A stretch of DNA of 64,000 nt from contig NZ_CP119108.1 of the NCBI RefSeq assembly GCF_029094505.1, forward strand, positions 1,674,001 through 1,738,000, read 5' to 3'. The notes under the pieces were generated by a model. That model was given only the letters and a program-made list of their open reading frames with translations. It did no database searches and was not told the origin of the DNA. This stretch comes from Microbacterium horticulturae (lineage in GTDB: Bacteria > Actinomycetota > Actinomycetes > Actinomycetales > Microbacteriaceae). Shown in pieces: positions 1 to 64,000 of this stretch; within the stretch, counting starts at the first letter, position 1, and each line of letters opens with the position of its first letter. The position numbers and the translations under genes are program-made.

Positions 1-362
1 CCGCCGGCTTCTGGTCGGCGTTGGCCGTGGATGCCCTCGCTGCCTTGACGACGCTGTCCACGCTGCCCGAGGTCGCCGCCGTGCTGCGCGACGCCGCCGG
101 GGGGAGTGGGGCCGCGGTGCTGCGACGTGGACAAGAGGAGTTCGACTCGGCGACCCGGCCGTGGGTGGAGCGGGCGATCCAGCGCGGGCAACAGCTCGGT
201 GCGGTGCGTGTGGACGTGCCCGTCGAGCTGCTCTGCGCGGTCGCGGGTGCGATGATGCAGGCCATGGACGCGTGGTACCTCACTCGGCGCGACGTCGTGC
301 GGCCGGATTGTGGGGTCGTGCACGACTTCATCGGGATGCTCCGGCGCGCTCTCGAGCCGTGA
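1..362 (+). CDS. TetR/AcrR family regulator, C-terminal part (5' end outside window)
   Basis: An open frame enters from the left edge (first complete codon at 3) and stops with TGA at 360-362. The roughly 120 visible residues are mostly helical. The pattern of an acidic/basic helix (EFDSATRPWVERAIQRG), a pocket-forming helix (PVELLCAVAGAMMQAM) and an aromatic tail (DAWYLTRRD) is the ligand-binding and dimerisation part of a TetR-type regulator. The DNA-binding helix-turn-helix would lie upstream and is not in the window, so the family call rests on the tail alone. It lies 75 bp upstream of putP on the same strand, but putP has its own promoter box, so no regulatory link can be claimed. Confidence 0.55.
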   Translation, partial: AGFWSALAVDALAALTTLSTLPEVAAVLRDAAGGSGAAVLRRGQEEFDSATRPWVERAIQRGQQLGAVRVDVPVELLCAVAGAMMQAMDAWYLTRRDVVRPDCGVVHDFIGMLRRALEP

Positions 363-425
363 AGCGGGCACACGGCATCCTCGCGGCTCGCGCCGCATCA
401 TATCGACGCGGGGCCGCCGAGCCGG

Positions 426-431
426 TACCGT
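426..431 (+). promoter_or_regulatory. -10 box of putP (TACCGT), leaderless start
   Basis: TACCGT ends 6 nt before the putP ATG, and there is no Shine-Dalgarno sequence between them, so transcription would start at or next to the start codon. No convincing -35 hexamer is visible. Confidence 0.4.
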
Positions 432-437
432 ACGGGG

Positions 438-1964
438 ATGAGTCCGCAGACGTACTTCATCTTTGCCCTGATCGCCTACTTTGCCGCGATGATCGCCATC
501 GGTGTCTTCGCAACGCTGCGAACGAAGAACCACGAAGACTACATGCTCGGTGGCAGGAGCCTGCCGCCGGCGGTCGCAGCGCTCAGCGCGGGCGCCAGCG
601 ACATGTCGGGTTGGCTCGTGATGGGCCTGCCCGGAGCCCTCTACGCCACCGGCCTGATCGAGGCGTGGCTCGCCATCGGGCTGACGATCGGCGCCTACCT
701 GAACTGGCTCTTCGTCGCGCCGCGTCTGCGTGCGTACACCGAGGTGTCGAAGAACTCGATCACAGTCCCGAGCTTCCTGGAGAATCGCACGAGGGACAAT
801 TCCCACGTGCTCCGCATCGTCGCGGGGCTCGTCATCCTCGTGTTCTTCACGCTCTACGTCTCCAGCGGCATGGTCGCGGGCGGCAAGTTCTTCCAGAGTT
901 CCTTCGGCGGCGACTACACCGTCGGCATGCTTCTGGTCGCCGGTGTGACGCTCGCGTACACGCTCTTCGGCGGATTTCTCGGAGCGACGTACACCGACTT
1001 CGTGCAAGGTCTCATGATATTCGCCGCGCTGCTGATCGTGCCCGTGCTCGCGATCGTATCGATCGGCGACCTCAGCGAGATCGCCGAAGGCATCACCACC
1101 GTCGCACCCGAGAACCTCAACTGGTTCGGCAGCGGGATGTCCGGCGCGACGATCATCGCGATCCTGTCGTCGCTCGCGTGGGGACTCGGCTACTTCGGTC
1201 AGCCGCACATCATCGTGCGCTTCATGGCGCTGCGCCGCGCGGGCGACGCCAAGGTCGCGCGCCGGATCGGGATGGGCTGGATGATCCTCTCGCTGATGGG
1301 TGCCGTGCTGACCGGTCTGATCGGTATCGCGTGGTTCGACATCAACGGGCTCGAGCTTCCCGATCCCGAGACCGTCATGCTCGTGATGGCGCAGAACCTG
1401 ATGCACCCGTTCGTCGCCGGTCTCGTGCTCGCGGCCGTGCTCGCGGCGATCATGTCGACGATCTCAAGTCAGCTCATCGTGTCTTCGTCGGCGCTCGTCG
1501 AAGACATCGCGCGGCTCGTGTTCAAGAAGACCGTCAGCGAGAAGGCGCTGGTCTGGCTCGGTCGCAGCGGCGTGCTCGTCGTCGCGGTCATCGCGATTCT
1601 CATCGCGTTGGACTCGAACGCGAGTGTGCTCGAGCTGGTCGGATTCGCCTGGGCGGGCTTCGGGTCCGCGTTCGGTCCGTTGATCCTGCTCTCGCTCTTC
1701 TGGCGGAAGCTCACCAACGTCGGAGCGATCGTCGGCATGGTCGCGGGTGCGGCGACGGCGTGGGTGTGGGGACAATACCTGTCGGGCGGCATCTTCGACC
1801 TCTATGAGATCATTCCGGGCTTCCTCATCAACCCCCTCCTGGCTTACGTCGTCAGCCGGGCCACCCACAAGGCGGGCAGCGCCGACGACCGCGAGGTGCA
1901 GAAGGAATTTTCTGAAACCCAGTCGATCATCATCGATGAGGTCAAGCAGGGCGCGAGAGTCTGA
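438..1964 (+). CDS. putP: Sodium/proline symporter (SSS family)
   Basis: A 508-residue integral membrane protein of the sodium:solute symporter family, predicted to import proline with Na+. It has about 13 hydrophobic segments. The N-terminal block SAGASDMSGWLVMGLPGA is the highly conserved PutP sodium and substrate-binding helix, and NSITVPSFLENR matches the following conserved loop. Length is that of E. coli PutP (about 500). The C-terminus ends in a charged cytoplasmic tail. The ATG at 438 is 6 nt after a TANNNT box and has no ribosome-binding site, so a leaderless transcript is likely. The next feature is a convergent tRNA gene, with a strong GC hairpin between. Another SSS substrate is possible but less likely given the match. 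Confidence 0.9.
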   Translation: MSPQTYFIFALIAYFAAMIAIGVFATLRTKNHEDYMLGGRSLPPAVAALSAGASDMSGWLVMGLPGALYATGLIEAWLAIGLTIGAYLNWLFVAPRLRAYTEVSKNSITVPSFLENRTRDNSHVLRIVAGLVILVFFTLYVSSGMVAGGKFFQSSFGGDYTVGMLLVAGVTLAYTLFGGFLGATYTDFVQGLMIFAALLIVPVLAIVSIGDLSEIAEGITTVAPENLNWFGSGMSGATIIAILSSLAWGLGYFGQPHIIVRFMALRRAGDAKVARRIGMGWMILSLMGAVLTGLIGIAWFDINGLELPDPETVMLVMAQNLMHPFVAGLVLAAVLAAIMSTISSQLIVSSSALVEDIARLVFKKTVSEKALVWLGRSGVLVVAVIAILIALDSNASVLELVGFAWAGFGSAFGPLILLSLFWRKLTNVGAIVGMVAGAATAWVWGQYLSGGIFDLYEIIPGFLINPLLAYVVSRATHKAGSADDREVQKEFSETQSIIIDEVKQGARV

Positions 1965-1971
1965 ACACGCG

Positions 1972-2009
1972 CGCGCCGCGGTGCTCGGAGGAGCGGGTGT
2001 CGCGGCGCG
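1972..2009 (+). terminator. GC-rich hairpin between putP and the convergent tRNA-Val
   Basis: Perfect 9-bp arms (CGCGCCGCG at 1972-1980 and its complement at 2001-2009) flank an inner GCTC/GAGC pairing. There is no U-run, so this is a hairpin-type terminator candidate that could serve putP and, from the other strand, tRNA-Val. Confidence 0.4.
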
Positions 2010-2024
2010 GCGACCCGAGTGTGG

Positions 2025-2097
2025 TGGGCGATGCCGGACTCGAACCGACGACCTCTTCCGTGTGAAGGAAGCGCGCTACCAGCTGCGCCAATCGCCC
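2025..2097 (-). tRNA. tRNA-Val (anticodon CAC)
   Basis: The cloverleaf reads on the minus strand from 2097 to 2025: acceptor GGGCGAT pairs with ATCGCCC, the anticodon stem CTTCC/GGAAG encloses loop TTCACAC, and the T-arm has GGTTCGAGTCC. The loop gives anticodon CAC, decoding GUG. The CCA end is encoded (down to 2022). It is the only tRNA here on the minus strand and faces the end of putP. Confidence 0.95.
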
Positions 2098-2210
2098 CTG
2101 TCGCCGTGTCGGCGACCTCTCGATCGTAGCGGATCTTGGACGCCACTTCGAACCGAACGGCGGGACACGCGCGGGAGGCGGGTCCGTTTTGCGCATCGGC
2201 TCGGATCGGC

Positions 2211-2216
2211 TAAAGT
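2211..2216 (+). promoter_or_regulatory. Candidate promoter of the Gly-Cys-Val tRNA cluster
   Basis: TAAAGT at 2211-2216 lies 16 nt downstream of TTGCGC at 2189-2194, a fair -35/-10 pair about 35 nt upstream of the tRNA-Gly 5' end. Confidence 0.4.
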
Positions 2217-2250
2217 CATATCTGTTGCCGGAAAGATCCGGGAGCGAAAT

Positions 2251-2323
2251 GCGGATGTAGCGCAGTTGGTAGCGCATCACCTTGCCAAGGTGAGGGTCGC
2301 GAGTTCGAGTCTCGTCATCCGCT
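2251..2323 (+). tRNA. tRNA-Gly (anticodon GCC)
   Basis: Acceptor GCGGATG pairs with CATCCGC, the anticodon stem TCACC/GGTGA closes loop TTGCCAA, and the T-loop is TTCGAGT. The anticodon is GCC (GGC/GGU codons). CCA is not encoded. First gene of a three-tRNA plus-strand cluster. Confidence 0.95.
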
Positions 2324-2374
2324 CGAGTGCGGGAAACCTCTTCGGAGGATCACGCCGTGGGGTTCGAACCACGC

Positions 2375-2445
2375 GGTGGCGTGGCCGAGAGGCTAGGCAC
2401 CGGCCTGCAAAGCCGTTTACACGGGTTCGAATCCCGTCGCCACCT
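2375..2445 (+). tRNA. tRNA-Cys (anticodon GCA)
   Basis: Acceptor GGTGGCG pairs with CGCCACC. The anticodon loop CTGCAAA gives GCA, and the T-arm reads CGGGTTCGAATCCCG. The discriminator is T and CCA is encoded at 2446-2448. It is 71 nt, the usual short class for Cys. Confidence 0.95.
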
Positions 2446-2487
2446 CCACTCTCGGTCTTCGACCGAACAAGTGAAAAGCCTGTACAG

Positions 2488-2559
2488 GCGCGATTGGCGC
2501 AGCGGTAGCGCGCTTCCCTGACACGGAAGAGGTCACTGGTTCGATCCCAGTATCGCGCA
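2488..2559 (+). tRNA. tRNA-Val (anticodon GAC)
   Basis: Acceptor GCGCGAT pairs with ATCGCGC. The anticodon stem CTTCC/GGAAG encloses CTGACAC, giving anticodon GAC (GUC/GUU). CCA is not encoded. Its D-arm and anticodon stem are close to those of the Val-CAC gene at 2025-2097, so the two are related isoacceptors on opposite strands. Confidence 0.95.
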
Positions 2560-2605
2560 CAAAGTCCCGGTAAAAGCGGGAAAGTGTATAGAAGTGTACG
2601 GCATT

Positions 2606-2641
2606 CCCTCCTTGCTCACAGTGTGAGCGGGAGGGTTTTTT
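2606..2641 (+). terminator. Rho-independent terminator of the tRNA cluster
   Basis: A nearly perfect stem (CCCTCC-TTGCTCACA against TGTGAGCGG-GAGGG) is followed by six T residues at 2636-2641. The T-run exists only on the plus strand, so it ends the tRNA transcript rather than the convergent P-ATPase operon. Confidence 0.9.
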
Positions 2642-2696
2642 GTGTCCGGCGGCGGTCTTGGGCCGCTGGCTGCCCGAAGGGAGTCCGTCCGGTGGA

Positions 2697-5048
2697 CTAC
2701 TGAGCGTCAAGGAGGCCGCTCCGGCGGTAGACGAGCACCTTGATCCTGTCGAGGATGAGCATCACCGCGAGCGTGACAAGTGCCACGAGAAGCAATGAGA
2801 GCCAGGAGACGGGGGCGGTGAGTACCCCGAAGAGCACCAACAGCGTCGTCACGAGGATGTTGCCGGCAATGACGCCGCCGACCCACCGGCTCGGCGCGGA
2901 CCACCAGAAGGTATTGCGAGTGCGGGTCATCAGGATCGTGACCATGGCCGAGTAGATCAGGTACGCGAACATCAGCGAGCTGATCTGACCGGGGTCGAGG
3001 TCTTGCGCAGCCTGGAAGTACCAGAGCAGGGCGAGCCCGACGACGACCCAGCCGACGGCGAAGATCGCCGCAGCGCGGGTCAGCCGGGGCATGTCCCACC
3101 GCTCTGGGCTGCTCGAGGCTCCGGCCCGATCCGTGCCCAGGGTGAGGGTCACCAGGTCGTTGAGGATCACTATGAGAACGATGAGGCCGAGGGAGACAGG
3201 GAAGAACCCGGCCAAGATGAAGCCGAACGTCAGCAGCGCGGCCAGTTCGGCAGTCCGGGCGAGCTTGGTGATCGTCCACGTCATCATCCGCCGATAGACA
3301 CGGTGCCCGCTGTCGATGACGTCTGGTACGCCGCCCAGGCCCTCGCTGGTGAGCACGATGCGGGCCGCCGCCTTGGCGACGTCTGTCGCCTCCGCGACCG
3401 CGATCCCGACGTCTGCTTGTTTCAGAGCCGGGGCGTCATTGATTCCGTCGCCGGTCATCCCGACGACGTGCCCAGCGGTCTGCAGCGCCACGACGACGGC
3501 GTGCTTGTCATCCGGGTAGAGCTCGGCCAGCACATCGAAGTCGCTCGGGCGGGTGAGGGCGTCCTGCCGGGTCCCGATCCGTTCGCCCATGCCGACGTCG
3601 GCGGCGATCGCTTGCGCAGTGCGCACGCTGTCGCCGGTGATCATGATCACCCGCACACCGCGCTCGCGCACCTGCCTCAGCACTCCGGCGGCGTCTGCGC
3701 GCGGCGAGTCGGCCAGGGCGATCAGCCCCCGCGCGCGCAACGCATCCTCCGTCGGGCCGGTAGCGACCGCGAGGACCCGTGCGCCGGTCGCGGCCAGTGC
3801 GTCGGCCTGCCCGGCGAAATCTGCCGGCGTGGTGGCCAGGCCGGCGAGGACGGCTGGAGAGCCCAGTGCTACAGCCGCCTGTGCACCGTCGTCGCCGGTG
3901 ATGGTTGCTCTCGACAGCTTCGCCACCGGATCGAAGCCGGTGAACGAGAGCCGGTCCAGCGGCCGGAGAGCGGCGTCCTGCCCGGCGGTGCGGGTGATGG
4001 CGGCGCTGATCGCGTCGGGCGCGTCCGCGTCGGTGGCCGCGATGGCCAGGCGCAGCACGTCGGCTTCGGTCGCGTCGTCGAACCCTGCCAGCCGGGAGAT
4101 TTCGGGTCGGTTGCGGGTGAGGGTGCCGGTCTTGTCGATCAGGAGCACGTCCATCGCAGCCGCCTCCTGAATGCCGGACAGCCCCACCACCAGCGCGCCC
4201 CGGCCGGCGAGCGTGCGGGCCTCGAGCGAGTTCGCGACGGTGAAGCTGGACGGCATGGAGATGGGAATCGTGGCGATGAAAAGGATCACCAGGAACGGCA
4301 AGAGGTCCAGCCACGACTCACCCCGGATCATGGCTGCGATGAGGAGGATGATCGCGAGCGCGACGTCCAGCAGCGCGAGGTAGCGCACGATCGTGAACAG
4401 CAGCTTCTGCAGCCGGCCGGGAGGCTCGGCCCGGCGTACGAGCTCGGCGGTTTTCCCGTACGAACTGGATGCACCTGTCGCGGTCACAGTGCCGATCGCG
4501 GCCCCGTGGCTGATCGTCGCCGCCTGTGACAGCGCGTCGTCGACGCCCTTGGTGACGTCGGCCGACTCGCCGGTCAGTGCGGATTCGTTCACGCTGACCG
4601 CGCCCTCGTCGATGTGCACGTCCGCGGGAACGATGTCGCCTGCGCCCACGTAGACGACATCGCCGGGTACCAGCTCGCGGGCGGGCAGGACCGCCCAGAC
4701 TCCGTCCCGACAGGTGCGGGCAGAGACCTGCAGGTGCTTGTGCAGGTAGCCGATCGCCTGTGCCGCCCGGGTCGCCTGCACCTGCCCGGTGACGGCGGAG
4801 AACACGAGCAATGCGAGCACGAAGACCGCTTGGAGGGTCTTGCCCAGTACCAGCTCGAAGATGATCGCCGCTTCGAGCAACCACGACACCGGGTCCCACA
4901 TCCGCTTCAGCGTGCCGAGCACCGGACCCGTGCGCTTCTCCGGGACCTCGTTGAAGCCGTGCTGGGCACGCCTGCGTATGACTTCCGCGGACGTCAGCCC
5001 GCCGCGAAGGCCGGCCGGCCCGCCCGGGTTGAGACCTCCGCCGGCCAT
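2697..5048 (-). CDS. P3A-type P-type ATPase (plasma-membrane proton-pump family)
   Basis: A 783-residue cation-transporting P-type ATPase, predicted to couple ATP hydrolysis to ion (probably H+) export across the cell membrane. All signature motifs are present: actuator loop LTGES near residue 159, phosphorylation motif DKTGTLT with the acyl-phosphate Asp at about 305, TGDS near 471 and the hinge TGDGINDAP near 532. The early block DPVSWLLEAA and the membrane motif IPISMP resemble plant/fungal-type P3A H+-ATPases rather than Ca2+, heavy-metal or K+ pumps. The first ATG after the upstream phosphatase stop (13 bp away) is used; a longer reading frame extends inside the phosphatase gene but that extension is shadow sequence. 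Last gene of a five-gene minus-strand operon. The ion specificity is inferred. Confidence 0.85.
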   Translation of the reverse strand: MAGGGLNPGGPAGLRGGLTSAEVIRRRAQHGFNEVPEKRTGPVLGTLKRMWDPVSWLLEAAIIFELVLGKTLQAVFVLALLVFSAVTGQVQATRAAQAIGYLHKHLQVSARTCRDGVWAVLPARELVPGDVVYVGAGDIVPADVHIDEGAVSVNESALTGESADVTKGVDDALSQAATISHGAAIGTVTATGASSSYGKTAELVRRAEPPGRLQKLLFTIVRYLALLDVALAIILLIAAMIRGESWLDLLPFLVILFIATIPISMPSSFTVANSLEARTLAGRGALVVGLSGIQEAAAMDVLLIDKTGTLTRNRPEISRLAGFDDATEADVLRLAIAATDADAPDAISAAITRTAGQDAALRPLDRLSFTGFDPVAKLSRATITGDDGAQAAVALGSPAVLAGLATTPADFAGQADALAATGARVLAVATGPTEDALRARGLIALADSPRADAAGVLRQVRERGVRVIMITGDSVRTAQAIAADVGMGERIGTRQDALTRPSDFDVLAELYPDDKHAVVVALQTAGHVVGMTGDGINDAPALKQADVGIAVAEATDVAKAAARIVLTSEGLGGVPDVIDSGHRVYRRMMTWTITKLARTAELAALLTFGFILAGFFPVSLGLIVLIVILNDLVTLTLGTDRAGASSSPERWDMPRLTRAAAIFAVGWVVVGLALLWYFQAAQDLDPGQISSLMFAYLIYSAMVTILMTRTRNTFWWSAPSRWVGGVIAGNILVTTLLVLFGVLTAPVSWLSLLLVALVTLAVMLILDRIKVLVYRRSGLLDAQ

Positions 5049-5061
5049 CAACGCGCCCGGC

Positions 5062-5625
5062 TCATGGTGCGATGGGCATGGGGACGCGGCCTGCGACGAT
5101 GACGCGCCAACCGCCGTGGTCCCAGTGCAACTCGGACCATGATCCGGTGGGGATGACGGGTTCCTCACCATCGGTGAAGCCGGCGATGAGAGGCTTGATG
5201 ACCGCGTCGTGGGACACGATGACGACTGCGCGATCATCCTGGAGCACGGAGTCAAGTGCGGGACGGACGCGCGCGACCACGTCCGCCGTGGCCTCGACGC
5301 CCGGTGCGGCATCCACAGATCCGAACTCCTCGATCACGGCACGGCGCTCGTGGCCGGTCCACGGTCCGTAATCGCGGTCGTTGAACCGCGGGTCCGGACG
5401 GGCGGAGAGATCGAACCGTGCGGCTATCGTCTGTGCGGTGCGCACGGCCCGCTGCAGGGGACTCGAGTAGACCGTCGCGACGTCGGCCGTAGCGAGCACC
5501 GCGGCCACTGCTTCGGCCTGCGCGACGCCCACATCGTCCAGCGGAGGGTCGGACAGTCCGCGCAGCCGGTCCTGGGCGTTCAGCGTGGTCCGTCCGTGCC
5601 GGACGAGGTACACCGTGGCGGTCAT
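5062..5625 (-). CDS. Histidine phosphatase family protein (phosphoglycerate mutase-like fold)
   Basis: A 187-residue cytoplasmic phosphatase of the branch-1 histidine phosphatase family. The catalytic LVRHGRTT motif is at residues 7-14, the conserved Arg/Glu region follows (YSSPLQRAVRTAQ), and the second catalytic His lies in VSHDAVIKP near residue 141. At 187 residues it is shorter than true dPGM mutases (about 230-250), so a phosphatase such as CobC/GpmB type is more likely than a glycolytic mutase. Its ATG overlaps the enolase stop by 4 bp (ATGA), which indicates translational coupling. The pairing with an enolase, which acts on 2-phosphoglycerate, suggests a phosphoglycerate-like substrate, but this is inference. 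Confidence 0.85.
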   Translation of the reverse strand: MTATVYLVRHGRTTLNAQDRLRGLSDPPLDDVGVAQAEAVAAVLATADVATVYSSPLQRAVRTAQTIAARFDLSARPDPRFNDRDYGPWTGHERRAVIEEFGSVDAAPGVEATADVVARVRPALDSVLQDDRAVVIVSHDAVIKPLIAGFTDGEEPVIPTGSWSELHWDHGGWRVIVAGRVPMPIAP

Positions 5626-6914
5626 CGTGCTGTTCCTTCCGTGAGTCCGTACGGGATGCCGGGGCAGTCGGCTTCGATCTCGGTGAGGCGGTTGTACTTC
5701 GCCACGCGCTCACCACGCGCGGGGGCGCCGGACTTGATCTGGCCGACGCCGGTGCCCACGGCCAGGTCGGCGATGAAATCATCGGTGGTCTCTCCCGAAC
5801 GGTGCGACACCATGCATCGCATGTTGCGTTCGCGGGCGACGGCAATGGCGTCGAGCGTACCCGTGACGGTTCCGATCTGGTTCGGCTTGATGAGCACCGC
5901 GTTGGACCAGCCACGAAGCGCGCCCTCTTCGATGCGGCGCGCGTCGGTGACGTACAGGTCGTCGCCGACGAGCTGTACGCGGTGGCAGGTCGCATCGAAC
6001 ATGAGCCGCCACCCTTCATAGTCATCCTCCGCGAACCCGTCTTCGACGCTGCGCAAGGGGTAGGCATCGAGCAGTCTCTCGTAGTACTCGACCAGCTGCC
6101 CGCGGTCGAGCACAGTGCCGTCGATGCGATATCGGCCTTCGCCCTGGGAGAAGCCGTTCGCGGCGGGGTCGATGGCGATCGCCACCTGATCGACGGCCGC
6201 GGTCAGCCCCGTGTCGCCGATGGCTGCGACGAGCAGATCGAGGGCCTCGTGCGGGTTTGCCAGGTCGGGAGCGAAGCCGCCCTCGTCGCCGAGTCCCGCG
6301 GTGCCGAAGCTCTGCTTCACACGGGCGGCGAGGGCGTGGTAGATCTCGGCGCCCATGCGCACCGCCTCGTCTTCGCTGGCGGCCCCGACCGGAGCGACCA
6401 TGAACTCCTGGAAGTCCAGCGGGTTCGCCGCATGCGCGCCGCCGTTGAGCACGTTGAAGTGGGGGACCGGCAGTCGCTCGGCGCTGCCGGTCAGTCGGGA
6501 CAGCCACGCGTGCACGCTCGTGCCGGCAACGTGGGCGAAGGCCCGTGTGGCGGCGATCGAGACGGCGACGACGGCGTTCGCGCCCAGCCGCGCAAGATTC
6601 TCGGTGCCGTCCAGATCGATCATTGCCGCGTCGAGGTCGTGCAGAGTGGCCCAAGGGCGCGAAGTCAGCACTTCAGCGAGTTCTCCGGTGACGGATGCCA
6701 CGGCTTTGTGCACGCCGCGTCCGGAGAATGCGTCCCCGCCGTCACGGAGCTCCACCGCTTCGAACTCACCGGTCGAGGCCCCGGCCGGCGCAGACGCGTC
6801 CACGGTCGTCCCGTCGCCGAGTGTCAGGCGCACGGCGACCGTGGGGTATCCGCGCGAGTCGAGGATGTGGCGCGCGGCGACGGCACTGACCGTCACCTTG
6901 CTGTCATCGGGCAT
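5622..6914 (-). CDS. eno: Enolase (phosphopyruvate hydratase), divergent paralogue
   Basis: A 430-residue enolase, predicted to interconvert 2-phosphoglycerate and phosphoenolpyruvate. The active site is complete: H161 (GGAHAAN), E170, E211 (GDEGG), metal ligands D249, E291 (VEDGFAEDD) and D318, K343 (LIKPNQIG), the SHRSGET loop with H371, and K394. Surrounding positions differ from housekeeping enolases, for example HFNVLNGG and NPLDFQEF, so this may be a second, accessory enolase. That needs the rest of the genome. The ATG at 6914 has the strong ribosome-binding site AAGGAG and overlaps the preceding MutS-like gene by 11 bp. Its position in a MutS/P-ATPase operon, away from the ftsB-type neighbourhood usual for actinobacterial eno, is odd. 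Confidence 0.9.
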   Translation of the reverse strand: MPDDSKVTVSAVAARHILDSRGYPTVAVRLTLGDGTTVDASAPAGASTGEFEAVELRDGGDAFSGRGVHKAVASVTGELAEVLTSRPWATLHDLDAAMIDLDGTENLARLGANAVVAVSIAATRAFAHVAGTSVHAWLSRLTGSAERLPVPHFNVLNGGAHAANPLDFQEFMVAPVGAASEDEAVRMGAEIYHALAARVKQSFGTAGLGDEGGFAPDLANPHEALDLLVAAIGDTGLTAAVDQVAIAIDPAANGFSQGEGRYRIDGTVLDRGQLVEYYERLLDAYPLRSVEDGFAEDDYEGWRLMFDATCHRVQLVGDDLYVTDARRIEEGALRGWSNAVLIKPNQIGTVTGTLDAIAVARERNMRCMVSHRSGETTDDFIADLAVGTGVGQIKSGAPARGERVAKYNRLTEIEADCPGIPYGLTEGTAR

Positions 6915-8454
6915 TGGTGTCTCCTTCTGTGTGGGGATCGTCGCGTCCGCCTCCGTCGCCGGCCTGCGCGAGCCTCGTGCCGAAGACGCGGTCGTACAGG
7001 TCGACGCCGTAGCTCGTGGCGAGCGGGGCGCCCGCCTCGAGCCGGTAGCTGCGGGTCCCCGTGGCGTCGCGCGGGGCACGCAGGAACTCGGCGCCGAGTC
7101 CGGCGCCCTGGACGGCGTGGGCGAAGTCGTACATGTGGGTGACGTACCGCACGCGCACGCCGGCCTTGACGAGGGCGGATGTCACGTCGAGGGCGATCTG
7201 GGATCCTTCGGCCTCGTTGGTGGACGCGAAGGATTCATTGCACAGGAGCAGATCGCCGGGTCGGATGCGGTCGATGAGCCCGCTCATCCGATCGAGTTCT
7301 TCGTCGAGCTTTCCGTGTCGCAGTTCGGTGTCCTCCTCACGGGTCCCGTGGGTGAGCACCTGACCGGCAGTCGGGCATGAGAAGTGGGATGCCGCGACGA
7401 TCCCTCCCGATTGCGCCATCAGCTGTGCGGTGCCCAGCGCCCGGAGGAACGTGGATTTGCCGCCGTGGTTGGCGCCGGTGATGACGAGCAGCCCTCCGTC
7501 GTTGAGGGAGAGGTCGTTTCCGACCGGGGCGGTGCCCGCGCGCAGGGCGAGACAGGGGTCGCACAGCGCGGTCGCGGCGCAGCCGGGTTGGTCGGTGACC
7601 TCGGGGATGCAGGCGGGCACGCCGAGGTCTTCGAGTGCGGCGCGCAGGTTGGCGACGCCCTGGTAGAAGGCGAGCTCGATGCGCAGCTGGCGGAAGAAGT
7701 CGAGCACATGCTCGGTGGATTCGTGCACGGCGGCGGAGACATCGGCGACGCTGCGGGCGCGCAGGTCGGCGAGGGCGTTGAAGCCGGCTTCGTCGCGTTC
7801 GGGGATCGTGAACGCGAACCGGGGCTTGCGCAGGGGAGTGCGGTCGAAGAACCCCTGATTGGCGCGTTTGCCGCGCCGAAGGATCTGCCGGGTCACCTGA
7901 CCGTCACCTCCGACACGGGCGCTCATGAGCATGCCTGGGCCGAACTCGAGCTCTGTGAGCTGACCCCGCATCCGCTGCATATAGGCGTCGTCGAGTTCGC
8001 GGGCGACGATCGCGAAAAGTTCCCGGAATGCTGCGGATCGGAACGCGTCGGTGACCTCGGCGCACAGGGTGCGGAGCGTGTCGAGGCGGTCGGCGAGCTG
8101 GACGAGCATCCGCACGGAGTGGGAGAGCGTGATCTCCGGGCGCCCGCGCACGGGCATCATCAGGATGCCGCGGCGCACCGCCAGCGCGTCCATCGCCACC
8201 GCGTACAGGCCGGCGACGGCATCCGGGTTCTGGAGAACGTCGCGCAGGGCATCCTGCCGGTACGCGACTGTTTCGGGGCTGGTCGCCGGTCGCAGGGTCG
8301 CGGCGCGTGCCACCGCGCGCAGGAATCCATCGCCGGCGCCCATCGCGTCCCAGAGGAAGTCGAGTTCGAGGTCGCGGCGCAGGTCATCCCCCGTGTCGGG
8401 TTCCTCGGCGTCAGGGTCGAAGTCCCAATCTGGGTCGAGCAGCCTGACCTTCAT
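6904..8454 (-). CDS. MutS-like ATPase A (core and ATPase domains only)
   Basis: A 516-residue MutS-family protein. Residues 1-310 are a mostly helical lever/clamp-like region and 320-480 form the ABC-type ATPase: Walker A GANHGGKST at 327-335 and Walker B-like DLLLCNE at 401-407, followed by SFASTNEAEG, the MutS signature region. The mismatch-recognition domain and its Phe-x-Glu motif are absent, and the Walker B aspartate is Asn (N406) while the catalytic Glu is kept. The start ATG overlaps the stop of the second MutS-like gene by 4 bp. The pair probably forms a heterodimeric ATPase acting on DNA structures rather than mismatch repair, which Microbacteriaceae generally lack; this role is inferred. 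Confidence 0.8.
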   Translation of the reverse strand: MKVRLLDPDWDFDPDAEEPDTGDDLRRDLELDFLWDAMGAGDGFLRAVARAATLRPATSPETVAYRQDALRDVLQNPDAVAGLYAVAMDALAVRRGILMMPVRGRPEITLSHSVRMLVQLADRLDTLRTLCAEVTDAFRSAAFRELFAIVARELDDAYMQRMRGQLTELEFGPGMLMSARVGGDGQVTRQILRRGKRANQGFFDRTPLRKPRFAFTIPERDEAGFNALADLRARSVADVSAAVHESTEHVLDFFRQLRIELAFYQGVANLRAALEDLGVPACIPEVTDQPGCAATALCDPCLALRAGTAPVGNDLSLNDGGLLVITGANHGGKSTFLRALGTAQLMAQSGGIVAASHFSCPTAGQVLTHGTREEDTELRHGKLDEELDRMSGLIDRIRPGDLLLCNESFASTNEAEGSQIALDVTSALVKAGVRVRYVTHMYDFAHAVQGAGLGAEFLRAPRDATGTRSYRLEAGAPLATSYGVDLYDRVFGTRLAQAGDGGGRDDPHTEGDTNAR

Positions 8455-10034
8455 CGCTCCTGCCCCTTCCGCGCGCTCATCCGTTCGGTGATCTGCGGGC
8501 CGGTCAACCCGTGCCGGGCTGCCAGGGCGCGCGCGTATGCGCGGCCGTCGGCTTCTCGCCGTTCGACACGGAAGGTGCGGACGGCTGCGTCGTGCGGGTC
8601 GACGGTGCTGACCATCGAAACCGTGCGCTCGTCTAGCCGGGACAGTTCGTCGATGAATGTGACGCAGATCGCGATAGCGTCCACATCGAGGATGCGGTGC
8701 AGCACGTCGCGGGTGAGGATGCGGGCATCCTGCAGCGCGGTCGAGGAGAACACCTCGTTCAGCACCAGTACACAGTTCCCGGTTGCCTGTGTGAGGAGCT
8801 CATGCATTCGCTGGATTTCAGCGCCCAGGCGTCCCTCCAACTCGTCCAGCTGCTCCTCGCGTTCGAATGCGGTGAGCACACGGTCGCACAGGAACACCCG
8901 CACCTGCCGTCCCGGGACGGGGCACCCGATTCCGGCCAGATGGTGAAGCTGTCCGAACGCCCGGGCGGTCGTCGACTTGCCGCCCTGATTCGGACCGGAG
9001 ACGATGATGACCCGCTCGCCGGCAGTCAGGCGGATGTCGTTGCGCACCACCGGCTCGCCGTCGGCGGCCAGACGCGTGGCCAGGGCGACGTCGAAGGTGT
9101 CGCGGGCATCCAGCTCCTTGGTTCCGGCCGAGACCGTGGGGGAGCAGAACGGAAGACCGGCCGCCTGCAGCGGAGCGATGTGCTCGAGCCAGGCCAGGTA
9201 GAACCAGACTTCGGCGGCGAACTGCTGCACGATCTCGTCCCGGTAGCTCTCCGTGCTCGCCGTGAACCGCCGCAGCCGTTCGAACGGGCCCGGATGCACG
9301 AGGGCGGCCTTCTCCAGCACCCACGCCTGTACGTGATCCAGCCCCGGGTCGCGGAACGTCTCAGCGGCGAACTCGGGGTCGCCCGAGCGGAACCGCGCGA
9401 ACGTGTCGAGCACTGCCTCGCGGAGATCGTCCTCACCGTCGGTGGGGGCGACGATCACCTTGCCGCCGCGGATCAGCACGTTGTAGTCCAGCGCGTCGAG
9501 CTCATCGCGGCATCCCTGCGCCTCCCGCTCCAGCTGGGCGAACTCCGCCGAGGCGCGGTAAGCGGCAAGATGGTCGGCCAGTCCCGTCAACGCCACCGAG
9601 CCGGCCGCTGACGCGCTCCCGGACAGGCAGTCGACGAGGCCGGTGACGGCACCCACGTAGCGCCGCACCGCCTCCAGCCGCCACAACTCGCCTTCGAACG
9701 GGTAGTGGGCATGCGCCGCGCCGGCATCGGCCACATCAGAACGGTCCATCTCCTGCAGGAACGCCTTCACGCCATTCCGAAGAGGATCGTCATCGAGCGC
9801 CGCGAAGACCTCCTGCCGATAAGAGACTTCCGCCTCGTCCGCGCAGAGGGTGCGGAATGCATCTGCGGCAGCAGGAGCACGCTTGATCAGCCGGTCAAGC
9901 ACCTGGTCAAGGGCGAGGTCGTGAAGCGCAGCGTCAGACGTGCGGCGCTCTCGGGCAAGCCGTCGATCGCCGGGCGTGAGAACGCTTCGAAAGACCGTGT
10001 CGGTGCGCGAAGCACCGGGGGAAATGACAGGCAC
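8451..10034 (-). CDS. MutS-like ATPase B (core and ATPase domains only)
   Basis: A 527-residue paralogue of the next gene and first in the five-gene operon. A helical N-terminal half (to about 330) precedes the ATPase: Walker A GPNQGGKST at 347-355, Walker B-like VLVLNE at 422-427 and signature VFSSTALQDA. As in its partner, the Walker B Asp is Asn (N426), the Glu is retained, and the mismatch-binding N-terminal domain is missing. Translation starts at GTG 10034 with AGGAG about 6 nt upstream. A 31-nt inverted repeat (10030-10060) covers this site. The matching length and architecture of the two proteins suggest tandem duplication followed by divergence into a heterodimer. Confidence 0.8.
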   Translation of the reverse strand: MPVISPGASRTDTVFRSVLTPGDRRLARERRTSDAALHDLALDQVLDRLIKRAPAAADAFRTLCADEAEVSYRQEVFAALDDDPLRNGVKAFLQEMDRSDVADAGAAHAHYPFEGELWRLEAVRRYVGAVTGLVDCLSGSASAAGSVALTGLADHLAAYRASAEFAQLEREAQGCRDELDALDYNVLIRGGKVIVAPTDGEDDLREAVLDTFARFRSGDPEFAAETFRDPGLDHVQAWVLEKAALVHPGPFERLRRFTASTESYRDEIVQQFAAEVWFYLAWLEHIAPLQAAGLPFCSPTVSAGTKELDARDTFDVALATRLAADGEPVVRNDIRLTAGERVIIVSGPNQGGKSTTARAFGQLHHLAGIGCPVPGRQVRVFLCDRVLTAFEREEQLDELEGRLGAEIQRMHELLTQATGNCVLVLNEVFSSTALQDARILTRDVLHRILDVDAIAICVTFIDELSRLDERTVSMVSTVDPHDAAVRTFRVERREADGRAYARALAARHGLTGPQITERMSARKGQER

Positions 10035-10060
10035 CCGTGACTCCTCTCGTCACAGGTGCC
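10030..10060 (-). promoter_or_regulatory. Hairpin enclosing the ribosome-binding site and start of the MutS/enolase operon
   Basis: Arms GGCACCCGTGAC (10030-10041) and GTCACAGGTGCC (10049-10060) are complementary at 11 of 12 positions, with a 7-nt loop TCCTCTC. On the minus-strand mRNA the loop holds the purine-rich Shine-Dalgarno sequence and one arm contains the GTG start codon. Such a fold would gate translation of the first operon gene; it could equally be a DNA operator. Confidence 0.5.
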
Positions 10061-10233
10061 ATCAGCGCTCTTGCGGTTCGGGCAGATGCCCCGGCGGACT
10101 CCATCGCCGTTGTCTTCAGGATCCCACACTCCAGCGGGCCCGGCAACGGGTGCGTCTGCGCGGAGGCTCGTCCCCACAGATGAGAGTCCTCTCAGACCGC
10201 GCCGATCCTCAGCCGGCTTACATAACGACTTTG

Positions 10234-10239
10234 TAACGT
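10234..10239 (+). promoter_or_regulatory. -10 box of the acyltransferase gene (TAACGT)
   Basis: TAACGT ends 7 nt before the ATG at 10247. The intergenic stretch 10061-10246, between this gene and the divergent MutS operon, holds both promoters and no gene. Confidence 0.35.
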
Positions 10240-10246
10240 CGAAGAG

Positions 10247-11413
10247 ATGTCAGGTTCCTCACGACTTTCCTCGCTGGACGGACTGCGCGGCGCTGCGGCG
10301 CTCATCGTGGTGGTTCACCACTGCTTCCTGGTCTCGCCCGCGTTCGCCGCGGCCTACTACGGCGGCGAGACCGGTGACTCGCCGTTGCGCCTGGCATTGA
10401 TCTACAGCCCGCTGCACCTGCTGTGGGGCGGCGCCGAGGCTGTGGTCGTCTTCTTCGTGCTCTCGGGCTTCGTGCTGGCCCGCGGCATCCGGTCGTCGTC
10501 GTTCGACTGGTTCGCGTACTTTCCGTCGCGCGTGCTGCGGCTGTATGTGCCGGTCGCCGGTGCCGTGGTCCTCGGGTTCGTCCTCCTGCTGGTGCCGCAT
10601 GCGGGCGGTCCTGACAGCCCGTGGCTGCAGCGCGATGCCTCGGACTACGACCTCGGGAGCATGCTGCAGGATCTGACGCTCGTCGGCGGCACGAGCGGCG
10701 TCGTCTCGCCGCTGTGGTCCCTGCGCTGGGAAGTGATCTTCTCGCTGCTGCTGCCGGTCATCGCCTACGCGGCACGGGTGATCCCCGCGTGGCTGTTCGG
10801 CGTGCTGTGCATCGTCCTGTCGGCGGTGGGTGCCGGGCAGGAGAGCGCAGCGATGCAGTACCTGCCGATCTTCGGGGTCGGTGTGGCGCTCGAAGGGGAG
10901 TGGGGGCGCATCGAACGACTGATCGGCGGACTGTCGCGCTGGGGCCGCACTGTGTTGTGGGGCGGGATGCTGCCGCTCGCCGTCGTCCTGCTCAGCATGC
11001 GGTGGCTGCTGCCGCCGTCGCTCGACCATTCCGTGCTCGTCGCGGCCGCGCAGGCGCCGATCGTGCTGGGCGCCGCGCTGCTGGTGGTGATGGCGGCGCA
11101 GTGGGCGCCGCTGTCGAGCTTGCTCTCGTGGCGGCCGATCGGGTGGCTGGGAACTATCTCGTTCAGCCTGTACCTCGTCCATGAGCCGTTCGTGCTCCTG
11201 ATGGCCAGTGCGACCGGGGCGTCGCGCTGGACGCTTCTGACGGCGGTGCCGCTCGCCCTCGTAGCGGCCTGGCTCTTCTGGCGGGTGGTGGAGCGACCCG
11301 CGCACAAGCTTTCGCGCGGCGTGCGCGAACGCGCCCGCGAGAAGAAGACCGTCATGGTCGAGAATCCGCCGGCCGTGGTTCCCGAGCGCGAGCGTGAGCT
11401 TATCCGCATGTGA
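10247..11413 (+). CDS. Membrane acyltransferase (acyltransferase-3 family)
   Basis: A 388-residue polytopic membrane protein of the acyltransferase-3 (OafA/NodX-like) family, which transfers acyl groups to cell-surface sugars or lipids. The N-terminus SSLDGLRGAAALIVVVHH contains the family Arg and catalytic-type His. About ten hydrophobic segments follow, with LGTISFSLYLVHEPF near residues 300-315 being the other conserved block. A charged cytoplasmic tail (about 45 residues) ends the protein. It is transcribed alone, divergent from the MutS operon. The acceptor substrate cannot be told from sequence. Confidence 0.85.
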   Translation: MSGSSRLSSLDGLRGAAALIVVVHHCFLVSPAFAAAYYGGETGDSPLRLALIYSPLHLLWGGAEAVVVFFVLSGFVLARGIRSSSFDWFAYFPSRVLRLYVPVAGAVVLGFVLLLVPHAGGPDSPWLQRDASDYDLGSMLQDLTLVGGTSGVVSPLWSLRWEVIFSLLLPVIAYAARVIPAWLFGVLCIVLSAVGAGQESAAMQYLPIFGVGVALEGEWGRIERLIGGLSRWGRTVLWGGMLPLAVVLLSMRWLLPPSLDHSVLVAAAQAPIVLGAALLVVMAAQWAPLSSLLSWRPIGWLGTISFSLYLVHEPFVLLMASATGASRWTLLTAVPLALVAAWLFWRVVERPAHKLSRGVRERAREKKTVMVENPPAVVPERERELIRM

Positions 11414-11443
11414 GGCCGCGGCATCCCTCCACCGGTGACGCAG

Positions 11444-11449
11444 TAGGCT
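11444..11449 (+). promoter_or_regulatory. -10 box of the ACT-domain gene (TAGGCT)
   Basis: TAGGCT ends 6 nt before the ATG at 11456, and no Shine-Dalgarno sequence lies between. Confidence 0.45.
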
Positions 11450-11455
11450 CGGCCC

Positions 11456-11965
11456 ATGGCCCACCTCGTGCTCACCGTGGTCGGAGATGACCGCGCCGGT
11501 CTCGTGCAGTCGCTCGCCGATGTGATCGCCGCGCACGGCGGCAACTGGGAACGCAGCGAACTCGCCGAGCTCGCCGGAGCGTTTGCGGGGATCGTGCTCG
11601 TCGAGGTGCCCGACGACCACCGTGCGGCCCTCGTCGAGGGGCTTCAGGGGCTTGATCAGCTGTTGCACATCACTCCGTACACGGGCAGCGAACCGGCGGT
11701 GCCGCCGCCAGGTGACCATGTCACCTTCACCGTGCTGGGTAACGACCGGCCGGGCATCGTGCGCGACATCACGCAGGTGCTCGTCGGCGGCGGACTGACC
11801 ATCGATCGCTTCACGAGCAGAACGGTGGATGCCCCCATGTCGGGCGGTGAACTGTTCGAGGCGACGGTGAGCGCCCGTGCGCGCGCCGGCGATGCGGTCA
11901 CCGACGCCGTCGCCGAGCTCGAGCAGCTGGCGGGCGAGATCCAGGTCGACCTCACCCTCGACTGA
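11456..11965 (+). CDS. Tandem ACT-domain protein (GcvR-like)
   Basis: A 169-residue soluble protein with two ACT-type ligand-binding domains, about residues 3-75 (LVLTVVGDDRAGLVQSLADVI) and 88-168 (FTVLGNDRPGIVRDITQVL). Both contain the G-N/D-D-R-x-G turn that binds amino acids. The arrangement matches the glycine-cleavage regulator GcvR and the actinobacterial amino-acid-binding ACT proteins. No DNA-binding domain is present, so it would act as a ligand sensor through a partner. It lies directly upstream of thrS, which has its own promoter box. Confidence 0.75.
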   Translation: MAHLVLTVVGDDRAGLVQSLADVIAAHGGNWERSELAELAGAFAGIVLVEVPDDHRAALVEGLQGLDQLLHITPYTGSEPAVPPPGDHVTFTVLGNDRPGIVRDITQVLVGGGLTIDRFTSRTVDAPMSGGELFEATVSARARAGDAVTDAVAELEQLAGEIQVDLTLD

Positions 11966-11984
11966 GCGCGACGCCCGTCGCCGA

Positions 11985-11990
11985 TAGACT
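11985..11990 (+). promoter_or_regulatory. -10 box of thrS (TAGACT)
   Basis: TAGACT lies 3 nt before GTG 11994 and 6 nt before GTG 11997. The 6-nt spacing seen at other leaderless genes in this window favours the second GTG. Confidence 0.45.
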
Positions 11991-11996
11991 CGGGTG

Positions 11997-13984
<1,988 letters not shown>

Positions 13985-13988
<4 letters not shown>

Positions 13989-14542
13989 CCGACGGGGATG
14001 CCACGGCCGGCGGCATCCCGGATCTCGTCGCCGCGAGCGAGCTGCCCGGTGTGCCCGACGAGTTCCAGCGGCTGTGGACGCCGCACCGGATGGCCTACAT
14101 CCAGGCCGGCGCCGACGCTATGCGCGCCGCGTGCCCGTTCTGCGCGGCGCCCGAGAGGTCTGATGAGCAGGGGCTCATCGTGCATCGCGGTGAGCACGCC
14201 TACGCGCTGTTGAACCTCTTTCCCTACAACTCGGGCCATCTGCTCGTGTGCCCGTACCGTCACATCGCCACATACGACCAGGCGACCGACGAAGAGGTCG
14301 CCGAGATCGGCGCTATCACGCAGCACGCGATGGCTGTGCTGCGGGGAGTGTCGAAGTGCGACGGCTTCAACATCGGCATGAACCAGGGGCGGGTGGCAGG
14401 GGCCGGCGTCGACGAGCATCTGCACCAGCACATCGTGCCGCGGTGGGAGACCGACGCGAACTTCTTCCCGATCATCGCGCGGACGAAGGCGCTGCCGCAG
14501 CTTCTGGGCGAAGTGCGGCAGGCTGTCGCCGACGCGTGGTGA
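13985..14542 (+). CDS. HIT-family nucleotide hydrolase/phosphorylase
   Basis: A 185-residue histidine-triad protein. The catalytic [10 protein letters not shown] (H-x-H-x-H) is near residues 141-150, the upstream CPFC pair is a zinc knuckle, and [17 protein letters not shown] is the conserved nucleotide-binding segment. These match the actinobacterial AP4A phosphorylase-like HIT proteins found after thrS. ATG at 13985 overlaps the thrS stop (ATGA). The usual followers in related genomes (phosphatidylinositol phosphate synthase, acyltransferase, mannosyltransferase) are absent here. Confidence 0.9.
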
Positions 14543-14560
14543 GCGACCGGCGTTCGCTCA

Positions 14561-14618
14561 ACATGCTGGATCGGTGTTTTCGGGCGTCATCCGAGCCAGG
14601 GCATGCGATCCAGCATGT
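14561..14618. repeat. Palindromic hairpin between convergent HIT and pdxY genes
   Basis: Perfect 13-bp arms (ACATGCTGGATCG at 14561-14573 and its complement at 14606-14618) enclose 32 nt. There is no T-run. It probably ends transcription from both sides. The inner TGTTTTCGGGC also occurs upstream of rpsD (about 33169-33179), and a similar GTGTTTTCG occurs in the 72-nt hairpins at 32807 and 32977, hinting at a family of intergenic palindromes. Confidence 0.6.
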
Positions 14619-14641
14619 CGACGACACGGCTTACGTCGGGC

Positions 14642-15493
14642 TCAGCGCACCTGCGTGACCTCGAACTGCAAGGCCGGGTGGGCGTAGAACTCCTGTGCCT
14701 CGACGAGCTGCAGCTCGCGCTTGCCCGACTCGTGGGTGAGACGCAGTAGGTCCCAGACGCTCGACGTCGTGCGGGCCAGGGCCTCGGCGGCGCTGCCCGT
14801 GGCACGGTAGTGGGCCGTGAACAGGGCGGCGGTCACGTCTCCTGAGCCGTTCGCCTTCAACGGCAGGAGCGGCGTCTGCACGATCCAGGCACCGGCGTCG
14901 TCGACGGCCAGCATCTCGATGGTGCCCTCAGGCCTGTCGGGACGCTCGACGCTGGTGACCAGCACGGTGCGGGGACCGATCGCGCGGGCCGCGTCGACAG
15001 AGGCGAGCGTGGACTCGAGATCGGCCGGCTCGGTACGGGTGAGGTAGCCGAGCTCGAACTGGTTCGGCGTGATGATGTCGGCGGCGGGCACGACGCGGTC
15101 GCGCAGCAGGTCGGGAATGGCCGGGGCGACGAAGCAGCCCGACCTGGCGTTGCCCATCACCGGATCGCAGGCGTACACAGCGTTCGGGTTCGCGGCCTTC
15201 ACGCGAGCGACGGCATCGAGGATCACGTCGGCGATGCCCTCGCCGCCCTGGTAGCCGCTGAGCACCACGTCGATCTCGTCGAGCACTCCGCGCTCTTCGA
15301 CGCCCGTGATGACGTCGCGCACGTCGTCGGGGCTGATCATCGGGCCGCGCCAGGCGCCGTAGCCGGTGTGGTTCGAGAAGTTCACGGTGTAGACAGGCAG
15401 CACCTCGACGCCGATCCGCTGGAGCGGGAAGACGGCGGCCGAGTTGCCGACGTGACCGTAGGCGACGGCGGACTGGATGGAGAGGATGTTCAC
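14642..15493 (-). CDS. pdxY: Pyridoxal kinase
   Basis: A 283-residue ribokinase-superfamily enzyme that phosphorylates pyridoxal (and related B6 vitamers) to pyridoxal 5'-phosphate. Diagnostic features are the start ILSIQSAVAYGHVGNSAAVFPLQ-like segment, SGYQGGEGI, DPVMG, TPNQFELGYLT, and the anion-hole/catalytic motif NGSGDVTAALF near residue 222. It sits 7 bp downstream of pdxR on the same strand, so the two form an operon that combines salvage with control of de novo B6 synthesis. Confidence 0.93.
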   Translation of the reverse strand: MNILSIQSAVAYGHVGNSAAVFPLQRIGVEVLPVYTVNFSNHTGYGAWRGPMISPDDVRDVITGVEERGVLDEIDVVLSGYQGGEGIADVILDAVARVKAANPNAVYACDPVMGNARSGCFVAPAIPDLLRDRVVPAADIITPNQFELGYLTRTEPADLESTLASVDAARAIGPRTVLVTSVERPDRPEGTIEMLAVDDAGAWIVQTPLLPLKANGSGDVTAALFTAHYRATGSAAEALARTTSSVWDLLRLTHESGKRELQLVEAQEFYAHPALQFEVTQVR

Positions 15494-15500
15494 CGGTCGA

Positions 15501-16838
15501 TCATCCCACCTTCGAAACGGCGGCCGTGACGGCGGCGCTCAGATCGGCGGCCAGCTGATCGGCATCGGCATCGTCGAGGTCGTGCACCGTCAGCCGGAGA
15601 TGATGGGATGCCGCGTCCGTCAGGGCGAAGTCGTCTCCGAGTCGCGCGAGCCAGCCGCGCCGCATGAGCTGCTCGCCCACGTCGCGCGCGGGCGCGGGGG
15701 TGCGGATCCACACGTTGAGTCCGTCGCTGGATGCCGCGACCGGCGCCGGCGCGTCGTGACCGTGCGCGGCGAGCCGGTCGAGGAACGCAGCGTTGCGCTG
15801 CGCGTAGTGCCGGCCGGCGGCGTCGATCTGTGCCCGCACGTCGGGGTCGGCCAGGAGCGCGGCTGCCAGTCGCTGCAGCAGATGGCTGACCCACGTGGTG
15901 CCGGGGCTCAGCCGCAGCGACAGGCGCTCTGCGGTCGTGGGATCGGACGCCACGACCGCCAGGCACATGTCAGGTCCGAGGAACTTCGACACGGAGCGGA
16001 CGAGGGCGAATCGGCGATGGTCCGGCGGCACGATGCTGTGGAAGCGCTGCTGGGAGAGCAGTGAGAAATGATCGTCCTCGATCACGAGCGCATAGGGGTG
16101 AGCGCGCAGAACGTCGCGCAGCGCCGCGGCGCGCTCGGTCGACAGGCTGGCGCCCGTCGGGTTCTGCGCACGTGGCGTGCAGATGACGGCCCGGGCCCCG
16201 GCATCCATCGCCTCCTGCAGGCCCTCCACGGTCATGCCGTGCTCATCGACCGGGACCGGAATCGTGCGGTATCCGCCCAGGCGCGCGGTCTGGATGCCCG
16301 CGAGCCAGCAGGGGTCTTCCAGCGCGACCGCGTCGTCGCGGGTGAGTGCCTGGGCGAGCAGGCGTTCGACGGCGTCGACGGCGCCGCTTGTGACGGTGAG
16401 CCGCAGGTCGTGCGCGGGCAGATCTCGTGAGGTCCAGTCACGCGCCCACTCTTCGAGCGCCTCGTCGATGACCGGTTCGCCGTACAGCACCGGACGCCCC
16501 ACGACCGCGGTCAGCGCCGCGGACGGGTCGGGGATGAGGCGCGGATCGGGGTTGCCGGTGCCCACGTCGCGCAGCACGCTGTCGGCGGCGAAGCCCTCCT
16601 GCGGCGTGCGCGTGTGGTCGACGATGCGGGTTCCGCCGCGGCCGTGCGTCTGAGCGATACCGGCCTGCACGAGCTGCCGATAGGCGGAGACGACGGTGTT
16701 GCGGTTGACGGTCAGCCGCTCGGCCAGCGTGCGCACCGGCGGCAGGGGATCTCCTGCCGCGATGCGGCCGTGGTCGTGCAGCTCACGGATGCTCTCGGCG
16801 ATCTCGACGGCCGTCGATCCGGTGATGCGGGGCTCCAT
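15501..16838 (-). CDS. pdxR: MocR-type regulator of vitamin B6 synthesis (PdxR)
   Basis: A 445-residue fusion of a GntR-type winged helix (about 1-75, with PPVRTLAERLTVNRNTVVSAYRQL as the recognition region) and a fold-type I aminotransferase-like domain. The PLP-binding lysine region is RSVSKFLGPDMCLAV near residue 285. Members of this MocR family bind PLP as effector and activate pdxST when PLP is low. The divergent pdxST genes and the palindromes between them support the PdxR call. ATG 16838 is preceded by GAAGGAGGT. The open frame continues far upstream across the pdxS region, but that part is antisense shadow. Confidence 0.9.
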   Translation of the reverse strand: MEPRITGSTAVEIAESIRELHDHGRIAAGDPLPPVRTLAERLTVNRNTVVSAYRQLVQAGIAQTHGRGGTRIVDHTRTPQEGFAADSVLRDVGTGNPDPRLIPDPSAALTAVVGRPVLYGEPVIDEALEEWARDWTSRDLPAHDLRLTVTSGAVDAVERLLAQALTRDDAVALEDPCWLAGIQTARLGGYRTIPVPVDEHGMTVEGLQEAMDAGARAVICTPRAQNPTGASLSTERAAALRDVLRAHPYALVIEDDHFSLLSQQRFHSIVPPDHRRFALVRSVSKFLGPDMCLAVVASDPTTAERLSLRLSPGTTWVSHLLQRLAAALLADPDVRAQIDAAGRHYAQRNAAFLDRLAAHGHDAPAPVAASSDGLNVWIRTPAPARDVGEQLMRRGWLARLGDDFALTDAASHHLRLTVHDLDDADADQLAADLSAAVTAAVSKVG

Positions 16839-16854
16839 GTCACCTCCTTCGACG

Positions 16855-16860
16855 ACTGTA
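16855..16860 (-). promoter_or_regulatory. Candidate -10 box of pdxR (TACAGT)
   Basis: TACAGT on the minus strand is about 16 nt upstream of the pdxR ATG. Its -35 position would fall inside the palindrome at 16878-16891. Confidence 0.35.
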
Positions 16861-16871
16861 CGCGAACGTGC

Positions 16872-16877
16872 TAGTTT
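16872..16877 (+). promoter_or_regulatory. Candidate -10 box of pdxST (TAGTTT)
   Basis: TAGTTT immediately precedes the palindrome at 16878, and the transcript would begin within it, about 45 nt before the pdxS GTG. Confidence 0.35.
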
Positions 16878-16906
16878 TTGGCCTAGGCCAATGATCGGCA
16901 TTGGCC
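16878..16906. promoter_or_regulatory. Candidate PdxR operator: palindrome plus extra half-site
   Basis: A perfect 14-bp palindrome TTGGCCTAGGCCAA (16878-16891) is followed by a third TTGGCC at 16901-16906. An overlapping repeat CCAATG/CATTGG (16888-16893 and 16899-16904) spans a 5-bp spacer. The site covers the pdxS start point and the -35 zone of pdxR, which suits a MocR regulator that needs several half-sites. Confidence 0.6.
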
Positions 16907-16928
16907 GGATGAACGTGAGGAAGCCATC

Positions 16929-17819
16929 GTGTCGGACGGAACCACCGGGGGCGCGCGCGTCAAGCGCGGCCTGGCCGAGATGCTCAAGGGCGGCGTGATC
17001 ATGGATGTGGTCACCGCCGATCAGGCGAAGATCGCAGAGGATGCCGGTGCGGTCGCCGTCATGGCACTGGAGCGGGTGCCGGCCGACATCCGTGCGCAGG
17101 GCGGTGTGGCACGCATGAGCGACCCCGACCTCATCGACCAGATCATCGACGCCGTGTCGATCCCCGTCATGGCCAAGGCCCGCATCGGCCACTTCGTCGA
17201 GGCGCAGGTGCTGCAAGAGCTCGGCGTCGACTACATCGACGAGTCGGAGGTGCTCTCGCCGGCCGACTACGTGAACCACATCGACAAGTGGGGCTTCACG
17301 GTGCCCTTCGTCTGCGGTGCGACGAACCTGGGCGAGGCGCTGCGCCGCATCACCGAGGGTGCGGCCATGATCCGTTCCAAGGGCGAGGCAGGCACGGGCG
17401 ACGTGTCGGAGGCCACCAAGCACATCCGTCAGATCACGGGGGAGATCAACGCCCTGCGCTCGAAGACGAAGGATGAACTGTACGTCGCCGCCAAGGAGCT
17501 GCAGGCACCGTACGAGCTGGTCGCCGAGGTCGCCGAAACCGGCACGCTGCCGGTCGTGCTCTTCGTCGCCGGTGGCGTCGCGACGCCGGCAGATGCCGCG
17601 ATGATGATGCAGCTGGGCGCGGACGGCGTCTTCGTCGGCTCGGGCATCTTCAAGTCGGGCGACCCCGCGGCGCGCGCGGCGGCCATCGTGAAGGCGACCA
17701 CGTTCTTCGACGATGCGAAGGTCGTCGCAGAGGTCTCGCGCGGCCTCGGTGAGGCCATGGTCGGCATCAACGTCGCCGACCTGGCGGCACCGCACCGCCT
17801 CGCCGACCGTGGCTGGTAG
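16929..17819 (+). CDS. pdxS: Pyridoxal 5'-phosphate synthase subunit PdxS
   Basis: A 296-residue (beta/alpha)8 synthase subunit of the DXP-independent B6 pathway. It condenses ribose 5-phosphate, glyceraldehyde 3-phosphate and ammonia into PLP. Hallmarks: [24 protein letters not shown], catalytic-Lys region [19 protein letters not shown], and the phosphate-binding [25 protein letters not shown] near the C-terminus. It starts at GTG 16929 with GAGGAAG upstream. The last 11 bp overlap pdxT, with which it forms the 12+12 PdxST complex. Confidence 0.97.
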
Positions 17820-18399
17820 CCCTCGGGTCGGCGTCCTCGCGCTGCAGGGCGACGTGCGCGAGCACGTGCGCGTGCTGACCGGGCTGGGCGCCGAGGTCGT
17901 GCCGGTGCGCCGTCCCGAAGAACTGGACCGGGTCGCCGGCATCGTGCTGCCCGGCGGCGAGTCGAGCGTGATCGACAAGCTGTCACGCATCTTCGGGCTG
18001 CGTGACCCGTTGCGCAAGGCGATCGCCGCCGGGCTGCCGGTGTACGGCACGTGCGCGGGGATGATCCTGCTGGCCGATCGGATCGTCGACGGCATCGAGG
18101 GACAGCAGACCTTCGGCGGCATTGATGTGACCGTGCGCCGCAACGCGTTCGGTGGCCAGCTCGAGTCGTTCGAGACCGAACTGGCGGTGCCGGTGCTGGG
18201 CGAGCCTCCCGTGCACTCCGTGTTCATCCGTGCGCCGATCGTCGAGGAGGTGGGGCCGGCGGCCGAGCCGTTGGCGACCCTGCCAGACGGGCGCGTCGTC
18301 GCCGTGGCGCAGGGCGCGCTGATGGCCACGTCGTTCCATCCGGAGATGAGCGGCGAAGACCGGTTCCACCGGAGGTTCCTCGATATCGTGGCCTCATGA
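17809..18399 (+). CDS. pdxT: Pyridoxal 5'-phosphate synthase glutaminase subunit PdxT
   Basis: A 196-residue class I glutamine amidotransferase that feeds ammonia to PdxS. Catalytic residues are visible: Cys in YGTCAGM (about residue 79), and His and Glu in SFHPEM near residue 178-182. GGESSV is the oxyanion segment. GTG 17809 is the only suitable start and overlaps pdxS by 11 bp. The stop overlaps the next gene (ATGA). Confidence 0.95.
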
Positions 18400-18929
18400 C
18401 GGCATGGGTGGCGCTGCTGCGCGGGGTCAACGTCGGCGGCGTCACGATCCGCAGCACTGAGCTGGCGGAGCTCTTTCGGTCGTTGGGCCTGGACGGCGTC
18501 CGGACGGTGCTCGCGAGCGGGAACGTGGTCTTCGAGATGGATGCCGCACCCGACGCGCGCGAGGAGCTCAAGGGTCGGATCGAGCGGGCGCTGCGGGACC
18601 GCTTCGGCTACGACGCGTGGATCGTGCTCGTGACGGCGCAGGAGCTGGCGGATGCCGCCGACGCGTTCCCCTTCGATGCGACGGATACCGCCCGACAGCC
18701 CTACGTGATCTTCTGCTCCGACGAAGCGATGCGTGACGAGCTGCTGGCGGCCGCGGCATCCCTCGACGCGACCGATGATCCGGTCGCCCCCGGGGTCGGC
18801 GTGATCTTCTGGAACCCCGAGAAGGGCCGCTCCGTCGACACCGCGTTCGCCCGGGTCCTGGCGAAGACGCGATTCAAGGCGAGCACGACGACACGCAACC
18901 TGCGGACGGTGCGGAAGCTGCTCGGCTGA
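18396..18929 (+). CDS. DUF1697 family protein
   Basis: A 177-residue soluble protein beginning [14 protein letters not shown], the signature of the DUF1697 family, with the later conserved segment LASGNVVFEMDA. No catalytic motif is known for the family. It overlaps pdxT by 4 bp, so it is probably co-transcribed with pdxST; the functional link is unproven. Confidence 0.8.
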   Translation: MTAWVALLRGVNVGGVTIRSTELAELFRSLGLDGVRTVLASGNVVFEMDAAPDAREELKGRIERALRDRFGYDAWIVLVTAQELADAADAFPFDATDTARQPYVIFCSDEAMRDELLAAAASLDATDDPVAPGVGVIFWNPEKGRSVDTAFARVLAKTRFKASTTTRNLRTVRKLLG

Positions 18930-18937
18930 TCACGCGA

Positions 18938-18943
18938 TAGCGT
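18938..18943 (+). promoter_or_regulatory. -10 box of the DUF402 gene (TAGCGT)
   Basis: TAGCGT ends 6 nt before ATG 18950 with no Shine-Dalgarno sequence. Confidence 0.4.
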
Positions 18944-18949
18944 GACGGA

Positions 18950-19810
18950 ATGCGTCTGCCCTTGGGAAGCGTCGATGTCAGTGCCAGCGGCGGAACGGCG
19001 GTGCTGCTGGGCAGGCGTGGCGAGCCGTGGCCGCGCATCGCGACACGAGAGCTGAGTCCCGAAGAGGCGCTGGATCGGGTCGGTGCGGAATTCGCGACCG
19101 GACGCGTCGCACCGGGATTCGCGGCCTCCGTGCCGTCGGCGGAAGGGTGCCGCTTCACCCCCGGCCAAGACATCCTGTGGCGGTACGGACGTCATCTCGA
19201 AGCGGTGCGGGTCGTGCGGGACGACGATCGGGGACTGGTGGTCTGGATTCCGCCGGGGTCAGAGCGGCTGGAATCCGTTCCCGCTGATGGGCGCCGCACC
19301 CGGGACGTGCCGATGGCCGAGCGGTTCAGCGTTCCGTGGGTGATCCGTGCGGCGCACTGGACCGGGCCCGGTCTGGTGCGCGTCGCGCCGACCGGCAAGC
19401 CGTGGTCGGTGTGGTTCTTCCGCCGTGACGACGGCACTCCGACCGGTGCGTACGTGAACCTGGAGCTCCCGCACCGACGAGATGCGGGAGGGGTCTACTC
19501 GCGCGATCTCGTGATGGATCTGTGGGTGGATGCCGGACACGCCGGGAGTGAGGACGTGTGGCTCAAAGATGCCGATGAGCTCGAAGCCACCGTTGCGCAG
19601 GGCCGTTACACGGCCGAGCAGGCAGAGGCCATCCGGTGCCTCGCCGATCTGGCGGGCCGCGATCTCGTCGCACCCGGAGGGTGGCCGCTTGACGAGGATT
19701 GGGGCCGGTGGACGCCCTCGCCCGAGCTGGACGTGCCCGTGCGCCTGCCGGATTCCGAAGAGGTACGCGCCGCACGTCGGCGGTCGGGGCGGGTCAGCGG
19801 CGAGGGCTGA
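18950..19810 (+). CDS. DUF402 domain protein
   Basis: A 286-residue soluble protein. The middle (about residues 65-210) has the DUF402/FomD-like pattern: [19 protein letters not shown], a WSVWFF segment, [10 protein letters not shown], and the acidic [10 protein letters not shown] with LKDADEL. Family members are nucleoside-phosphate hydrolases or of unknown function, and the acidic cluster suits metal binding. The first 60 residues are not recognised. It stands alone between pdxT-DUF1697 and yebC. Confidence 0.65.
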
Positions 19811-19856
19811 CCCGCGACGATCTTGACGGTGCGAAAGAGGACCGGCCGAGAGTCCG

Positions 19857-19862
19857 TACACT
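19857..19862 (+). promoter_or_regulatory. -10 box of yebC (TACACT)
   Basis: TACACT ends 7 nt before the yebC ATG at 19870. Confidence 0.4.
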
Positions 19863-19869
19863 GGAAGTC

Positions 19870-20631
19870 ATGTCCGGCCACTCCAAGTGGGCGACGACCA
19901 AGCACAAGAAGGCCGTCATCGACGCGCGTCGTGCCAAGTCATTCGCCAAGCTCATCAAGAACATCGAAGTCGCCGCCAAGATCGGCGGCGCCGACCTCGC
20001 AGGCAACCCGACGCTGTACGACGCCGTGCAGAAGGCGAAGAAGACGTCGGTACCCAACGACAACATCGACCGTGCCATCAAGCGTGGCGCCGGGGTATCC
20101 GGTGAGTCCGTCGACTACCAGACGATCATGTACGAGGGGTACGGTCCCAACGGCGTCGCGCTGCTGATCGAGTGCCTCACCGACAACAAGAACCGCGCGG
20201 CCGCCGAGGTGCGCACCGCGCTCACGCGCAACGGTGCGACGCTGGCCGACCCCGGCAGCGTGTCGTACAACTTCACGCGTAAGGGCGTGATCGTCGTCGG
20301 CGGCGACGGCACCACGGAGGACGACCTGATGATGGCCGCCCTCGAAGCCGGTGCCGAGGATGTGGGGTCGCACGCGGACGGCTTCGAGGTCGTCACCGAG
20401 GCGTCCGATCTGGTCACGGTGCGCTCCGCCATCCAGGAGGCCGGCATCGACTACGAGTCTGCGGACGTCGAATTCGTGCCGTCATTGAAGGTCGAGGTCG
20501 ACGCCGAGACGGCGCGCAAGGTGTTCCGCATCATCGACGCGCTCGAAGACAGCGACGACGTGCAGAACGTCTACAGTAACTTCGACCTGTCGGCCGAGGT
20601 GCAGGCCGAGCTCGAGAACGACGACGACTGA
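19870..20631 (+). CDS. yebC: YebC/PmpR family protein
   Basis: A 253-residue YebC-family protein starting [18 protein letters not shown], the family signature, with the second domain [10 protein letters not shown] and acidic C-terminus. Family members were named as transcription regulators, and some have been shown to act in translation of proline-rich stretches. The neighbourhood (yebC directly before ruvCAB) is conserved in actinobacteria. The ATG follows a TANNNT box by 7 nt, implying a leaderless mRNA. Confidence 0.93.
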
Positions 20632-20672
20632 GCCCGCGGGCGCGCCGCCCCGGCCCGTCCCGGACACCGGCC

Positions 20673-20678
20673 TAGGGT
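20673..20678 (+). promoter_or_regulatory. -10 box of ruvC (TAGGGT)
   Basis: TAGGGT ends 7 nt before GTG 20686, which helps choose that start over GTG 20677 and ATG 20701. Confidence 0.35.
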
Positions 20679-20685
20679 GGACGGC

Positions 20686-21255
20686 GTGAGCGGGCGAAGC
20701 ATGCGGGTGCTCGGGGTCGACCCCGGACTCACGCGATGCGGCGTGGGGGTGGTGGATGTCGCCCCCGACCGTTCGGCACGGCTTGTCTACGTCGGCGTCG
20801 TGCGTTCGCCCGCCGACGCACGCATCGAGTCACGGCTGGCGACGATCGCCGCCGGCATCCGCGAGGTGCTGGCCGCGCATCGGCCCGACGTGCTGGCCGT
20901 GGAGCGCGTGTTCGCACAGCAGAACCGCAACACGGTGATGGGCACCGCCCAGGCGAGCGGCATAGCACTGCTGCTCGCCGCCGAGCATGGCATCCCGGCC
21001 GCCACGCACACGCCCACCGAGGTGAAGGCCGCCATCACCGGCTATGGCGCTGCGGACAAGCTGCAGGTGCAGACCATGGTCGCGCGAATCCTGCGGTTGG
21101 ATGCCCTGCCGAAGCCCGCGGATGCCGCCGATGCGCTCGCGCTCGCCCTCTGCCACGCGTGGCGCGGGAGTGGGCTCGCATCGTCCGGGGCGCAGGGACC
21201 GCTGACCCCGGCACAGCGGGCGTGGGCGGATGCCGAACGTGCCTCGCGCCGGTGA
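20686..21255 (+). CDS. ruvC: Holliday junction resolvase RuvC
   Basis: A 189-residue endonuclease that cleaves Holliday junctions in the RuvABC complex. Catalytic acids are seen in GVDPGLT (first Asp), AVERVFAQQN (Glu) and the C-terminal ADAADALALALCH (paired Asp). Three starts are possible: GTG 20677, GTG 20686 and ATG 20701. 20686 is preferred from promoter spacing; 20701 would give MRVLGVDPGL and lose five residues. The last 25 residues are a low-complexity tail. Confidence 0.93.
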   Translation: MSGRSMRVLGVDPGLTRCGVGVVDVAPDRSARLVYVGVVRSPADARIESRLATIAAGIREVLAAHRPDVLAVERVFAQQNRNTVMGTAQASGIALLLAAEHGIPAATHTPTEVKAAITGYGAADKLQVQTMVARILRLDALPKPADAADALALALCHAWRGSGLASSGAQGPLTPAQRAWADAERASRR

Positions 21256-21292
21256 GACGTGTGTCGCTCGAACAAACGTCCGAGATTCGTCC

Positions 21293-21298
21293 TAGGCT
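21293..21298 (+). promoter_or_regulatory. -10 box of ruvA (TAGGCT)
   Basis: TAGGCT ends 6 nt before ATG 21305. It gives ruvAB a promoter separate from ruvC. Confidence 0.45.
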
Positions 21299-21304
21299 GT
21301 CGAC

Positions 21305-21922
21305 ATGATCTCTTCTCTGCACGGCACCGTCCTGCACGCCGGGTCCGACGTCGTCGAGGTCGTCGTCGGGGGAGTGGGCTTCACCGTTGCCGTGACGCCG
21401 GAGGTCGCGCGCTCGGCGCGCGTCGGCGAGACCCTGCATCTGCACACGAATCTCATCGTGCGCGAAGACGCGCTCTCGCTCTACGGGTTCGCCGAGCGGG
21501 CCGAGTGCTCGCTGTTCCAGATCCTTCTGGGAGTGACCGGCGTCGGTCCCAAATCCGCGCTGGGCGTGCTCTCGGCGATGTCGGTCGATCAGATCGCGCA
21601 GGCGGTGTCTGATGATGACGACGCGCCGTTCCGGCGTGTCTCCGGCATCGGGCCGAAGACGGCGAAGCTCATCGTCGTGCAACTGGCGGGCAAGCTGGCG
21701 CCGCCGGCTGCAGCCCCCGCTGGTGCGCCGGCAGCAGGCTCGGCGATCGCCGGTCAGGTGGTGATCGCACTGGTGGGTCTGGGCTGGAGTGAGCGCGTCG
21801 CGGCCGAGGCCGTCGAGGTCGTGGCGGCCGACGCGGGGGAGTCCGACCGCACGAACGTGCCGGCGATGCTGCGGCTGGCGCTGGCGCACCTCGGCCCGGC
21901 ACGGGAGGCCGCCCGTGGATGA
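21305..21922 (+). CDS. ruvA: Holliday junction DNA helicase subunit RuvA
   Basis: A 205-residue junction-binding protein: an OB-fold N-terminus ([11 protein letters not shown]), tandem helix-hairpin-helix motifs ([16 protein letters not shown] and [13 protein letters not shown]), a linker, and a C-terminal RuvB-contacting domain ([19 protein letters not shown]). It tetramerises on Holliday junctions and loads RuvB. It overlaps ruvB by 8 bp. Confidence 0.96.
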
Positions 21923-22943
21923 GCTCGACCCCGAGATCCAAGACGAGTCCGAGCTCGCTATCGAGGGCGCGCTGCGCCCGTCCTCGCTCGCCGAGTTCAT
22001 CGGGCAGCAGAAGGTCCGTGGTCAGCTGCAACTCCTGCTCGACGCCGCCCGCATCCAGCAGCGGCCCGCCGATCACATTCTGCTGGCGGGCCCACCGGGA
22101 CTGGGCAAGACCACGTTGGCGATGATCGTGGCCCACGAGAGCGGCCGCGCGCTGCGCATGTCGAGTGGTCCCGCCATCCAGCACGCCGGCGATCTCGCCG
22201 CACTGCTGTCGAGCCTGACGCCCGGCGAGGTCCTCTTCATCGACGAGGTGCACCGCATGGCGCGCTCGGCCGAAGAGATGCTCTACCTCGCCATGGAAGA
22301 CTTCCGCATCGACATCATGGTCGGCAAGGGCGCCGGCGCCACCAGCATCCCGCTCGACCTCGCACCCTTCACCCTTGTCGGCGCCACCACGCGATCCGGG
22401 CTGCTGCCCAATCCGCTGCGCGACCGCTTCGGCTTCACCGCCCATCTGGAGTACTACGAGCCCGACGAACTCGAGCAGGTCATCGCCCGCTCGGCCGCCA
22501 TGCTCGACGTTGCGCTTCCTCAGCCGGCGCGAGCGGAGATCGCACGTCGCTCGCGCGGCACTCCGCGCATCGCGAACCGCCTCCTGCGCAGGGTGCGTGA
22601 CTACGTGATCGTGTACGGGTCGGGTGCCGCGGGCACTGTGGACCCGGCGATCGTCGATGCCGCGCTCGATCTGTACGACGTCGATGCGATAGGTCTGGAC
22701 CGGCTCGACCGCGCCGTGCTCGACGGCTTGATCCGCCGATTCCGCGGAGGGCCGGTGGGGCTGAACACGCTCGCGGTCACGGTCGGTGAGGAGGCGGAGA
22801 CCATCGAATCGGTGGTCGAGCCCTACCTCGTGCGGATCGGCTTCATGGCCCGTACTCCGCGCGGTCGCGTGGCGACACCGGAGGCCTATCAGCACCTAGG
22901 GATTCCGCATGCGGACGGAGCCCTGAACCTCGATGACCTATAA
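21915..22943 (+). CDS. ruvB: Holliday junction DNA helicase RuvB
   Basis: A 342-residue AAA+ motor driving branch migration. Walker [12 protein letters not shown], Walker [10 protein letters not shown], sensor 1 GATTRSG and the arginine-finger region NPLRDRFG are in order, followed by the winged-helix DNA-binding domain ([26 protein letters not shown]). Start GTG 21915 lies inside the end of ruvA. The final codons contain the TATAAT box of the next transcription unit. Confidence 0.97.
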
Positions 22944-22944
22944 T
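22939..22944 (+). promoter_or_regulatory. -10 box upstream of yajC (TATAAT)
   Basis: A perfect consensus TATAAT overlaps the ruvB stop codon. The predicted transcript has a leader of about 70 nt before yajC. No clear -35 is visible. Confidence 0.45.
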
Positions 22945-23018
22945 CGCTGAAGGCTTCCCCGATCCCCCTCCGGCAGTGCCGCCGCGGCATGCCGACTTCG
23001 AAAGGTGTTACCCCCCGC

Positions 23019-23483
23019 ATGATCTTTGCGCAGACGACAGCCGCAGCCGCCGACACGGCGAGTTCCGGCGGCATCGCCACGTTCTTCTCCCAGTACGGCC
23101 TGATCATCCTTCTGGTCCTGCTCCTGGTCTTCATGTTCTGGAGCTCGCGTCGCCGGATGGCCAAGCAGAAGACGGAGCAGGAGGCCAAGGCCCGCCAGAC
23201 CGTGCCGGGCGCCCAGGTGCTGCTGCAGGGCGGTCTCTACGGGACGATCGTGTCGTACGACCCCGACAACCTCGACCAGCCGGCGATCGTCGAGCTCGCG
23301 CCCGGGGTCGACATCAAGGTCCACAGCCAGGCGATCCTGCGCGTCGTGACGCCGACCGACGAAGCGCCCGCGGACGAGGCCTTCGACGACGAGTCGACTG
23401 CCCCGCAGATCGAGACGGCGGAGGAGACGGCCGAACGGCTCAACGCCGAGAAGAACGACAAGAAGGACACGCCCGAGGCCTGA
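23019..23483 (+). CDS. yajC: SecDF-associated membrane protein YajC
   Basis: A 154-residue accessory subunit of the Sec translocon. One transmembrane helix (about residues 23-42, YGLIILLVLLLVFMFW) is followed by the YajC cytoplasmic domain with the conserved VPGAQVLLQGGLYGTIV, then an acidic tail. ATG 23019 with AAAGGTG upstream is preferred; ATG 22989 would add ten polar residues without a ribosome site. It is followed by secD and secF as usual. Confidence 0.92.
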   Translation: MIFAQTTAAAADTASSGGIATFFSQYGLIILLVLLLVFMFWSSRRRMAKQKTEQEAKARQTVPGAQVLLQGGLYGTIVSYDPDNLDQPAIVELAPGVDIKVHSQAILRVVTPTDEAPADEAFDDESTAPQIETAEETAERLNAEKNDKKDTPEA

Positions 23484-23514
23484 TCGGGCCGCCCCGCGAG
23501 AAAGCTGACCCTCC

Positions 23515-25278
23515 GTGGCCGCATCCACCCCCGTCAAGCACGCTTGGCGCGCCCTTCTGGGCCTCGTCATCGTCGTCGCCGTCCTGGCCGGCATCAATGC
23601 CCTGGGCGTCTACGTGTTCAAGGGTGCCTCGTGGGCGCCCGAACTCGCCCTCGACCTGCGCGGCGGCACCCAGATCATCCTGCAGGCGAAGACTCCCGAC
23701 GGCTCGAAGCCGACCACGGACGAGATGGCACAGGCGGCGACGATCATTCGCCAGCGCGTCGACGCGTCAGGCGTCGGTGAGTCCGACATCCAGACGCAGG
23801 CCGGCAATCAGATCGTCGTGCAGATCCCCGGCAAGGCGGACGACGAGACCCGCAAGCGCATCGAGGCCTCCGCGCAGATGCAGCTCCGGGCGGTGCTGTA
23901 TTCGGGTGCCCCGGCCACCAGTTACGTCGGTGAGGACAACAAGGAGACGCCGTACCCCACGCCGGCTCCGACGTTGGAGGCGACGCCGACCGCGTCGCCG
24001 TCGAACGCGAGCGACCCGAGCTGGATCACTCCGAAGCTGCAGGCCCAGTTCCTCGCGTATGACTGTGACAATCCGGACAATGACCCGGCGGACGCACCCA
24101 AGGACGAGCCGCTGATCACGTGCGAGGCCGATGGGTCGGCGAAGTACATCCTCGGTCCTGTCGAGAGCCAGGTGATCGATGGTAAGACCGTCTACCTGGA
24201 CGGCTCACGCATCAAGACCGCCAGCTACGGCACCAACTCGCAGACCGGCGAGTGGCAGGTGGATCTGAAGTTCGACGCCAACGGCACGAAGATCTTCTCC
24301 GAGGTCAGCGTGCGCCTGTACGGGCTGAAGAGCGAGTCGCCACGCGACCAGTTCGCCTTCGTGCTCGACGGCAAGGTCATCTCCGCACCGTCGATGAACG
24401 GCGTCATCACCGACGGCAACCCGTCCATCACGGGAAACTTCAACGAGCAGACGGCGAAGACTCTTGCCGACCAGCTCAAGTACGGCGCACTGCCGTTGAG
24501 CTTCACCGTGGTCAGCTCTGACACCATTTCGGCGACGCTCGGTTCGCAGCAGCTGCAGATCGGCCTGATCGCGGGCCTCATCGGTCTGGCACTGGTGGCG
24601 CTGTACTCGCTGATCAGTTACCGGGCCCTGGGCTTCGTGATCATCGCCTCGCTGGCGGTGATGGGCGTGATCACGTACCTGATGCTGTGCATCCTCGCCT
24701 GGCGCATGGGCTTCCGCCTCTCGCTGGCCAGCGTCGCGGGTCTCATCGTGACGATCGCGTTCACGGCAGACTCGTTCATCGTCTACTTCGAGCGAATACG
24801 CGACGAGCTGCGCGACGGCAAGTCCATCACCGGCGCCGTCGAAGACGGCTGGGCCAGCGCGAAGCGCACGATCTACATCGCGAAGGCCGTGAACATCCTC
24901 GCCGCTGTGGTGCTGTACATCCTGGCGGATGCCACGGTGAAGGGCTTCGCCTTCACTCTCGGGCTCACCACGGCCATCGACATCCTGATCTTCATCCTGT
25001 TCACGCACCCGGTCATGCAGCTCGCGGCGCGAACGCGATTCTTCGGCCAGGGGCACAAGCTCTCCGGGATGGACCCGGACGCCCTGGGCGCCGTCTACCG
25101 TGGCCGCGCGCAGTTCGTGGCGCCGGCCATCGAGGGTAAGGGTGCCGCTGCGCGGCGCACCGGCCGCTCCCGCAAGGAGGCCGAACGTCGGCAGACCATC
25201 GCCGAACGCAAGCTCGCGGAGGAACGTTCGGCGAAGGAGAGTCAATCCACGACCGTCAAGAAGGGGGCTGATCGCTGA
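23515..25278 (+). CDS. secD: Protein translocase subunit SecD
   Basis: A 587-residue inner-membrane protein that uses the proton gradient to help export through SecYEG. It has one N-terminal TM helix, the motif LDLRGGTQIILQA (D1), a large periplasm-type domain with a Pro/Thr/Ala-rich insert (about 140-165), FNEQTAKTLADQLKYGALPL, then five TM helices with TADSFIVYFERIRDELRDGKS. A basic C-terminal tail of about 60 residues is an actinobacterial extension. It starts at GTG 23515 and its stop overlaps secF (TGATG). Confidence 0.95.
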   Translation: MAASTPVKHAWRALLGLVIVVAVLAGINALGVYVFKGASWAPELALDLRGGTQIILQAKTPDGSKPTTDEMAQAATIIRQRVDASGVGESDIQTQAGNQIVVQIPGKADDETRKRIEASAQMQLRAVLYSGAPATSYVGEDNKETPYPTPAPTLEATPTASPSNASDPSWITPKLQAQFLAYDCDNPDNDPADAPKDEPLITCEADGSAKYILGPVESQVIDGKTVYLDGSRIKTASYGTNSQTGEWQVDLKFDANGTKIFSEVSVRLYGLKSESPRDQFAFVLDGKVISAPSMNGVITDGNPSITGNFNEQTAKTLADQLKYGALPLSFTVVSSDTISATLGSQQLQIGLIAGLIGLALVALYSLISYRALGFVIIASLAVMGVITYLMLCILAWRMGFRLSLASVAGLIVTIAFTADSFIVYFERIRDELRDGKSITGAVEDGWASAKRTIYIAKAVNILAAVVLYILADATVKGFAFTLGLTTAIDILIFILFTHPVMQLAARTRFFGQGHKLSGMDPDALGAVYRGRAQFVAPAIEGKGAAARRTGRSRKEAERRQTIAERKLAEERSAKESQSTTVKKGADR

Positions 25279-26267
25279 TGGGCGCCATGAGCCGGTTCGG
25301 CAACAACCTCTACTCGGGCAAGGTCTCCTTCCCCTTCGTTCCCAAGCGGCGACTGTGGTTCATCATCGCCGGCGCGCTCGTCGTGCTGTCGGTGCTGGTC
25401 CCCTTCGTGCGACCGGTGGAGTTCTCCATCGAGTTCACCGGGGGCTCGCAGTTCACCGTGTCGGGCGTGAGCGATCCCGACCAGACGGTCGCGTCAGCTG
25501 CCGTGGTGTCGGTGGTACCTGATGCCACCACCAAGGTGACGACGGTGGGCACCGACAGCGTGCGCGTGCAGACCGACCAGATGACCGCCGACGAGACCCA
25601 GGCGGTCCGTGCAGCGCTGGCGAAGGCGTACGACGTAGAGATCGGGGAGGTCACGGCGTCGTTCATCGGTCCGAGCTGGGGCGCAGATGTCACACGGCAG
25701 TCGCTGTGGGGCCTGGCCATCTTCCTGGCGCTGACCTTCCTCATCCTGGCGCTCTACTTCCGGACGTGGAAGATGTCGGCCGCCGCGATCATCGGCCTCG
25801 TCGACGTGCTCGTCATCACGATCGGCATCTACGCGGCGGCGGGCTTCGAAGTGTCGCCGGCGGCGGTGATCGGGTTCCTCACGATCCTGGCGTATTCGCT
25901 GTACGACGTGACGGTCGTGTTCGACAAGATCCGCGAGAACACGCATGAGGACGGCGAGCATGCCAACCGCACGTTTGCAGAATCGGTGAACCTGGCGGTC
26001 AACCAGACGCTGGTCCGTTCGATCAACACGACCGTGGTGGCCGTGCTGCCGGTCGGCGCGATCCTGTTCATCGGTGCATTCTGGCTGGGCGCGGAGACCC
26101 TCAGCGACATCTCGCTGGCGATCTTCGTGGGCATCATCGTGGCGGCATACTCGACGCTGTTCGTGGCATCCCCTCTCTACTCGTTGTTCCGCGAGGGCGA
26201 GCCCGCTCTCAAGGCCCACGATGCGAAGGTCCGCAAGGCCCGGGCGCAGTCGGCGGTGACCGTCTGA
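25278..26267 (+). CDS. secF: Protein translocase subunit SecF
   Basis: A 329-residue partner of SecD with six TM helices. Signature segments are [10 protein letters not shown] near the N-terminus and the membrane motifs [19 protein letters not shown] and [15 protein letters not shown]. Start ATG 25278 overlaps the secD stop; ATG 25287 (MSRFGNN) is an alternative. Confidence 0.95.
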
Positions 26268-26293
26268 GAAGCGGTCGGCGCGAGCGCCGGGCG

Positions 26294-26299
26294 TAGGAT
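26294..26299 (+). promoter_or_regulatory. -10 box of rel (TAGGAT)
   Basis: TAGGAT lies about 30 nt before the rel ATG, leaving a short leader with a ribosome-binding site. Confidence 0.4.
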
Positions 26300-26328
26300 T
26301 GTCGGAATCAACGCAGAGGGGGCGGAGC

Positions 26329-28581
26329 ATGGCTGAGACCGTCTCCTCTGCGCAGAGCTCCTCGCTGCGCAGGCTCGTGCCACGGATCTTCTCGCGCTCC
26401 GCGCGGCGCGACGACGTCGAGCAGCTGATTCGCACCGTGCGTGCGCATCATCCCAAGGGCGACCTTTCCATTCTCGAACGGGCATATGCCACCGCCGAGA
26501 GAGCACACGACGGGCAGAAGCGGCAGAGCGGCGAGCCATACATCACGCATCCGCTCGCCGTTGCGCAGGTTCTTGCAGATCTGGGACTCGGGCCGCGTGC
26601 GGTCGCGGCGGCGCTGCTGCACGACACCGTCGAAGACACCGACTACAGCCTCGCCGAGCTGACCCGCGACTTCGGCGACGAGGTCGCGATGCTCGTCGAC
26701 GGTGTCACCAAACTCGACAAGGTGAAGTACGGCGAGAGCGCACAGGCCGAGACGGTCCGCAAGATGATCGTGGCGATGTCCCGCGACATCCGGGTTCTCA
26801 TCATCAAACTCGCCGATCGCCTGCACAACGCGCGCACCTGGGGGTTCGTTCCCCCGGAGAAGGCCAAGCGCAAAGCAACCGAGACGCTGGAGATCTACGC
26901 TCCACTGGCCCATCGCCTCGGCATCCAGACCATCAAGGCAGAACTCGAGGATCTCTCCTTCGCCGTCCTGCAGCCCAAGCTGTACGCCGAGATCGACAGC
27001 CTGGTCAAGCAGCGCACCCCGCAGCGCGAGCAGTACGTGCAGACGGTCATCAAGGACGTGGAGTCCGATCTGCGCGACCTGAAGATCCGCGGGCAGGTGA
27101 TGGGGCGGCCCAAGCAGCTGTACTCCGTGTACCAGAAGATGATCGTCCGCGGCCGTGAGTTCGACGACATCTACGACCTCATCGGCATCCGTGTGCTCGT
27201 GAACACCGTGCGCGACTGCTACGCGGTGCTGGGAGCCATCCACGCGCGCTGGACACCGTTACCGGGCCGCTTCAAGGATTACATCGCGACGCCGAAGTTC
27301 AACCTGTACCAGTCGCTGCACACCACAGTGATCGGCCCCGGTGGTCGCACGGTGGAAATCCAGATCCGTACGCACGAGATGCATCAGCAGGCCGAGTACG
27401 GTGTGGCGGCGCACTGGAAGTACAAAGAGCGGATGAACGGCGGCAAGTCAGACGGCCGCGTCGACGCCGACATGGCCTGGCTGGCTCGTATCTCGGATTG
27501 GCAGGCCGAGACGGCCGACCCGGGGGAGTTCCTCGATTCGCTCCGGTTCGAGATCGGTGCGAAGGAGGTCTACGTCTTCACACCGAAGGGGCGGGTGATC
27601 GGCCTCCCTGCCGGTGCCACCCCCGTCGACTTCGCCTATGCGGTCCACACCGAGGTCGGGCACCGCACCATGGGGGCGAAGGTCAACGGGCGTCTCGTCC
27701 CGCTCGAGTCCGAACTGCACTCGGGTGATGTCGTCGAAGTCTTCACCTCGAAGAATCCGGATGCCGGCCCCAGCCAGGACTGGCTGAGCTTCGTCAAGAG
27801 CACGCGCGCGCGCAGCAAGATCCGCGGTTGGTTCACGAAAGAGCGCCGCGAGGAGGCCATCGAGCAGGGCAAGGAGGCCATCGCGCGCGCGATGCGCCGG
27901 CAGAACCTTCCCCTCCAGCGGCTGATGAGCCAGGATTCCTTCGCCGAGGTCGCGCAGCAACTGCGGTACGAAGACGTCTCCGCCCTCTACGCGGCGGTCG
28001 GCGAGGGCCACGTGTCGACGCAGTCGGTCCTTGAGAAGGTCACCGCGCTCGTCACGGCGAACGAGACCGCGACGGGCCCGATCGACCTGCCGCCGCACGG
28101 CGGCAAGCCGCGCTCTCACCGGGGTGGCAGCGACTCGGGCATCCTCGTCCGGGGCGCGGACGACATTCTCGTCAAGCTCGCCAAGTGCTGCACCCCGGTG
28201 CCCGGTGACAAGATCGTCGGGTTCGTCACCCGCGGCAGCGGCGTCTCCGTACACCGTGCCGACTGCACGAACGTGAAGGCGCTCATGGCCAACCCCGAGC
28301 GGCTCATCGACGTCGAGTGGGCGCCGACATCCAAGAGCGTGTTCCTGGTGCAGATCCAGGTGGAGGCCCTGGACCGGTCGGGTCTGCTCAGCGATGTCAC
28401 GCGGGTTCTCAGCGACCACCACGTCAATATCCTTTCGGCGACGGTCAGCACGGGCGACGACCGCCTGGCGATCAGCCGTTTCGTCTTCGAGATGGGCGAT
28501 ACCGTTCACCTGGATCGGGTGCTGAACGCGGTGCGCCGGATCGAAGCCGTCTACGACGTCTACCGCGTGACATCGAGCTGA
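26329..28581 (+). CDS. rel: Bifunctional (p)ppGpp synthetase/hydrolase Rel
   Basis: A 750-residue stringent-response enzyme. N-terminal HD hydrolase: [10 protein letters not shown] and [11 protein letters not shown] with [11 protein letters not shown]. Synthetase: [33 protein letters not shown] and [24 protein letters not shown]. Then come a TGS domain ([20 protein letters not shown]), a zinc-finger/helical region with CCTPVPGD, and a C-terminal ACT domain. Both catalytic halves look intact. ATG 26329 with GAGGGGGCGGAG upstream is chosen over the TTG at 26299. Its end overlaps the convergent gene by 22 bp. Confidence 0.96.
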
Positions 28582-29123
28582 GCCGCACCTGCTATCCACG
28601 TCCGGAGGGTCGTACGGGCACGGCGCTTTCCGGGTAGCGGTCCGGACCGCTCGAGCGAGAGCAGCGCGTCTGCAGGGGTGACGGCGCCGATCTCGAGGAG
28701 CTGCTGCGCGGTCGTCGTGGCAACCGTCGAATCCGCGCGCAGAAGGTCAGTGACAGTCCGGGCCACAGTCGTCACCCGCACGCCCCCGAGGAGCAGAATG
28801 TCGCACTGATCCAGAGGTGTGTCGTGGTAGTCGAGGCGCAGGTCGATCACGTGATGCCGGCGTCGTGCGCCGATGCGCTGCACGCTGTGCCGTGCGGGCG
28901 GCCCGGCGGTCGCACCGTGGATCCACGCGGCGCTCAGCCCGGTGGCCGCGAGACCCTCACCGAGCAGCGGTGCTATCGATCCGGCGCGGAGTGCAGCGGT
29001 CTCCACCGCGTCCGCGGGCATATAGGCGTCGCCGACGGAGATGAGGTGTCCGTCGAGGCATGCCGCGCTCAGCTCGGCCGAAGAGAGACGATCACCGGGG
29101 AAGTACAGATGCGCGGATCCCAT
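28560..29123 (-). CDS. Hypothetical protein, weakly AbiEi-antitoxin-like
   Basis: A 187-residue protein. The layout resembles the AbiEi-family proteins common in actinobacteria: an N-terminal helical region, then WIHGATAG, a polar strand region [12 protein letters not shown], and [17 protein letters not shown]. No AbiEii-type nucleotidyltransferase toxin lies nearby, so a toxin-antitoxin role is not supported. A box CACACT ends 6 nt before the ATG, similar to the leaderless spacing elsewhere. It overlaps the end of rel tail to tail. Confidence 0.5.
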
Positions 29124-29213
29124 ACCGGCAGTGTGCCCGAGCGGGCGGCCGCGGGGCAGGGGGGATGCTGCGGCTGTGGATAACCGCGGCGGAGTGCGTA
29201 CCGATGCGCGGCG

Positions 29214-30548
29214 TCAGCCGCCGACGACCTTCAGCCACGCCTTGCGGGCCTCGAGCGCCTCGGCCGCTTGGGCGATGGCACGGGCGTCGCCGGACGCCTC
29301 AGCGTCGGCGAGCTCCTGCTCGAGCTTCGCGATCGCGTCGTTGAGCTGCCGAGACATGTCGTTCGCGCGCGCCTTGGTCTCGGGATTGTTGCGCTTCCAA
29401 TCGACGTCTTCACGACCGCGCACATTCTGCTCGATCTTGCGCAGCTCGTCGTCGAGAGCCCGTTCCTTGTCGCGCGGGAAGATGCGCCCGATCTCATCCC
29501 AGCGACGCTGGATGGCGGTGAGGGCCTGGCGCGCCTTCGCGATGTCGTGCTCGTCGACGATCGGCCGGGCCTCCTCGAGGAGGGCCTGGCGTGCCTCGAT
29601 CTTCTCGCGCGAGGCCTCGACCTCGGCGGACTCGCGGTCGGCGCGCGCGCCGTAGAGCACGTCGCCGGCGGCTTTGAAACGTGCCCACAGGGCGTCGTCG
29701 GCCTTCTTGCCGGCGCGTCCGGCGTTCTTCCACGCGTCGAGCAGGTCGCGGTACGTGCCGATGCCGTCCTCGCCGCGCGGTGCCAGCGCCTCAGCGCGCT
29801 CGATGAGCGTCGTCTTGCGCGCGCGAGCGGCCTTGTGCACGTCATCCAACTCGGCGTAGAACTCGCGGCGTGCGCGGTCAAGCGTCGCGCGGGCGTCGCG
29901 GAACCGCTTCCAGAGCTTCTGCGCGACCGACTTGGGCAGGCGCGGTCCGTTCTGCTGCTGCTCCTGCCACTGCGCGAACAGGTCGTTGAGCTCTGCGGTG
30001 GTCTGCTTCCACTGCACCGATCCGAGGTCGCGGGCGGCGAGGGCCTCGACGCGTTCGACGAGGGCGGTGCGCTCAGCGATCGCGGCATCCACCGCTTCGC
30101 GGGCTGCGGCCGACTCGGCGACGGCTGCCTCTTCGAGCTCGGCGGTGAGGGCGTCCAACCGCGTGACCAGGCTCTGCAGGTCGCCGACGGCGGCGGCGCC
30201 GACCGTCTTCTCGCGGATCGTTGCGGCCGTGCTGCGCAGGTCGGCGGCCGGAGCGCCGCCGCCGCGGTGACGTGCCTCGAGAAGTGCTACCTCGCCTGCG
30301 AGGTCGGCGTACTTGCGCTCGAAATAGGCGAGGGCTTCGGCGGGGGTGCCGTCGGGGTACTCGCCGACGACACGCCACTGCTCGCCTTCGCGGACCGAGA
30401 CCACGCCGTTGTCGTCGACCCGGCCCCAGTCGCCGGGGGCCGACGTCTCGACGTCGACGGCCGGTGCGGATTGTACCTTGCGCAGTGCCACGGTCGGGCG
30501 CGCGGGCACCGGGGGAGTACGGGGAGTGTTCTCTGCGTCGGCAGTCAC
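29214..30548 (-). CDS. DUF349 repeat protein
   Basis: A 444-residue, highly charged, helix-rich cytoplasmic protein containing several DUF349 repeats (about 60-75 residues each), seen as recurring W-K/R-x-A-G-R/F-K-x-A patterns such as LLDAWKNAGRAGKKADDALWARFKAA. The first 90 residues have a Pro-rich linker and a small WG-x-V-D-x-D-G motif. Long coiled-coil character is obvious. The function is unknown; related proteins are linked to RNA or ribosome-associated processes in actinobacteria. GTG start with GAGGTG upstream. Confidence 0.8.
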   Translation of the reverse strand: MTADAENTPRTPPVPARPTVALRKVQSAPAVDVETSAPGDWGRVDDNGVVSVREGEQWRVVGEYPDGTPAEALAYFERKYADLAGEVALLEARHRGGGAPAADLRSTAATIREKTVGAAAVGDLQSLVTRLDALTAELEEAAVAESAAAREAVDAAIAERTALVERVEALAARDLGSVQWKQTTAELNDLFAQWQEQQQNGPRLPKSVAQKLWKRFRDARATLDRARREFYAELDDVHKAARARKTTLIERAEALAPRGEDGIGTYRDLLDAWKNAGRAGKKADDALWARFKAAGDVLYGARADRESAEVEASREKIEARQALLEEARPIVDEHDIAKARQALTAIQRRWDEIGRIFPRDKERALDDELRKIEQNVRGREDVDWKRNNPETKARANDMSRQLNDAIAKLEQELADAEASGDARAIAQAAEALEARKAWLKVVGG

Positions 30549-30624
30549 GGGAGCACCTCATCACGGCTGGCGCCGTCGGCGGGGGTTGAAGGGAACTCCC
30601 AGCCTAGTACGTCCGGCGCTCCGG

Positions 30625-30918
30625 TCACGGAGTCATCGTCGGTGCCGGGGTCGTGGCATCCGTCGCTGCGGGGGTGGGCGTGACGGTGGTGGTCGCCGTG
30701 GGTGTCGGCTCGGGCACGGGCTTGCCGGGGCCCTCCGTGTAATAGGCGATCTGCGCGACCAGGATGCCGATCAGCAGGACTGCGCCGACGATGCCGCCGA
30801 TGACGTTGTCACGGGTGCGGCGGCGCTCTCGTCCCGCGTTCAGTTCGACGCGTGCTCGATAGGCACGGGCACGGTCGCGCTGGACGCGCGCGTCTTTGTC
30901 GTTGGCACGGGGCGCCAC
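30625..30918 (-). CDS. Small single-pass membrane protein
   Basis: A 97-residue protein: a basic N-terminal 35 residues, one TM helix (about 38-58, NVIGGIVGAVLLIGILVAQIAYY) and a Pro/Thr-rich external tail of about 35 residues. The N-in orientation follows from the positive charges. GTG start at 30918 with a good AGGAGG ribosome-binding site. Homologues are frequent in the family but unnamed. Confidence 0.65.
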   Translation of the reverse strand: MAPRANDKDARVQRDRARAYRARVELNAGRERRRTRDNVIGGIVGAVLLIGILVAQIAYYTEGPGKPVPEPTPTATTTVTPTPAATDATTPAPTMTP

Positions 30919-31018
30919 GGGGCCTCCTCAACACTGCGGTTCCCGGCACTTTCCGGGCCGGGACGATCCTACGCAAGGTGTCTATGGCTCGACAAAGGGC
31001 GATGTCACCGGTGACGGT

Positions 31019-31024
31019 TAGCCT
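31019..31024 (+). promoter_or_regulatory. -10 box of rarA (TAGCCT)
   Basis: TAGCCT ends 6 nt before ATG 31031. GGGAGG also lies in that gap, but it would be at the extreme 5' end of the mRNA. Confidence 0.4.
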
Positions 31025-31030
31025 GGGAGG

Positions 31031-32359
31031 ATGACGACCGCATCCGCCCTGTTCGCCGGCCATACGCCGCTGGCCGTGCGGATGCGCCCCACCTCGCTCG
31101 ACGAGGTCGCGGGGCAGAAGCACCTGCTGCGGCCGGGTTCGCCGCTGGTGGCACTGGCCGATGGGGATGCCTCGACCGCGTCATCCGTCTCGGTCATCCT
31201 CTGGGGGCCGCCCGGCACCGGCAAGACGACCCTCGCGCAGGCGATCGCCCGCTCGTCAGGGCGGCGCTTCGTCGAACTGTCGGCCGTGACGGCTGGGGTG
31301 CGAGACGTGCGCGAGGTCATGCAAGACGCGCTGAACCAGCGCGATCTCTACGGACAGTCGACGATCCTCTTCCTCGATGAGATCCACCGCTTCACAAAGG
31401 CCCAGCAAGACGCCCTGCTGCCCGGTGTCGAGAACGGCTGGGTCGTGCTCATCGCCGCGACGACCGAGAACCCGTCGTTCTCGATCATCTCGCCGCTGCT
31501 GAGCAGATCACTGCTGCTGACGCTGCAGCCGCTCAGTGACGACGACCTCGCTGTGCTGATTGACCGCGCGGTGACCGATGCCCGTGGGCTCGCCGGGGCC
31601 TACACCCTCGACGACGAGGCCCGCGCCGCGCTCATCCGGCTGGCGTCCGGCGACGCGCGGCGGGCACTGACGTCGTTGGAGGCCGCGGCATCGTTGGCAT
31701 CTCCGGCCGAGGAGGGCGACGAGACGCCGGCGATCAGCGCCGAGAACGTGTCACAGGCCGTCGACAAGGCACTGCTGCGCTATGACAGGCAGGGCGACGA
31801 GCACTACGACGTGATCAGCGCGTTCATCAAGTCGATCCGCGGCTCTGACGTCGACGCCGCGATGCACTACCTCGCGCGCATGATCGAAGCGGGCGAAGAC
31901 CCGCGGTTCATCGCTCGGCGCCTGGTCATCTCTGCCGCCGAAGACATCGGGCTCGCCGATCCGCAAGCGCTGCAGATCGCCGTCGCCGCCGCCGACGCCG
32001 TCGCCTTCATCGGCATGCCCGAAGGACGCATCCCCCTCGCCGAGGCCACGGCGTACCTGGCCACGACAGCGAAGTCGAATGCCGCCTACCTGGCGATCGA
32101 CAAGGCCATCGCCGACGTCAAGGCCGGCGGGTTCGGTCGGGTGCCGGCCCATCTGCGCGATGCGCATTACCCCGGCGCCAAGCGCCTCGGGCACGGCAAG
32201 GGGTACGTCTACCCGCACGACATCGACGCGGGCGTCGCGACCCAGCAGTACCTGCCCGACGAGCTGCGCGGGCGTCGCTATTACGAGCCGAAGGCCCTCG
32301 GCGCGGAGCGAGATGTGCAGGCGCGTCTGGAGAAGATCCGGCGGATCCTGGGGGAGTAG
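31031..32359 (+). CDS. rarA: Replication-associated recombination protein A (RarA/MgsA AAA+ ATPase)
   Basis: A 442-residue AAA+ ATPase of the RarA/WRNIP1 family, which acts at stalled replication forks. RPTSLDEVAGQKHLL is the family N-terminus, followed by Walker A WGPPGTGKTTLA, Walker B LFLDEIHRFTKAQQD, sensor GATTENPSF-type AATTENPSF, and the C-terminal tetramerisation domain (HYDVISAFIKSIRGSDVDAA, YLPDELRGRRYYEP). It is 4 bp from a convergent Nudix gene. Confidence 0.94.
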   Translation: MTTASALFAGHTPLAVRMRPTSLDEVAGQKHLLRPGSPLVALADGDASTASSVSVILWGPPGTGKTTLAQAIARSSGRRFVELSAVTAGVRDVREVMQDALNQRDLYGQSTILFLDEIHRFTKAQQDALLPGVENGWVVLIAATTENPSFSIISPLLSRSLLLTLQPLSDDDLAVLIDRAVTDARGLAGAYTLDDEARAALIRLASGDARRALTSLEAAASLASPAEEGDETPAISAENVSQAVDKALLRYDRQGDEHYDVISAFIKSIRGSDVDAAMHYLARMIEAGEDPRFIARRLVISAAEDIGLADPQALQIAVAAADAVAFIGMPEGRIPLAEATAYLATTAKSNAAYLAIDKAIADVKAGGFGRVPAHLRDAHYPGAKRLGHGKGYVYPHDIDAGVATQQYLPDELRGRRYYEPKALGAERDVQARLEKIRRILGE

Positions 32360-32363
32360 CCCG

Positions 32364-32702
32364 CTACGGCAGCAGGGCCCGGGCCCATCGCGCGATCGCC
32401 GCGTCGAGCGGGTTGTGGGCCTCGTGATCGGGCTGCACCCACGCCACCTCGACGAGTTCGCGGCTGGATGCGGCATCCATCGTCGCCACCCGCTTGCCGA
32501 ACACAGCAGCGCGTTCTCGCCGATCGGGGCCGACGAGTTCGAACCAGACTGTTCCGAGGAACCCGAGCTTTGAGGCGGGGATGGCGATCCCTGTCTCCTC
32601 CTCGAGTTCACGGGCGGCGGCCTGGCGGGCGGTTGCGCCGTCTTCGATCATTCCGCCGGGCAGTTCCCATTCGCGGCGCCAACGGTTCAGACCGAACAGC
32701 AC
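32364..32702 (-). CDS. Nudix hydrolase, apparently N-terminally truncated
   Basis: A 112-residue Nudix protein. The Nudix box is complete (GGMIEDGATARQAAARELEEETGI in two halves, with the REXXEE glutamates). The only usable start is GTG 32702, giving LFGLNRWRREWELPGG, so the first beta strand of the fold is missing. Upstream, the same frame still reads strand-like sequence (RPLALVVLESPDG) but has no ATG, GTG or TTG before it enters the repeat at 32782. This is most simply a gene that lost its 5' end to repeat insertion, or one using a non-standard start. The substrate is unknown. Confidence 0.6.
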   Translation of the reverse strand: MLFGLNRWRREWELPGGMIEDGATARQAAARELEEETGIAIPASKLGFLGTVWFELVGPDRRERAAVFGKRVATMDAASSRELVEVAWVQPDHEAHNPLDAAIARWARALLP

Positions 32703-32781
32703 CCCGTCCGGTGACTCCAGGACGACGAGTGCGAGCGGGCGCGGGTCCCCCGGGGGACGCCGGCGAGTCCCGGCGCCCGCT

Positions 32782-32934
32782 CCCCGGGGCCCGTGCCCCG
32801 GGTTCGAAATCAGGTGTTTTCGCGAGATCAGGTCGTTTGAGCCGGAGATTTGCCTGATTTGGCGAGAACACCTGATTTGAGACGGGCGAGGCGGTGGTCA
32901 GGTTGCGAAGGGGGTGGATGCCGCGGTCGGGGGC
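32782..32934. repeat. 150-bp intergenic repeat, copy 1, with 72-nt hairpin
   Basis: It begins with the CCCCGGGGCCCGTGCCCC palindrome and contains a 72-nt hairpin (32807-32878): outer arms AAATCAGGTGTTTTCGC and GCGAGAACACCTGATTT differ at one position, and an inner GATCAGG/CCTGATT pairing extends the stem. The right part ends in GGATGCCGCGG. Copy 2 starts exactly 170 bp later with only scattered substitutions. Confidence 0.9.
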
Positions 32935-32951
32935 GCCGGGACCCCCGGGGC

Positions 32952-33104
32952 CCCCGGGGCCCGTGCCCCGGGTTCGAGATCAGGTGTTTTCGCGAGATCA
33001 GGTCGTCTGAGCCGGAGATCTGCCTGATTTGGCGAGAACACCTGATTTGAGGCGGGGCGAGGGGTGGTGAGGTTGCGAAGGGGAGGGGATGCCGCGGCCG
33101 GGGT
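32952..33104. repeat. 150-bp intergenic repeat, copy 2, with 72-nt hairpin
   Basis: It matches copy 1 from the GC palindrome through the hairpin (32977-33048) to GGATGCCGCGG, with substitutions such as A to G at 32978 and T to C in the loop. The hairpin is preserved despite these changes, as in REP-type elements. Confidence 0.9.
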
Positions 33105-33110
33105 GCGCTC

Positions 33111-33147
33111 AGGCGCCGTCTGATAGTGCTAAGGCGCCGTCTGATAG
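33111..33147 (+). repeat. Tandem 16-bp repeat in the rpsD promoter region
   Basis: AGGCGCCGTCTGATAG occurs at 33111-33126 and again at 33132-33147 (period 21). The second copy runs into TAGCAT (33145-33150), a TANNNT-type -10 box, so the repeat may be a duplicated promoter element. Confidence 0.7.
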
Positions 33148-33150
33148 CAT

Positions 33151-33299
33151 GGATCGGCTCGAGACCGTGTTTTCGGGCATCCCCCTCCTCTGACCAAGAC
33201 CTTCCGGCATGCCCCGGCGTGCAGTCCCGAAGGGCGAGGAGCGGGAGATACGTCCGCGAGCCGTGAAAGACACGGCCGCGTCATCGGAAGGAAAACTTC
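33151..33299 (+). promoter_or_regulatory. Long 5' leader of rpsD, candidate S4 autoregulatory region
   Basis: About 140 nt separate the predicted -10 box (33145-33150) from the GTG. The leader can form a GC-rich stem at 33207-33222 (GCATGC/GCGTGC) and other short pairings before the ribosome site. Ribosomal protein S4 represses its own mRNA in several bacteria, and a structured leader of this length fits that, but no known leader motif could be confirmed by eye. Confidence 0.35.
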
Positions 33300-33929
33300 G
33301 TGGTCACGAAGTCCCAGGACCGCCGCAAGGTCCGCCTCTCCCGTGCTCTCGGCGTCGCCCTGACGCCCAAGGCCGCGCGCTACCTCGAGAAGCGCCCCTA
33401 CGGCCCCGGCGAGCACGGCCGCACCAAGCGCAAGCAGGACAGCGACTACGCCGTCCGTCTGCGCGAGAAGCAGCGTCTGCGCGAGCAGTACGGCATCCGC
33501 GAGAAGCAGCTGCGCATCGCGTTCAACGAGGCCCGTCGCAAGGACGGCCTGACCGGTGAGAACCTGGTCGAGCTGCTCGAGATGCGTCTGGACGCCCTCG
33601 TGCTGCGTTCGGGCATCGCCCGCACCACGGCGCAGGCCCGCCAGTTCGTCGTGCACCGTCACATCATGGTGGACGGACAGCTCGTTGACCGTCCGTCGTT
33701 CCGTGTGAAGCCGGGCCAGCTCATCCACGTCAAGGAGCGCAGCGAGGGCACCGAGCCGTTCCAGGTCGCCGCCGCCGGTGGCAACGCCGAGGTTCTGCCC
33801 CCGGTTCCCGGCTACCTCGAGGTCGACCTCGAGAAGCTGCAGGCGCGCCTGGTGCGTCGCCCGAAGCGTGCCGAGGTTCCCGTCACGTGTGACGTCCAGC
33901 TGGTCGTCGAGTACTACGCCGCGCGCTGA
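33300..33929 (+). CDS. rpsD: 30S ribosomal protein S4
   Basis: A 209-residue primary 16S rRNA-binding protein of the small subunit. YGPGEHGRTKRKQDSDYAVRL, LEMRLDALVLRSG, and the S4 RNA-binding motif ARQFVVHRHIMVDGQLVDRPSFRVKPGQ are all present. It lacks the N-terminal CxxC zinc motif, so it is the zinc-independent form. GTG start with AAGGA upstream. It stands outside the alpha operon, upstream of alaS, as in other actinobacteria. Confidence 0.97.
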   Translation: MVTKSQDRRKVRLSRALGVALTPKAARYLEKRPYGPGEHGRTKRKQDSDYAVRLREKQRLREQYGIREKQLRIAFNEARRKDGLTGENLVELLEMRLDALVLRSGIARTTAQARQFVVHRHIMVDGQLVDRPSFRVKPGQLIHVKERSEGTEPFQVAAAGGNAEVLPPVPGYLEVDLEKLQARLVRRPKRAEVPVTCDVQLVVEYYAAR

Positions 33930-33952
33930 CACGACGCGCGACAAGCGAACGC

Positions 33953-33981
33953 GAGGGCGTCGGGACACTCCCGGCGCCCTC
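33953..33981 (+). terminator. Hairpin after rpsD
   Basis: Arms GAGGGCGTCGGGA and TCCCGGCGCCCTC (one G-T-type mismatch) with a 3-nt loop begin 24 nt after the rpsD stop. There is no T-run, so it may act as a Rho-independent terminator of the U-less type common in actinobacteria. Confidence 0.45.
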
Positions 33982-34058
33982 CGTCGTTCCCGCCTGGACG
34001 CGTCGGCCGTGCCGATTACGATAGGGGGATGCCGCGTCCGCGGTCGAGGAGTGGAGAC

Positions 34059-34262
34059 ATGAAGAGTCTGGTGTTGTTCGCGTTCGGTACCGCCTGTGGC
34101 TTCGTCCTCGCCCACGTCATGAACAAGGACCCGCGCGGGCACGAGGTGCTTGCCGCCGTCGACGCGCGCATCACCGAGTTCACCGACCGAATGGGCGACG
34201 CCTACCGTCAAGAGGAGGCCCGGCTGGCCGGTGCTCCGGCAGGCGAAGAGCCCGCAGCCTGA
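34059..34262 (+). CDS. Small membrane protein upstream of alaS
   Basis: A 67-residue protein with an N-terminal TM helix (KSLVLFAFGTACGFVLAHVM) and an amphipathic, acidic C-terminal helix. ATG 34059 has GAGGAG upstream; an ATG 30 nt earlier would add only a basic stretch. Small membrane proteins occupy this slot between rpsD and alaS in many actinobacteria. The function is unknown. Confidence 0.7.
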   Translation: MKSLVLFAFGTACGFVLAHVMNKDPRGHEVLAAVDARITEFTDRMGDAYRQEEARLAGAPAGEEPAA

Positions 34263-34331
34263 CCCGCGGCATCCCGAACCCCGCCGGCTGCGCAGCGACG
34301 TCGCCGGCACCTCTCCCTGAGAAAGAAGCGC

Positions 34332-36988
<2,657 letters not shown>

Positions 36989-36992
<4 letters not shown>

Positions 36993-37462
36993 CCGACGCC
37001 CTGCGTGGCGTGCGTCTGGCCGTCGATGTCGGCAAGGCCCGCGTCGGAGTCGCCCGCAGCGACCCCGACGGGCTGCTGGCGGTCCCGGTGGAGACGGTGG
37101 CCCGCAAAGGGACGCCGATCGATCGGATCGCGGCGATCGCCGACGAGTACGAGGCGATCGAGATCTTCGTCGGGCTTCCGCTGAACCTGCACGGACACGA
37201 CACACCGTCCACCGCCGATGCGCGAGAGTTCGCGGCGCGGCTGGCTGCGGCATCCACCGCCCCCGTCCGGATGATCGACGAGCGCCTGAGCACTGTGACG
37301 GCGCACCACGCCCTACGGGAATCGGGGCGATCCCAGCGTTCATCTCGTAGCATGGTGGATCAAGTCGCCGCGGTCGTGTTCCTGCAGCATGCACTCGACA
37401 TCGAGAAGCGGACAGGGCAGCCCGCCGGCGATCTCGTACCCCCAGCGCAGGAGCCCGCCTGA
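36989..37462 (+). CDS. ruvX: Pre-16S rRNA processing nuclease RuvX (YqgF)
   Basis: A 157-residue RNase H-like fold protein. RLAVDVGKARVGVARSD holds the first Asp, VGLPLNLHGHDT is the middle motif, and VRMIDERLSTVTA carries the acidic residues near the C-terminus. Orthologues mature the 16S rRNA 5' end. It starts at GTG 36989 inside the alaS stop codon. Confidence 0.9.
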
Positions 37463-37463
37463 C

Positions 37464-38840
37464 ATGCCCGAAGTCCGTCCCCCCGACGGTGAACCCGCCG
37501 CCGGCGTGCCTTTGACACGCCGACAGGCACGTGAACGAGCCGCCCGCTCAGATGCGGACGCCACGGCTGCGCGTGCACCCGAGCCGAGCCATGCGGCTGC
37601 GGCCGCGCCCGCTGCTCCGCCCGCAGTGGCTGCGGCATCCCCTCGTCCTTCGCGCGAAGATCCACACCGTCACGCCATGCCGGCGCTCGATGATCTCTTC
37701 ACCGGGGAGACGACCACCGATAGCGTGGGGGCCGTGCCGCCGAAGAAGTCGAAGCGACAGAAGCGCAAGGGCTGCCTGATCGGCTTCCTCATCGTGATCG
37801 TCGTGCTCGGAGGCATCGGGGCCGGCGGACTGTACGTATGGCACACGTACGAGCCGCAGATCCGCAGCATCATGGGCTGGGAAGAGCCCAAGGACTACGA
37901 GCCCGGTCTCGCCCACGGTGAGGCCATGGTCACGATCAAGAAGGGTGACAACGGCGCCACCATCTCGAAGACGCTTGCGGATGCGGGAGTCACCAAGACC
38001 TCGGGCGCCTTCTACAGCATGCTCGTCTCGTCGGGGGCCAACCCGACGTTCTACCCCGGCGTGTACAAGCTGCAGAAGCAGATGACGTCGCAGGCCGCGC
38101 TGAAGGCGCTGCTGGACCCGGCGAGCAAGCTGGAGAACGCCGCACTCCTGCCGGAGGGCCTCACTGAAGATCAGACGCTCGATCGGCTGTCGGACTCACT
38201 GGACATCCCGCGGAAGGACTTCACCGCGGCCGTCAAGGACCCGAGCGACTACGGCGTCGATGCCGACAGTCTCGAGGGCTGGCTGTTCCCCGCGATGTAC
38301 GATTTCAACCCCGATGTGACTGCGAAGGACGTCATCAAGACGATGGTCGAGCGCACGGTCAGCTCGCTCGACGAGGCCGCCGTGCCGGAGGCCGATCGTC
38401 AGCGCATCCTCATCATCGCGTCGATCATCCAGCGGGAGGCGCGCGAGGAGAAGGACTTCTACAAGGTCTCGCGCGTCATCGAGAACAGACTGTCTCCGTC
38501 GAACACCGAGACCTTCGGCAAGCTGCAGATGGACTCGACGGCGCAGTACGGCTACGGCGAGCTGCACGACGGCACCGCGAGTTCGTCGCAGGCCGCGCTC
38601 GACGACGACAACCCGTGGAACACCTACCTGCATGCCGGATTGCCCATCGGCCCGATCGCGAATCCCGGTGACCTCGCGATCGACGCGGCGATGCACCCGG
38701 CGAAGGGGCCGTGGCTGTATTTCGTCACCGTGAACATGGATACGGGTGAGACCGTCTTCAGCACCACGAACGCCGAGCACAGCAAGGCCGTGAAGCAGAT
38801 GCAGACCTGGTGCGCCGCTCATCCGGACTCGGGATGCTGA
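37464..38840 (+). CDS. mltG: Endolytic transglycosylase MltG
   Basis: A 458-residue membrane enzyme that cuts nascent glycan strands of peptidoglycan. A 100-residue disordered, Ala/Pro/Arg-rich cytoplasmic N-terminus precedes one TM helix (about 104-125), a LysM-like segment (MVTIKKGDNGATISKTLADAGV) and the YceG domain with catalytic Glu in IASIIQREAREE (near residue 326) and HAGLPIGPIANPG. ATG 37464 follows GCAGGAG; the frame upstream of it is shadow. It overlaps aroE. Confidence 0.93.
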   Translation: MPEVRPPDGEPAAGVPLTRRQARERAARSDADATAARAPEPSHAAAAAPAAPPAVAAASPRPSREDPHRHAMPALDDLFTGETTTDSVGAVPPKKSKRQKRKGCLIGFLIVIVVLGGIGAGGLYVWHTYEPQIRSIMGWEEPKDYEPGLAHGEAMVTIKKGDNGATISKTLADAGVTKTSGAFYSMLVSSGANPTFYPGVYKLQKQMTSQAALKALLDPASKLENAALLPEGLTEDQTLDRLSDSLDIPRKDFTAAVKDPSDYGVDADSLEGWLFPAMYDFNPDVTAKDVIKTMVERTVSSLDEAAVPEADRQRILIIASIIQREAREEKDFYKVSRVIENRLSPSNTETFGKLQMDSTAQYGYGELHDGTASSSQAALDDDNPWNTYLHAGLPIGPIANPGDLAIDAAMHPAKGPWLYFVTVNMDTGETVFSTTNAEHSKAVKQMQTWCAAHPDSGC

Positions 38841-39673
38841 CCACGGGTGACCGGCTGGAGGTCTGGGGCGACCCGATAGCGCACAGCCTGTCGCCGCTCC
38901 TGCACGCGGCTGCGTACCGAACGCTCGGACTGGACTGGGCGTACGGCCGGCGGCGGGTGGGCGCGGCGTCGTTCGCGGGAGAGCTCGCGTCGCTGGGGCG
39001 GGAATTCCGCGGCCTGTCGCTGACGATGCCGCTGAAGGGCGCGGCGTTCGACGGCGCGGTGAGCCGCAACCGTCACGCCGAACTGACGGGCGCGGTGAAC
39101 ACCCTGCTGCTGGCCGACGACGGCCCACACGGCTTCAACACCGACGTGGCGGGGCTCGCCGCCGATGTCGCCGCGCACCTGGCCGCGCCGGTGGAGCGGG
39201 CGCGCATCGTCGGTTCGGGTGCAACGGCGACGTCGGCCCTGCTGGCGCTGGAGTCGTTGGGTGTCTCCCGGGTCGAAGTGGCAGCACGGCGACCCGAGGC
39301 GGTTGCGCGGCTGGCTCGCTTGGGTAAGGAGATCGGCGTCACCGTCGACGACGTCGGGCTCGACGCCCGCGCCCGTGATGCGGTGCCGCTGACGATAGCG
39401 ACGCTCCCCGGCGGCGCCCCGCTCGCCCCCGACGTGGCGGACGCGCTCGCGCGCGAAGGGGGACTGCTGTACGACGTCGTGTACGGGCATTGGCCGACCG
39501 AGCTCGCCCGGGCGTGGGAGCGTCACGGCGGCCGTGCAGTCGCCGGGATCGGGATGCTGGTGCAGCAGGCGCTGCGCCAGGTACGCGTCTTCGCCACAGG
39601 ATCGGATGAGAGACCTCTGCCGGACGAGCCCGCGGTGCTCGCCGCAATGCGCGCCGCCGTCACGGAGGTCTGA
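38834..39673 (+). CDS. aroE: Shikimate dehydrogenase-type protein
   Basis: A 279-residue NAD(P)-binding enzyme of the shikimate pathway (3-dehydroshikimate to shikimate). Substrate-binding DPIAHSLSPLLH, catalytic Lys in LTMPLKGAAF, NTDVAG, and dinucleotide-binding VGSGATATSALLAL (SGATAT in place of GAGGAG) are present. The loosened cofactor glycine pattern is a feature of actinobacterial AroE proteins. ATG 38834 overlaps the mltG stop. Confidence 0.88.
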   Translation: MLTTGDRLEVWGDPIAHSLSPLLHAAAYRTLGLDWAYGRRRVGAASFAGELASLGREFRGLSLTMPLKGAAFDGAVSRNRHAELTGAVNTLLLADDGPHGFNTDVAGLAADVAAHLAAPVERARIVGSGATATSALLALESLGVSRVEVAARRPEAVARLARLGKEIGVTVDDVGLDARARDAVPLTIATLPGGAPLAPDVADALAREGGLLYDVVYGHWPTELARAWERHGGRAVAGIGMLVQQALRQVRVFATGSDERPLPDEPAVLAAMRAAVTEV

Positions 39674-39703
39674 GCCCTGCGGCGGGCGTGGGAGACTGGA
39701 GGA

Positions 39704-40921
39704 ATGCTCCGCGTGCTCACGGCCGGCGAATCGCACGGCCCCGAACTCGTCGCCCTCATGGAGGGACTGCCCGCCGGCGTCCCCGTCTCGCGTGCCGCGA
39801 TCCAGGCGGATCTTGCGCGCCGCAAGCTCGGCTATGGCCGTGGCTCGCGCATGAAGTTCGAGGAGGATGAGCTCACGATCTCGGCGGGCGTCCGGTTCGG
39901 GCTGAGCATGGGCAGTCCCATCGCGGTGCGCATCGGCAACACCGAGTGGCCCAAGTGGACCGAGGTGATGAGCACCGAGCCGGTGGAGCTCACCGAGCGA
40001 TCCCGTGGACGGGGCGCGCCGCTCACGCGCCCGCGGCCCGGGCACGCCGACCTCGTGGGTATGCAGAAGTACGGCTTCGACGAGGCGCGACCGATCCTCG
40101 AGCGCGCGAGCGCGCGCGAGACGGCGGCGCGCGTCGCGCTGGGTGCGATCGCCCGGGCCTTCCTCGCCGAGCTGGAGGTCGGCCTGGTCAGCCACACGCT
40201 GTCGATCGGTCCCGTCCAGGTGCCGGAGAGCGCCGCGCTGCCGACGCCCGATGACGTGGCGACGCTGGACGCCGATCCGCTGCGCTGCTTCGACGCCGCC
40301 ACGAGCGAGCGGATGGTCGCAGAGGTGGATGCCGCGCGCAAGGACGGCGACACGCTCGGCGGCATCGTCGAGGTGCTCGCCTACGGTCTGCCGCCGGGGC
40401 TCGGGTCGCACGTGCAGTGGGACCGGAAGCTGGACGGCCGGCTCGCACAGGCGCTGATGAGCATCCAGGCCATCAAGGGCGTCGAGATCGGCGACGGCTT
40501 CGAGACCACGCGGCGTCGCGGCTCCGCCGCACACGATGAACTTTTCGCCACCGATGGCGGCATCGCCCGAGCAAGCGACCGCGCCGGGGGCACCGAAGGC
40601 GGCATGTCCACCGGCACGGTGCTGCGTGTGCGGGCCGGTATGAAGCCGATCGCAACGGTGCCGCACTCGTTGCGCACGGTCGATGTCACCAGTGGCGAGG
40701 CCGCCGGCGCGCACCACCAGCGGTCGGATGTGTGCGCGGTTCCCGCCGCCGGCGTCGTGGCCGAGGCGATGGTCGCTATCGTGCTCGCGGGCGCGGTGCT
40801 GGAGAAGTTCGGCGGCGACAGCGTGGCCGAGGTGCGTCGCAACCTCGACGCGTACCTGGCAGGCATCCCCGAGACGCTGCACACGACGGCATCGAGCGAT
40901 CCGACGCTCCTCGAGCGATGA
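39704..40921 (+). CDS. aroC: Chorismate synthase
   Basis: A 405-residue FMN-dependent enzyme converting EPSP to chorismate. The family blocks [47 protein letters not shown], the GGMSTG-type EGGMSTG motif and the terminal [17 protein letters not shown] are present. It opens the aroC-aroK-aroB run, with GGAGG just before the ATG. The stop overlaps aroK. Confidence 0.97.
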
Positions 40922-41451
40922 GCGGCCGCGCGGTCGCCCTCATCGGGCCGATGGGCGCGGGCAAGACCTCGATCGGGCGAAAGACGGCCAAGGCACTGCA
41001 GGTGTCGTTCACCGACACCGACATCTCGGTCGCTCGAGAGCATGGGCCGATCCCCGAGATCTTCGCGTCACAGGGCGAGCCGCGCTTTCGTGAGCTCGAG
41101 CGTGACGCGGTGCGTGAGGCGCTCTCGTCGGAGGGAATCGTCGCCCTCGGGGGCGGGGCGGTCCTGCACCCCGAGACCAGGGCGCAACTCGCGGCGCACC
41201 CCGTCGTCCTGCTGACGGTCGATCCACGCACGGTGGCCGGGCGGCTGCAGGGAACGAGCCGTCCCCTGCTCCAGGGCGAAGACGCGCTCGAGAACTGGCG
41301 ACGGGTGATGGCCGAGCGCGAGCAGATCTACGCGGAACTCGCCGACGTCACGATCGACACCTCCACCGGGCACATCCGCGACATCGTCGACCGGGTTGCG
41401 ACGTGGGTGCAGGAGCAATGGGCGCGTGACGCCCGGGAAGGATCGAAATGA
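40918..41451 (+). CDS. aroK: Shikimate kinase
   Basis: A 177-residue P-loop kinase phosphorylating shikimate. Walker [14 protein letters not shown], substrate-binding Asp in FTDTDISVA, REREFxxxE-like [12 protein letters not shown], and [11 protein letters not shown] are visible. Its ATG overlaps the aroC stop and its stop overlaps aroB, each by 4 bp, so the three are translationally coupled. Confidence 0.95.
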
Positions 41452-42527
41452 CCCAGACGACGATCACGGTTGCCGGAGACCGGCCCTACGATGTGACGCT
41501 CGGCCGCGGCATCCTGCTCGACACTATCGAGGGGACGCTGCCGCCCGCCGCGCGAAAGATCCTGGTCGTGCACCAACCCGCACTCGCGACGGCGGCGGGT
41601 CAGCTGCGCGATGCGCTGTCGTCGAGTGAGCGCCAGGTGCTGCTTGCCGAAATCCCGGATGCCGAAGCCGGAAAACGCGTCGAGGTCGCGGCGTTCTGCT
41701 GGCAGATCATGGGCCAGGCCGACTTCACGCGCACCGACGCGGTGGTCGGGTTCGGCGGGGGAGCCGTCACCGACCTCGCCGGCTTCGTGGCGGCCACGTG
41801 GCTGCGCGGCGTCGAGGTGGTGCAGTTGCCGACGTCGGTCCTGGCGATGGTCGACGCGGGGATCGGCGGCAAGACCGGCATCAACACCAACGAGGGCAAG
41901 AACCTCGTGGGGGCCTTCTGGCCGCCACGCGCCGTCGTGTGCGATTTCGAGCTCCTGGACTCGCTCTCCGACAACGAGCGCATCGCCGGGTTCGCCGAGG
42001 TGATCAAGGCCGGGTTCATCTGGTACCCGGAGATTCTCGATCTGGTCGAGAAGGACAGGTCGGCGGCTCTCGATCCCCAGTCGGACGCATTCGCGCGGTG
42101 CGTCGAGCTGGCGGTCCGCATGAAGGCCGAGGTCGTCGGCCAAGACCTGCGCGAAGCAGGTCTGCGCGAAGTGCTCAACTACGGTCACACGCTCGGTCAC
42201 GCGGTCGAGTACGTCGAGAGATACCAGTGGCGGCATGGCGCGGCGATCAGCGTCGGCATGATGTACGCCGCCGAGCTGTCGCGGCTGGCAGGACGGCTCT
42301 CCGACGACGTCGTGGATCGACACCGCGACATCCTCTCGTCACTCGGACTGCCGACGACGTACCGTGCGAACGCGTGGAAGACGCTCCTGTCGACGATGCG
42401 CCGCGACAAGAAGGCGCGCGGCGACATGCTGCGCTTCATCGTTCTCGACGACATCGCGCGGCCGACGGTGATGCAGGCGCCCGACGAGTCGCTGCTGTTC
42501 GCCGCGTTCCAAGAGATCGGTGAGTAG
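41448..42527 (+). CDS. aroB: 3-Dehydroquinate synthase
   Basis: A 359-residue NAD- and metal-dependent enzyme of the second shikimate step. VGFGGGAVTDLAGFVAATWLRGV and PTSVLAMVDAGIGGKTGIN bind NAD, and metal ligands lie in NYGHTLGHAVEY and the RHGAAISVGMMYAAEL helix. Complete length. It ends the coupled aroCKB run. Confidence 0.96.
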   Translation: MTQTTITVAGDRPYDVTLGRGILLDTIEGTLPPAARKILVVHQPALATAAGQLRDALSSSERQVLLAEIPDAEAGKRVEVAAFCWQIMGQADFTRTDAVVGFGGGAVTDLAGFVAATWLRGVEVVQLPTSVLAMVDAGIGGKTGINTNEGKNLVGAFWPPRAVVCDFELLDSLSDNERIAGFAEVIKAGFIWYPEILDLVEKDRSAALDPQSDAFARCVELAVRMKAEVVGQDLREAGLREVLNYGHTLGHAVEYVERYQWRHGAAISVGMMYAAELSRLAGRLSDDVVDRHRDILSSLGLPTTYRANAWKTLLSTMRRDKKARGDMLRFIVLDDIARPTVMQAPDESLLFAAFQEIGE

Positions 42528-42590
42528 CCACTGGCCCGCGCCCGTCCGGTTGCGACGCGAAATCTGCAGGTCGCATCCCCTCTGGAATGC

Positions 42591-42627
42591 CTCACCACTT
42601 GATGACTGAGGAACATCAACTGGTGAG
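42591..42627. repeat. 37-bp palindromic repeat, copy 1
   Basis: Arms CTCACCACTTGATG and CATCAACTGGTGAG (one mismatch) flank a 9-nt centre ACTGAGGAA. A second copy starts 57 bp later. Confidence 0.85.
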
Positions 42628-42647
42628 GTTCCTGTAGCACTCCGTGA

Positions 42648-42684
42648 CTCACCACTTGATGACTCAGGAACATCAACCGGTGAG
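42648..42684. repeat. 37-bp palindromic repeat, copy 2
   Basis: The left arm is identical to copy 1, the centre is ACTCAGGAA, and the right arm CATCAACCGGTGAG has two mismatches. The same palindrome geometry is kept. Confidence 0.85.
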
Positions 42685-42784
42685 GGGCTGGCGGAGTATG
42701 TCGGGGACACGAATTTCGGCGTCTGGGGCGGTGGCTCGGTGCGTGTCGGTGGTGGCAGGCAGAGTATGCGTATGTCGTCACATC

Positions 42785-43141
42785 ATCAGAAACGCGACGG
42801 TCGAGCGTGACGCCTCGGCAGACGCGCACGGCACGGGGACGTTCGACATCTCCACGGCCGGGCTGCGACTCGCCGTCGTCGACGTCGATGGGCAACCGGG
42901 CGCGTCGATGCCCGATGACGTCTTCCACGATCGCGCGGGCGGGCGCCGGCCGGCACACCTCGACGTGCATGCGCGTCCTGAGAAGCCCACCATGAAGATG
43001 TTGCTGCGTGCCGCAGATCCGGTGCCTCCGGGCGGGGTCTGTCATCACCTCCGCGAAGAACGCGACAGGCTGCGGCGCAAGCGCGGTCTCGACGTGACGA
43101 GCGAGCAGCTCACGAGCAGCGTCGCTCGAGCACGGCGGTAG
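42785..43141 (+). pseudogene. Possible coding remnant of unknown family
   Basis: The plus-strand frame ending in TAG at 43139-43141 has about 78% G/C at third codon positions by eye and a natural-looking composition (GLRLAVVDVDGQPG, MPDDVFHDRAGGRRPAHLDVHARP), but no start with a ribosome site or promoter box. The sequence before about 42785 does not look coding and lies near the palindromes. It is not recognised. It may be a gene fragment left after insertion of the repeats, or chance. Confidence 0.25.
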
Positions 43142-43144
43142 GGT
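43139..43144 (+). promoter_or_regulatory. -10 box of aroQ (TAGGGT)
   Basis: TAGGGT ends 6 nt before GTG 43151, so aroQ is transcribed separately from aroCKB and is probably leaderless. Confidence 0.45.
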
Positions 43145-43150
43145 GGTGCC

Positions 43151-43609
43151 GTGACAGTACCCCGCAGACTGCTCCTCCTGAACGGGCCCAACCTGAATCT
43201 GCTGGGCGTGCGCGAGCCCGACATCTACGGCACCGATACCCTCGACGACGTGGTGCGGACCGCGACGGATGCCGCATCCCGGCACGGCTTCGAGGTGCGC
43301 GCCGTGCAGAGCAACCACGAGGGCGTCCTGATCGACGCTATTCACGACGCACGCACCGACTGCGCCGGGATCGTGATCAATCCCGGCGGCCTCACGCACA
43401 CCTCGGTGGTCCTGCGCGACGCGTTGTCCGGCGTCGCTCTCCCTGTCGCCGAAGTGCACATCTCGGACGTGTCGCAGCGCGAGGACTTCCGCCACTTCTC
43501 CTACGTCGCCGACGTCGCCGCGGTGCACGTCGTCGGCGAGGGCGTCGCCGGTTATGCGACGGCCGTGGATCTGCTCGTCGATGTGATCGCGGGCCGCGCC
43601 GAGGGCTGA
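43151..43609 (+). CDS. aroQ: Type II 3-dehydroquinate dehydratase
   Basis: A 152-residue dodecameric type II dehydroquinase. LLLLNGPNLNLLGVREPDIYG with the catalytic Tyr, FEVRAVQSNHEG, VINPGGLTHTSVVLRDAL and the catalytic-His segment VAEVHISD are present. It is separated from aroB by about 620 bp of repeat-bearing DNA and ends 2 bp from the convergent MFS gene. Confidence 0.96.
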   Translation: MTVPRRLLLLNGPNLNLLGVREPDIYGTDTLDDVVRTATDAASRHGFEVRAVQSNHEGVLIDAIHDARTDCAGIVINPGGLTHTSVVLRDALSGVALPVAEVHISDVSQREDFRHFSYVADVAAVHVVGEGVAGYATAVDLLVDVIAGRAEG

Positions 43610-43611
43610 GC

Positions 43612-45069
43612 TCAGGCCTTCACCGCCGCGCCTGCAGCACCCGCCGCACCCGCCGGGGCGTCGGCCGGCTGTCGCGGTCGCGCCGGCAGCGTCAGGCATA
43701 CGCCGATAGCGACGACGGTGAAGCCCACCGCCCACCAGAAGGCGACGTCGAATCCGTCGGCGAGTGCGCCCAGCGATGTGCTCGACCCCACCGCCCACTG
43801 CAGAATCACGGCCAGCAGCGCCGTGCCGAACGCGCCGCCGAGTTGCTGCGCCAGGCGGGTGATGAGACTCGCGTGCGGAACCTGCTCCCGCTCCAGCCCG
43901 ACGTAGGCGACGGCCATCACCGGGATCATGACGGCCCCGGTGCCGAGACCGCGCACCAGCAGCACCGCCATCAGCCACCAGAGGTTCGTCGTCGCATCGG
44001 CCAGAGCGAACGGGATGGTCGCAAGACCCATGACGACGAATCCGCCGATCGCGACGGCGCGGGCGCCGATCGTGTCGGTGAGCTTGCCGGCGAGCGTGCG
44101 GCTGAGCAGCGCGCCGACGCCCTGCGGGATCATCAGCAGACCGGCCGTGAGCACGTCCACGCCGTGCAGCAGCTGGAAGAACAGCGGCAGGAGCAGCATC
44201 GATCCATACAACGCTGCTCCCGAGAGGAACAGCACGGCCGATGACGAGGCGACGGGGCGCAGCCGCAGCAGACCGACGTCGATGAGCGCCGTTGCGGGGC
44301 GGCGCGACGACCGCCACGCGAACAGCCCGAGCAGCACCAGACCGACCAGCGCCGGGAGCCACACATCCAGGCGGCCGAACCCTCCGGGTTCGCTGACCCG
44401 CGACATCCCGTACAGCACACCGACCACTCCGGGGGAGGCGAGCAGCAGACCGACGAGATCGAGGCGAGCGCGGCCCGAGGGTTCGTCGTGCGGTACGAAC
44501 TTCCACGCCAGCAGCAGCCCGATCGCGCAGAACGGGACGTTCACCCAGAACAGCCAGTGCCAGTCCAACCAGTTGAGGATCACGCCACCGATCGTCGGCC
44601 CGAGGATGGGTCCGAGCGCTGCGGGCAGGCTGACCAGGGCCATCAGCCGACCGAACGAGGCACCGCGCGGCACCTGCTGGATCGCCAGCGTGGCCATAAG
44701 CGGCATCATCAGACCGCCACCGACGCCCTGCAGGACGCGGAAGGCGATGAGACTCGGCGCGTCCCAAGCGAGTGAACAGGCGATGGATGCCGCGAGGAAG
44801 ACCGTCAGCGCGATCATCCACAAGCGTTTGCCACCGATGCGTGACTGCGCCCAGCCGACGACCGGAATGGTGACGCCGAGCGCAAGCAGGTAAGCCGTGC
44901 TGACCCACTGGATGGTGCCGACCGAGACGTCGAGGTCGGTCGCCAGCGTCTTCAGCGCGATGCTCACGATCGTGCTGTCGAAGATGACGGCGAGGCCGCC
45001 GACGACGAGGGCGAGGGCCGTGACGACCGCAGTCCGGGGGATCGCCGGCGCGCTCGAGGGTGTGGACAT
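43612..45069 (-). CDS. MFS drug/multidrug exporter (DHA2-type, 14 TM)
   Basis: A 485-residue major-facilitator exporter with about 14 TM helices. The DHA2 features are FDSTIVSIALKTLATDL in TM1 (motif D1), the motif-A-like WAQSRIGGKRLWM loop, FRVLQGVGGGLMMPL, and motif C in TM5 (ALGPILGPTIGGVIL). It probably exports toxic organic compounds by proton antiport. ATG 45069 follows GGAGGAG. It is divergent from a TetR gene, with palindromes between that predict substrate-induced expression. Confidence 0.92.
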   Translation of the reverse strand: MSTPSSAPAIPRTAVVTALALVVGGLAVIFDSTIVSIALKTLATDLDVSVGTIQWVSTAYLLALGVTIPVVGWAQSRIGGKRLWMIALTVFLAASIACSLAWDAPSLIAFRVLQGVGGGLMMPLMATLAIQQVPRGASFGRLMALVSLPAALGPILGPTIGGVILNWLDWHWLFWVNVPFCAIGLLLAWKFVPHDEPSGRARLDLVGLLLASPGVVGVLYGMSRVSEPGGFGRLDVWLPALVGLVLLGLFAWRSSRRPATALIDVGLLRLRPVASSSAVLFLSGAALYGSMLLLPLFFQLLHGVDVLTAGLLMIPQGVGALLSRTLAGKLTDTIGARAVAIGGFVVMGLATIPFALADATTNLWWLMAVLLVRGLGTGAVMIPVMAVAYVGLEREQVPHASLITRLAQQLGGAFGTALLAVILQWAVGSSTSLGALADGFDVAFWWAVGFTVVAIGVCLTLPARPRQPADAPAGAAGAAGAAVKA

Positions 45070-45084
45070 GAGAACTCCTCCATA

Positions 45085-45102
45085 AGATACACGGCTGTAT
45101 CT
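45085..45102. promoter_or_regulatory. TetR operator 1 in the MFS promoter
   Basis: A perfect inverted repeat AGATACA-CGGC-TGTATCT lies 16 bp upstream of the MFS ATG, just before its ribosome-binding site. Confidence 0.65.
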
Positions 45103-45129
45103 CTGAGTGGTGAGTGTACGCCGGTCGGA

Positions 45130-45149
45130 TAAGATACACAAATGGATCT
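45130..45149. promoter_or_regulatory. TetR promoter and operator 2
   Basis: ATAAGATACAC here repeats the sequence at 45083-45093 (operator 1). TAAGAT (45130-45135) also reads as a -10 box ending 6 nt before the tetR ATG at 45142. The right half (GGATCT, 45144-45149) is an imperfect mate, so the regulator would sit on its own start codon. Confidence 0.5.
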
Positions 45150-45768
45150 TGAACGGGATGCAGCACCGCTCCGCCGTCGCCGGGGCGAAGAGCTGGAACA
45201 GGCGCTTCTGCAGGCTGCGTGGGAGCAGCTGCTTGAGGGCGGCTACCAGGGGTTCACGATCGACGCCGTCGCCGACCGTGCGCAGACAAGCCGCTCGGTG
45301 ATCTACCGACGCTGGTCCGACCGGGACGCCCTGCTGGAAGCGACGCTCTCGTACGGGCTGAACCTCGGGAGAGTGGAGACGCCCGAGACGGGCAGTCTGC
45401 GCGGCGACATGCTCGCGATGATGCGCACCTCCAACGCCGCGCGCAGTGCGATCGCTCCGCTCATGAGCGTCTTCATGGGCGCGTATTTCGCCGACTCCGG
45501 CCGCACTTTCGCCGACGTGCGACAGCGGGCATTCGGTGAGCGGACGGGAACGAGTGTCGATACGATCCTGGAGCGCGCGATAGCCCGCGGCGAGGTCGAC
45601 CCCGCGCGCCTCACTCCTCGGGTGCGCACGGTGGCCGCAGACCTCTTCCGCCACGACCTGCTCATGACCGCGGCGCCGCTTCCCGACGACGCGATCGTCG
45701 CCATCGTGGACGAGGTGTTCCTGCCGCTCGTCATGGTCGACCGCGGCGCGAGCCGCGACATCCCGTAG
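45142..45768 (+). CDS. TetR family repressor of the adjacent MFS exporter
   Basis: A 208-residue regulator. The N-terminal helix-turn-helix is at about residues 15-60 (LEQALLQAAWEQLLEGGYQG then IDAVADRAQTSRSVIYRRW), with a C-terminal ligand-binding domain. It is divergent from the MFS gene and shares the repeated operator with it, which is the classical autoregulated efflux layout. The mRNA is probably leaderless. Confidence 0.9.
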   Translation: MDLERDAAPLRRRRGEELEQALLQAAWEQLLEGGYQGFTIDAVADRAQTSRSVIYRRWSDRDALLEATLSYGLNLGRVETPETGSLRGDMLAMMRTSNAARSAIAPLMSVFMGAYFADSGRTFADVRQRAFGERTGTSVDTILERAIARGEVDPARLTPRVRTVAADLFRHDLLMTAAPLPDDAIVAIVDEVFLPLVMVDRGASRDIP

Positions 45769-45771
45769 AAT
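45766..45771 (+). promoter_or_regulatory. -10 box of efp (TAGAAT)
   Basis: TAGAAT overlaps the tetR stop codon and leaves a leader of about 48 nt with a CACGAAACGGAACATC segment before the efp ATG. Confidence 0.4.
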
Positions 45772-45825
45772 CGGACGTCGGGTCTCGACACGGCCCCTAC
45801 GAACTCACGAAACGGAACATCGCAC

Positions 45826-46386
45826 ATGGCATCCACCGCAGACATCCGCAACGGCGTCGTCCTCAACCTCGACGGCCAGCTCTGGAGCGTCGTGGAGTTC
45901 CAGCACGTCAAGCCCGGCAAGGGCGGCGCATTCGTGCGCACCAAGCTGAAGAACGTCGTGACCGGCAAGACCAACGACAAGACCTTCAACGCCGGCTCGA
46001 AGGTCGAGATCGAGAACGTCGACCGACGCGACTTCACCTACCTGTACAACGACGGCGACAGCTTCGTGTTCATGGACACCGCCGACTACGACCAGCTCAC
46101 CGTGTCTGACGCGGTCGTCGGCGACGCCAAGAACTTCATGCTCGAGAACCAGGCCGTGACCATCGCGCTGCACAACGGCAACCCGCTGTACGTCGAGATG
46201 CCGGCATCGGTCATCCTCGAGATCACGTACACCGAGCCCGGTCTGCAGGGCGACCGCTCGTCGGCCGGCACCAAGCCCGCCACCGTCGAGACCGGATACG
46301 AGATCCAGGTGCCGCTGTTCCTCGAGACCGGCACCAAGGTCAAGGTCGACACCCGCACGGGTGACTACCTCGGCCGCGTGAACTGA
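45826..46386 (+). CDS. efp: Elongation factor P
   Basis: A 186-residue three-domain translation factor that relieves ribosome stalling at polyproline. The loop tip is KPGKGGA with Lys32 as the usual modification site or its equivalent. The family C-terminus is [21 protein letters not shown]. It is followed 19 bp later by nusB, the conserved actinobacterial arrangement. Confidence 0.97.
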
Positions 46387-46405
46387 GCCGGGCACCCCGC
46401 ACACG

Positions 46406-46816
46406 ATGAGCGCACGCAGCAAGGCGCGCCGCCGCGCGATGGACATCCTCTTCCAATCCGACGTCCGCGGTGAGCAGCTCGCGACGATCCTGGCCGCCGA
46501 GGCCAAACGCGCCGCCACCGAGCCCGCCCGTGAGGCCTCGTGGCTGTATGCACGCGAGATCGTCGACGGCGTGATCGACAATCAGGGCGAGATCGACGAG
46601 CAGATCACGACGTTCGCGAAGGACTGGTCACTGGAGCGGATGCCGGCGGTCGATCGCGCCCTGCTGCGCATCGGTGCCTGGGAGATCCTTTTCAACGACG
46701 AGGTGCCCACCGCTGTCGCGATCGACGAGGCCGTGGAGCTTGCGAAGGAGTTCTCGACCGACGAGTCGGGCTCGTTTATCCACGGCGTGCTCGCACGTAT
46801 CGGTCGCTCGTCCTGA
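46406..46816 (+). CDS. nusB: Transcription antitermination factor NusB
   Basis: A 136-residue all-helical protein that joins NusE (S10) at boxA RNA of rRNA operons. SARSKARRRAMDILFQSDVRG, the SLERMPAVDRALLRIGAWEIL core and PTAVAIDEAVELAKEFSTDESGSFIHGVLA are the full family pattern. No strong ribosome site is seen, so translation may couple to efp. Confidence 0.95.
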   Translation: MSARSKARRRAMDILFQSDVRGEQLATILAAEAKRAATEPAREASWLYAREIVDGVIDNQGEIDEQITTFAKDWSLERMPAVDRALLRIGAWEILFNDEVPTAVAIDEAVELAKEFSTDESGSFIHGVLARIGRSS

Positions 46817-46827
46817 TCTGAGCCGCG

Positions 46828-49800
46828 GTGTCGGACGCCCCTGCGAAGATGGAGGCCATGCCCGCCCTGCACCTCGATCCCGACGACATCCGTCGGCGGG
46901 CTGAGGGGTACGGGTTCGAGCGGGGCGTCACGTACTTCCGCACCGGGGCCGTCCGGCACGTGTCGTGGGAGGAGGATGCCGGAGTCCTGACGGGCATCGT
47001 CGACGGCAGCCGCTCTGCCACATATCGCACGCGGGTCCAGCTGGACTTCGCGCGTCCGGGCAGCCCGATAGTGTCCACCGCCTGCTCGTGCCCCATGCAG
47101 GCCGGGTGCAAGCACGTCGTGGCGACCCTCCTCGCCTGGAACGCGCAGACGATGGGAGCGACTCTGCCGCCGGCCTCTGCGCCGCCCGCACCCGTGCCGA
47201 TCGTCATTCCGCCGGTGGAGACCGGCCCGGTGCCGTCGCCACGAAACTCCGCACGCGAGCCGACCTGGCGCAGCATCCTCGCCCCGGCCCCTCGGCTGCA
47301 CGGCACGCGATCGCTCGCGCTCGGCGTCGAGCTGCGGCAGCGCGCCGCGCGCGGCCACAGTCGCTGGGCCCCGGCGCGATGGGTCACGGCTACGGCGCGA
47401 AGCCTCGCCACCGCCCCCGTCGGGCCGGAAGAGCTCTCGCTCAGCCTGCGGCCGCTCGAGCGCAGCGCATCGACGGGCCGCTGGATCAAGGGGCAGATGT
47501 CGTGGGACGCGTTGCGCCGCACGGGCGTCGGCTACGACGCACGACAGGTCGCCTGGCTGCGCGAGCTGCACAGCATCGCGCGGGCGCCGTGGTCGTTCGG
47601 CGGGTACGCCAACACGGGCGACTGGATCACTCTCGACGAGGTGACCTCGAGCCTGCTCTGGCCTCATCTCGCCGGCGCAGCCGCTCACGAGATCGAGCTG
47701 GTGCCGACAGTGAAGTCGCAGACGGTGCGACTTGCGGCCTCTGGCGAGGTGACGGTGCGGATCGCGCCCGTCGCAGCCGCGCTGACCCTGACGACACAGC
47801 TCTCGATCGACGGCGCCGTCGTCGAACCCGATGGCGTCCGTGCGATCGGCGACACCGGCGTATATGCCTACGCGTCACACCGATCGCAGGTGGAGATCAC
47901 GCTGGCTCCGGCGGCGCTGAGCGACTCCGTGCGCGCGCTCCTGCAGACCCGTGAAGGCATTGTGGTACCGGCCGCCGAGAGAGAGCAGTTTCTTCGCGAG
48001 GGGTACCCGAAGCTTGTGCGCCACGCGCCTGTGATGACCGAGGACGTGGCTCTGCCCGAACCCGAGCCGACCCGGCTCGAACTCATGGTGCGGTTCCGCC
48101 CGCGCGACACGATCGATTACGTGCTGGAGTGGATCTACCCCGGCGGGGTGCAGTACCCGTACGGGTGGGATGACGCACCCGAGCGCGACGCCGACGGCGA
48201 GAGGCCGCTGCGCGCGGCGGTGACCGACGCGTGGTCCGAGGCCGCGGCATCCGGCACCCTCCTCGACATCGAGGCCGCCGAGTTCATCGCCACGGTGCTG
48301 CCGCGCCTTCGCGAGATCGACCACCTGCAGGTCGTCACGAAGGGCAAACAGCGCACGTACCGGGAGCTCGAGGGCGACCCCGAAATCGCCGTGTCGACGG
48401 TGGAGAGCACCGACCCCGACTGGTTCGACCTCGGCGTGATGGTGACGATCGACGGCCGTCATATCCCGTTCCAGCCCTTGTTCAGCGCGCTTGCGCGTCG
48501 CCAGGGCAAACTGCTGCTGTCAGACGGCGGCTACTTCTCACTGAAGCACCCCGCGCTCGACCGGCTGCGCGAGCTCATCGAAGAGTCGGCGGAACTCAAT
48601 GAGTGGGAGACCGCGCCGCGCATCAACCGATATCAGACGGCGCTCTGGGCCGATTTCGAAGACCTCGCCGACGTCTCGGAGCCGGCGGTGTCATGGCGCG
48701 CGACGGCCGAGGGGCTGCGCGATGTCGCCCAGGTCGAACAGACCACCCTGCCGACAGCTCTGCACGCAGAACTGCGGCCCTACCAGAAGGCCGGATACGA
48801 CTGGCTGGCGTTCCTGTGGCGGCATCGGCTCGGTGGCATCCTCGCCGACGACATGGGCCTGGGCAAGACGCTCCAGACGCTCGCGCTCATCGCCCACACG
48901 CGTGAGGCAGGCGAGCAGCGGCCGGTGCTCGTGGTGGCGCCCACCTCGGTTCTGGCGACCTGGCGGGATGAGGCATCCCGTTTCGCTCCCGACCTGAACG
49001 TCGCGGTCGTCGACGCCACACGGTCGCGCCGCGGTGCGTTGCCCGACGACCTCGACGTCGTCATCACCTCGTACACGCTGCTGCGGCTCGACGAAGACGA
49101 GTTCGCAGCGCGCGACTGGGCGCTCGTCGTTCTCGACGAGGCGCAGTTCGTGAAGAACCCCGCCACCAAGCTGCATAAGGCCGTGAAGAGCCTGCGCGCC
49201 GACGCGGTGTTCGCCCTGACCGGAACCCCGATGGAGAACACGCTGGCCGAACTGTGGGCGCTGCTGTCGCTGACGGCGCCGGGGCTGTTCCCGTCGGCAC
49301 GGCGGTTTCGAGAGGAGTATGTCGGGCCGATCGAGAAGGGCAAGGTGCCCGAGAACCAGGAGGGCGGCCCCTACCGCGCGGCGCGGCTGAAGCGGCTGCG
49401 GCACCGTATCCGGCCGCTCATGCTGCGGCGCACCAAGGAGCTCGTGGCCGCTGACCTGCCCGCCAAGCAGGAGCAGCAGCTGTGGGTCGAGCTCGCCCCC
49501 GCGCATCGCGCGCTGTACGACACCGTGCTGCAGCGCGAGCGCCAGAAGGTGCTGGGCCTGCTCGAGGATCTCGACCGCAACCGGTTCATCGTGTTCCGTT
49601 CGCTGACGCTTCTGCGCATGCTCGCGCTCGCGCCGGTGCTCGTCGACCCCGCGCACGCGCGCATCCCGTCCGCCAAGCTCGACGACCTGGTCGAGCAGAT
49701 AGCCGAGCTGGCGGCCGAGGGGCATCGGTGCCTCGTGTTCAGTCAGTTCACGTCGTTCCTGCAGCTGGCGGCGGAGAGGTTGGATGCCGCGGGCATCGCG

Positions 49801-50175
49801 ACCGAGTACCTCGACGGCTCGACGCGCCGCCGCGCCGACGTGATCGACGCCTTCCGCCAGGGCGAGGCGCCCGTGTTCCTCATCAGCCTGAAGGCGGGCG
49901 GGTTCGGCCTCACCCTCACCGAGGCCGACTACGTCTTCCTCCTCGATCCATGGTGGAACCCGGCAGCCGAGGCTCAGGCCGTCGACCGCACGCACCGCAT
50001 CGGGCAGACCCGCAGCGTGTTCGTGTACCGGATGATCGCGACCGGCACGATCGAGGAGAAGGTTCTGGCGCTGCAGCAGCGCAAGGCGCGCCTTTTCCGC
50101 TCCGTCATGGACGACGACGATCTGTTCGCGAAGGCGCTGTCGGCAGACGACATCCGCGGCCTGTTCGAGGACTGA
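46828..50175 (+). CDS. SWIM zinc-finger SNF2-family helicase
   Basis: An 1115-residue DEAD/H-box translocase. The SWIM zinc finger (C86, C88, C94, H96 in CSCPMQAGCKH) is at the N-terminus, a long middle domain follows (about 130-640), then the SNF2 ATPase: Walker A ADDMGLGKTLQT near 670, DEAQ box near 769, TGTPMENTLAEL, and the C-terminal helicase lobe with LVFSQFTSFLQLA, LKAGGFGLTLTEADYVFLLDPWWNPAAE and DRTHRIGQ. These are the standard bacterial SNF2 motifs (RapA/HepA relatives). It likely remodels protein-DNA complexes or aids repair. Starts GTG 46828, ATG 46849 and ATG 46858 are all possible. Confidence 0.92.
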   Translation: MSDAPAKMEAMPALHLDPDDIRRRAEGYGFERGVTYFRTGAVRHVSWEEDAGVLTGIVDGSRSATYRTRVQLDFARPGSPIVSTACSCPMQAGCKHVVATLLAWNAQTMGATLPPASAPPAPVPIVIPPVETGPVPSPRNSAREPTWRSILAPAPRLHGTRSLALGVELRQRAARGHSRWAPARWVTATARSLATAPVGPEELSLSLRPLERSASTGRWIKGQMSWDALRRTGVGYDARQVAWLRELHSIARAPWSFGGYANTGDWITLDEVTSSLLWPHLAGAAAHEIELVPTVKSQTVRLAASGEVTVRIAPVAAALTLTTQLSIDGAVVEPDGVRAIGDTGVYAYASHRSQVEITLAPAALSDSVRALLQTREGIVVPAAEREQFLREGYPKLVRHAPVMTEDVALPEPEPTRLELMVRFRPRDTIDYVLEWIYPGGVQYPYGWDDAPERDADGERPLRAAVTDAWSEAAASGTLLDIEAAEFIATVLPRLREIDHLQVVTKGKQRTYRELEGDPEIAVSTVESTDPDWFDLGVMVTIDGRHIPFQPLFSALARRQGKLLLSDGGYFSLKHPALDRLRELIEESAELNEWETAPRINRYQTALWADFEDLADVSEPAVSWRATAEGLRDVAQVEQTTLPTALHAELRPYQKAGYDWLAFLWRHRLGGILADDMGLGKTLQTLALIAHTREAGEQRPVLVVAPTSVLATWRDEASRFAPDLNVAVVDATRSRRGALPDDLDVVITSYTLLRLDEDEFAARDWALVVLDEAQFVKNPATKLHKAVKSLRADAVFALTGTPMENTLAELWALLSLTAPGLFPSARRFREEYVGPIEKGKVPENQEGGPYRAARLKRLRHRIRPLMLRRTKELVAADLPAKQEQQLWVELAPAHRALYDTVLQRERQKVLGLLEDLDRNRFIVFRSLTLLRMLALAPVLVDPAHARIPSAKLDDLVEQIAELAAEGHRCLVFSQFTSFLQLAAERLDAAGIATEYLDGSTRRRADVIDAFRQGEAPVFLISLKAGGFGLTLTEADYVFLLDPWWNPAAEAQAVDRTHRIGQTRSVFVYRMIATGTIEEKVLALQQRKARLFRSVMDDDDLFAKALSADDIRGLFED

Positions 50176-50216
50176 TACTCCCGGCGTTGCCAGGGTCGGG
50201 CACAGGAGGCGCCGCG

Positions 50217-50222
50217 TAGAAT
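50217..50222 (+). promoter_or_regulatory. -10 box of namH (TAGAAT)
   Basis: TAGAAT lies 28 nt upstream of the namH ATG, which also has a strong CAGGAGGAG ribosome-binding site. Confidence 0.4.
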
Positions 50223-50250
50223 CGGGGAGCCATCGATCAGGAGGAGTTCC

Positions 50251-51819
50251 ATGCGGATCACCGGGCTCGGCCACGCCGGGATGTTCATCGAGACCGCCGG
50301 CGGCAGCATCATCTGCGACCCGGTCATCGGTCCGAGCTTCTACGGAGCGTGGTTCCCGTTCCCCGACAACCGCGGCCTCGACTGGGAGCGCTTCGGCAAG
50401 GCCGACTTCCTGTACATCTCGCACCGGCACCGTGACCACTTCGACCCGCGGCTCATGGAACGGTACATCCGCAAAGACATCCGGGTGCTCCTGCCCGAGT
50501 ACGCCACCGATGACCTCGAAGACGACATCCGCAAGCTCGGCTACACGAACATCATCTACACCGAGGCCGGGGTGCCGCTCGAGTTCGGCGACCTGAAGCT
50601 CATGGTCACGCCGCTGCGCGCGCCCAGCGATGGACCGATCGGCGACTCGTCGCTGTCCGTGGACGACGGCACCGCCAGCATCCTGAACCAGAACGACTCG
50701 CACCCGCTCGACCTGGAGAAGCTGCTGAGCTTCTCGAAGCCCGACGCCTACTTCACCCAGACCTCCGGCGCCATCTGGTGGCCGATGGTCTACGACCTGC
50801 CGCAGGACGCGAAGCAGAACTTCGCGCGGCTCAAGCGCGACGCGCAGAACAAGCGCGCGATGTACTACATCGAGAAGGTCGACGCCGAGCACGTCTTCCC
50901 GATGGCCGGGCCGCCGATGTTCCTTCGCGACGACCTTTTCCGGTTCAACGGGTGGGGCGAAGAGGATGACTCGATCTTCACCGATCAGGCGCAGTTCCTC
51001 GAGCACATGGCCGAGCAGCGGCCGGAGCAGAAGGGATACCTGTTCGTGCCGGGCACACAGGTCGACCTGAACCACGGTGAGATCGAGATCTCGCAGACGC
51101 TGTACACCGATGAGGAGATCGACCGCGTCTTCGGCGACAAGTGGAACTATCTGGAGGAGCAGCGCGCGTCGCGTCAGCAGGAGCTGCGCGATGAAGAGGC
51201 CTCGCGCGCCGCTGTCTTGCCGCCCGCCGAGATGCTCGTGGAACTGAAGGCCTGGTGGGAGCCGATGCTGCGCAAGTCGCGCACGATCCGGTTGGGCGTC
51301 GGGGGACCGGTGCGCATGACGATCGGCGATCTCGACCTCGTCGTCGACTTCCCGAAGGCGAAGGTGCGCGAGTATGCGGGGGAGGACTGCGAGTTCTGGT
51401 ACACGATCCCCGCCGACCTCGTCTCGACGAACATCCGCGACCACGAGATCGACTGGTCGAACTCCATCTTCCTGTCGCTGCAGTTCAGCGCGGGACGCAA
51501 GGGCAAGTTCAACGAGTTCATCTACACGTTCTTCAAGTGCCTGTCGGCTGACCGCATCGAGTACGTGGAGAACTGGTACTCGGAGCAGGCCGACACCAGC
51601 GAGGACGTGCAGCTCGAGGACTGGATGGTGCAGCGCCGCTGTCCGCACCTGCGCGCGGACCTGTCGAAGACGGGCAAGATCGAGGACGGCGTGCTCACCT
51701 GCAGCATGCACGACTGGAAATGGGACCTCGCCACCGGGCGTTGCCTCACGACCCAGGGGCACCCGATCCGGGCTGAGCAGTGCCCGGTGACCGAAGAGGC
51801 GCTGCGTCCCGCCGGCTGA
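50251..51819 (+). CDS. namH: NamH-type UDP-N-acetylmuramate hydroxylase (MBL fold plus Rieske)
   Basis: A 522-residue two-domain oxygenase. The N-terminal metallo-beta-lactamase-like domain has HRHRDH (H58, H60, D62, H63). The C-terminal Rieske [2Fe-2S] site has CPH (C464, H466) and CSMH (C484, H487). This architecture and length match the mycobacterial NamH (Rv3818-type) and the related CMP-sialic acid hydroxylase, which turn N-acetyl into N-glycolyl. The product, N-glycolylmuramic acid, is the peptidoglycan acyl type described for Microbacterium. Membrane segments are absent, so it acts on the cytoplasmic UDP precursor. The specific substrate is inferred from the family and the genus trait. 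Confidence 0.78.
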   Translation: MRITGLGHAGMFIETAGGSIICDPVIGPSFYGAWFPFPDNRGLDWERFGKADFLYISHRHRDHFDPRLMERYIRKDIRVLLPEYATDDLEDDIRKLGYTNIIYTEAGVPLEFGDLKLMVTPLRAPSDGPIGDSSLSVDDGTASILNQNDSHPLDLEKLLSFSKPDAYFTQTSGAIWWPMVYDLPQDAKQNFARLKRDAQNKRAMYYIEKVDAEHVFPMAGPPMFLRDDLFRFNGWGEEDDSIFTDQAQFLEHMAEQRPEQKGYLFVPGTQVDLNHGEIEISQTLYTDEEIDRVFGDKWNYLEEQRASRQQELRDEEASRAAVLPPAEMLVELKAWWEPMLRKSRTIRLGVGGPVRMTIGDLDLVVDFPKAKVREYAGEDCEFWYTIPADLVSTNIRDHEIDWSNSIFLSLQFSAGRKGKFNEFIYTFFKCLSADRIEYVENWYSEQADTSEDVQLEDWMVQRRCPHLRADLSKTGKIEDGVLTCSMHDWKWDLATGRCLTTQGHPIRAEQCPVTEEALRPAG

Positions 51820-51829
51820 TCTCCTGCCT

Positions 51830-51854
51830 GTACCACTTGCAGCTGTGGTGGTAC
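51830..51854. promoter_or_regulatory. Operator-like inverted repeat of the vapBC-type pair
   Basis: Perfect 7-bp arms GTACCAC (51830-51836) and GTGGTAC (51848-51854) lie over the promoter, directly before the antitoxin gene, the usual place for antitoxin autoregulation. Confidence 0.6.
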
Positions 51855-51857
51855 TCT
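51852..51857 (+). promoter_or_regulatory. -10 box of the toxin-antitoxin operon (TACTCT)
   Basis: TACTCT ends 6 nt before the antitoxin ATG at 51864 and overlaps the right arm of the inverted repeat. Confidence 0.45.
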
Positions 51858-51863
51858 GACGAC

Positions 51864-52127
51864 ATGGCGACCACACTTCCACGCATTCAGGTGACGCAGA
51901 CGCCTGAGCTGGCTGCGGGGCTCGAACTCGCGGCGAAGGAGTGGCCGGGGGCATCCCGGTCTGAGCTCGTCGCGCGACTGGCCGAGGCCGGCACCGAGAC
52001 TCTGGCGGCACGTCGTGCCGAGCGTCGTGCCCAGCGCCGAAAGGTGCTCGACGAGACCAGAGGCAAGTATGCGAGTGTGTACCCGCCCGGCTATCTGGAA
52101 GAGCTTCGTGAGGACTGGCCAGAGTGA
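51864..52127 (+). CDS. Antitoxin of a VapBC-type module
   Basis: An 87-residue protein. The N-terminal RIQVTQTPELAAGLELAA stretch with ASRSELVARLAEAG suggests a ribbon-helix-helix DNA-binding domain. The C-terminal half is basic then acidic and ends YPPGYLEELREDWPE, typical of a toxin-wrapping tail. It is followed by a PIN toxin with 4-bp overlap (GTGA). The mRNA appears leaderless. Confidence 0.8.
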   Translation: MATTLPRIQVTQTPELAAGLELAAKEWPGASRSELVARLAEAGTETLAARRAERRAQRRKVLDETRGKYASVYPPGYLEELREDWPE

Positions 52128-52504
52128 TCGTCCTCGATGCGAATGTACTCGTTTCCTATTGGGGCGCTGGCGACGCACACACGGAGATGGCGGGCGAAAT
52201 CCTTGACACCGAAGAGGAGCTCGTCCTGCATCCTGTGACGCTGGCCGAGACGCTCGTGGGCCCCACTCGGGCGAACATCGTGGATGACGCTCTGGCAGAC
52301 ATCGCACGGCTCGGTGTCGAGAGACATCGCGTGACCCTCGACGAACCGCTGCGTGCCGCCCGGCTGCGGGCGACGACACGGCTGAAGCTCCCGGATGTGT
52401 ACGTGCTCGCCACGGCGATCGAACTCGACGCCACACTGGCGACCTTCGACGAGAAGCTGGCCGCGGCGGCGCGAGCACATGATGTCGCTGTCCAGGGTGT
52501 GTGA
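52124..52504 (+). CDS. PIN-domain toxin (VapC-like ribonuclease)
   Basis: A 126-residue PIN domain. The acidic Mg2+-binding residues are visible: VLDANVLVSYW (Asp5), the Glu in LAETLVG near 42, the Asp of LKLPDVYVLATAI near 90 and the Asp of ATFDEKL near 108. VapC-type toxins cleave tRNA or rRNA when the antitoxin is lost. GTG 52124 overlaps the antitoxin stop, so the pair is translationally coupled. Confidence 0.85.
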   Translation: MIVLDANVLVSYWGAGDAHTEMAGEILDTEEELVLHPVTLAETLVGPTRANIVDDALADIARLGVERHRVTLDEPLRAARLRATTRLKLPDVYVLATAIELDATLATFDEKLAAAARAHDVAVQGV

Positions 52505-52529
52505 CGGCCACCCGATACACTGGTCAGAG

Positions 52530-52575
52530 CAAGCAACCTTTAACACCGTCCTGTGAGGCGGAGAAGGGAGCGACG
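52530..52575 (+). promoter_or_regulatory. PyrR RNA-binding hairpin upstream of pyrR
   Basis: The leader AAGCAACCTTTAACACCG-type segment is followed by a hairpin CCGTCC-TGTGA-GGCGG at 52546-52561 just before GAAGGGAG, the ribosome-binding site. In actinobacteria PyrR binds such a hairpin at the site and blocks translation of pyrR when UMP is high. The -10 box TACACT lies at 52516-52521. Confidence 0.65.
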
Positions 52576-53121
52576 ATGAGCACGCGCACCGAGCTGCCAC
52601 GCGTCGTCTTACAGAGCGCTGATATCCAACGCGCACTGCGAAGGATCTCGCACGAGATCCTCGAATCCAACAGGGGCGCGGATGACCTGGTCATCCTCGG
52701 CATCCCGACCCGCGGCGTGAATCTGGCACAGCGCCTTGCCGCGCTCGTCACCCAGGTGAGCGGTACCGAGGTGCCCGTCGGCGCGCTCGACGTCACGATG
52801 TACCGTGACGATCTGCACCGGCATCCCACCCGCACTCCGCAGCCCACGCAGATTCCGCCCGGCGGTATCGACGGCAAGACCGTCGTCCTCGTCGACGACG
52901 TGCTGTTCTCGGGCCGCAGCATTCGCGCCGCACTCGACGCCCTGCAAGACATCGGCCGGCCCGCCGCGGTGCGGCTGGCGATCCTCGTGGACCGCGGCCA
53001 CCGAGAATTGCCGATCCGCCCCGACTTCGTCGGCAAGAACCTGCCGAGCGCCAGCGACGAGCGCGTCAACGTGCACGTGGCCGAGGTCGACGGCACCGAC
53101 GAGGTGACCATCGAATCATGA
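52576..53121 (+). CDS. pyrR: Bifunctional PyrR regulator / uracil phosphoribosyltransferase
   Basis: A 181-residue UMP-sensing RNA-binding protein. The PRPP loop is [18 protein letters not shown], and [11 protein letters not shown] and MYRDDLHR are family blocks. It controls the operon through the leader hairpin and can also make UMP from uracil. ATG 52576 follows GAAGGGAG. The stop overlaps pyrB (ATGA). Confidence 0.95.
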
Positions 53122-54107
53122 GGCATCTGCTCGACACCAAGACGCTCTCGCGCGAGGACGCCCTGCAGATCCTCGACGTCGCCGAAGACATGGGCGACAC
53201 CCAGCGCCGCGAGGTCAAGAAGCTGCCCACTTTGCGCGGCAAGACCGTGGTGAATCTCTTCTTCGAGGACTCGACGCGTACCCGCATCTCGTTCGAGGCC
53301 GCCGCCAAGCGCCTGTCGGCCGACGTCATCAACTTCTCGGCGAAGGGCTCGTCGGTCTCCAAGGGCGAGTCGCTGCAAGACACCGCGCAGACTCTGCAGG
53401 CCATGGCCGCCGATGCCGTCGTCATCCGGCACAGCGCGTCGGGTGCCCCGCGGACGCTCGCCACCAGCGGATGGATCAGCGCCGGTGTGGTCAACGCCGG
53501 CGACGGCACGCACGAGCACCCCACTCAGGCGCTGCTGGATGCCTTCACGATGCGCAAGCGCCGCTACGGCGCCGACAGTAGAGGGCGCGACCTCGAAGGG
53601 CTGCGCGTCACGATCGTCGGTGACATCCTGCACTCGCGGGTCGCCCGCTCGAACGTCTGGCTGCTGCACACCCTGGGCGCCCAGGTCACGCTCGTGGCTC
53701 CGCCGACGCTGATCCCGCAGGATGTCACGGCGTGGCCTGCCCGCGTCGGTTACGACCTCGACGAGGCCATCGCCGACGCTCCCGACGCGCTGATGATGCT
53801 GCGGATCCAGGCTGAGCGCATGAACGCGTCGTATTTCCCCACCGAACGGGAGTATTCGCGGTGCTGGGGACTCGACCCTGAGCGCTTCGCCGCGCTGCCG
53901 CGGAGTACGATGGTCATGCATCCCGGTCCGATGAACCGGGGCTTGGAGATCTGCGCGGAAGCGGCGGACTCGCCCCGGTCGACCGTACTCGATCAGGTGA
54001 CCAACGGGGTGTCCGTGCGCATGGCGGCGCTCTACCTGCTGCTGGCGGGGGAGCGGCCCGCGCCTGTGGACCATGACAGCGACGCGAAGAAGGAGGACGC
54101 ACGATGA
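53118..54107 (+). CDS. pyrB: Aspartate carbamoyltransferase catalytic subunit
   Basis: A 329-residue enzyme committing carbamoyl phosphate and aspartate to pyrimidines. Carbamoyl phosphate motif STRTR ([12 protein letters not shown]), [12 protein letters not shown], and the loop MHPGPMNRG are present. No regulatory subunit PyrI gene lies nearby, as is usual for actinobacteria. It overlaps pyrC by 4 bp. Confidence 0.96.
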
Positions 54108-55408
54108 CCGAGAGCCTCCTGTTCCGTGGAGCGACGCTGGAAGGTCGCGAGACCGCCGACATCCTCGTCGCAGACGGTCGGATCGCCGAGGTCGGCACCG
54201 GGCTGAGCGATGCCGGGGCGCGCGTCATCGACGCCGCAGGGCTCATCGCCCTGCCCGGCCTGGTCGATCTGCACACCCACCTGCGCGAGCCCGGGTACGA
54301 GGCATCCGAAACCGTCCTCACCGGCTCGCGTGCCGCCGCGGCCGGCGGGTACACCGCGGTGTTCGCGATGCCCAACACCTCGCCGGTCGCCGACACCGCG
54401 GGCGTCGTCGAACAGGAGCTCGCGCTCGGCGAGGCCGCGGGCCTGGTCAGCGTGCAGCCGATCGGCGCGGTCACCGTCGGGCAGAAGGGCGAGCGGCTCG
54501 CCGAGATCGGCGCCATGGCGGCCTCCCGCGCTCGTGTGCGGGTGTTCAGCGACGACGGCTTCTGCGTCTGGGACCCGCTCATCATGCGCCGCGCGCTCGA
54601 GTACGTGAAGGCGTTCGACGGCGTCATCGCGCAGCACGCGCAGGATCCCCGCCTGACCGAGGGCGCCCAGATGAACGAGGGGACCGTCTCAGCAGAGCTC
54701 GGCCTTGCCGGCTGGCCCGCGATGGCCGAGGAGTCGATCATCGCCCGCGATGTGCTGCTGGCCGAGCACGTCGGCTCGCGCCTGCACGTGTGCCACCTGT
54801 CGACGGCCGGATCGGTCGACCTCATCCGGTGGGCGAAGAAGCGCGGCGTCGACGTGACGGCCGAGGTCACCCCGCATCACCTGCTGCTGACCGAGGACCT
54901 CGTACGCGGCTACGACGCGCGCTTCAAGGTCAACCCGCCGCTACGGCGCGACGAAGACGTGCAGGCGGTCCGCGAGGGCCTCGCCGACGGCACGATCGAC
55001 ATCGTCGCCACCGATCATGCCCCGCACCCCGCCGAGGCGAAGTCGTGCGAGTGGCAGGCCGCAGCCAACGGCATGGTGGGCCTCGAGTCGGCGCTGCGCG
55101 TCGTGCACGCGGCGATGGTTCAGACCGGGATGCTGGGCTGGGCCGATGTCGCACGCGTGATGTCGCGCACTCCGGCGCAGATCGGCCGGCTGGCCGGTCA
55201 CGGTCGCCCGATCGCCGCAGGCGAGCCTGCCGAGCTCACGTTCTACGACGTGGCGGCGGGTTCGGTGTTCGAACGCTCCGATCTGCGGGGCCGCAGCGTG
55301 AACTCCCCGTACCTGGGCCGTGAATTGCCCGGTTCGGTGCGCTGGACCGTGCACGCGGGACGGCTCACCGTCGCCGACGGCGCAGTGAACGAGGAGGTAC
55401 CGGCATGA
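54104..55408 (+). CDS. pyrC: Dihydroorotase
   Basis: A 434-residue class I dihydroorotase of the amidohydrolase superfamily. [10 protein letters not shown] gives the HxH metal site and Arg, then H in IAQHAQDP and [11 protein letters not shown], and the catalytic Asp in VATDHAPH. It cyclises carbamoyl-aspartate. It overlaps both neighbours by 4 bp. Confidence 0.96.
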
Positions 55409-55914
55409 CCCGTGAGGGCGCCCTGCTCATCATGATCGCGATAGCAGTCGTGCTGCTCGGGCTCATGGCGTGGGGCTGGTACCGACGAACGAAGCGCGAC
55501 GCGGAGCCGCTGACCGCCGTCCGCGACCTGCCTGCGGGCACGTCCGTGATCGCGGGCTACGACGGCCTCTACGTCGCGACCACCCGGCACGGCGAGCCGC
55601 TCGAGCGGATCGCCGCCCCCGGGCTCGGTTTCCGCTCTCGCGCCGACATCACGATCGCCACCGCCGGCATCGCCCTCGACATCCCGGGGCAGCAGCGTCT
55701 GGTCATTCCTGCCGAGCGCATCACGGCCGTCGCCCTCGCGACGGTCGCCATCGACCGCGTCGTCGAGAAGGACGGGCTCGTCTGCGTCAGCTGGCGCACC
55801 GACCCGGGCACGACCGTCGACACCTATCTTCGGGCTCGCGATGCCTCGTCCGCCGCACTGGTCGACAGCATCCGCCCGCTCATCCACGATTCCCGGACAG
55901 GATCCGCCGCATGA
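55405..55914 (+). CDS. Membrane-anchored PH-like domain protein of the pyrimidine operon
   Basis: A 169-residue protein with one N-terminal TM helix (about 6-25, [20 protein letters not shown]) and a beta-rich cytoplasmic domain resembling the bacterial PH fold. It overlaps pyrC and carA by 4 bp each, so it is fully embedded in the operon. The same slot is occupied in other actinobacteria. The function is unknown; a membrane link for pyrimidine enzymes is only a guess. Confidence 0.7.
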
Positions 55915-57064
55915 CCCTCACCACCGACCCCGCCGTCCTCGTTCTCGAAGACGGCACCCGCCACCGCGGCCGCGCCTACGGCGCCCGCGGCACCACCCTC
56001 GGCGAAGTCGTCTTCTCCACCGGCATGACCGGCTACCAGGAGACCCTCACCGACCCGTCGTACGCCGGCCAGATCGTGCTGCAGACCGCACCGCACATCG
56101 GCAACACCGGCATGAACGACGAAGACCCCGAGTCGCGCCGCATCTGGGTGGCCGGCTACATCGTGCGCGACCCCTCTCGCGTCGTGTCGAACTGGCGCGC
56201 GAACACCTCGCTGGACGCCGCTCTCGACCAGGAGGGCATCATCGGCATCAGCGGCGTCGACACGCGCGCCGTCACCCGCCACATCCGCTCCGCCGGCAGC
56301 ATGCGCGGCGGCATCTTCTCGGGTGATGCCGCATCGCTCGATGCCGATGAGCAGCTGCGCATCGTCCGCGAAGCCCCGCAGATGGCCGGCCAGAACCTCT
56401 CGGCGCAGGTGTCGGTGGATGCCGTGACCGTCGTGCCCGCGCGCGGCGAGCGCATCGGCAGCGTCGCGCTCATCGACCTGGGCATCAAGCAGGCGAGCAT
56501 CGAGAACCTCGCGAACCGCGGGTTCGACGTGCATGTGCTGCCGCACGACGCCACCTACGAGCAGGTCCGCGACTCCGGCGTCGACGCGGTGTTCTACTCG
56601 AACGGCCCCGGCGACCCGGCCACGGCCGACGAGCAGGTGACCCTGCTGCGCCGCGTGCTCGACGATCGCACGCCGTTCTTCGGCATCTGCTTCGGCAACC
56701 AGCTGCTCGGTCGCGCACTCGGCTTCGGCACCTACAAGCTGCCGTTCGGCCACCGCGGCATCAACCAGCCGGTGCTCGACAAGCAGACCGGTCGTGTCGA
56801 GATCACCGCGCACAACCACGGGTTCGCCGTCGACGCGCCCACAGACGGCGCCGTCGAGAGCCCGGCCGGCTACGGCCGCGTCGAGGTCAGTCACGTCGAC
56901 CTCAACGACAACGTCGTGGAGGGCCTGCGTGCCCTCGACATCCCGGCCTTCTCGGTGCAGTACCACCCCGAGGCCGCCGGCGGACCACACGACGCCAACT
57001 ACCTCTTCGACCGCTTCCGCGACATGGTCATCGCGCACATCGACTCCCAGAAGGCAGGCAACTG

Positions 57065-57065
<1 letters not shown>
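55911..57065 (+). CDS. carA: Carbamoyl phosphate synthase small subunit
   Basis: A 384-residue glutaminase subunit supplying ammonia to CarB. The N-terminal domain has [20 protein letters not shown], and the class I amidotransferase has the catalytic Cys in [12 protein letters not shown] and His/Glu in QYHPEA. Start ATG 55911 overlaps the PH gene; TGATG overlaps carB. Confidence 0.97.
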
Positions 57066-60354
<3,289 letters not shown>

Positions 60355-60358
<4 letters not shown>

Positions 60359-61179
60359 CGAGCTTCGGCGAACGGCTGCAGACTGCAGTCGCCAGCCGCG
60401 GACGGCTGTGCGTCGGCATCGATCCGCACGCCGAGCTCCTGGAGGCGTGGGGGCTGGATGCCACCGCCGCCGGCGCCCGCGAGCTCGGGCTGCGGGCGGT
60501 CGAGGCCGCGGCCGGCCGGGTCGCGGTGGTCAAGCCGCAGGTGGCGTTCTTCGAACGACACGGCGCGGCCGGGTTCTCCGCGCTGGAGGACGTGATGCGG
60601 GCGGCACGAGACGCCGGTCTCCTGGTGATCGCCGATGCCAAGCGCGGTGACATCGGGTCGACCATGCGTGCGTATGCCGAGGCGTGGCTCACACCTGGGT
60701 CGCCGCTCGAGGCCGACGCGCTCACGGTGAGCCCGTACCTGGGTGCCGCCGGCCTTGCCGCCACGGCGCAGCTGGCCGCCCGGCACGGCAAGGGCCTGTT
60801 CGTGCTCGCTGCCACCAGCAACCCGGAGGGCGCCGCCGTTCAGCGGTCGACGATCGCATCCGGCGTGCCGCTGGCGGCCGACATCGCCGCGCGGGTGCGA
60901 GACTGGGATGCGGCAGCTCCCGGCTGGCACGCGTTCGGCGTCGTCATCGGTGCGACCGTGGCCCGTGCCGACTTCGGCCTGACCGACGACCTGCTGCGCG
61001 ACGTTCCGGTGCTCGCTCCCGGCTTCGGCGCGCAGGGCGCCCGGCTGGCCGACGCGGCCGGACTGTTCGGTGCTCTCGCACCGCATGTGCTCGCGAGTGC
61101 GAGCCGCAGCATCCTCTCCGCCGGTCCTGCGGGACTGGCGCAAGCCATCGATAACCATGTGAGCGAGTTGGAGGCCTGA
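60355..61179 (+). CDS. pyrF: Orotidine 5'-phosphate decarboxylase (type 2)
   Basis: A 274-residue decarboxylase making UMP. The catalytic [18 protein letters not shown] is the type 2 pattern found in mycobacteria and relatives, with [10 protein letters not shown] and the phosphate-binding [13 protein letters not shown] 60355 lies in the carB stop. pyrE and pyrD are not in the window. Confidence 0.96.
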
Positions 61180-61182
61180 TCC

Positions 61183-62079
61183 GTGGCTGACGCCAAGCAT
61201 CCCCCCGAGGTCGACCGGGTGGCCGCATCGCAGAAGGCGATCGCGGCCCGCCGTGCGCGGGCGAGTCTGAAACGCGACCTGACCATGCGGGTGATCGCCC
61301 CGCAGACGGTGGTCGCACGGGCGATCGAAGACCCGACGTCGGCGGCGGGGACGCTGCGGATCACCGACTTCCTCACAGCGCTGCCCGCGATCGGCGAGGG
61401 CAAGCGCGACCGGATCCTCGCGCAGCTCGAGATCTCCCCGGTCAAGCGCCTGGGCGGCCTCGGGATCCGGCAGCGCCGAGCGCTCGGGGTGTGGCTCGAC
61501 GGGCGGTTCCCACAGCCCGGGCCGCGCAGCGGTCGCAGTCGCCTCCTGGTGCTGGCGGGGCCCACCGCCGTCGGCAAGGGCACCGTCGCGGCGGCCGTGC
61601 GGGAGAATCACCCCGAGATTCTGCTCTCGGTGTCGGCGACGACGCGGCCGCCACGGCCCGGCGAGGTCGATGGCGAGCACTACTACTTCGTCGACGACGC
61701 GGCGTTCGACCGGATGGTCGAGCGCGGCGAGCTGCTCGAGCACGCCACCGTGCACAACAAATACCGTTACGGCACGCCCCGCATGCCCATCGAGCGCGCG
61801 CTCACACAGGGTCGCACCGTGCTGCTCGAGATCGATCTGCAGGGTGCGCGCCAGGTGCGTGACGCCGAGCCGTCTGCGACGCTGATCTTCTTGCTGCCAC
61901 CGAGCTGGGATGAGCTGGTGAGCCGGCTCGTGGGACGCGGCACCGAAGACGCGGAGGAGCGCAGTCGGCGCTTGCGCACGGCGAAGGGCGAGCTGGCCGC
62001 ACAAGGTGAGTTCGACTACCACATCGTCAACGACGAGGTCACCCGCGCCGCCGCAGAGGTCGCCGCGCTCGCGCGCTGA
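61183..62079 (+). CDS. gmk: mIHF-guanylate kinase fusion protein
   Basis: A 298-residue protein joining two genes that are separate neighbours in mycobacteria. Residues about 1-105 resemble the actinobacterial integration host factor mIHF (helix-two-turn-helix, with ITDFLTALPAIGEGKRDRILAQL and KRLGGLGIRQR). Residues 118-298 are guanylate kinase: P-loop GPTAVGKG at 126-133, SVSATTRPPRPGEVDG, YGTP, and LIFLLPPSWDEL. It phosphorylates GMP and dGMP; whether it still binds DNA is unknown. It starts at GTG 61183, 3 bp after pyrF. Confidence 0.88.
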   Translation: MADAKHPPEVDRVAASQKAIAARRARASLKRDLTMRVIAPQTVVARAIEDPTSAAGTLRITDFLTALPAIGEGKRDRILAQLEISPVKRLGGLGIRQRRALGVWLDGRFPQPGPRSGRSRLLVLAGPTAVGKGTVAAAVRENHPEILLSVSATTRPPRPGEVDGEHYYFVDDAAFDRMVERGELLEHATVHNKYRYGTPRMPIERALTQGRTVLLEIDLQGARQVRDAEPSATLIFLLPPSWDELVSRLVGRGTEDAEERSRRLRTAKGELAAQGEFDYHIVNDEVTRAAAEVAALAR

Positions 62080-62102
62080 TCCTCCGTGCCGGCGTCACCG
62101 GG

Positions 62103-62108
62103 TAGACT
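62103..62108 (+). promoter_or_regulatory. -10 box of rpoZ (TAGACT)
   Basis: TAGACT leaves a leader of about 70 nt before rpoZ, which has a strong AGGAGG ribosome-binding site. Confidence 0.4.
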
Positions 62109-62183
62109 GGGAGACCGCGCGCCCGCGCGCTTCGACTTGCGCACCCGACGGTGCGGCATCCGTGCTCAATCAGGAGGTTTCCC

Positions 62184-62438
62184 ATGGCCGGAACGAACCA
62201 GGGCATCATCGAGCCCCCCATCGACAGTCTCCTCGAGAAGGTCGACTCGAAGTACCAGCTCGTCATCTACGCATCCAAGCGGGCGCGTCAGATCAACGAC
62301 TACTACTCCGACCTGCACGAGGGCAACCTCTTCGACAACGTCGGGCCGCTCGTCGACTCGACCGTCGAAGACAAGCCGCTGACCATCGCGCTGCACGAGA
62401 TCCACGAAGACAAGCTCCGCCTCCGTCAGGCCGAGTAG
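62184..62438 (+). CDS. rpoZ: RNA polymerase omega subunit
   Basis: An 84-residue omega subunit: [30 protein letters not shown] is the conserved beta'-clamping region. ATG 62184 with AGGAGG is preferred over ATG 62151. It lies between gmk and metK; coaBC, which normally separates rpoZ from metK in actinobacteria, is absent here. Confidence 0.95.
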
Positions 62439-62457
62439 TCATCCATCGTCATCCAGA

Positions 62458-62491
62458 GCCCCCGGCGCCGGCCATGTCGGATGCCGGGGGC
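62458..62491 (+). terminator. GC hairpin between rpoZ and metK
   Basis: Nine-bp perfect arms GCCCCCGGC (62458-62466) and GCCGGGGGC (62483-62491) start 20 nt after the rpoZ stop. There is no T-run. It may end the pyrimidine-rpoZ transcript before metK. Confidence 0.5.
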
Positions 62492-62529
62492 ATACTGGTG
62501 CCCATCCGCCTTCATCTCTGGGGAGCACA

Positions 62530-63723
62530 ATGACGCAGCTGCGCTTGTTCACGTCCGAGTCCGTCACCGAGGGGCACCCCGACAAGATCTGTGACCAGAT
62601 CTCCGACAGCATCCTCGATCAGCTCCTTGCGAAAGACCCGGGCAGCAGGGTCGCCGTGGAGACGATGGTCACGACGGGGCTCGTGCATGTCGCGGGCGAG
62701 GTGCGCACCGAGGCGTGGGCGGACGTCCCCGGCACCGTCCGTGATGTCGTCAATCGCATCGGCTACACCTCCAGCGAGACCGGATTCGACGGCGACTCGT
62801 GCGGCGTGAGTGTGTCGATCGGCGAGCAGTCCAGTGACATCGCGCATGGCGTTGATCACGCCCTCGAGCACCGCGACAACGGCTCGACCGATCCGATCGA
62901 CGAGCTCGGCGCCGGCGACCAGGGCATCATGTTCGGCTACGCGACCACCGAGACCCCCCAGCTCATGCCGATCACGGCATGGACGGCTCACCGCCTGGCC
63001 GAGCGTCTCAGCCAGGCGCGCCGTTCGGGCGCCCTGCCGTTCTTGCGTCCCGACGGCAAGACCCAGGTCACGGTCGGATTCGAGGGCGACGTCCCCCGGA
63101 CGATCGAGACCGTGGTGCTGTCCACGCAGCATCACCCCGACATCTCCATGCCGGCTCTGCGCGCGGCCGTGCGCGCCGAGGTGATCGACCCGATCCTCGA
63201 GACGACGGGATTGGATGCCTCGCACGCCGACTTCTTCATCAACCCGGCGGGCCCGTTCGTCATCGGCGGCCCGAAGGGCGACGCAGGCCTGACGGGTCGC
63301 AAGATCATCATCGACACCTACGGCGGCGCAGCACGCCACGGCGGGGGCGCGTTCAGCGGCAAGGACCCCTCGAAGGTCGACCGCTCCGGCGCGTATGCGA
63401 TGCGCTGGGTCGCCAAGAACGCGGTGGCGGCCGGTTTCGCCGAACGTCTCGAGCTGCAGGTGGCGTACGCCATCGGCAAGGCGAGCCCGGTCGGGCTGTA
63501 CGTCGAGACCTTCGGCACCGGCACACTTCCCGACGAACGGATCACGGCGGCGATCCGCGAGGTGTTCGATCTGCGTCCGCGGGCAATCATCGAGCAACTC
63601 GACCTGCTGCGCCCGATCTACGCACGCACTGCGGCCTACGGCCACTTCGGACGCGAGCTGCCCGAGTTCACTTGGGAGCAGACCTCCCGCGTCGACGAAC
63701 TGCGCCGCGCCGCCGGAGTCTGA
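62530..63723 (+). CDS. metK: S-adenosylmethionine synthetase
   Basis: A 397-residue enzyme making SAM from methionine and [27 protein letters not shown] (the ATP-binding hexapeptide region) and the phosphate-binding [16 protein letters not shown] are all present. ATG 62530 follows GGGGAG. No SAM riboswitch is seen in the 91-bp gap before it. Confidence 0.97.
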
Positions 63724-63724
63724 C

Positions 63725-64000
63725 GTGCCGGCGCGCCGCGTGGCCCGCATCCTCGTGGACTCGCCGCTGCCTCAGCTGGATCGCCTGTTCGACTATGCGA
63801 TCCCCGACCAGCTCGCAGCCGAAGCGGTGCCCGGCGTGCGCGTGAAGGTGCCGCTGCGCAGCGCCGGACGGGTCGTCGAGGGATACCTCGTCGAAATGGG
63901 CGTCGACGACCCCGCAGACCGCCCGCTGTCCGATGTCGAGGTCGTCGTCTCACCGGTGTGCGTGCTCCCGGAACGGCTCTACCGGCTGGCGCGCGCGGTC
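63725..64000 (+). CDS. priA: Primosomal protein PriA, N-terminal part (runs off window)
   Basis: The first 92 residues of PriA (replication restart). ARILVDSPLPQLDRLFDYAIPD and GVRVKVPLRSAGRVVEGYLV form the N-terminal 3'-DNA-binding domain. GTG 63725 is 1 nt after the metK stop; GTG 63740 is an alternative. metK-priA is the conserved order. Actinobacterial PriA often lacks helicase motifs, which cannot be judged here. Confidence 0.88.
   Translation, partial: MPARRVARILVDSPLPQLDRLFDYAIPDQLAAEAVPGVRVKVPLRSAGRVVEGYLVEMGVDDPADRPLSDVEVVVSPVCVLPERLYRLARAV

What the first reader, a model, noticed from the sequence alone, without database searches (positions are those of the whole stretch)
2697..10060. 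A coupled operon of two MutS-like ATPases, an enolase, a histidine phosphatase and a proton-type P-ATPase
Seen: five minus-strand genes with junctions of 4-bp overlap, 11-bp overlap, 4-bp overlap and a 13-bp gap, all other neighbours being housekeeping genes. Known: MutS-family proteins without the mismatch domain act on DNA structures, enolase handles 2-phosphoglycerate, and P3A pumps export H+. Inference: this tight coupling of a DNA-sensing-type ATPase pair with metabolic and ion-pump genes could be a stress or defence module, or a metabolic unit; it does not match a system I can name.
Basis: partly seen in the sequence, partly recalled or inferred. Interest (0 to 1): 0.75.

Follow-up and report, generated by a model that had tools for sequence, protein, structure and literature searches.

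The report
Fluoride-riboswitch tolerance operon with MutS-like pair
These five linked genes sit directly behind an RNA switch that senses fluoride, so they are very probably a fluoride-tolerance operon; such operons are a known kind, but what their pair of MutS-like proteins does is still unexplained.

Summary
In detail: five coupled minus-strand genes with the stated junctions. A fluoride riboswitch aptamer (RF01734, 39 bits, gathering score 34), the only match in the 3.65-Mb genome, ends 11 bases before the first gene. Its pseudoknot strand can also form a 12-bp hairpin that buries the GTG start codon, as in three relatives, suggesting a translational ON switch. So this is very probably a fluoride-tolerance operon: MutS-like ATPase pair, spare enolase, phosphatase, P3A-like proton pump.

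The MutS pair co-occurs with fluoride riboswitches in 396 actinobacterial genomes (13 of 15 carriers against 77 of 381 others) and lies in fluoride islands of plasmids. Relatives of the enolase lie beside fluoride-channel genes or a fluoride riboswitch.

A mutS link to this riboswitch was printed in 2010, so the kind is known. Seemingly undescribed: an A/B pair without mismatch domains whose Walker-B Asp is Asn in every complete copy examined. Its client is unknown. No defence function is supported.

The parts
10046..10117 (-). Fluoride riboswitch aptamer (crcB motif, RF01734), 5' leader of the operon
   Evidence: cmscan 39 bits, gathering score 34; only match in the genome
10030..10060 (-). 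12-bp hairpin: 5' arm is the aptamer's presumed pseudoknot strand, loop holds the presumed ribosome-binding site, 3' arm holds the GTG start codon; presumed OFF state of a translational switch
   Evidence: -24.2 kcal/mol, 0 of 500 dinucleotide shuffles reach it; same hairpin in L008, L106, L005; scanned as terminator-like but without a T run
8451..10034 (-). MutS-like ATPase A (527 aa, GTG start): MutS core and ATPase domains only, Walker-B Asn426
6904..8454 (-). MutS-like ATPase B (516 aa), paralogue and partner of A, Walker-B Asn406
5622..6914 (-). Second enolase (430 aa), 48% identical to the host's ordinary enolase, active-site positions kept
   Evidence: TIGR01060 484 bits; second copy in the genome; tree and residues
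5062..5625 (-). Histidine phosphatase, branch 1 (187 aa)
   Evidence: PF00300 142 bits; no NCBIfam equivalog reached; nearest solved structures are phosphatases
2697..5048 (-). P3A-like proton-pump ATPase (783 aa)
   Evidence: TIGR01647 547.6 bits, below cut-off; nearest solved structures plant and yeast plasma-membrane H+-ATPase

Best explanation
A fluoride-tolerance operon under a fluoride riboswitch. SHOWN by sequence: the aptamer, the coupled genes, a hairpin that pairs the aptamer's presumed pseudoknot strand with the start-codon region, and recurrence of the same families in other fluoride loci. INFERRED: without fluoride the hairpin hides the GTG start of the first gene; Mg-bound fluoride fixes the aptamer pseudoknot, frees the start, and translation spreads down the overlapping genes. 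The products would then protect the cell: the spare enolase tops up the glycolytic step that fluoride blocks; the phosphatase relieves phosphorylated intermediates or frees phosphate; the P3A-like pump exports protons carried in by HF and keeps up the potential that the unlinked CrcB pair (contig position 3.356 Mb) needs for fluoride efflux; the MutS-like A/B pair forms an ATP-driven heterodimeric clamp that acts on something poisoned by Mg-fluoride. My split for that client: ribosome or other protein-nucleic-acid complex 0.35, DNA 0.25, a fluoride-inhibited enzyme such as enolase 0.15, other 0.25. The stated confidence is for 'fluoride-tolerance operon', not for these roles.
For: Aptamer above the gathering score, same strand, 11 bases before the first gene and alone in the genome. 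Hairpin overlapping aptamer and start codon, also in three relatives. MutS-A with the riboswitch in 13 of 15 carriers against 77 of 381 other genomes. 26 of 32 distinct MutS-pair loci have a fluoride riboswitch in the fetched stretch (22 of 28 without the four loci chosen for having one). Plasmid islands holding MutS pair, enolase, mutase or phosphatase, CrcB and, in E. coli, a P-type ATPase similar to this one (733 bits by phmmer). Enolase lineage beside a CrcB pair in 4 of 5 other genomes of the family and near a riboswitch in the fifth. A riboswitch-led eno operon was shown by others to be fluoride-induced and to matter for resistance in Enterobacter (PMC5533749, parts 1-2 of 5).
Against: No expression or phenotype data. 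No fluoride exporter in the operon. In the class sample 20 of 24 other genomes with a riboswitch match lack MutS-A, so the pair is an accessory. 2 of 15 MutS-A carriers have no riboswitch match and 3 have one only on another contig. At the gathering score a riboswitch was found near only 1 of the 5 other enolases of the lineage. Enolase active-site positions are unchanged, so nothing in the sequence shows fluoride tolerance of the enzyme. Partners of the MutS pair vary between loci. The P-type ATPase misses the curated H+-pump cut-off.
Confidence: 0.93

Rival explanations
1. The MutS pair is a DNA-repair or DNA-structure module, induced because fluoride stress (or what accompanies it) damages DNA, as the 2010 riboswitch paper guessed. 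The operon is still fluoride-controlled.
For: MutS fold. The clamp-like segment of B is basic on average, +3.6. The genome has no other protein with MutS domain V. Guess in print (PMC2864571, passages).
Against: Mismatch and connector domains not detected. Walker-B Asp and the R697 position changed in both subunits. Clamp-like segment of A not basic, -2.3 on average. No DNA-processing partner was noted among the listed neighbours, though not every neighbour was classified.
Confidence: 0.25
2. The MutS pair is a reactivase for fluoride-inhibited enolase, ejecting the Mg-F-phosphate complex, like KamC-type MutS relatives that reactivate an aminomutase.
For: MutS-B and enolase overlap by 11 bp. 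KamC profile hits both at about 50 bits, and KamC has a similar length. 18 of 137 MutS-pair contig lengths recur among 86 enolase contig lengths, against a mean of 0.37 when the enolase lengths are jittered.
Against: Cut-off for KamC is 300 bits, and MutS2-type proteins score far higher on the profile than members of the pair. Enolase is in the fetched stretch of only 6 of 31 loci, 7 of 32 with L106.
Confidence: 0.15
3. The operon is an anti-phage or other defence module.
For: P-loop ATPases are common in defence. The pair is patchy: 3 of 366 genomes of the genus.
Against: PADLOC gives only weak hits to the P-loop region (best 21 bits). The fluoride riboswitch explains the control.
Confidence: 0.02
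4. The riboswitch controls only the MutS pair; enolase, phosphatase and pump are neighbours with their own promoters.
For: In other loci the pair is often found without enolase or pump.
Against: Overlaps of 4, 11 and 4 bp leave little room for promoters. No sigma-70-like site was found in 2400-10400, though actinobacterial promoters may differ. The enolase remnant before the phosphatase in M. luticocti points to an older shared order.
Confidence: 0.06

Closest known systems
Fluoride-riboswitch (crcB motif, RF01734) regulon
   Same: Aptamer in the leader; mutS named as downstream gene (PMC2864571, passages); enolase, phosphatases and Na+/H+ antiporters named in a 2024 review (PMC11139923, passages)
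   Different: No exporter in the operon; this exact set of five genes not met elsewhere in what I fetched
Enterobacter cloacae FRM operon ppaC-uspA-eno-gpmA-crcB-orf5249
   Same: Riboswitch-led, with an enolase and a histidine-phosphatase-superfamily mutase; fluoride-induced (PMC5533749, parts 1-2 of 5)
   Different: No MutS pair in the listed genes; it has crcB, ppaC and uspA
MutS2 and MutS
   Same: Core plus ATPase fold, Walker A
   Different: No mismatch or connector domain found, no Pfam Smr or KOW hit, Asn in Walker B, always an adjacent A/B pair in the 34 matches checked
KamC-type MutS-like reactivase (NF052383)
   Same: Similar length, short MutS architecture, partial profile hit
   Different: About 50 bits against a cut-off of 300

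Membership tests
Fluoride-riboswitch regulon | RF01734 aptamer at or above the gathering score, same strand, in the 5' leader | tested here: met
   39 bits against 34, 11 bases before the start codon
Fluoride-riboswitch regulon | Aptamer overlaps an expression platform | tested here: met
   12-bp hairpin sharing the presumed pseudoknot strand and holding the start codon; prediction only
Fluoride-riboswitch regulon | Fluoride binding and induction | not testable with these tools
   Needs in-line probing or expression data
Fluoride-riboswitch regulon | Fluoride exporter (CrcB or CLC-F) in the operon (common, not required) | tested here: not met
   None among the five genes; host CrcB pair elsewhere
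MutS mismatch repair | Mismatch-binding and connector domains | tested here: not met
   Only MutS_V in Pfam; E. coli MutS aligned from about residue 260 in the rows for A and in most rows for B, one row for B from 169 (1ng9_B)
MutS mismatch repair | Walker-B Asp-Glu | tested here: not met
   Asn-Glu in 53 of 53 A rows and 52 of 52 B rows
MutS2 | C-terminal Smr domain and KOW | tested here: not met
   No Pfam hit at E 0.001
KamC reactivase | NF052383 curated cut-off (300 bits) | tested here: not met
   50.1 and 51.0 bits
Enolase | TIGR01060 cut-off and active-site positions | tested here: met
   484 bits against 300; 12 of 12 positions kept (choice of positions recalled)
P3A H+-ATPase | TIGR01647 curated cut-off (615.5 bits) | tested here: not met
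   547.6 bits, though it is the best-scoring P-type family
P3A H+-ATPase | Membrane Asp of the ILND motif (proton carrier in AHA2, recalled) | tested here: met
   ILND aligned with ILND of 5ksd
Anti-phage defence system | Strong PADLOC match over more than the P-loop | tested here: not met
   Best 21.2 bits, model mad8, residues 312-431 of MutS-B

The most novel reading that the evidence does not exclude
The MutS-like A/B pair is a new functional branch of the MutS family: a fluoride-stress remodelling ATPase, not a DNA-repair enzyme. It pulls apart complexes locked by Mg-fluoride transition-state mimics (ribosome-bound GTPases, nucleic-acid-bound P-loop ATPases, or enolase), while its own Walker-B Asp-to-Asn change in both subunits weakens Mg-F-ADP trapping and keeps it working in fluoride.
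Probability: 0.2. Interest if true: 0.78.

Novelty: new member of a known kind. Interest (0 to 1): 0.45.

Why it matters
It turns an unnamed operon into a fluoride-tolerance operon and makes an old loose end testable: why a 'mutS' gene follows fluoride riboswitches, noted in 2010. The pair now has a signature (Walker-B Asn-Glu in both subunits, adjacent A and B, no mismatch domains), so its annotation as DNA mismatch repair protein is probably misleading. A 2020 review (PMC7266159, passages) says that misannotated genes in this riboswitch's network were the larger hurdle in finding its ligand. It also gives a compact translational ON-switch model and marks an enolase lineage to test for fluoride tolerance.

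Tried and rejected
Defence module: rejected on PADLOC. KamC-type reactivase membership: rejected on score. Fluoride-insensitive enolase by active-site change: looked for and not found; 22 columns set the 16-row lineage apart from both ordinary enolases used, none of them among the 12 active-site positions. Insertion at the tRNA cluster: not settled. L008, L106 and L005 have no tRNA gene, and no PutP, acyltransferase, ACT or ThrRS match, in the fetched stretch, so the cassette sits elsewhere there, but I compared no empty site in a close relative. GC content shows no clear island signature. Each of the three protein searches listed only its best 120 rows (of 2658, 3621 and 7999); the enolase search was cut at 7999 candidates. 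Viral contigs, covariance-model building, DNA alignment and pair counting were not used. Papers: of the 9 I looked at passages of three; the 2 were not opened.

My errors, corrected: two query proteins (window enolase and pump) were cut in a wrong frame and set right; those genes were still found through other queries. In one search the host's ordinary enolase was read on the wrong strand, set right. One search used only part of the contig lengths; one search repeats the count with the fuller lists and a jitter control. An equal contig length alone is not proof: 10,050 is the length both of the contig of P0038 (MutS-A) and of the contig of L116, in which no MutS match was found.
Full report
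WHAT IS THERE. Pfam and NCBIfam support the family names. The window belongs to a 3.65-Mb one-contig genome; 89%-identical relatives of MutS-B and the enolase are named Microbacterium sp.. The genome has a second, ordinary enolase, a CrcB pair elsewhere and no other match to MutS domain V.

THE MISSING PIECE. Rfam finds a fluoride riboswitch aptamer at 10117-10046 on the operon strand, 39 bits against a gathering score of 34, with 11 bases between it and the first start codon. It is the only match in the genome at E 0.001. By my arithmetic, one element placed at random in 7.3 Mb of strand would fall within 100 nt before this operon about once in 70,000 tries.

HOW THE SWITCH PROBABLY WORKS. 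Bases 10060-10055 (GGCACC) correspond to the strand that pairs with loop 1 in the fluoride aptamer's pseudoknot (my assignment, from recalled structures). The same bases start a 12-bp hairpin, 10060-10030, whose other arm holds the GTG start codon. It folds to -24.2 kcal/mol, and 0 of 500 dinucleotide shuffles reach that. Opening the ribosome-binding and start region costs 21.1 kcal/mol freely and 8.8 when the pseudoknot strand is withheld. Of five other leaders folded, M. luticocti L008, G1045 L106 and L005 show the same hairpin with a GTG in its 3' arm; database proteins P0005 and P0010, on contigs of the lengths of those of L008 and L005, begin at that GTG by my reading. In the more distant L101 the corresponding strand is predicted to pair with a GGAGG stretch instead, and L102 does not show it (my reading). 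No T run follows the window's hairpin, so translational control is the simpler reading.

THE MUTS PAIR BELONGS TO FLUORIDE. In 396 genomes of the phylum, 15 carry MutS-A and 90 carry RF01734 at E 0.001 or better, 69 over the gathering score. Thirteen of the 15 carriers have the riboswitch against 77 of 381 others (Fisher p 1.5e-7; with gathering-score matches only, 11 of 15 against 58 of 381, p 1.7e-6). These p-values ignore relatedness between genomes. In 10 of the 15 it lies on the same contig within 6 kb. The misses are G129 and G335 (none found) and G151, G305 and G383 (other contig only). In the class sample, 25 of 394 genomes had a riboswitch match, and of the 24 besides this one only 4 carry MutS-A, so most fluoride riboswitches there have no MutS pair; in those four a riboswitch ends 25-156 bases before a MutS-A match (coordinates). 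Over all distinct MutS-pair loci fetched (31, plus L106), 26 of 32 hold a riboswitch in the fetched stretch, in four of them below the gathering score only (L005, L006, L045, L052). The six without are L009, L048, L053, L054, L055, L057. Four of the 32 were chosen because they had a riboswitch; without them it is 22 of 28.

PLASMIDS. 78 of 72,556 plasmid records have a match to MutS-A, 44 of them over at least 80% of its length. I looked at 8 regions picked from the best rows (the Caballeronia record has no annotation). An E. coli plasmid has antiporter, Usp, MutS pair, P-type ATPase, crcB, phosphoglycerate mutase, enolase, Usp, DHHA2 protein, PAP2 and CLC, with three riboswitches. A Rhodococcus plasmid has the pair, enolase, two CrcB, Usp and histidine phosphatase, with one riboswitch. 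Burkholderia and Alicyclobacillus plasmids are comparable, with five or six riboswitches in the stretch.

ALWAYS A PAIR. In 34 of 34 MutS-A matches in the census (32 without the copies L058 and L059) a MutS-B match follows on the same strand at -1 to 98 nt; one of them is cut by a contig end. A and B are paralogues along most of their length (hhalign E 8e-42, 461 columns).

THE ENOLASE. It is 48% identical to the host's ordinary enolase and 89% to a Microbacterium sp. KR10-403 protein; 12 active-site positions (recalled choice) are kept in 24 of 24 sequences. In 90 genomes of the family, 6 including this one have the lineage at E 1e-140. Of the 5 others, all fetched, 4 have a CrcB pair nearby and the fifth (L114) a fluoride riboswitch upstream; all 5 have a phosphoglycerate-mutase-like gene; only L114 shows a riboswitch at the gathering score. 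G1045 (same genus) has riboswitch, MutS pair, mutase, enolase, CrcB pair and histidine phosphatase within 9 kb. In a 24-row tree (midpoint root, only two ordinary enolases) the lineage of 16 rows has 100/100 support and joins the Rhodococcus and G647 island enolases (100/99), while E. coli-plasmid, Chloroflexi and Burkholderia island enolases fall with the ordinary ones. So islands probably recruited enolases more than once.

HOW CONSERVED IS THE FIVE-GENE ORDER? The pair is rare in the genus: 3 of 366 genomes. M. luticocti has MutS-A, MutS-B, an MFS gene, a 42-codon enolase end and then the phosphatase with the same ATGA overlap, which implies an older MutS-A, MutS-B, enolase, phosphatase order. 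For KR10-403 the order is inferred only. Of 137 distinct contig lengths (5 kb or more) of listed MutS-A or MutS-B hits, 18 recur among 86 enolase contig lengths; with the enolase lengths jittered the mean is 0.37 and the maximum 4 in 2000 tries. Enolase, CrcB, P-ATPase and phosphatase or mutase are in the fetched stretch of 6, 6, 4 and 6 of 31 loci (7, 7, 4 and 7 of 32 with L106); several stretches are short contigs, so these are lower bounds. No single partner is obligatory, which speaks against a client as specific as enolase.

WHAT IS KNOWN. Weinberg et al. 2010 (PMC2864571, passages) placed the crcB motif before mutS and proposed DNA-damaging stress. A 2024 review (PMC11139923, passages) lists enolase, phosphatases and Na+/H+ antiporters; the word MutS does not occur in its text. 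The Enterobacter operon (PMC5533749, parts 1-2 of 5 read) is an experimental precedent for riboswitch-led eno. Baker et al. 2012 was not available. Searches for 'fluoride riboswitch' with MutS and enolase gave 0 papers, for fluoride, riboswitch and 'mismatch repair protein MutS' 0, and 'fluoride resistance' with MutS 1, unrelated by its title and abstract. I found no paper on the function of the pair in this library of open papers; other literature was not searched.

VERDICT. A fluoride-tolerance operon: a known kind, in an unusual composition, around a protein pair whose job is a real open question.

Noticed in passing
P0285 (586 aa): A fusion of a Usp domain (PF00582) with an enolase of this lineage, on a contig whose length (5,806) equals that of the contig of MutS-B relative P0167.
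   Followed up: no
L008:14575-14700: Microbacterium luticocti keeps a 42-codon C-terminal enolase remnant just before the histidine phosphatase, with the same ATGA overlap.
   Followed up: partly
L041, L042, L043; G098 contigs C39 and C43: Arrays of fluoride riboswitches: 6, 5 and 6 within about 21-23 kb of three plasmids and 7 matches in one genome.
   Followed up: no
L100:3342-6355 and 12971-15993: One genome (G647) has two MutS-A/B pairs on the same contig.
   Followed up: no
G000:C1:3355699-3356441: The host's CrcB pair lies far from the operon, and the genome's only fluoride riboswitch match is at the operon, so the channel is not under this kind of control.
   Followed up: partly
8 of 31 MutS-pair loci: A gene similar to an NADH-quinone oxidoreductase subunit H lies in the fetched stretch; formate hydrogenlyase is a named gene class of this riboswitch (PMC2864571).
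   Followed up: no
L116 and L117 (genomes G1154 and G1109): Two genera of the family carry almost identical cassettes of mutase, CrcB pair, PPase and enolase (enolase branch lengths 0 and 0.0025), which suggests recent transfer.
   Followed up: no
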